36,859 bases of DNA from an uncultured Microbacteriaceae bacterium (lineage in GTDB: Bacteria > Actinomycetota > Actinomycetes > Actinomycetales > Microbacteriaceae), in contig CAIWRM010000189.1 in the NCBI GenBank assembly GCA_903915075.1, forward strand, positions 1 through 36,859. Reading direction: 5' to 3'. A program made the translations under genes and the position numbers. The notes below the pieces were generated by a model. The model did not search any database. It saw only the letters and a program-made list of their open reading frames with translations, and had not been told where the DNA came from. Positions 1-36,859 of the stretch are shown here, piece by piece. Each line of letters begins with the position of its first letter. Positions within the stretch are counted from its first letter, which is position 1.

Positions 1-3000
1 CTTCCAGTGAGAAACGGCACGGTCGGTGTTGAGCAGATCCACGCGCCCAATAGCTTCGTCGAGGCTGCGGAGTCCGAGCGACGCCAGAAGCTCGCGAACC
101 TGCTCGGCAATGAACTCAAAGAAGTTGACCACGAACTCTGGAGTTCCCGTGAACCGCTCACGGAGCTCGGGGTTCTGTGTAGCCACCCCAACCGGGCAGG
201 TGTCGAGGTGACACACGCGCATCATGATGCAGCCGCTGACCACGAGCGGAGCGGTCGCAAAACCAAACTCCTCGGCGCCCAAGAGAGCGGCAACCACAAC
301 GTCGCGTCCGGTCTTGAGCTGACCGTCTACCTGCACCACAACGCGGTCGCGCATATCGTTGGCAATCAGGGTCTGCTGTGCTTCGGCCAGGCCCAGTTCC
401 CACGGCGTGCCCGCGTGCTTGAGCGAGTTGAGCGGGCTGGCACCCGTTCCCCCGTCGTGACCGCTGATGAGAATGACATCTGCCAACGCCTTGGAGACAC
501 CAGCTGCCACGGCACCAATGCCCGACTGGCTCACGAGCTTGACGTGCACTCGAGCAGAAGGATTTGCTCGTTTCAGGTCGAAGATCAACTGCTTGAGGTC
601 TTCAATCGAATAGATGTCGTGGTGCGGGGGCGGAGAAATAAGGCCCACTCCGGCCGTGGCGTGCCGCGTGCGTGCGATCCACGGGTACACCTTGTTGGGC
701 GGCAACTGGCCACCCTCACCCGGCTTCGCCCCCTGTGCCATCTTGATTTGGATGTCATCGGCATGCGTCAGATACATGCTGGTCACGCCGAATCGACCGG
801 AGGCAACCTGCTTGATGGCACTTCGACGCTCCGGATCGACGAGACGCTCGACGTCTTCTCCACCCTCGCCCGTGTTGGACTTGCCTCCGAGGCGGTTCAT
901 GGCAATCGCAAGTGTTTCGTGGGCTTCGGGCGAAATCGAACCGTAACTCATTGCTCCCGTGGAGAACCGCTTGACGATTGACGCCACCGACTCCACGTCG
1001 TCGAGCGCTATGGGCTTTACATCGTGGTCACCGAGTGAAAAGAGCCCGCGCAGCGTCATCAGCTGTTCAGCCTGCGAATCGACGAGGTCGGTGTACTCGC
1101 GGAAGACGTCGTAGCGACGCGTGCGTGTGGCGTGCTGGAGCTTGAATACTGTCTCCGGGTTGAAGAGGTGAGGAGCACCGTCACGACGCCACTGGTATTC
1201 GCCGCCGGTGGTGAGACGCTCGTGCACCAGGCTGGTGCCCGCCTTTGTGGGATAGGCGCTTGCGTGCCGAGCAGCGTTCTCGTGTTCGATGGTGTCGAGC
1301 CCGATGCCACCCAGGCGACTCAGAGTTCCCGTGAAGTACTCGTCGACAAACTCCTGGCTAAGCCCTACCGCCTCGAACGTCTGCGCGCCCGAGTACGAGC
1401 TGACCGTGGAGATGCCCATCTTGGACATGATCTTGAGAACACCCTTGCCCAGTGCCTTGATGAGATTCTTGGTGGCCTTCTTGGGCGTGATGTCGGTGAT
1501 GTACCCCTCACGAATCATGCTTTCAACTGATTCCATGGCGAGGTAGGGATTGAGCGCACCGGCACCGTATCCGATGAGCAGTGCCGCGTGGTGGACTTCG
1601 CGGACATCTCCCGTCTCAACGACAAGAGAAACCTGCATGCGCGATTCCTGACGAATCAGGTGGTGATGAATTGCCGACACCAACAGCAGCGACGGGATCG
1701 GGGCCTGTTCGTGGTTGCTATCGCGGTCGCTCAGGATAAGGAAAGCGACGTTGTCTGCAACGGCGGCGTCCGCCTCGGCGCACAGGGTAGCGATTCTATC
1801 CGCCAGCGCTTGCGCTCCCCCGCTGACCGGGTAGAGGCCGCTGAGGCGGCGAGTTGTCGGCGCGCCGGCTGAATTGGTGAGGTGGAGGATCTGGCTGAGC
1901 TGTTCGTTGTCGATAATCGGGAATGGCACGACGACCTGTTGAGCATGTTCTGGGGTGGCATCGAGCAGGTTGCGCTCCGGTCCGAGTCCGCGACGCATGC
2001 TCGTGACAATCTCTTCACGAATCGAGTCGAGCGGTGGATTGGTGACCTGAGCGAACTGCTGTTGGAAGTAGTCGAACAGGGTGCGTGGCTTCTCAGACAG
2101 CACGGCTATCGGGGTGTCCGAGCCCATTGCACCGAGTGGTTCCTGACCCGTCCGCGCCATGGGCGCCAGCATGATTCTCAGGTCTTCCTCGGTGTAACCA
2201 AAGGTGCGCTGACGACGAGCCACGGAAGCTGCCGAGTGCAGAACGTGCTCACGAGGAGGGAGGTCGGCAAAACTAATGCGCTCCGACGCAATCCACTCGG
2301 CCCACGGACCCGAGTGGGCCAGTTCCGCCTTGACCTCTTCGTCATCGATAATGCGACCTGCATCTGTATCGACGAGAAACATCTTGCCGGGCTGGAGGCG
2401 GCCCTTGCGCACGACCTTGGCGGGGTCGATCTGATAGACGCCGATCTCACTGGCGACCACAATGAGGCCGTCATCGGTGACGAGATAACGTCCGGGTCGC
2501 AGGCCGTTGCGGTCGAGTGTTGCACCCACGAGAGTGCCGTCGGTGAAGGCCATGGCGGCCGGGCCGTCCCAGGCTTCCATCATGGTTGAGTGATACTCGT
2601 AGAACGCTCGGCGATCGGGGTCCATGTTGGGCTGGTTCTCCCAGGCCTCAGGAATCATCATCATGATTGCGTGGGGCAGACTGCGACCGGCAAGGTTGAG
2701 TAGTTCCACGACCTCGTCGAAGGACGCCGAGTCGCTGCCTCCGTCGGTGCACACGGGCAGCAGGTCCTTCATGGCGCCGAGCTTGTCGGAGGCCAACTGA
2801 GACTGACGCGCGCGCATCCAGTTTCTGTTTCCCTGCACCGTGTTGATTTCGCCATTGTGTGCAACGAAACGGAACGGGTGTGCCAGTGGCCACGACGGGA
2901 AGGTGTTCGTGGAATAGCGCGAGTGAACGAGTGCTAGGCGTGACGAAAAACGCTCGTCAGAGAGGTCGGGGTAGAAGGGTTCGAGCTGAAGAGTCGTGAC

Positions 3001-3606
3001 CATGCCCTTGTAGACGAGCGTGCGACTTGAGAGAGAGGGGAAGTACACCTCGTGGTCGCGTTCGGCGCGCTTTCGCAAGCGGTACACACGTCGATCGAGA
3101 TCGATTCCGGTCAGTTTTCGTGCGGAATCAGTCACATAGAGCTGGGAGATGTGAGGCATCGCCTCCTTTGCCAACGGGCCCAGGCTGGACGGGTCAACCG
3201 GGACATCACGCCAGCCGAGGACATCGAGACCTTCTTCGTCCGCGAGTGACTCGATCGCAGCGAGAACCTCTGCGCGCTTCGCAGCGTCGACTGGGAGAAA
3301 AGCATTACCCACGGCGTAGGCGCCCGATTCCGGCAACGCAAGACCAGACACGGCGGCAAGAAACTCGTGGGGAATCTGCGTCATGATTCCAGCGCCATCA
3401 CCGGTTCCGGCGTCGGAACCCACGGCACCTCGGTGTTCAAGGTTGCGAAGTGCGTCGAGCGCGACATCAATGATATCGTGTCCGGCGTGCCCGCGGGTCG
3501 TTGCCACAAGCGCAAAACCGCAGGAATCCTTGTCTAGAGCGGGATCAAAGAGCCCGGAGGCCTCGGGCACAGCGGAGAAGCGATGGTGGGGACGAAGAGT
3601 ACTCAT
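1..3606 (-). CDS. gltB: Glutamate synthase (NADPH) large subunit, 3' part truncated by the window edge
   Basis: Open minus frame from ATG at 3606 ([35 protein letters not shown]...) with no stop down to position 1, so it is missing from the ORF track. Contains the Cys of the class-II amidotransferase domain, [17 protein letters not shown], and the Fe-S motif [27 protein letters not shown]. Confidence 0.95.
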
Positions 3607-3684
3607 GACACCTCTCCTCAGAGATAGCACGGAGATGTCGCCAGCTGAGCGGGCAACACACGGACAAGAACGTGGCAGGACTCT

Positions 3685-4662
3685 TTACCGAGCGGTGCGA
3701 CTTTTGGCCGACGCGGCTCGAGGAGAATCCTTTACCGGTGCGGCGTCAGTGCCACTAGATTTTCGGGGCTTTTCCGATTCCTTAGATTCTACATCAGGCT
3801 TTCGCGGACCGCGTCCCGGAAGATAGACCGATTCCTCGCGGCCTGGGTGACGCCGCGATTGAACAATGTAGAGGATGATGCCGAGAATGATGGCTGCGAA
3901 AGACGCCCAAATATTGCTCCGAATACCCAGGAACGTTTCGCTGGGGTCGAGTCGGATGGCCTCCAGCCATGCTCGTCCCAAGCCGTACCACACGAGATAG
4001 AAAGCGAGCGCCTTACCCCAACGCATCTCGCGTCGCCGTTCGATGAGCAAAAGAATCACGACACCCGCGATGTTCCAGATGATTTCGTAAAGAAATGTCG
4101 GATGAAAGACCGTGTCAAATGGAAGACCCGATGGGACAGCCGCATTTGGCATGTCGATGACAAGTCCCCACGGCAGTGTCGTGGGTAAACCAAACAGCTC
4201 TTGGTTGAAGTAGTTTCCGATGCGACCCGTGGCTTGAGCAACGAGGAGTCCCGGAACTAGCGCATCAGCGAAACTCAGGAAACGAACGCCGGTCTGGCGC
4301 GAACCGAGCCATACTCCCAGAGCCCCTCCGATGAGAGCGCCAAAGATGGCATTTCCGCCCTCCCAAATGTACAAGACCGAAAGAGGATTGATGTCGGGTC
4401 CGAAGTAATCGCCGGGGTGTGTGAGAACGTGATAGATACGAGCAAAGACGATTCCCAGAGGCACCGTCCAGAGCAGGAAGTCAAGAACGACACCCTTTTC
4501 AGCCCCGCGCGCGGTGAGGCGTCGACCGGTTATCCAGACGGCCAGAATGATGCCGAGAAGAATTGCCAGCGCGTACACGTGCACCTTCAGCGGCCCGAGA
4601 TCGAAAGACTGCCAGGAAGCCGGAGGACTGGGCAAACTAGCGAGAATTGTGGCTGTGTTCAC
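3685..4662 (-). CDS. lgt: Prolipoprotein diacylglyceryl transferase
   Basis: Multi-TM protein with VPGLLVAQATGRIGNYFNQELFG and HPTFLYE motifs. The track start (4704) is TTG; the GTG at 4662 (VNTATILASLPSPP), preceded by AAAGGA, looks more likely. Confidence 0.93.
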   Translation of the reverse strand: MNTATILASLPSPPASWQSFDLGPLKVHVYALAILLGIILAVWITGRRLTARGAEKGVVLDFLLWTVPLGIVFARIYHVLTHPGDYFGPDINPLSVLYIWEGGNAIFGALIGGALGVWLGSRQTGVRFLSFADALVPGLLVAQATGRIGNYFNQELFGLPTTLPWGLVIDMPNAAVPSGLPFDTVFHPTFLYEIIWNIAGVVILLLIERRREMRWGKALAFYLVWYGLGRAWLEAIRLDPSETFLGIRSNIWASFAAIILGIILYIVQSRRHPGREESVYLPGRGPRKPDVESKESEKPRKSSGTDAAPVKDSPRAASAKSRTAR

Positions 4663-4716
4663 GTGTGGGGGTGTCCTTTGATGGGTGGCGGAGAAGCAGG
4701 TCAAGTTTAGGCGGGA

Positions 4717-5493
4717 CTAGTGCTTGCCCGCTGACAGTTGTTTCGCCAGCGCTCCGGCGGCCTGTGCCCCACCCTCAGCAAGTGCGGACACCAGCGCGGA
4801 ACCCACGATGGCAGCGTCAGCGTACTCGAGAACCTCGGTTACCTGTTCCGGAGTTGAGATTCCCAAGCCCACACCAATGTTCGTCGCGCCGGACTCTCTC
4901 AGCCGTGCCACAACTCCCCGGGCAGCAGTGTCAACGTCATTGCGTGCGCCCGTGATTCCCATGGTTGAGACGGCGTAGACGAATCCTCGACTGTTCGACG
5001 TGGCGGACGAGAGGCGGTCTGCGGACGAGGAAGGTGCAGCGAGGAACACGTGGTCGAGGTCATGGTCGTCAGCTGCCCCCAGCCACTCTTTCGCCTCGTC
5101 GGGAATGAGGTCGGGAGTAATCAGCCCCGCTCCCCCGGCCGCGGCCAAGTCGCGTGCAAATGCGTCGACCCCGTACTGCAGAATCGGATTGAAGTAGGTC
5201 ATCACCAGCACCGGAGCATCCACGCGCTCCCGAATAGCTGCCACCGCTTCGAAGGTTTGCGACAGGCGGAAGCCCGCTTCGAGGGCGGTGTTGGTGGCCC
5301 GCTGAATCACCAGTCCATCCATCACAGGATCGCTGTAGGGCAGGCCCATCTCCAGAATGTCCACGCCGTTCTCGACAAGCGCCACTGCTGCTTCTACGGA
5401 AGCGTCAACCGTGGGAAAACCTAACGGGAGATATCCAATGAGAAGACCGTGCTCTCGGCGATCGTTGAATACGGCGTTGACCTGCGAGCTCAC
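4717..5493 (-). CDS. trpA: Tryptophan synthase alpha subunit
   Basis: [45 protein letters not shown] motifs; overlaps trpB stop by 4 nt. Confidence 0.97.
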
Positions 5494-6695
5494 GAGGTAC
5501 CGTCCAGGATTCCGAAGTACTCACCGGCGGTCTGCATGTCTTTGTCGCCCCGACCGCTGAGATTAATGAGCAGCGTGGCGTTGGGTCCACGCTCGCGGCC
5601 TACTTCGAGCGCACCGGCGAGTCCGTGCGCTGTCTCGATTGCGGGAATGATTCCCTCGGTCTGGCTCAGGAGTCGAAGTGCCGACATGGCATCGGCGTCG
5701 GTGATGGGTCGGTAGCTTGCTCGGCCCAGATCTTTGAGCCAGGAGTGCTCGGGGCCCACACCGGGATAGTCGAGTCCGGCCGAGATGGAATGAGACTCCA
5801 TCGTTTGGCCGTCGGCATCCTGCAGCATGTAGCTGCGCGCTCCGTGGAGAACCCCAGGGCGACCACGCGTGAGCGTTGCCGCGTGCTCCAACGTATCGAT
5901 GCCCCGACCCGCGGCCTCACAGCCGATAAGGTCAACGTCAGCGTCGTCCAAAAAGGCGTGGAAAATGCCAATGGCATTGGAGCCGCCACCCACACAGGCG
6001 ATCACGGCATCCGGAAGTCCTCCGGTGAGCGCGAGGACCTGTTCCCGAGCCTCTTCGCCAATGATTTTGTGAAAATCGCGAACCATTTGCGGGAACGGGT
6101 GCGGACCAGCAACGGTTCCCAGTAGGTAGTGCGTGTTGTCGACGTTGGCTACCCAATCGCGAAGGGCCTCATTGATGGCGTCCTTGAGGGTACGTGAGCC
6201 CGTGGTCACCGGAACAACCGTTGCCCCGAGAAGTCTCATGCGTGCAACGTTGAGCGCCTGACGCTGAGTGTCGACTTCGCCCATGTAGACGATGCACTCC
6301 ATGCCAAAGAGCGCTGCCGCCGTTGCCGTAGCTACCCCGTGTTGGCCGGCACCGGTTTCTGCGATGAGGCGCGTCTTGCCGATGCGTCGGGCCAACAGTG
6401 CTTGACCCAGCACGTTGTTGATCTTGTGGCTTCCCGTGTGGTTGAGGTCCTCGCGTTTGAGAATGATGCGCGCTCCCCCGGCGTGCTGGGCAAACCTGGG
6501 GACCTCGGTGATGATGGACGGCCGGCCGGTGTAAGTGGCATGCAGGTGGGCGAGCTCTTCACCGAAGGTCGGGTCAAGCTTGGAGAGTTCGTAGGCCTCG
6601 GCAAGTTCGTCGAGGGCGGCAATCAGAGATTCGGGTACGTAGCGACCACCGAAGTCGCCAAAGTAGGGGCCCTGCTGTGCACGGAGTTTTGTCAT
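5490..6695 (-). CDS. trpB: Tryptophan synthase beta subunit
   Basis: [32 protein letters not shown] (PLP Lys), [12 protein letters not shown] overlap with trpC stop. Confidence 0.98.
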
Positions 6696-7465
6696 GATGC
6701 GAGGAATCCTGCCATGGTTACGAGGGGGTCTGCGGTAACGAGCGCTTCGCCAACAAGAACCACGTCTGCTCCCGCGGCGCGATAGTGCGCCACATCTGCC
6801 GCCGTGCGAACTGCCGACTCGGCAACGCTGATTGTTGAACCGGGAATCTGGTCGGCGAGACGTCCGAACAGGTCTCGATCAAGTTCGAACGTGTCGAGGT
6901 CTCGAGCGTTGACGCCGATGAGCGCAGCTCCAATGTCAACAGCACGAGCCACCTCGTTCGCTGAGTGCGTCTCGACGAGAGCTGTCATTCCCAGCGAAAG
7001 GATCAACTCATGGAGCCGTTCGAGTTCGCCCTGTTGCAGCGCAGCAACAATCAGGAGAACGATGTCGGCCCGGTGCGCGCGCGCCTCATAAACCTGATAC
7101 TCGGTCGCAATGAAATCTTTTCGAAGCACGGGAATATCGACGACACTGCGCACGGCATCCAAGTCGTCGAGCGATCCCTTGAAACGACGCTCCTCGGTCA
7201 GCACAGATATTGCTGACGCGCCTCCGGCGGCATAGCTCAGAGCGAGAGCGGCGGGATCAGAAATCTCTGCCATTTCGCCACGGGACGGGCTTGCCCGCTT
7301 AACTTCAGCGATGATTTTTACGTGGTCGGCCGGTGCAAGTGCAGCAAGTGCATCAAGCGCTGGCGGGGCACTGTGAGCGCGCTCCATCACCGCCGCGAGG
7401 GACAGAACCTTCTCACGGTCGCGGGCATCCTCCACCGATCCGGCGGTGAGTTCACTGAGCAGCAA
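6692..7465 (-). CDS. trpC: Indole-3-glycerol phosphate synthase
   Basis: [52 protein letters not shown] motifs; start appears to be TTG. Confidence 0.96.
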
Positions 7466-7466
7466 G

Positions 7467-7700
7467 TTAGGAGTGCGCCTTAGGAACGTACTTGGGCCCG
7501 TGCACGCCGTAGCCGGCCTTCGACAGAATCAAGCCCACAATCGGACCGATGATCAATAGAGCGACGCTCGCGTAGACGCCAACGGGCATCTCGAGAACAA
7601 AAAATACCGTTCCCGCAGCGAAAGCCACGAGCATCGTGATGACGGTTGTCCACGCAGCGGGCGAGTGACCCTCACCCGGGTCATTGGGGTTGGCGCACAT
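7467..7700 (-). CDS. Small HGxxPAAW-like membrane protein, function unknown
   Basis: From ATG at 7700: MCANPNDPGEGHSPAAWTTVITMLVAFAAGTVFFVLEMPVGVYASVALLIIGPIVGLILSKAGYGVHGPKYVPKAHS. Has a PAAW motif and two predicted TM segments, between trp genes. The longer ORF-track start (7901) overlaps the upstream gene. Confidence 0.75.
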   Translation of the reverse strand: MCANPNDPGEGHSPAAWTTVITMLVAFAAGTVFFVLEMPVGVYASVALLIIGPIVGLILSKAGYGVHGPKYVPKAHS

Positions 7701-7737
7701 AGTTACTCCATCAGGTTGTCGGGGAAACGCTTCTAGT

Positions 7738-8352
7738 TTAGTGGCCCGGCGTTCGTGTCGGGTCGCCCCCACCTGAGAAGTTGTCCCACGTCTCGTGCGG
7801 ATCGTTCTCCACCCCGCCGCCGCGCGTGCCTTGTCGAGCGGACGACGACTCGGGACGCTCATAACGACGGCTGTTGTTGCTCCAGGTGCGGCCAGAAACA
7901 ATCACAGCCACTCCGACGCATGCCGCACCGACGAGCATTACCAGGGCAATGAATGCCCACGGCGTGAGGGCAAGCGTGTCAATGAGATCGCGCTGCCGGA
8001 TGGTGTCGGAAACGCCCGTCACCGTCGAAATGGATACTCTCGCGGCAGCAATGGGATCACTGATGACGACTAGGGACACAATCAGGCCACCCAACGCGGC
8101 ACAAATGGCGATGGCGGCGCTCACAATTCGCACGACAAGCCGGGAAACGAGCGACACAATCAGCGCCGCAGCGAAGGCCAGACTCAAGCCCACAAATGAG
8201 GGCGCCAACGTGCCGCCCGTTACGACGAGTTCGCGGGCGCTTGACTCGGCAGACGACAAGCCCAGGATGACCCAGGGTTGCGCCCCGGCGATGAGAAGAA
8301 CCGCGCTGCTGATGACGGTCGCAACGACAACCGCGCTTCGAGTAATGCGCAT
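7738..8352 (-). CDS. Trp biosynthesis-associated membrane protein (Trp_oprn_chp-like)
   Basis: About four hydrophobic segments, located between trpE and trpC as expected for the actinobacterial Trp-operon membrane protein family. Confidence 0.75.
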   Translation of the reverse strand: MRITRSAVVVATVISSAVLLIAGAQPWVILGLSSAESSARELVVTGGTLAPSFVGLSLAFAAALIVSLVSRLVVRIVSAAIAICAALGGLIVSLVVISDPIAAARVSISTVTGVSDTIRQRDLIDTLALTPWAFIALVMLVGAACVGVAVIVSGRTWSNNSRRYERPESSSARQGTRGGGVENDPHETWDNFSGGGDPTRTPGH

Positions 8353-8374
8353 CAGAGGCCCACGGTCGAACTCG

Positions 8375-9895
8375 TCACTTGACGGACGTTTGCTCGACGA
8401 GAGCGTTCGCTATCGCGACTGCCCGAAGGGGTGCGGCAGCCTTGTTGACGCTCTCTTGAAACTCGGATTCGGGGTCGCTATCCGCGACGAAACCTCCACC
8501 TGCCTGCACGAACGCGCGATTGCCAACGATGGTGGCGGTGCGAATGGCAATTGCCAGGTCGGCGTTACCGGCAAAGTCAAAGTAACCAACAACGCCACCA
8601 TAAACGCCGCGCCCGGCGGGCTCGAGCTCGTCGATGATTTCTAAAGCCCGAGGCTTGGGTGCACCCGAGAGGGTTCCCGCGGGGAATGTCGCTCGGAACA
8701 CGTCGACGGCATCTAATCCGGCCCGCAGATTGCCCTCGACGGAGGACACAATGTGCATGATGTGGCTAAACCTCTCCACGCGCATGAACTCGGTGACCTC
8801 AACACTTCCGGCATCGCACACACGCAGGAGATCGTTGCGCGCCAAATCAACGAGCATGAGGTGCTCGGCGCGCTCCTTCTCGTCGGCAAGCAACTCTGTT
8901 TCCAACGCGAGGTCGACCTCGGGTGTAGCGCCCCGCGGGCGCGAACCGGCAATGGGATGGGTAAAGACCCGACTGTCGTTCACTTTGACGAGCGCCTCCG
9001 GCGAAGACCCGACGACAGCGTAGGGTGAGCCATCAGCCGCTTCTAGGCTCAGAAGGTACATGTAGGGGCTCGGGTTGAGCGACCGAAGTACGCGGTAGAC
9101 ATCGAGCGGCGTTGCTCGACACTCGAGTTCGAACCGTTGCGAAATCACGACCTGGAAGATGTCACCGGCAACGATGAAATCCTTTGATGTCAACACTGAC
9201 GCGAGATAGTCGTCACGCGTTGTTCGATGCTCGGGCTTCGCGGTGATCGAGAGGTCAATTAGCTGAACGGTCGTTGAGTGTGGCGCGCGAAGGCGCTCCT
9301 CAAGTTGGTCGATTCGGGCGAGGGCTTCATCAAAATCGGGAGTTGAATCAAGCGCGAGAACGTTCGTGACCAGCGTGAGTGTGCCCGTGCGGTGATCAAT
9401 GACGATGAGGTCGCGGACAAAACTCAGCGCCTGGCCGGGTACGGGAATCTCTGCGGGAGGAATGTGAGGAAGGCGCTCAAGTTGACGCACGGCATCCCAG
9501 CCAATGAAACCCACGAGCCCGCCGGTGAGTGGAGCAATGTGCGTGTTGTGTGAGCCGGCCCAACGTTGGGTGAGCGCTGATACCGCGTCGAGTCCCTGCT
9601 GTGGCACCGGGCCACCAAATGCCACCTCGGCATCGAGTGAGTAGTTGATCCAGTGTGACGTGCCCTCAATGTCGGTGAGAGTGCCGAAGCTCTCCACACC
9701 CAAGAATGAGAAGCGCGACCAAATACCGCCCTGCTCAGCTGACTCCAGCAGGAATGAGCCCGGGCGAGAGTCGGTGAGACGACGATAAAGAGAAACCGGG
9801 GAATCTCCGTCGGCAAAAACCTCGCGACTGACCGTAACGACACGCTGCCCACTGCTGACGAGAGCATCGAATTCTTCACGCGACGTTTGACTCAT
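8375..9895 (-). CDS. trpE: Anthranilate synthase component I
   Basis: ATG at 9895 (MSQTSREEFDALVSSGQRVV). Motifs SPEALVKV, HPIAGSRPRGATPEVD, AGTLSGAPKPRALEIIDELEP, GGVVGYFDF. The 9928 track start would extend into hisI. Confidence 0.95.
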   Translation of the reverse strand: MSQTSREEFDALVSSGQRVVTVSREVFADGDSPVSLYRRLTDSRPGSFLLESAEQGGIWSRFSFLGVESFGTLTDIEGTSHWINYSLDAEVAFGGPVPQQGLDAVSALTQRWAGSHNTHIAPLTGGLVGFIGWDAVRQLERLPHIPPAEIPVPGQALSFVRDLIVIDHRTGTLTLVTNVLALDSTPDFDEALARIDQLEERLRAPHSTTVQLIDLSITAKPEHRTTRDDYLASVLTSKDFIVAGDIFQVVISQRFELECRATPLDVYRVLRSLNPSPYMYLLSLEAADGSPYAVVGSSPEALVKVNDSRVFTHPIAGSRPRGATPEVDLALETELLADEKERAEHLMLVDLARNDLLRVCDAGSVEVTEFMRVERFSHIMHIVSSVEGNLRAGLDAVDVFRATFPAGTLSGAPKPRALEIIDELEPAGRGVYGGVVGYFDFAGNADLAIAIRTATIVGNRAFVQAGGGFVADSDPESEFQESVNKAAAPLRAVAIANALVEQTSVK

Positions 9896-9908
9896 GGTGT
9901 GACTATTC

Positions 9909-10277
9909 TCACACGGTCGTCGAAGCACTGTCGTCGGGCCTCATGTCGGTCACCGCATCAAGCGCCAGCGCGTCAAAGCAGGACACTGTGCCCGTGTGGC
10001 ACGCAGGGCCAACCTGGTGCACGGTGAGCAGGAGTGAGTCGCCATCGCAGTCGAGTTCTACGCGGCGCACAAACTGAGCGTGCCCACTGGTATCGCCCTT
10101 TCGCCAGAGTTCGCCGCGCGAGCGTGAGTAGTAGACAGCACGACCCGTCGTGAGCGTGGCCTCGAGGGCAACTCGATTCATGTACGCGAGCATCAACACC
10201 CGACCGGTCTGGTCGTCCTGAGCGACGACCGGAATCAGTCCCTGCTCGTTGAATACCACTCCCTCGGGAATTGTCAT
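9909..10277 (-). CDS. hisI: Phosphoribosyl-AMP cyclohydrolase
   Basis: [57 protein letters not shown] motifs. Confidence 0.97.
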
Positions 10278-11041
10278 GCTGCCCGCACCTCGTAACCGTG
10301 ATTCTCTAAATCGTGCTTAACGTCTGAGATAGATACGTCGCCTGAGTGGAAAATGGATGCGGCCAGAACGGCATCCGCTCCCGCAGCAACGGCTGGAGCA
10401 AAATCCTCGGCGCGGCCGGCTCCGCCCGAGGCGATGATGGGCACGTGTGAGTTCACCGTGATCAACGAAATGAGTTCGAGGTCGAAGCCCATCTTCGTGC
10501 CGTCAGCGTCGATGGAGTTAACGAGCAACTCGCCAACCCCGCGCTCCTGCGCCTCGCGGGTCCAATCAACGGCGTCGATGTCGGTTTCCGTGCGCCCACC
10601 GTGCGTGGTCACGATAAAACCACTGACGGCATTCTCCGAGCGCTTGATATCGAGACTCAATACCAGCACCTGTGCGCCAAACCGTGAAGAGATATCGTCG
10701 AGAAGGTCGGGCCGCGCGAGGGCTGCACTGTTCACGCTGACCTTGTCGGCTCCGCTGGCGAGAAGACGTGCCACATCGTCGGCACTGCGCACTCCCCCGC
10801 CGACGGTCAGCGGAATGAAGACCTCGTCGGCTGCGCGCGCCACAACGTCGTACATCGTCTCCCGCCCATCCACGGTTGCTGACACATCGAGAAAAGTCAC
10901 CTCGTCGGCGCCCTGAGCGTAGTAGCTCCGCGCAAGCTCTACAGGATCTCCCGCATCGCGCAGATCGCGAAAATTCACGCCCTTCACCACGCGCCCTGCG
11001 GACACGTCCAGGCACGGGATGATGCGCACCGACAGCGACAC
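10274..11041 (-). CDS. hisF: Imidazole glycerol phosphate synthase subunit HisF
   Basis: [61 protein letters not shown]. Confidence 0.98.
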
Positions 11042-11042
11042 G

Positions 11043-11882
11043 CTAAAGCCTGGCCGCGTGTATGGCGCTCACCAAAATGGCGCGCGCTCCGAGTTCGTAG
11101 AGCGAGTCCATCACGTGATTCTGATCGTCCCGCGGAACCATGACACGCACGGCTACCCACTCGGGATCCCGCAGCGGCGACACCGTCGGCGATTCGATGC
11201 CCGGTGCGAGGGCACACGCGCGCTCGAGTAGTGAAACTGGGCAGTCGTAGTCCATGAGCACGTAGGCGCGCGCCACCAAGACACCCTCGAGTCGCTTCAC
11301 GAGTGTTGTGACCGCCGCGTCGGAGCTTCCCCCTGAGATCAGGACACCTGAGCTCTCAAGAATGACCGGTCCGAAGATTTCGAGCCCTGCTTTGCGAAGA
11401 GTCGTGCCCGTGGAGACGACGTCTGCCACGGCGTCAGCTACACCGAGGCGAACGGCGGACTCGACTGCCCCGTCGAGAGGTACGAGAGTTGCCGTGACAC
11501 CGGCAGCATCCAGGAACGCGCCCACAAGACCGGGATAACTGGTTGCGACACGACGCCCGGCAAGCTCAGAAACGTTCGTGATTGTGCCTACCGGAGCCGC
11601 GAATCGAAACGTTGACTGACCAAAGTCCAAATCGGCAATTTCGCGCGCGCTCGACCCAGAATCGAGCAAGAGGTCGCGACCGGTAATGCCCACGTCCAAG
11701 GCTCCCGAGCCCACGTAGGTGGCGATGTCACGAGGACGAAGATAGAAAAACTCAACGTCGTTGCGCGCATCTTCCACGTGCAGCTCGCGAGTATCACGAC
11801 GTGTCGCGTAACCCGCCTCACGCAGCATCTCTATGGCGACGTCGGCGAGTGAGCCCTTGTTGGGGACTGCAATTCTCAGCAT
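11043..11882 (-). CDS. hisG: ATP phosphoribosyltransferase (long form)
   Basis: [58 protein letters not shown]. Confidence 0.97.
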
Positions 11883-11911
11883 GGGTATCCTTGCCCGGGT
11901 GATAAAGCTCG

Positions 11912-12175
11912 TTAGAGGTGTGAGTAGACGTTCTCGAGGGTGAGACCCTTGCGCAGCATGAGCACCTGCACGTGATACAGAAGTTGGGAAATCTCTTCGG
12001 CGGTGCGGTCGTTATCTTCGTACTCGGCCGCCATCCAGACCTCGGCAGATTCCTCAACGATTTTCTTACCGATGGCGTGCACTCCGTCGTCATACTCGGC
12101 GACCGTGCGCGAACCTTCGGGGCGCGTCGCTATGCGCTCGGATAGTTCGTTGAAAAGACCTTCAAACGTTTTCAC
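11912..12175 (-). CDS. hisE: Phosphoribosyl-ATP pyrophosphatase
   Basis: [73 protein letters not shown]. Confidence 0.97.
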
Positions 12176-12184
12176 ATATCAAGA

Positions 12185-12853
12185 TTAGCGCGCATGGTGG
12201 TGCTCACTCGCGGCGTGACGCAGCGCGTCAATGGCAACACCGGGATCTGCATGACCGAATACGCTCGATCCGGCAACGAAAGTGTCAGCACCGGCAGCAG
12301 CAGCCTGAACGATTGTCTGCTCCGTGACTCCCCCGTCTACCTGCAACCACACGTCACAGCCCTTGGCCGAGATGGCCTGAGTGAGTTGAGCAAGCTTGGG
12401 CAACACAGACGGGATAAATGCCTGGCCACCGAAACCGGGTTCGACCGTCATGACGAGAATTTGATCAAACTCGTCCACAATCTCAAGAAGCGCGTCCACC
12501 GGCGTATCGGGCTTGACGGCAACGCCGGCACGAGATCCGCGATCTCGTAGCGCGCGCGCCACTGCTACTGCGTCTTGGGCCGCCTCGAGGTGAAAAGTCA
12601 CCGAGAACACACCTAGTTCGGCGTACCCGGGAGCCCAGCGATCCGGATCCGCAATCATGAGGTGAACATCCAGCGGGACGGGAGATGTGTCGTTAATTCG
12701 CTGGACCATCTGCGGACCAAAGGTGAGATTGGGCACGAAGTGGTTGTCCATCACATCGACATGAGCGTAGTCCGCGTTGCCAATGAGTGCGAGGTCACGC
12801 TGCATATTGACGAAGTCAGCAGACAGGATGCTCGGATTAATGCGGACGCCCAT
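12185..12853 (-). CDS. rpe: Ribulose-phosphate 3-epimerase
   Basis: ATG at 12853: MGVRINPSILSADFVNMQRDLALIGNADYAHVDVMDNHFVPNLTFGP; MTVEPGFGGQAF. The track start (13018) runs into the upstream gene. Confidence 0.96.
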   Translation of the reverse strand: MGVRINPSILSADFVNMQRDLALIGNADYAHVDVMDNHFVPNLTFGPQMVQRINDTSPVPLDVHLMIADPDRWAPGYAELGVFSVTFHLEAAQDAVAVARALRDRGSRAGVAVKPDTPVDALLEIVDEFDQILVMTVEPGFGGQAFIPSVLPKLAQLTQAISAKGCDVWLQVDGGVTEQTIVQAAAAGADTFVAGSSVFGHADPGVAIDALRHAASEHHHAR

Positions 12854-12863
12854 GGTGACGAGC

Positions 12864-14243
12864 CTACTTTGCGGACCGCTCAAAGATGCTGATGAACATG
12901 GCGTCGGTGTCGTTGATGTGGGGCCAGAGTTGCACGAAGGGAGCATCATCGGAGACAGTAACTCCACCGTGTGTGACGTCGCGGATGATGGGGGCCACTG
13001 CCACCGGCGCAAAGTCACTCCTCCCAGTCATCACCCGGGACAACACCTCGGTCGTCTCGCTCAGGGACGGCGTACACGTGACGTAGGCGAGCAATCCTCC
13101 GGGAGCCACAACATGACACGCGGCTTCGAGCAACTGCTGTTGCAGCACCACGAGGTCGGCAACGTCTGCCGGAGAGCGTCGCCAGCGTGCCTCGGGGCGT
13201 CGTCGCAGCGCGCCGAGCCCGGAACACGGGGCATCGACCAAAACCCGATCGAAACGCTCCACTGAGGCGACATACGAGCGACCATCATTCACGGTGACGT
13301 GCGCGTCGGGGAAAGGCGCAAGTGCTTGGCGCACCAGTTTGGCTCGATGCTCACTGACTTCGTTAGCCACGAGGTGCGCGCCCGATCTTTCTGCCAGTGC
13401 CGCCAGCAGCGCCGCTTTGCCTCCGGGGCCGGCACACAGGTCGAGCCAGTTCTCCTCCGGCGCGGCCTCCCGCGCACCCCAGAGCGCCAACGCCGCGAGC
13501 TGAGAACCCACATCTTGCACGCGAATCTGCCCGCCTGATTGCGTGACGATCGCGCCGGGATCTCCACGCAGGAGGTTGAACGAGAACGGTGTGCGTTCGT
13601 CGACCTCGAGTGCGTCATCTAAGGACGCGCTCGCTGCGGCGTGCCGGGCATCAGCATCTCGTGCAATCCGCAGGTCGACCAGTGACACGGTGGCTGCGTC
13701 GTTGTTCGCGCGCAGCAGTGCTTCAATCTCGCCGGCGTAACCCCGCTCTGCCAAGGCACGGGAGAGATCATCAACAATCCACGACGGATGCGAGAACTGC
13801 ACGGCCAAGCGCTCGGTAGCGGAGAGTGAGTCGGGAGCAACCCTCTCAATCCACTCATCGGAATCACGTTCCGTGATGCGCCGCATCACGGCGTTGACGA
13901 ATCCCGCCGACTTGGCCATCTGGACGCTCCGTGCCAGATTGACTGATTCGCTCACCACGGCGTGGGCGGGCGTGTGCAGGTGAATCCACTGATGAGATCC
14001 CAGGCGCAGAACGTCCAGAACGGCAGAATCAATCTGATCGAGGTCTCGTTGAGCGGCAGACTCAATCACGGCGTCGTAGAGTCCTTGCATGCGTAACGTG
14101 CCGTAGACGAGCTCGGTGACAAAACCCGCGTCTGACCGAGACAACCCGGCTTCCCGGAGCGCCACCGGTGTGACGAGATTCGCATACGCGTCGTTCTCGT
14201 GGACGTCACGTAGAACGCGCCACGCCACTCCTCGTGCGTTCAC
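12864..14243 (-). CDS. rsmB: 16S rRNA (cytosine-967-C5)-methyltransferase (RsmB/Sun/NOP family)
   Basis: NusB-like N-terminus, WLDLCAGPGGKAALLAALA, VLVDAPCSGLGALRRRPEARW, LAYVTCTPSLSETTEVL. Confidence 0.93.
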   Translation of the reverse strand: MNARGVAWRVLRDVHENDAYANLVTPVALREAGLSRSDAGFVTELVYGTLRMQGLYDAVIESAAQRDLDQIDSAVLDVLRLGSHQWIHLHTPAHAVVSESVNLARSVQMAKSAGFVNAVMRRITERDSDEWIERVAPDSLSATERLAVQFSHPSWIVDDLSRALAERGYAGEIEALLRANNDAATVSLVDLRIARDADARHAAASASLDDALEVDERTPFSFNLLRGDPGAIVTQSGGQIRVQDVGSQLAALALWGAREAAPEENWLDLCAGPGGKAALLAALAERSGAHLVANEVSEHRAKLVRQALAPFPDAHVTVNDGRSYVASVERFDRVLVDAPCSGLGALRRRPEARWRRSPADVADLVVLQQQLLEAACHVVAPGGLLAYVTCTPSLSETTEVLSRVMTGRSDFAPVAVAPIIRDVTHGGVTVSDDAPFVQLWPHINDTDAMFISIFERSAK

Positions 14244-15160
14244 TCAGACACCACAACGACGCGAGAATCCTGGATTCCCCGGAGCCACTCTGATGCCGTC
14301 ATCTCGCGCTTGCCCGCCGGTACAACGCGGACGAGTGTGAGGGCCCCCGACGACAGACCCAACAGAACGTTTCCCTCGTGGTCGGTAATCACGCCGGCCT
14401 CACAATCCGCGACAGTCGAGCGCTCCGCGGCCGAAATCTTGACGCGTCCCACCGACGTTTCGATCCACGCACCCGGTTCGGGGGTGACCGCACGGAAAAC
14501 GTTAAACACTGCCGATGCATCCGACGTGACGTTGAGTCGACCATCCTGATTTGTCAGTTTGGGCGCGAACGTTGGCGTGCCGGACTGCACAACAGCATGG
14601 AGCGTTCCTGCTTCGATGCCGTCCAGCACGCGCACAACCTGCTTGGCGCCGACATCTGCAAGGTTCATCAAGACATCCCCGCTGGTTGCCTCCGGCACGA
14701 CGCTGTGATTCTGCAGGTCAAAGATTGGCCCTGCATCCATGCGCTCGACCAGTTGAAAAACAGAGGTAGCAATTTCTGTCTCGCCCGCCAAGAGGGCTCG
14801 CTGCACCGGTGCTGCGCCGCGGAAGCGTGGCAGGTCGCTGAAGTGCAGGTTGATCCACCCTCGCGTGGGAACCGCCAGCATTTGTGCGTCGAGGAGTGCG
14901 CCGTAGGCCACAATGACGCCGATGTCCGCCGACCAGCCCGAAATCTCGTTGACTGTGTCGTCGTCCGGGCGATTCGAGGTGACAACCGGGATGCCGCGTT
15001 CATCAGCCCACGCGCCAACAGGCGACCGGGTCAACGTTCGCGCTCTGCCCACGGGTGCATCGTGGCGGGTGAGAATTCCCACAACGTCGTGGGGCGAGGA
15101 ATCGAGCGCGCGAAGAGTTGGCAGTGCCACCTCTGGCGTTCCCGCAAAAATCACGCGCAT
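14240..15160 (-). CDS. fmt: Methionyl-tRNA formyltransferase
   Basis: MRVIFAGTPEVALPTLRAL, GWINLHFSDLPRFRGAAPVQRALLAGETE motifs. Confidence 0.97.
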   Translation of the reverse strand: MRVIFAGTPEVALPTLRALDSSPHDVVGILTRHDAPVGRARTLTRSPVGAWADERGIPVVTSNRPDDDTVNEISGWSADIGVIVAYGALLDAQMLAVPTRGWINLHFSDLPRFRGAAPVQRALLAGETEIATSVFQLVERMDAGPIFDLQNHSVVPEATSGDVLMNLADVGAKQVVRVLDGIEAGTLHAVVQSGTPTFAPKLTNQDGRLNVTSDASAVFNVFRAVTPEPGAWIETSVGRVKISAAERSTVADCEAGVITDHEGNVLLGLSSGALTLVRVVPAGKREMTASEWLRGIQDSRVVVVSE

Positions 15161-15178
15161 CGCGACACTCCGTTCCCG

Positions 15179-17113
15179 TTAGCCAACATGCCCGCCGTCG
15201 TAGGCGTCGTCGAGGCGCACCCTGAGAGAGGGCGTCGATCCGGGACGCTTGCGAGCCGCCGCGGCAGCTACAACACTGGCACGAAGACTGTGCGTCACGT
15301 CACTGCCACGCGCGTACGAGAACAATACGGTCGCCCTGACCTGACCTTCGCCATCTGGCATGGGTCCCAGGATGGAGTACACGCCATCCGTGGGGAGGGC
15401 GTCGAGAGCACGTGCGACGACCTGTGCGTGTCCCGTCACGTGCGCCATTCGGGAAGAAGGCGGCAGGTGAAGTTGTGAACGTTGCTCCACTTCGGTTCCC
15501 ATGTAATCGGACCATGACCGCGACCCAAGAACCGCACCGAGCCGAACTCCGGCGCCCTGAACGAAAACGCGCCCCGAGGGACCACAGCAGGCTATGGCGT
15601 GCGCCCAGAGGCGCAGGGCGTTTTCCACAACACGCATCTTGTCACTGTAGAGCTGTCGGTCGGCGTCCACGATGATGACCGTCGAATATCCACCGGGACA
15701 AAAGGGCTCGGCGCCGGGTGTCGCCACAACAATCTGCGGAGTCTGCTCGATTCCTGTCACGATTCGCTCGCCGTCGCTGACCACAATCGGCACATTCGGA
15801 AAACTTTTGCCGATCATGTCAGCCGTCCACGTACTCCCCGGAGCGACGTCGGTGATCTCGTGCGATCCGCACGATGAGCACGTGATGTCCGTGGCCAGGC
15901 GGCCACACCACCGACAGTCGGGAACGGCCCCTCGCGACGACCGACGCAATGGTCCGCCACACGCGGTGCACGCTGACCGTTCGCGACAGCTTGCGCAGAC
16001 GCTCAGTTGCGAGAATCCGGGTCGCGGCACCTGAATGAGCACAGGAGCTTGTGTCACGGCCTTCGCGGCCCACTGCCACGCCACGGCCGGAATCGAACCT
16101 GACCGCCCCGGAGACTCGTCGTCAAGTGGAATCACCTTCGGACCGGGTCGCTCAGAGAGGTCGACGTGAGAAAGCCAGTCGATGTTAGTGAGCCGTGTGA
16201 CGTGGGCTGAGGGACTGAGAGATAGGAAGGCCAGCATTCCGCCCTCCTGCTGGTGCCTCAGCAACCCGATGTCACGAGGATGGGCATACGGTGCCATGGG
16301 TTCGTCGAGCACAGGATCTGCGTCGTCCCATATGACGAAAGCACCGAGACGGGCCACGGGAGCGTAGGCGGCACTGCGGCTCCCCACAACAATCACCGCG
16401 TCGCCGCGGACGCATCTGAGGTAGTTGATCCAGCGCACCGCCGGCTCGACCTCGGCATCCAATCGACAGACGAGGTCGCCCAAGCCATCGGCCTCGAGGT
16501 CGGCAACCACGCGAGCGACATCGCGGAAGTCCGGAACAATCAGGATTGCGGAGGTCTCGGAAGCAACGGCATTCCTCGATATTTGGGCCATCAGGACCGA
16601 CCAGGCGGTGGTCGGCTGCGAGCCGGCATTCATTGCCTGCGCCATTGGAACGGTCACTGCAAGACGCGCGTCCGCCTCGGCTTGTTGGGCCACACCTGAG
16701 ATTTTTCGAGCAGCCACCGGCTCTGGGTTCACGATCGGTTGAGCCGCAAACGCCTTCTCGGCCCGCACGTATCGGCGCGGAAGTGCCAGACGCAGCACGT
16801 CGGCTGCAGTGCCCACCTGCCTGTCTGCCACAGCTCGCGCTAGGTCGAACAACCTCCGGGGCAGAATGGGGATTGCGCTCACCACGTCACTGACATCAGA
16901 GAGTCGTCCCGCGTAGTCCGAGCCTGTCGCAATCTCGACAACGTAAGCGAGCCTCTGGCGCCCACTTGTGCGCAACGGTACGCGCACGAGACTTCCCTCA
17001 GACACGGACTCTGCCAGCTGGGGCGGAATGCGGTAGTCGAGGAGCCGATCCAGCTGGGGCAGCGGAGAATCGAGCAAGACCCGCGCCACAGACAACACGG
17101 GGACGTTAGTCAC
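15179..17113 (-). CDS. priA: Primosomal protein N' (PriA-like), apparently degenerate helicase
   Basis: [38 protein letters not shown]-terminus, Zn-binding Cys cluster [44 protein letters not shown], and position between metK and fmt. No GxxGSGKT Walker A. Confidence 0.85.
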
Positions 17114-18264
17114 AGACCGACTGCAGACCGCAGATCGTCAACGCGGTCGAGGCTTTCCCAGGTAAAGCCCGCGCCCTCACGTCCAAAGTGACCGTAGGCC
17201 GCCGTTTCCGCGTAGCGCGGCTTGAGAAGATCGAGATCGCGGATCAACGCCGCGGGGCGGAAATCGAACACCTCTCGGATTGCCGATTCAATTTTCTCAG
17301 GCGCAACATGGTGCGTTTCGAACGTCTCGACATAAACACCCACTGGCTGCGCGACACCGATGGCGTAGGCGATTTGGAGCTCGATTCGATCGGCAAGTCC
17401 AGCGGCCACGGCGTTCTTGGCAGCCCAGCGCATAGCGTATGCCGCGCTGCGGTCAACCTTGGACGGGTCTTTGCCGCTGAAGGCACCACCACCGTGTCTG
17501 CTTGACCCTCCGTAGGTGTCGACGATGATCTTTCGCCCGGTCAAACCGGCGTCTGCCCCGGGCCCGCCCTCGACGAACTTGCCCATGTGGTTAATGAAGA
17601 GGCGCGGCGCGGAGTGTTCAATGTCGATGGTGCCCAAGACGGGCTCAATGACATGAGCGGCGATCTCAGCGCGCAGGGTGTCGAGGTCGATGTCGGCAAG
17701 GTGCTGTGAACTCACCACAACGGCGTCGATGCTGCGTGGAGTGTTGCCCTCGTAGCCAATGGTCACCTGGGTCTTGCCGTCGGGGCCGAGGTAAGGCAGC
17801 TGGCCGGACTTGCGGACCTCGGCCAAACGCTCAGCAAGGCGATGCGCCAGCCAAATGGGAAGGGGCATGAAATTCTGCGTTTCGTTCGAGGCGTAGCCGA
17901 ACATGATTCCCTGATCTCCAGCGCCTTGATCCGACGCGTTAAACACACCCTCGGCGATGTCCGGAGATTGTGCCCCAAGTGAAACGGAGACACCGCAGTT
18001 GGCTCCGTCAAAACCAAACTGGTGGTTGCCGTAGCCGATCCGGGTCAGGGTTTGTCGCACGAGTGCCGGAATCTCAACGTACGCCTCGGTGGTTACTTCG
18101 CCCACCACGTGCACCAGGCCACGCGTCACAACGGTTTCGACGGCTACTCGCGAGGCCGGATCGACAGTGAGAAGGGCGTCGAGGATGGTGTCGGAAATCT
18201 GGTCACACACTTTGTCGGGATGACCCTCGGTTACCGACTCAGAAGAAAATAGACGAATGGACAT
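17110..18264 (-). CDS. metK: S-adenosylmethionine synthetase
   Basis: [53 protein letters not shown]. Confidence 0.98.
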
Positions 18265-18282
18265 AACGACTCCCGTTTGTGG

Positions 18283-19494
18283 CTATTTGCTTCGCAGTTG
18301 AGTAACTACATCAAGAATACTTTGCGCGACTGACAGCTTTTCTCCACTGCTGCGGCCCAGCTCTCGCCCGTCGCCCGAGACGATAATCACATCGTTGTCT
18401 ACCGACCCAATGCCGCGCCCTGGGCCCACGCGGTTAGCAACAATCGCCGCCGCGCCCTTCGACGATGCTTTCTGGCGCGCGAGTGCCAGGAGTTCGGTGT
18501 CATCCTCGGCCGTCTCCGCAGCGAACCCGATGACGAGACAGCGCGGGTGACGGGACGCCTCGGCGAGAATGTCGGGGTTCGCCACCAGTTCAATACTTGG
18601 ATTCTGACCGAGAGTTGTCTTCTTGAGCTTTCTTTCGGAAACGACCGCAGCTCGATAGTCGGCGACAGCCGCCGCCATGATGAGCACGTCGGTCTGGTCG
18701 AGCTGACCCAGGACGGCACTGTGCATTTCTGCTGCCGTGCCGGCAAAAGTAACCGGCATACCCGAAGGTGGCTCGATATCCATATAGCCGGAGACAAAGT
18801 GAACGGACGCGCCACGCACACGAGCCGCCTCGGCAAGGGCAACAGCCTGTCTTCCCGACGACGTATTGCCAATGAACCTTACCGGGTCGAGCTGCTCACG
18901 TGTTCCACCGCCGGTGATGAGGACGCGAACCCCATCGAGATCACGCTCGCTTCGGCCAACCGCTGCGTAGGTTGCCGAAACGATGCTGTGCACCTCGGCC
19001 ATGCGACCGACTCCCACATCGCTACCGGTGAGTGCCCCACTTGCCGGATCGACGACCACGACTCCCCGTTGGCGAAGCACGGCGACATTGTGAACGGTGG
19101 CCGCGTTCTGCCACATCTCGGTGTGCATTGCCGGCGCCACGATGAGGGGGCCCCGGCGTGCCAGAACAGTGTTTCCCAAAAGATCCGGTGCGAGTCCCGC
19201 AACAATGCTGGCAAGCGTGTGGGCGGTAGCCGGAGCTATCACAACGGCATCCGCGTTCTGCCCGAGCGATACATGACGCACGTGTGACACGTCGTCGTAG
19301 AGGGCGTCGTAGACCGGATTGTGACTGATGGCTTCGAGAGTTGACTTGCCGACGAACTCATAGGCCGCAGACGTGGCCACCACCTGAACGTCGTGCCCGT
19401 CGAGAACGAACGCACGGATGGCGCCAACGGCCTTGTACGCCGCGATACCACCACTAACGCCTACGACGAGGCGCAGACGCGAGGCCTCCGGCAC
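18283..19494 (-). CDS. coaBC: Bifunctional phosphopantothenoylcysteine decarboxylase / phosphopantothenate-cysteine ligase
   Basis: VVGVSGGIAAYKA, IAPATAHTLA, APAMHTEMW, ITGGGTREQLDPVRFIGNTSSGRQ; start appears to be GTG. Confidence 0.97.
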   Translation of the reverse strand: MPEASRLRLVVGVSGGIAAYKAVGAIRAFVLDGHDVQVVATSAAYEFVGKSTLEAISHNPVYDALYDDVSHVRHVSLGQNADAVVIAPATAHTLASIVAGLAPDLLGNTVLARRGPLIVAPAMHTEMWQNAATVHNVAVLRQRGVVVVDPASGALTGSDVGVGRMAEVHSIVSATYAAVGRSERDLDGVRVLITGGGTREQLDPVRFIGNTSSGRQAVALAEAARVRGASVHFVSGYMDIEPPSGMPVTFAGTAAEMHSAVLGQLDQTDVLIMAAAVADYRAAVVSERKLKKTTLGQNPSIELVANPDILAEASRHPRCLVIGFAAETAEDDTELLALARQKASSKGAAAIVANRVGPGRGIGSVDNDVIIVSGDGRELGRSSGEKLSVAQSILDVVTQLRSK

Positions 19495-19497
19495 GAG

Positions 19498-19755
19498 CTA
19501 CTCCGCAGGAACGGTGAGAGTGAGCTTGTTCTCGTTGATTTCGCGCAACGCGACGGTGAGAGGTTTGTCATCAATGTTGGAGTCGACCAGCGGACCAACA
19601 TTGTCGAACAGGCTTCCGTCGTGAAGGTCGGAGTAGTAGTCGTTAATCTGACGCGCGCGCTTAGCGGCGAAGATCACGAGAGCGTACTTTGAGTCGACCT
19701 TGGCAAGCAGGTCGTCGATGGGCGGATTGATGATGCCCTGAAGTTTGGTGGCCAT
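19498..19755 (-). CDS. rpoZ: DNA-directed RNA polymerase omega subunit
   Basis: [49 protein letters not shown]. Confidence 0.96.
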
Positions 19756-19758
19756 GAA

Positions 19759-20655
19759 TTACTCCTGACTGATTCCCATCAATTCTAGGACGAAATGAAC
19801 AGCGTCGCTGACGTCATCGTTGACAACACAGACATCGAAGCGGTTGGCCAGAGAAAGTTCGTGTTCAGCGGTCGTCAATCGTCGCTTCTGCTGGTGCTCA
19901 TCTTCGGTGCCGCGCCCGGCGAGTCGGTCGACGAGGGCGTCCCACGATGGTGGCAATAGAAAGACCAGGCGGATCTCGGGCATTGCCTCTTTGACGCTCA
20001 TTGCCCCCTGAACATCAATCTCCAGGAGCACGGGTTTGCCGGCGTCGATAGCGTCTTCAACCGGTTGTCGCGGGGTGCCGTATCGATGTTCGCCGTGGAC
20101 CTGAGCCCATTCGAGCAATTCGGAGTGTGACACCATGCGGTCGAACTCAGCCTCAGAGACGAAGAAATAGTGCTCCCCGTCTATCTCTCCGGGGCGAGGC
20201 GGACGCGTCGTTGCCGAGATGGAGACGAACGTGTCGGGTCGGTGCACGCGGACTCCACTGGCAACAGTTCCCTTTCCCACGCCCGATGGCCCAGCGAGCA
20301 CAATCGGGATGAGTGCTCGTGGTGGATCAGTGTGCCCGGCGCGCTGAGCGAGAAAACCGACGAGCTCTTTGCGCTGCCGACGCCCTAAGAAACCGAGTCG
20401 CTTTCGGTCCGAAATCGCCAAGACCTCGAGCGTGCGAGCTACCTTTCCCGCCCCCAGACCGCGCAGGCACGAAAGAAACTCGGGAACGCGAAGTCCGGCC
20501 TCAAACGATGACGGATCGGCACTGGCCACCGCCACGACGTCGATCGGACTCCGTCTGCCGTCGCGCAGCGATGCCTTTACCTGCGCGCGACCTCGGCGGG
20601 CACGCAAGGCGGCCGCTGTTCCAGCGGCACTGTCAACGGTTGGTGGATTAGACAA
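19759..20655 (-). CDS. gmk: Guanylate kinase with N-terminal actinobacterial integration host factor (mIHF)-like domain, in-frame fusion
   Basis: N-terminal ~100 aa AAALRARRGRAQVKASLRDGRRSPIDVVAVA...VPEFLSCLRGLGAGKVARTLEVLAISDRKRLGFLGRRQRKELVGFL resembles mIHF; then guanylate kinase PIVLAGPSGVGKGTVASGV, SISATTRPPRPGEIDGEHYFFV, LLEIDVQGAMSVKEAMPEIRLVFLLPPS. Probable TTG start at 20655 (LSNPPTVD...) overlapping the pyrF stop; the track start at 20745 lies deep in pyrF. Confidence 0.92.
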   Translation of the reverse strand: MSNPPTVDSAAGTAAALRARRGRAQVKASLRDGRRSPIDVVAVASADPSSFEAGLRVPEFLSCLRGLGAGKVARTLEVLAISDRKRLGFLGRRQRKELVGFLAQRAGHTDPPRALIPIVLAGPSGVGKGTVASGVRVHRPDTFVSISATTRPPRPGEIDGEHYFFVSEAEFDRMVSHSELLEWAQVHGEHRYGTPRQPVEDAIDAGKPVLLEIDVQGAMSVKEAMPEIRLVFLLPPSWDALVDRLAGRGTEDEHQQKRRLTTAEHELSLANRFDVCVVNDDVSDAVHFVLELMGISQE

Positions 20656-21493
20656 AGGCGTCCGCGACCTCGTTTGCCTCCCGACGCACGGCGTCTGCAA
20701 CGCCGTCGCGACCGGACTCGAGAATACTGCGGGACTGAGCAACAATCAGCGTCGATGATGCCTTGCCAAATCGTGATCGCGCATCTCGAACCGACGCACC
20801 CTGCGCGCCGAAACCGGGAGCCAAAATGGGCATGCCCTGAAGGTCGGCGTCGCTCAGGCCATACGCGCCGATGTCGGTGCTTGCACCAATCACGACGCCG
20901 ATGCTCGACACGGCATCCGGCGAAGTGTCTGCCCGTGCAAGTTCACGCACCGACCTGACGACGTGGGCAGATACGGACTCGGCCGAATCGGTGAGCCGCG
21001 CGGACTGAATGGTGACTGCTTCGGGATTCGATGTCACGCCCAGCACGAAGAGGCCCCGCTCATTCGCCTCGGCTATGTCGACCATACCCTCGAGTGAGGC
21101 TACGCCCAGGTACGGCGCGACCGTGAGTGCGTCACTCGCGAGGCTAGATTCGGGTGAAAGCCAGGCACTCGCGTAGCCGTCCATTGTGCTGCCAATGTCG
21201 CCGCGCTTGGCATCGGCAATCACAAGAACCTCAGCGTCGCGGGCTCGAGCTAACAGGGTTTCGAGAGCCGCAAACCCTGAAGAGCCAAAGCGCTCAAAGA
21301 AGGAGACCTGTGGCTTGATGATGCCCGCTACTCCAACACAGGCGTCGAGAACGCGAAGACTGAACTCGCGCGCACCCACCGCTGAGTGCTCGAGTTCCCA
21401 GATGTCGAGCAGGTAGTCGTGTGGATCAATGCCCACGCAGAGGTGGCCGTAACGTTGCCAGCTATCGCTCAGCCGGTCACCAAACGAGGTCAT
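20648..21493 (-). CDS. pyrF: Orotidine-5'-phosphate decarboxylase
   Basis: [48 protein letters not shown] overlap with carB stop. Confidence 0.96.
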
Positions 21494-24400
21494 GCGCTCG
21501 CTCCTCGCTGCTCGTCGCGACGACGCTGATACTCCTGAAGGCTCGTTACCGTCATGCCCTCACGAGACACGTCGATCGATGCCACGGCTGCACTCACCTG
21601 CGCCATGCTGGTGAAGAGTGGTTTGTCGGCCAGCACCGCTGCGGTCCGAATCTCGTACCCGTCGGCCATGGCGCTCCGACCGCTCGGCGTATTGATCACC
21701 AGGTCAACCTCGTTACGTGCGATGAGTTCAACGATGGTGTCTTCCCCCGAGCGCTCGTTAAACTTTGCCACAACGCGAACCGGGATACCGTTGCGCGCCA
21801 ACATCTCGGCCGTGCCCGATGTGGCCACGATGTCGAAGCCCAGTTGCGTGAGCCGGAGAACAGGGAGAACGATGGCACGCTTGTCTCGGTCGGCAACCGA
21901 TACGAAGGCTGTTCCCGACGTCGGGAGTCGACCGAATGCCGCCTCCTGACTCTTGGCGAAGGCACGTGGGAAATCGCGATCGATGCCCATCACTTCGCCG
22001 GTCGATTTCATCTCCGGTCCCAGGATCGCGTCGACAATCTGTCCGCTCGGGGTGCGGAATCGCTTGAAGGGGAGAACGGCTTCCTTGACCGAGATGGGCG
22101 AATCCGTGGGCACGCGCGAGCCGTCGCTCTCCGGCAGCAGCCCCTCAGCAATCAACTCGGCCACCGTGGTGCCCATCATGATGCGGCTTGCGGCCTTGGC
22201 CAGCGGAATTCCCAGCGCTTTAGAGACGAATGGAACGGTCCTGCTGGCGCGCGGGTTTGCTTCGAGCACGTAGAGATTGCCTGCGCCGATCGCGAACTGA
22301 ACATTGAGCAGCCCTCGAACGCCGACCCCCTGTGCAATTGCCAGTGTGGCGTCGCGAACCCGATCGACGTCAGCGCTGCTCAGCGTGACGGGCGGAAGCG
22401 TGCACGCTGAGTCACCCGAGTGCACACCGGCCTGTTCGATGTGTTCCATCACTCCCCCGATGTAGAGAGTTTCGCCGTCAAACAGCGCATCAACGTCGAT
22501 CTCGATGGCGTCGTCGAGAAAGCGGTCAACCAACAGAGGTTGTTCGGGGCCTACGATTGCCTGTCCGTCTATGCGCACGAAATAGTCCCGAATTCCGGGC
22601 GAATCAAAGACGATCTCCATGCCTCGGCCGCCGAGAACGTAGGAGGGCCGAACAAGAACCGGGTATCCGATTTCCTCGGCGATGCCCACGGCGCTGTCAA
22701 CATCGGTTGCCGTTCCGTTCTTGGGAGCCAGGAGTCCGGCCTCGTCGAGGATGCGCGAGAACGCTCCTCTCTCCTCAGCCAGGTCGATGGCCTCTGGTGT
22801 GGTGCCCAGGATGGGAATACCCTCGGCCTTGAGGCCCTTGGCCAAGCCCAGTGCGGTCTGTCCACCGAGCTGAACAACCACACCCACGACGGTGCCGGAA
22901 GCCTGCTCAGCGTGAATCACCTCCAGCACATCCTCAAGCGTGAGTGGCTCGAAGTACAGTCGGTCGCTTGTGTCGTAATCGGTCGAGACCGTTTCGGGAT
23001 TGCAGTTCACCATGATGGTTTCGTAGCCGGCATCGTGCAGCGCGAAAGAGGCGTGCACACAGGAGTAGTCGAACTCCACGCCCTGACCAATGCGGTTGGG
23101 GCCCGAACCAATAATGACGACCTTCTGCTTGTCGCTCGGCGCGACCTCGGTCTCTTGGTCGTAACTCGAATAGTGGTAGGGCGTCAGTGCGGGGAACTCG
23201 CCCGCGCAGGTGTCCACCGTCTTGAACACGGGGCGCAGCCCCAGCTCGTGCCGCAGGCTGCGGACCTCCGGTTCCGTGATGCCGCGCAACTGGGCAATCT
23301 GAGCGTCACTAAAGCCGTGCATTTTGGCAATGCGCAGCGTGTGTGCGTTGAGGTCTTCTGCCGCGGCCACGACGTCGGCAACCTCATTTATCAGAACAAT
23401 CTGGTCAATAAACCAGGGATCAATCTTGGTGGCGTCGAAAACCTGCGCTGCAGTTGCGCCCTTGCGGAGCGCCTGTTGCACCGTCACAATCCGACCATCG
23501 GTGGGGGTGCGAGAGAGCTCGAGCAGTTCGGCCGCAGAGCGATCCTCGTCGCCCCAGTGGAACGAGCTGCCCCGCTTCTCGAGCGAGCGGAGTGCCTTCT
23601 GCAGCGCCGTGGCGTAGTTGCGACCGATGGCCATGGCTTCGCCCACGGACTTCATCGTGGTGGTCAGGCTCGAATCGGCCGAGGGAAACTTCTCGAAGGC
23701 GAAGCGAGGTACCTTGATGACCACGTAGTCGAGCGTTGGCTCGAAGCTCGCCGGTGTCACCTTGGTGATGTCATTGGGAATCTCGTCGAGGCGGTATCCG
23801 ATGGCGAGTTTGGCCGCAATCTTGGCAATGGGGAATCCGGTCGCCTTTGACGCGAGGGCCGAAGACCGTGACACGCGCGGGTTCATCTCAATCACGATGA
23901 CGCGCCCGGTTTCGGGGTCAACGGCAAACTGAATGTTGCACCCGCCGGTGTCGACGCCCACAAGCCGGATTATCTCGATTCCGATGTTGCGCAGGTTCTG
24001 ATACTCCGGATCGGTGAGAGTAAGCGCGGGAGCAACGGTTATTGAGTCTCCGGTGTGCACTCCCACGGGGTCAACGTTCTCAATGGAACACACGACCACG
24101 GTGTTGTCGGCCGTGTCGCGCATGAGCTCAAGTTCATATTCCTTCCAACCGAGAATGCTCTCTTCGAGAAGCACCTCTGTGGTGGGCGACTCTTGCAAAC
24201 CCTGAGACACAATTCGCGCCAGGTCATCTTCGTTGTAGGCGAAGCCCGATCCGAGTCCACCCATGGTGAACGATGGACGCACAACGACGGGATACCCGAG
24301 CTCGAGCGCAAAACCCCGCGCCTCCTCCAGGCTGTGCGCAACGAAACTACGCGCCACATCAGCGCCAGCGTCCAAGACCAAGTCCTTGAACAGCTGACGG

Positions 24401-24783
24401 TCCTCGCCCTTGCGAATGGCTTCGACCTTCGCACCGATGAGTTCGACGTTGTACTTCTCGAGTATCCCCGCTTCATGAAGAGCAATGGCCGCATTGAGGG
24501 CGGTCTGTCCGCCAAGCGTGGGGAGAACCGCGTCGGGGCGTTCTTTGGCGATGATGGCCTCAATCGCCTCGGGAGTGATGGGTTCAATGTAGGTGGCGTC
24601 GGCAAAATCCGGATCCGTCATAATCGTGGCCGGGTTGGAGTTCACGAGAATCACGCGAATACCCTCGGCACGCAAGACGCGGCACGCCTGAGTACCGGAG
24701 TAGTCAAACTCACACGCCTGGCCGATGACGATGGGTCCGGACCCAATAACGAGAACCGATGAGATGTCACTGCGACGCGGCAT
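21490..24783 (-). CDS. carB: Carbamoyl-phosphate synthase large subunit
   Basis: 1097 aa, [37 protein letters not shown]; duplicated ATP-grasp halves; [26 protein letters not shown]-terminal MGS-like domain. Confidence 0.98.
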
Positions 24784-25931
24784 TACTTGCTCACTCCCCC
24801 ACGCGACGCGAGAACCATGTCACGGAATTGATCGAAAAGGTACATGGAATCGTGCGGGCCGGCGGCCGCCTCGGGGTGATACTGAACCGAGAATGCGGGT
24901 ATGTCGAGACAGCGCAGTCCCTCCACAACCTGATCGTTGAGGCTGTAATGACTAACTTCGACCCGACCGAAACCTTCGGGCGACTCCACCACCTCGTCGA
25001 GGGGAGCGTCCACCGCAAACCCGTGATTCTGACTCGTAATCTCAACGCGTCCCGAACGCTTATCAAGCACCGGCTGATTGATGCCGCGGTGACCGAAGGG
25101 CAGCTTGTAGGTCCCGAATCCCAGCGCGCGCCCGAGCAACTGGTTGCCAAAGCAAATTCCGAAAAAGGGCATCCCGGAACGCAACACGTTGCGCAGGAGT
25201 TCAACATGCGCGCCGCTGGCTGCCGGATCACCGGGACCGTTCGAGAAGAACAGTGCGTCAACGCCCAGGGCCAGAACCTCATCGGAGGTCACGGATTGCG
25301 GCAACACATGAGCATCGAAGCCCCGCTCGGCGATATACGCGACCGTGGACTTCTTCACACCGAGATCGAGAATGGCGACCGATCCCACACGTTCAACGCT
25401 GGCTGGCACGACATATGCTTCCTCGGTCGAAACACGGTCGGAAAGGTTCTGACCGGCCATATCTGGCGCGCTCCTGACCCGCTCCAGCTGCTTTTTGTCG
25501 TCGAGGTCGAAATCAACGCCAGAGAAAATCCCGGATCGCATTGCCCCTTTGTCTCGAATGTGACGCGTCACCGCCCGGGTGTCGAGCGACGAAATTCCCA
25601 CGATGTTGTCGGCAACCAGGTCGTCTGTGAGTGAACGCTCCGAGCGGAAGTTGGAGACGATACGGGACGGATCGCGCACGATGAATCCGGAAACCCAGAT
25701 TCTCCGGGATTCCATGTCGGCGTCGTTCATGCCCGTATTGCCAATGTGTGGCGCGGTCATCATGACGATTTGGCCCGCGTACGAGGGGTCGGTCAGCGTC
25801 TCCTGATATCCCGTCATTCCCGTGGCAAAGACGAGTTCGCCGAAGACCGTGCCTCGAGCACCGAAGGCAAAGCCGTCAAATCGAGAACCGTCTTCGAGCA
25901 CGAGTACGGCCGGGTCAAACGCTGGTGTCAC
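24783..25931 (-). CDS. carA: Carbamoyl-phosphate synthase small subunit
   Basis: [56 protein letters not shown]. Confidence 0.98.
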
Positions 25932-26446
25932 AGGATTTCCTTAACTGTTGGTTTTTGGACGTTCGTGAGTGAGGCCAGAAGAGAGTTGCGCTCGTTGGTG
26001 GACAGTCGAAAAAAGCTACTGACGTCGCGCACGCTGTCTTCTCCCACCATTCGCCACTCAATAACGGTGAGCCCGCCGCGCTCAACCACCTTGTCGATGG
26101 TCAGTTGAGACGTGGTGATGCCGTCAACGTGAGATAACGGAATGACGGTGGGAACTTCGCCGCGAAGGTCAAACACGAGGCCGCGTTCGGCGACCACAAT
26201 TCGAGCCTGAGCACGAAACGCGAGGCCTGGTGCCGCAATGCGCTCCAGCGGGTTAAGTCGCTCGGCAGTAGAGACATACAGTCCCTTCCAGGTACCGAGA
26301 ATGTCGCCAAGGTCGACACTGATGTCGTGCGCGGTTGTCGAACTCATGGCGTCGCGTCGCACGCGCCGCTTCCATCCCCACCACATGAGGAAAAACACAA
26401 TGGCAATCGCGAGCACGGCCACGCCGGCACCCCACAACCTATCCAT
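25928..26446 (-). CDS. Single-TM protein with PH-like domain, pyrimidine-operon associated, function unknown
   Basis: ATG at 26446: [32 protein letters not shown]..., then ~135 aa PH-like region ([63 protein letters not shown]). Overlaps both pyrC and carA. The track start (26701) lies inside pyrC. Confidence 0.75.
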
Positions 26447-27776
26447 TCGCGACACCGCCCCTCGCGGCAAACGCGTGAGCGGCAACCGTCTCCGCAGGAA
26501 CGAGCTTTCCCGCATCGACCGTGAGGTAGCCGTCGAAAGCGGTGAAGAGAACACGACCGGGAAGCTCGCGGCCGAGATAGGGCGAGTTGTGTGAACGGCT
26601 CGCCAGGTGGTCAGTTGAGAAAACACGCCGATCTGCAGGATCAACGAGCGTAAGCCGCGCGGGAGCACCCACCGTGAGGCCGCTCCAGTCGAGGCGACCA
26701 ATCTGGGCGGGACTGCGACTCATCACTCGCTCCACGCCGCTCCAGCTCAGGGCCCCGGTTTCCAGCATGGTGAGGAGGACAATCGAGAGCGCCGATTCGA
26801 GACCCACCATGCCGAATGCCGCCACATCCCACTCGCACTCCTTGGCCTCTGTGGGATGCGGTGCGTGGTCAGTCGCCACAATGTCGATGGTGCCGTCGGC
26901 AAGTCCCTGGCGAACCGCGAGCACGTCCTCGGCGGAGCGCAGCGGCGGGTTGACCTTGAAGCGCGCGTCATAGGACTCAGCGAGGTCTTCGGTAAGAAGA
27001 AGGTGGTGAGGTGTGACCTCCGCCGTGACACGGATACCCCGCGCCTTGGCCCAACGCACCACGTCGACCGACCCGGCCGTGGAGAGGTGACAGACGTGGA
27101 GGGCGGCTCCCACGCTTTCGGCGATGAGAACGTCGCGCGCGATGATCGTTTCTTCGGCGATTGCCGGCCAACCGGCCAGGCCCAGGCGAGAGGCCATCTC
27201 GCCCTCGTTCATTTGAGCGCCCTCGGTGAGTCGCGGCTCTTGAGCGTGTTGGGCAACCACGCCGTCAAAGGCAGAAACATACTCGAGTGCTCTACGCATG
27301 ATGAGTGGGTCATGCACACACTTGCCGTCATCGCTAAAGACCCGCACACGAGCTCGCGAGTCTGCCATGCCTTTGAGGTCGGCAAGAGCCGTGCCGGCAA
27401 GCCCCGCAGTGACGGCTCCGATCGGCTGTACTTGCACGTAGCCCGCCTCACGGCCGCGCGCCAGCTCCAGTTCGACAACACTGGCGTTATCCGCGACGGG
27501 CAGGGTATTGGCCATAGGAAAAACCGTCGTAAACCCGCCTACCGCTGCGGCCTGAGAGCCCGTCAACACGGTTTCACTCTGCTCGAATCCCGGCTCCCGC
27601 AGGTGCGTGTGCAGGTCAACGAGGCCGGGAAGCATCTGCAGACCAGCGGCATCAATGATCCGCGCATCCTTGCTGGACACCGACCCCATCTCCACAATGA
27701 GTCCGTCGCGCACGAGCACATCCGCCTGCTCGCCGCTGGGCAGAGTGGCCTGTCGAAAGAGCATGGGTTTAGTCAC
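26439..27776 (-). CDS. pyrC: Dihydroorotase
   Basis: [69 protein letters not shown]. Confidence 0.98.
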
Positions 27777-28728
27777 GGGGCACCTCCGAGGTTCCGGTCA
27801 TGATCGAATAGAGCACGGCCATCCGCACAAACACTCCGTTGGCCACTTGCTGAAGAATGACGGACTGGGACGAATCCGCAGCAGCGGAACAAATCTCGAG
27901 CCCGCGGTTCATGGGCCCGGGGTGCATGATGAGCGTGCGTGACGACAGCCGGTCAAAACGCTCCTCCGTGAGACCCCAACCCAAGGCGTACTCGTGAGCG
28001 TTGGGAAAGAACGCCTCGCGCATGCGCTCGTTCTGCACGCGCAGCATCATGACGGCATCTACCTCAGAGCTCAGCACCGCGTCGAGGTCGTGCGCGATGG
28101 TGACGGGCCAACGCTCTGCCCCGCGAGGAATGAGAGTGACGGGTGCAACCACGGTGACACGAGCGCCCAGGTGATCCAACAACCACACGTTGGACCGTGC
28201 CACTCGGGAGTGAAAGATGTCGCCCACAATGACCACGTGGGCACCGTCGAGTCCGCGACCACGCGCATCCGAACCGTTGAGATTCTTGCGGAGGGTGAAC
28301 GCGTCGAGCAGCGCCTGTGTGGGGTGCTCATGGGTGCCATCACCGGCATTGACCACCGGCACATCGATCCAGTCGCGCTCGGCCAGCAGCTGCGGAGCGC
28401 CCGATGAGGGGTGGCGGATGACCACGCCATCAACACCGAGTTCTTGCAGGGTGAGAATGGTGTCCTTGAGACTCTCGCCCTTCGACACCGACGACCCCTT
28501 GGCCGAGAAATTGATCACATCGGCCGACAGTCTCTTTTGCGCCACCTCAAAGGAAATACGCGTACGAGTGGAGTCTTCGTAGAACAGATTCACGATGGTC
28601 TTGCCACGCAGGGCCGGAAGCTTCTTATTGTCTCGTGCTCCGAGAACTGCCATGTCTTCGGCGGTGTCGAGCAACGCGATAGCCGAGCTGCGAGAAAGAT
28701 CACGCGTGGACAGGAGGTGTTGCATCAT
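27769..28728 (-). CDS. pyrB: Aspartate carbamoyltransferase catalytic subunit
   Basis: [68 protein letters not shown]; ATGs at 28728/28725 overlap the pyrR stop. Confidence 0.97.
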
Positions 28729-29264
28729 TCGGCGCCACCTCGATCGATATCCACGGCGTCGATGCCGTCTGTCTCGACGAAGCACACATTGATGCGCTCC
28801 CCCGGAGACGAGGGCAGATTTTTACCCACATAATCAGCGCGGATGGGTAGTTCCCGGTGTCCACGGTCGATGAGCACAGCAAGGCGCACCACGTCTGGAC
28901 GTCCAAAGTCGGTGAGGGCATCGAGTGCGGCCCGAACGGTGCGGCCCGAGTACAGAACGTCGTCGACGAGCACAACCGTGGCCTGTTCGATGTCGACAGG
29001 AACTGCTGTCGGTGCGGGCTCGCGTAACGGATTGGCGTGCAGGTCGTCGCGATACATGGTGACGTCCAACGAGCCCAGGGGAATCGATGCGCCGTCGATG
29101 TCAAAAATGGCCGAGGCAATACGCGCTGCCAGAGTGACGCCCCGCGTGGGAATACCGAGAAGCACGAGGTTGTCGCTGCCACGATTTGATTCGAGAATCT
29201 CGTGAGCGATGCGCGTAATGGCGCGTGCCACGTCAGCCGACTGCATGACGGTAATCGCAGTCAC
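28725..29264 (-). CDS. pyrR: Bifunctional pyr operon regulator / uracil phosphoribosyltransferase
   Basis: [40 protein letters not shown] (PRPP loop), [30 protein letters not shown] start with GGAGG 5 nt upstream. Confidence 0.97.
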
Positions 29265-29269
29265 CCTGA

Positions 29270-29304
29270 CCTCCTTCCCCGCCTCTCTGGACGGCTTTAA
29301 AGGA
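29270..29304 (-). promoter_or_regulatory. PyrR-binding hairpin in pyrR 5' leader, overlapping the Shine-Dalgarno sequence
   Basis: Minus-strand RNA 5'-UCCUUUAAAGCCGUCCAGAGAGGCGGGGAAGGAGG-3'. Folds as CCG-U-CC-AGAGA-GG-CGG, matching the PyrR binding-loop core UCCAGAGAGGC; an outer UCCUU/AAGGA helix overlaps the GGAGG SD of pyrR. Confidence 0.82.
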
Positions 29305-29330
29305 TGTCTAATTACTCCGACTCTATCAGG

Positions 29331-29738
29331 TCATCGATTCGCGATGGTACTCAACAGGCCGTTGACGAACCCGGATGACTCCTCCGTGCTCAGCTCACCG
29401 GCCAGCGTCACTGCCTCAGACGTTGCCACACCAGCGGGAATTTCTGGATTGAAAAGAATCTCCCACGCGGCACATCGGAGAATGGCCCGGTCAACGGCGG
29501 GCATGCGCTCTAAGGTCCAACCGCGTGAATTTGAGGCAATTGCTTCGTCAATCTCGCTCAGGTTCTCGACAACGCCGTCCACAATGTCCCGCGCGTAGAG
29601 CCACGACGACTCACGATCAGGCTCTGATGCGGCCCGCAGGGCTTCGGCAGCCACAATCTCACTCACGGGCACACCGCGCACGTCTGCAGCGAAGAGCATG
29701 TCTACCGCGCGTTTGCGAGCCTTAGTGCGAGCGCTCAC
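29331..29738 (-). CDS. nusB: Transcription antitermination factor NusB
   Basis: MSARTKARKRAVDMLFAADVRG..., MPAVDRAILRCAAWEILFNPEIPAGVATSEAVTLAGELSTEESSGFVNGLLSTIA. Confidence 0.96.
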   Translation of the reverse strand: MSARTKARKRAVDMLFAADVRGVPVSEIVAAEALRAASEPDRESSWLYARDIVDGVVENLSEIDEAIASNSRGWTLERMPAVDRAILRCAAWEILFNPEIPAGVATSEAVTLAGELSTEESSGFVNGLLSTIANR

Positions 29739-29741
29739 GAT

Positions 29742-30305
29742 CTAGTCGTTGACGCGACCGAGGTAGTCACCCGTACGCGTGTCGACCTTAATCTTGGTTC
29801 CCGTCTCGAGAAAGAGGGGCACCTGAATCTCATAACCGGTCTCGAGGGTGGCTGGCTTGTTGCCGCCGGTCGAGCGGTCGCCCTGAAGACCGGGCTCGGT
29901 ATAGGTAATCTCGAGAGTCACGCTCGTAGGAAGTTCAATGTAGAGGGGCGAACCCTCGTTAATGGCCAGCTGAACATCCTGGTTCTCGAGCATGAAGTTT
30001 GCCGCATCACCCACCGTGGCGGCCGGGACACTCATCTGCTCGTAGGTGGTCTTGTCCATAAAAATGAACTCGGAACCGTCGTTGTAGAGGTACTGAAAGT
30101 CACGACGGTCGACATTGGCGGTCTCAATCTTGGTGCCGGCGTTGTACGTCTTGTCGACGACCTTGCCCGAGACAACGTTCTTCATCTTGGTGCGCACAAA
30201 CGCGCCGCCCTTGCCCGGCTTGACGTGCTGGAACTCGATAACCGTCCACAGCTGACCGTCAATCTTGATGACGATGCCGTTCTTGATATCAGCGGTACTT
30301 GCCAT
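29742..30305 (-). CDS. efp: Elongation factor P
   Basis: [57 protein letters not shown] (Lys in PGKGGAFVR), C-terminal GDYLGRVND. Confidence 0.98.
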
Positions 30306-30412
30306 GGGGAATCTTCCTTAGGTCGTGCGAGAGATGACGCGCATCGTGAGACGCACCACAGGCAAGGCTATCGCTAACGACCGTGAGTGACGAACGACGG
30401 ACAGTCGAAGCG

Positions 30413-30850
30413 CTATTTGCTGCGAGAGACCAAAAAGCTCAGGGCGAGGCGATACGAATCGAAACCAAAGCCCGCAATAACCCCTGTGGCCACAGGCGAA
30501 ATCACGGAATCACGACGGAACTCTTCACGCGCGTGTGGATTCGAAATGTGTACCTCGATCACGGGCACGCCCGCACTCGACAGCATGGCAACCGCGTCCC
30601 GCAGAGCGTAGCTGTAGTGCGTGAACGCAGCCGGGTTGATAATCACCGGCGTCTTGGTGTCGGTGGCCTCGTGCAACCAGCTCATGAGCTCTGGCTCCGA
30701 GTCGGACTGGCGAACATCGATCTGCCAATCCGGAGCGTCTTCGGTGAGCTGCTGGGTGAGGTCCGCCAAAGACGCGGTTCCGTAGATTTCAGGCTCGCGC
30801 GTGCCGAGGCGGCCCAGGTTGGGTCCATTGAGCACAAGCACGCGATTCAT
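30413..30850 (-). CDS. aroQ: 3-dehydroquinate dehydratase, type II
   Basis: ATG at 30850: MNRVLVLNGPNLGRLGTREPEIYG; IINPAAFTHYSYALRDAV; VIEVHISNPHAREEFR. The track start (31171) lies inside aroB. Confidence 0.97.
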   Translation of the reverse strand: MNRVLVLNGPNLGRLGTREPEIYGTASLADLTQQLTEDAPDWQIDVRQSDSEPELMSWLHEATDTKTPVIINPAAFTHYSYALRDAVAMLSSAGVPVIEVHISNPHAREEFRRDSVISPVATGVIAGFGFDSYRLALSFLVSRSK

Positions 30851-30870
30851 GCTCACCAGACTACCGGCGA

Positions 30871-31953
30871 CTAACCCGCGATTTCTTGATAGGCGGCAAA
30901 CAGCAAACTCGTGTCTGGCACTTCGAGCGTCTTGGGGCGACCGAGTGATTCCAGCACCACGAAGCGCAGAAGCGAACCGCGTGCTTTCTTGTCGCGGCGC
31001 ATGGTGGCCAGGAGTGTTTCCCATCGGCCGGCCGAGTACGTGATGGGAAGACCGAGCAGCTCGAGAACCCTGCGGTGGCGGTCCACCGTGGCGTCGTCGA
31101 GGTTGCTGGTGAGACGCGAAAGCTCGGCGGCAAAGACCATGCCGATGCTGATCGCCGCGCCGTGACGCCACTGGTAGCGCTCTGCGTGCTCAATGGCGTG
31201 GCCCAGCGTGTGTCCGTAGTTGAGAATCTCCCGCAGAGAGTCCTCGCGAAAATCTTCGGAGACGACACTTGCCTTGATTCCCACGGACTTCTCAACCAAG
31301 ACTCGGAACACTTCGGATGTGGGGTCGGTGGCGGTGGCAACGTCCACCTCGATGAGGTCAAGTATCTCGGGATCCGCAATGAAGCCGTACTTGACGACCT
31401 CGGCCATGCCGGCCAGGAGCTCATTGCGGGGCAACGACTCAACCAGGGCAACGTCACAGATCACGGCGTGCGGAGCGTAAAAGGCGCCAACGAGGTTCTT
31501 ACCCTCAGCGGTGTTGATGCCCGTCTTTCCGCCCACCGAGGCATCAACCATGCCCAGCACTGTCGTCGGGATACTGATGAAGCGCACGCCACGCAACCAC
31601 GTTGCCGCAACGAACCCCGCAAGGTCGGTAACGGCTCCACCACCCAGCCCAATAATGGCGTCGGTGCGAGTGAAGTCGGACTGTCCCAAAACCTGCCAGC
31701 AAAATGCGGCAACTTCCACGCGCTTGGCGGCCTCGGCGTCGGGGATCTCAGCGAGCAGCACGGTGTAGTCGTCGGCAAGGGCATCGCGCAATTCACCGGC
31801 CACAAGCTCCAGCGACGGCTGGTGAACGATCAGCACCTTCTTCACGCCAGCGAGGGCATCGGTCAGCACATCGGTGCCCAAGAGCAGATCACGACCAACG
31901 GTCACGTTGTAGTCGCCGCCGGCAGAAACGGGAATGGTTGCCACACTAGACAT
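30871..31953 (-). CDS. aroB: 3-dehydroquinate synthase
   Basis: IIGLGGGAVTDLAGFVAATWLRGVRFISIPTTVLGMVDASVGGKTGIN, LNYGHTLGHAIEH. Confidence 0.98.
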   Translation of the reverse strand: MSSVATIPVSAGGDYNVTVGRDLLLGTDVLTDALAGVKKVLIVHQPSLELVAGELRDALADDYTVLLAEIPDAEAAKRVEVAAFCWQVLGQSDFTRTDAIIGLGGGAVTDLAGFVAATWLRGVRFISIPTTVLGMVDASVGGKTGINTAEGKNLVGAFYAPHAVICDVALVESLPRNELLAGMAEVVKYGFIADPEILDLIEVDVATATDPTSEVFRVLVEKSVGIKASVVSEDFREDSLREILNYGHTLGHAIEHAERYQWRHGAAISIGMVFAAELSRLTSNLDDATVDRHRRVLELLGLPITYSAGRWETLLATMRRDKKARGSLLRFVVLESLGRPKTLEVPDTSLLFAAYQEIAG

Positions 31954-32482
31954 TCAGGGCCTCCCATTCCCGCGGATAACCCGCGCGAACCCACTGAGCA
32001 ATGTTCGCGGCCATGTCGTCGAGACGACCCGACGACGTGTCGATCGTTATCGAAGCGAGGCGTTCGTAGATGGGTCGACGTTCGGCAAAGATCTCTTTCC
32101 AGCGCTCAAGACCGTTCTCTGCCAAGAGGGGGCGCTTGTCGTTGCTAATGCGCCACGCGACCGCCTCGGGCGTGACCGTGAGGTAGACGACGGGCAGACG
32201 CTCAAGATCGTGCTGCGTCTCGGAATCGAGAACCGCTCCCCCACCGAGGCTCACAATGGCCGGGTCACGGAGGGCGCGCACCACGTGTTCGCGTTCAATG
32301 GCACGGAAGGCTTTCTCGCCCTGCTCGGCAAAAATGTCCGTAATCGAACCGTGCTCGGCGACGATTGTCTTATCGGTATCAATGTTGTCAACCCCGAGCT
32401 CGTTTGCTACGCGCCGCCCAATCTTGGACTTGCCCGAGGCCATGGGGCCGATGAGAACGGCCAGCGCACTCGGCATGCTCAC
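31946..32482 (-). CDS. aroK: Shikimate kinase
   Basis: [43 protein letters not shown]. Start GTG 32482 (overlapping aroC stop) or ATG 32476. Confidence 0.95.
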
Positions 32483-33678
32483 TCAGTGTCGCCCTGCGTG
32501 GCAAGCAACTGTGGGATGTTCGCGAGGTACGACTCAAGGTTGCGCTTGGTTTCGCCCACCGAATCGCCACCAAACTTCTCGAGGACGGCATTGGCGATGA
32601 CGAGCATCACCATGGCCTCGGCCACGACGCCCGCGGCGGGCACGGCGCAGACGTCGGAACGCTGGTGGTGCGCCGGAGCGGCGTCGCCCGTGGTCACGTC
32701 GACCGTCTTGAGCGCGTGGGGCACCGTAGCGATGGGCTTCATGCCGGCACGAACCCGCAACACGGTGCCGGTAGACATTCCGCCCTCGATTCCGCCGGCA
32801 CGATCGGTTTCGCGAGTGATTCCCTCGGCCGAAGCAAAAAGTTCGTCGTGCGCCACAGAACCACGGCGGCGCGTGGTCTCGAATCCGTCGCCCACCTCAA
32901 CGCCCTTAATGGCCTGGATGCCCATGAGCGCACCGGCGAGCTGAGAATCCAGTCGCTTGTCCCAGTGCGTGAAGGATCCGAGCCCAGGCGGAAGTCCATA
33001 ACCGTTGATTTCGACGACGCCACCGATGGTGTCGCCCTCTTTGTGGACGGCCTGCACCTCGGCGAGCATGAGCGCTGCCGTTTCGGGGTGAAAACAGCGC
33101 ATCTCGTCGACGTCAATGGTCGCGACGTCATCCGGGTGTGGCAGCGGGGCCGAGAGTGGCACCGCAACCGGTCCAATGGCCACGGTGTGGCTGACGAATC
33201 GGATGCCCAGCTCGGCCAGGAAACTGCGGGCGACGGCTCCCAACGCAACGCGCGTGGCCGTTTCCCGAGCACTGGCACGCTCCAGCACCGGGCGCGACTC
33301 ATCAAAGTTGAACTTTTGCATGCCCACGAGGTCGGCGTGACCGGGGCGAGGTCTGGTGAGTTTGGCGCCGCGACCGGACTCTGACATTTCAGTCTCGAGC
33401 GGGTAGGGGCTCATCACCTCTTCCCACTTGGGCCACTCGGAATTACCGATGCGCAGGGCGACCGGACCACCGAGCGATACTCCGTGGCGAACACCCGTGG
33501 AGATGCTGAGATCGTCCTGCTCAAACTTCATGCGGGCTCCGCGACCAAAACCCAGTCGACGCCGAGCCAGGTCGCTCTGGATCGTCTCGCGCAGAACGGG
33601 CACACCAGCGGGTAATCCCTCAATGATCCCAATCAACTCAGGACCGTGAGATTCACCTGCCGTCAGCCAACGCAACAT
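32479..33678 (-). CDS. aroC: Chorismate synthase
   Basis: [67 protein letters not shown]. Confidence 0.98.
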
Positions 33679-33755
33679 GCCTCAATTCTGGCACAGCCAC
33701 GTAGCGGGGCTTGCCCGCCTCGCGACAGATGCGTCTGCAGTTGAGACAACGAAGA

Positions 33756-33790
33756 AGTTCCCTCCGAGCCGCTATGGCCCGGAGGGAACT
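33756..33790 (-). terminator. Hairpin downstream of the surface-protein gene, putative terminator
   Basis: 11-bp perfect stem agttccctccg (33756-33766) / cggagggaact (33780-33790). Minus-strand sequence after the hairpin is CUUCUUCGUUGU, only moderately U-rich. Confidence 0.65.
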
Positions 33791-33820
33791 CCTTTACGCC
33801 TCAACGGCGTTGTGAATTAC

Positions 33821-34840
33821 TTAGCTGCGTGCCTGGCGGCGACGCGCCATGACCAGTGCCAGTGCACCGGCAATGAGCAAACCAGAGCCAATCGCAATCG
33901 ACGAGCCGACTACTGCTGTGCTGGCACCTGTGTCGGGAAGAGACAAGGTACACGTGCCCCAGCCCTCAACAACGAGTCCGTCGATGCCGCGGCACAGCGT
34001 GTCGTTCAGCGAATCGAAAGCAGCCATTTCTGTGACAGCAGTCGCGAACGCGGTGTCCATCTCTCCGCTGGAGGGACCCGCTGGCTGCCCCGTGGCAATG
34101 AAGGTCATGTAGTTAACCGTCTCGCCGGCGGCCAAGGAGTCCTTGGTGAGATATGCATACACTCCACCCCTATCTATGCAGTCCTCGCCCAGCGATGTGA
34201 AAGCGGTTCCCCCGTGGGCTTGCCACGCGACTCCGGTAATGATCGTGTCGGCCGAACCGGACAACACCGCCCAGTGGTCCTCAGCTGTCATGCTCAAACA
34301 AGATGTCGCGTCTTCCGAAGTGGCAGCCTCAGTCACGTTGTCGGTATAGAAAGTCACGTAGTTCTCTTGTTCAACGGCAGCGAGATCCGTGGCAACAGCC
34401 CCCCGGTTCTCCAGGGAGAACACGTGTCGCGTCAAGGGCTCGTCGTTGTAGAACAGGAACGACTGCGAAATCCACACATCGGAGGGTTCGAAGTTTAACG
34501 GTGCGCACGTTATGGCAACATCGCCATTGGCTTCAGTAACCTCGGTCGCCGTGGCACCGAGGCAGTAGCCGTAGTCATCATAGGGCGCCAGATCCCCACC
34601 ATTCCAAAAGGTCTCTTCGTACTGAAGAGTGCTGTTCGCTTGGGTGGGGGTAGTCAAATATTCAACGCCGCCATAGGAATTCACGCTAGGAGAATCCCAC
34701 TCAAATTGGTAGTTGACACCGCCGACCAGCCACGTGGCTGTCTCGAAGTTAATCGCGGCAAAGGCTGGTGTCGACGTGACACTCAACGCGATAGCGACCA
34801 CGCCGGAGGCAAGGCCGATGGCAAGTTTCTTGGTCTTCAT
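33821..34840 (-). CDS. LPXTG-type cell-wall-anchored surface protein, function unknown
   Basis: ATG at 34840 with AAGGAG RBS; signal peptide MKTKKLAIGLASGVVAIALSVTSTPAFA; C-terminal sorting signal SLPDTG + hydrophobic stretch + ARRRQARS. The track start (34978) extends into leader sequence. Confidence 0.88.
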   Translation of the reverse strand: MKTKKLAIGLASGVVAIALSVTSTPAFAAINFETATWLVGGVNYQFEWDSPSVNSYGGVEYLTTPTQANSTLQYEETFWNGGDLAPYDDYGYCLGATATEVTEANGDVAITCAPLNFEPSDVWISQSFLFYNDEPLTRHVFSLENRGAVATDLAAVEQENYVTFYTDNVTEAATSEDATSCLSMTAEDHWAVLSGSADTIITGVAWQAHGGTAFTSLGEDCIDRGGVYAYLTKDSLAAGETVNYMTFIATGQPAGPSSGEMDTAFATAVTEMAAFDSLNDTLCRGIDGLVVEGWGTCTLSLPDTGASTAVVGSSIAIGSGLLIAGALALVMARRRQARS

Positions 34841-34960
34841 GTCTTTTCTCCTTAGGGTAAATAACACTAGTAACGAGAGTAGCACCATCCACCTAACTTC
34901 CCCGGATGTCCGTTTGCACAACGAAAACTCCGCCAGCATCAAACGTGAGAAGAAAATGAA

Positions 34961-34993
34961 GATCCCTCCGGGCATCAAGGGCCCAGAGGGATC
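34961..34993 (-). terminator. Intrinsic-like terminator downstream of the mltG-aroE unit and surface-protein relic
   Basis: Stem gatccctc (34961-34968) / gagggatc (34986-34993) with inner gggc/gccc pairing; minus-strand continuation UUCAUUUUCUUCUC is U-rich. Confidence 0.72.
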
Positions 34994-34996
34994 GAC

Positions 34997-35092
34997 TTAC
35001 GCCTCAACGGCGTTGTAAATTCGCCTGCTGCGTGCCTGACGGCGACGCACGACGAGCAGCGTGACGATGCCAACGACAAGCAGGGACCTGAA
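34997..35092 (-). pseudogene. Relic of the 3' end (C-terminal TM and tail) of a second LPXTG surface-protein gene
   Basis: Minus translation LLVVGIVTLLVVRRRQARSRRIYNAVEA* aligns without gaps to LLIAGALALVMARRRQARS of the intact gene. 20-nt identical repeat ttacgcctcaacggcgttgt at 33794-33813 and 34997-35016, plus gctgcgtgcctg[g/a]cggcgacgc in both. No start codon, body or LPXTG motif remains. Confidence 0.72.
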
Positions 35093-35098
35093 CGGAGG

Positions 35099-35983
35099 TT
35101 AGTGACCCGCGTCGAAAAGCTCACCGAGGCCAACGGCAGACGCCATTACCGTGCGGATGTGAGGCTCGTTGTCTAAGACGGTCTCTGCCGCGCCCGTCAC
35201 AAAAATTCGCACCTGCAGAACGGCCTGGCGCACGAGCATGTGCAGTCCACTAACCACATCACCCCCGGCAGCCTGCCACGTGACAGCACGAGTGGTAGGC
35301 CACGGCGCGTAGGCCACGTCAATCAGCGTCCGCCCTGCGAGTCCGGACGCGGGCAGATTCACGTCAACACTGCCGGGAAGAGTGCAGATGGTCACTGTGC
35401 TCGAGGAGGTGGCGCCAAAAGACGAGAGATCGTGGACGGTCGCCAGCACTCCCGAAGCCTGAGCCGCCGCAATCGCGTTGGACGCTCGGTTCGTGTCACG
35501 AACGAAAATGTCCACACTCTCGATGCCGGCCCTGGCCGCGGCGGCAATGGCAGACACGGCTGTCGCTCCTCCACCGAGGACGGCGATGCTTGCGGGAACA
35601 GGGCCCGTGTCAACTCCGTGGGCGGCGATCTCGCGAGACGCGTCGAGAATGACGCTGGCGAGAGCGGCCACATCGGTGTTGTAGCCAAATTTCTGCTTCG
35701 TCTCGTGGTCAAAGACGAGCGTGTTGCAAGCGCCCGTGAGTGCCGTGGCTTCATCCACCACATCGGCGATCTCAGCCGCCCGATACTTGAGCGGCATCGT
35801 GAGTGACAGACCCACCCATGTGTCGTCCCGCGTTGACACGTAAGCGTCAAGCTGGTCTTCGGTCAGGTCCTGTCGTTCGTAGGCCCAGTCGAGGCCCAAG
35901 ACGTCATAAGCGGCAGCGTGAAGAACCGGCGACAGGGAGTGGTCGATGGGATGCCCCAGAACCGCCAGATTCCTACTCGTCAT
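35099..35983 (-). CDS. aroE: Shikimate dehydrogenase
   Basis: LAVLGHPIDHSLSPVLHAAAYDVLGLDWAYER, LSLTMPLKYRA, GACNTLVFD, VLGGGATAVSAIAAAARAG, LHMLVRQAVLQ. Confidence 0.95.
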   Translation of the reverse strand: MTSRNLAVLGHPIDHSLSPVLHAAAYDVLGLDWAYERQDLTEDQLDAYVSTRDDTWVGLSLTMPLKYRAAEIADVVDEATALTGACNTLVFDHETKQKFGYNTDVAALASVILDASREIAAHGVDTGPVPASIAVLGGGATAVSAIAAAARAGIESVDIFVRDTNRASNAIAAAQASGVLATVHDLSSFGATSSSTVTICTLPGSVDVNLPASGLAGRTLIDVAYAPWPTTRAVTWQAAGGDVVSGLHMLVRQAVLQVRIFVTGAAETVLDNEPHIRTVMASAVGLGELFDAGH

Positions 35984-36859
35984 ACTCCGGATTTTCCCTC
36001 AACCACTGCCCCCAGATCTCAACAGCGGCCGCATGTTCGTCTGCGGTCGTGGAAAAGATTGTCTCGCCGGTCTCGTAGTTCACGGCAACGAAATAAAACC
36101 ACGGCCCCTCAACGGGATTGAGTGCGGCGTTGATGGCCACGTCGCCCGGGTTGGAAATGGGCGCATAGAGCGGGCCGGGGTGCACATAGGTGTTGTAGGG
36201 GTTACTTTCGTCAGCACGCTCTGCCACGGTTGTTTCGACGCGCTTCACACCAGCTCCGTAGGCAACAGTGGCATCCGACTCCAGTAAGCCGGACGGCCAC
36301 AAATTCTCGTCAAGACGGTTCCAGAAAACTCTCGATACCTTGGGGAAATCCTCGGCGATGCCCGCTTCCTTCTGAATGAGCGACGCCATGGTGATGATCA
36401 TAAATCGGTCCTCCGGAGCCACCCCGGCGTCATCGAGCGCCTGGAAGCAACGATCGACCATGGTCTGCAGAATCTCACGAGCGCTCGTGCCAGGGGTGAA
36501 CGTATAGGTGGCGGGGAACAAGAATCCCTCGAGCTTCGGCGCCTCTGCGGGAACACCGTACGACGCAACATCAGCCGCTTCCGCTTGGATGTCCGCCAGC
36601 GGAATGCCGGTGGCTTCAGCGATGAGCTCGATGATGCGCACCTCAGAGGTTCCCTCGGGAATCGCAACGGTGTCGACCTGAGCGTTTGCCGGGTCGAGCA
36701 GGGCTGCTAGCGCGGCGGCAGCCGACATCTTCTCTTTGAGCATGAATACGCCGGGAACGAACGTGGGAGCAGGCTCCGTGGTGAGCAGAAGCTCATAAAA
36801 CGACTCGAACGACGCGGTGACGCCCTGCTCGTAAAGGTTTAGCGCAATGTCTTCGCCAA
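35973..36859 (-). CDS. mltG: Endolytic murein transglycosylase MltG, 5' end truncated by the window edge
   Basis: Frame stays open from 36743 to the window end (GEDIALNLYEQGVTASFESFYELLLT...). EGFLFPATYTFTPGTSAREIL, MASLIQKEAGIAEDFPKVSRVFWNRL, YNTYVHPGPLYAPISNPGDVAINAALNPVEGPWFYFVA. Confidence 0.95.
   Translation of the reverse strand, partial: GEDIALNLYEQGVTASFESFYELLLTTEPAPTFVPGVFMLKEKMSAAAALAALLDPANAQVDTVAIPEGTSEVRIIELIAEATGIPLADIQAEAADVASYGVPAEAPKLEGFLFPATYTFTPGTSAREILQTMVDRCFQALDDAGVAPEDRFMIITMASLIQKEAGIAEDFPKVSRVFWNRLDENLWPSGLLESDATVAYGAGVKRVETTVAERADESNPYNTYVHPGPLYAPISNPGDVAINAALNPVEGPWFYFVAVNYETGETIFSTTADEHAAAVEIWGQWLRENPEYDE

Follow-up and report, generated by a model that had tools for sequence, protein, structure and literature searches.

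A surface-protein gene within the shikimate gene run

The window analysed here, a stretch of 36,859 nt from the genome of an uncultured Microbacteriaceae bacterium, carries on its minus strand a complete gene (33821..34840; 339 aa plus stop) for a putative LPDTG-anchored surface protein, flanked by mltG-aroE and by aroC-aroK-aroB. Its open reading frame, strand and length, and its ATG start behind an AAGGAG ribosome binding site (34848..34853, minus strand), are as the first-pass annotation of this DNA described them, and the gene has an orthologue encoding a 60% identical protein in a genome of the same genus (G004:C329). A longer reading of 385 aa from a TTG codon was rejected because that start falls inside the terminator of a gene remnant described below, and because relatives share the ATG and the signal peptide. 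A sigma-70-like promoter was looked for at the gene and none was found. We take the upstream neighbour (35099..35983, minus strand) to be aroE, encoding shikimate dehydrogenase, and the downstream neighbour (32479..33678, minus strand; 93-98% amino acid identity within the genus) to be aroC, encoding chorismate synthase, in line with the first-pass annotation, with the character of these families and with the order mltG-aroE-aroC-aroK-aroB, which is conserved in relatives.

The protein begins with an N-terminal Sec signal peptide (residues 1-28; 34757..34840, minus strand), which reads MKTKKLAIGLASG..STPAFA-A and aligns across 15 family members; the predicted cleavage site is TPAFA/A. The mature ectodomain (residues 29-300; 33941..34756, minus strand), recognized by a family profile, is acidic (39 D/E vs 5 K/R) and contains the six cysteines originally noted, at residues 93, 112, 181, 221, 283 and 297, all of which are kept in the 60% identical orthologue, and which may form up to three disulfides. 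The sorting signal follows (residues 301-339; 33824..33940, minus strand), comprising LPDTG at residues 301-305, a hydrophobic segment, and the arginine-rich tail ARRRQARS. Beyond the stop codon lie a short conserved hairpin, ACGCCGTTGAGGCGT (33794..33812, minus strand), which within the genus occurs here and beside the G004 orthologue but nowhere else, and a terminator hairpin with 19-bp arms (33752..33795, minus strand; z -7.9 vs shuffles).

Our Pfam scan took in 20 of the other ORFs of the window. The initial impression that every other complete gene belongs to a recognizable family held for all 18 ORFs on the gene strand, but not for two plus-strand ORFs, which are without a match and probably spurious. 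As the scanned remainder of the window is housekeeping in nature (trp, his, fmt, priA, metK, coaBC, gmk, pyr, nusB and aro genes), the LPDTG protein stands out. The genome is a 1.84 Mb metagenome-assembled genome (MAG) in 266 contigs, 90% complete with 7% contamination, from an organism of presumed lake origin; the gene is unlikely to be a contaminant, since G004 carries its orthologue at the same site.

The aroE-aroC junction and a decayed tandem copy

We compared the junction in six genomes of the genus: its own (G000) and G001-G005, in which the relevant records for G004 and G001 are CAIVOR010000329 (uncultured Microbacteriaceae, isolate Ki3-D3) and WLNS01000088, respectively. The order mltG-aroE-gene-aroC is common to G000 and G004. 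A relative with 39-41% identity begins about 164 nt past aroE in G001, where the contig ends inside it, and in G002, G003 and G005, aroC directly follows aroE at a distance of about 70-100 nt. We also sampled 13 genomes from other Microbacteriaceae genera. About 20-90 nt separate the two genes in 12 of them, and in the remaining one no aroE was detected beside aroC. The proposal that this is an accessory gene within the shikimate run is thus supported, as the junction is empty in half of the genus genomes and in 12 of the 13 others, and the gene does not occupy the site throughout the family. The suggestion that the gene was inserted recently, and in this genome alone, is not supported, given the orthologue at the identical site in G004 and the relative after aroE in G001. 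The site thus varies among genus-mates, and the gene is an accessory one but no one-off insertion.

Divergence of the encoded protein is rapid, with a dN of 0.31 for the LPDTG gene vs 0.010 for aroC in the same genome pair, at saturated dS. For a closer pair within the family (L022/L025), dN/dS is 0.30, and together these values point to an ectodomain under purifying but loose constraint. The nearest relatives of the two flanking genes within the genus are discordant, being G001 for aroE (84.5% nucleotide identity, vs 68.9% for G004) and G004 for aroC (90.6%). Recombination near the locus is likely, and ancestral presence with subsequent losses is therefore not separable from spread by recombination.

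The stretch between aroE and the LPDTG gene shares 83% identity over 63 nt with the 3' end of that gene, and is what remains of a second tandem copy, a decayed 3' tail (LLVVGIVTLLVVRRRQARS...; 34997..35083, minus strand) that has lost its stop and runs to NAVEA*. Its translation, LLVVGIVTLLVVRRRQARSRRIYNAVEA*, corresponds to the sorting-signal tail minus its stop codon, and a sorting-signal profile independently matches the remnant at 35030-35083. Further, the 3' motif CGCCRTTGAGGCGTAA, allowing at most one mismatch, has three sites in the six genus genomes, at the gene, the remnant and the G004 orthologue; a reversed control pattern has none in the same genomes. The gene had been described as flanked by hairpins of its own. 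Both hairpins are indeed far more stable than their shuffles, but because the sorting-signal tail of the remnant precedes the upstream one (34961..34993, minus strand; z -6.0 vs shuffles), the latter is a leftover terminator of the decayed copy and not a regulatory element of the LPDTG gene. In the simplest reading, two tandem copies once stood here, and a deletion would have taken the first copy up to its transmembrane tail. Incidentally, the decayed tail (34997-35098) is in frame with the aroE stop codon, such that readthrough would append a transmembrane tail to AroE. We rejected such readthrough, as the end of aroE agrees with that in G001, and a frame of this kind arises by chance in one case out of three.

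Sorting signal and anchoring machinery

The LPDTG tail that prompted the original reading of a sortase substrate is genuine. It scores just under the cut-off of the NCBIfam LPXTG_anchor model (TIGR01167; 15.6 vs 15.9 bits), and it matches a sorting-signal profile built here at E 6e-21, in which the protein's own tail is among the 12 rows. A search of the genome for a sortase returned one intact class E enzyme (C161:4732-5820; NF033747, 206 bits vs a cut-off of 160), which retains the three catalytic residues His, Cys and Arg, and the Pfam Sortase family is present in six of six genus genomes. Class E sortases prefer LAXTG, though Streptomyces SrtE1 takes proline too (PMC5148588), and the SrtE of Actinoplanes apparently uses LPVTG (PMC13251363). 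In the enzyme encoded here, the Tyr linked to a preference for alanine seems to be in place, and acceptance of LPDTG therefore rests on this published flexibility. Whereas the protein studied here carries LPDTG, many of its family relatives carry LAxTG, and the coexistence of LPxTG and LAxTG motifs in a single family would fit the substrates of a class E sortase.

A search for further sorting signals yielded about 26 in the genome besides that of the LPDTG protein. Sorting-signal matches number about 27 in this genome (of which the remnant is one), 24 in G005, 18 in G004, five in G001, three in G002 and one in G003, counts in which some weak matches may be due to chance, and which are lowered by MAG incompleteness. 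In three of these genomes there are also LPDTG proteins with repetitive ectodomains, arranged in tandem (L073 in G000:C169, G004:C234 and G005:C89). Separately, a sortase-like protein is encoded beside a pstB-like phosphate transporter gene in G000:C163 (minus strand, L072, 2308-2964). It has GRQ and SATGS instead of the catalytic His and Cys, and is probably a pseudo-sortase; a second sortase match in G005:C28 covers the same part of the profile.

The ectodomain family and its possible role

The first-pass annotation recognized no domain in the mature protein, and neither did we: Pfam returns nothing, NCBIfam offers sorting-signal models only, and weakly, and in neither collection is there a match at cut-off to a well-characterized domain. 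Searches with the family members likewise found no curated Pfam or NCBIfam family covering the ectodomain. Of 400 Microbacteriaceae genomes, 18 are hit by a profile built from seven ectodomains; these fall in eight of 85 genera. A class-wide profile search of 395 sampled genomes detected no relative outside the protein's own genome, and a single-protein scan of genome contigs, and searches of viral contigs and plasmids, also found none. Fourteen relatives read from other loci share one layout, in which a signal peptide precedes an ectodomain of about 265-325 aa and the protein ends in an L[PA]xTG motif with an Arg tail; motifs in the family comprise LPDTG, LPNTG, LANTG, LADTG, LAATG, LAETG, LAKTG and LAQTG. 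Most members have an even number of cysteines (6, 6, 4 or 2), the exceptions having 5 and 1, and R138, N145, W206 and W294 are invariant in a 15-row alignment, together with the core of the sorting signal. By these sequence comparisons, the ectodomain defines an unnamed, fast-evolving and lineage-specific family of Microbacteriaceae surface proteins, spanning at least eight genera. Sortase-anchored surface proteins are a familiar kind; the literature available to us contained no report on LPXTG proteins of freshwater Microbacteriaceae.

Two AF2 models, run with three sequences, are rich in strands but of low confidence, with mean pLDDT of 43 and 46. Top Foldseek matches for both are to GH94, GH65, GH36, aldose-epimerase and YidC structures, at TM-scores of about 0.2-0.36; for the second model, none of the matches falls below 1e-3. 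The N-terminal domains of GH94, GH65 and GH36 enzymes, aldose epimerases and YidC have a supersandwich fold in common. One family member matches Glyco_hydro_36N (E 2e-4; 21.3 bits vs a cut-off of 27) across a strand hairpin that holds the invariant Arg and Asn, but the other 14, including the protein in the window, do not. The models and, independently of them, this one match tentatively suggest a galactose-mutarotase-like beta-supersandwich, at slightly less than even odds in our estimation; given the pLDDT values, the TM-scores and the want of a second-model match below 1e-3, the fold is only a lead. Two further candidates were set aside: PDB sequence matches to leukocidin/gamma-hemolysin are at chance level (E 0.8 over a 53-residue stretch), which removes a toxin reading, and an esterase retrieved from the PDB with a larger profile aligned over the signal-peptide region alone.

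On balance we favour, with some reservation, a class E sortase substrate that would display a beta-sandwich, perhaps glycan-binding, within a variable surface repertoire. The pre-protein would be exported by Sec and cleaved after AFA, its hydrophobic tail halting it in the membrane until the class E sortase, whose gene lies at another place in the genome, cuts LPDT|G and joins it to peptidoglycan; such covalent anchoring to the cell wall is predicted from sequence features. Outside the cell there would then be a single acidic domain of about 270 aa with no catalytic domain, which may act as a non-enzymatic binder or a variable surface cover, a glycan being a speculative choice of ligand. The gene itself would be an accessory one with its own terminator, most likely without functional tie to the shikimate pathway. 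More specifically, the protein might be a stand-alone, sortase-displayed supersandwich lectin, in which a non-catalytic sugar-facing domain of the GH36/GH94 type serves as a surface adhesin that aquatic Microbacteriaceae with small genomes gain and lose at housekeeping junctions, although we consider this improbable as it stands.

The strongest competing explanation, which we nonetheless judge unlikely, is that the ectodomain binds nothing specific, and that the set of about 26 LPDTG-type proteins forms a variable layer that shields against, or acts as a decoy for, phages and grazers. Rapid divergence of the ectodomain beside conserved neighbours, the presence and absence of the gene between genus-mates, tandem duplication with decay, and a repertoire ranging from 1 to 27 sorting signals within the genus are all in keeping with such a layer. 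The four invariant residues and purifying selection indicate a fold that is kept, which is compatible with both readings, and nothing links the proteins to phage resistance. Much less probable is a carbohydrate-active enzyme attached to the wall, for instance an epimerase or glycosidase fragment, that aids polysaccharide harvest. The fold hints do lean towards sugar-active families, but the matches fall on the accessory supersandwich domain of GH36, GH94 and GH65, there is no space for a catalytic barrel, and the invariant positions include no obvious acid/base pair; as a catalytic partner domain is absent, binding or shielding is favoured over an enzymatic role. Recent horizontal insertion by a mobile element into aroE-aroC is equally improbable, for while the site is empty in three of six genus genomes and the class-wide search found no relatives beyond the genome itself, G004 and G001 carry counterparts at or beside it, the window has no tRNA and its scanned ORFs no integrase or IS, the junction sequences show no target duplication and plasmids no match, and GC3 (0.67) is close to that of the adjacent aro and mltG genes (0.70-0.73).

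A single unnamed family of constant architecture, whose motif shifts between LPxTG and LAxTG, is linked here with the class E sortase of small-genome bacteria of presumed lake origin. Because genus-mates vary in the number of sorting signals (1-27, differences which partly reflect MAG incompleteness) and in the genes at the junction, the set of sorting-signal proteins is a candidate for surface diversification driven by phages or grazers, and the family presents a concrete target for structural and glycan-binding work. Among described systems, the family most resembles the class E sortase substrates of Streptomyces (SrtE) and Actinoplanes (SspA, CwpA and CwpB), with which it shares a signal peptide, a C-terminal L[PA]xTG, a hydrophobic stretch, an Arg tail and a class E sortase in the same genome. 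It differs from them in that its ectodomain matches no described family and its host is a small-genome aquatic actinobacterium, in which anchoring is a prediction. The strand-rich models, the Foldseek matches and the one Glyco_hydro_36N match recall the galactose-mutarotase-like supersandwich domains at the N-termini of GH36, GH94 and GH65 enzymes and in the periplasmic part of YidC, yet the LPDTG protein has no catalytic partner, and the resemblance is of sub-threshold score and low model confidence. Closer to home, the LPDTG proteins of G000:C169, G004:C234 and G005:C89 have sorting signals 50-63% identical over the tail and, like the gene studied here with its remnant, occur in tandem, but their ectodomains are unrelated, and by eye look beta-propeller-like.
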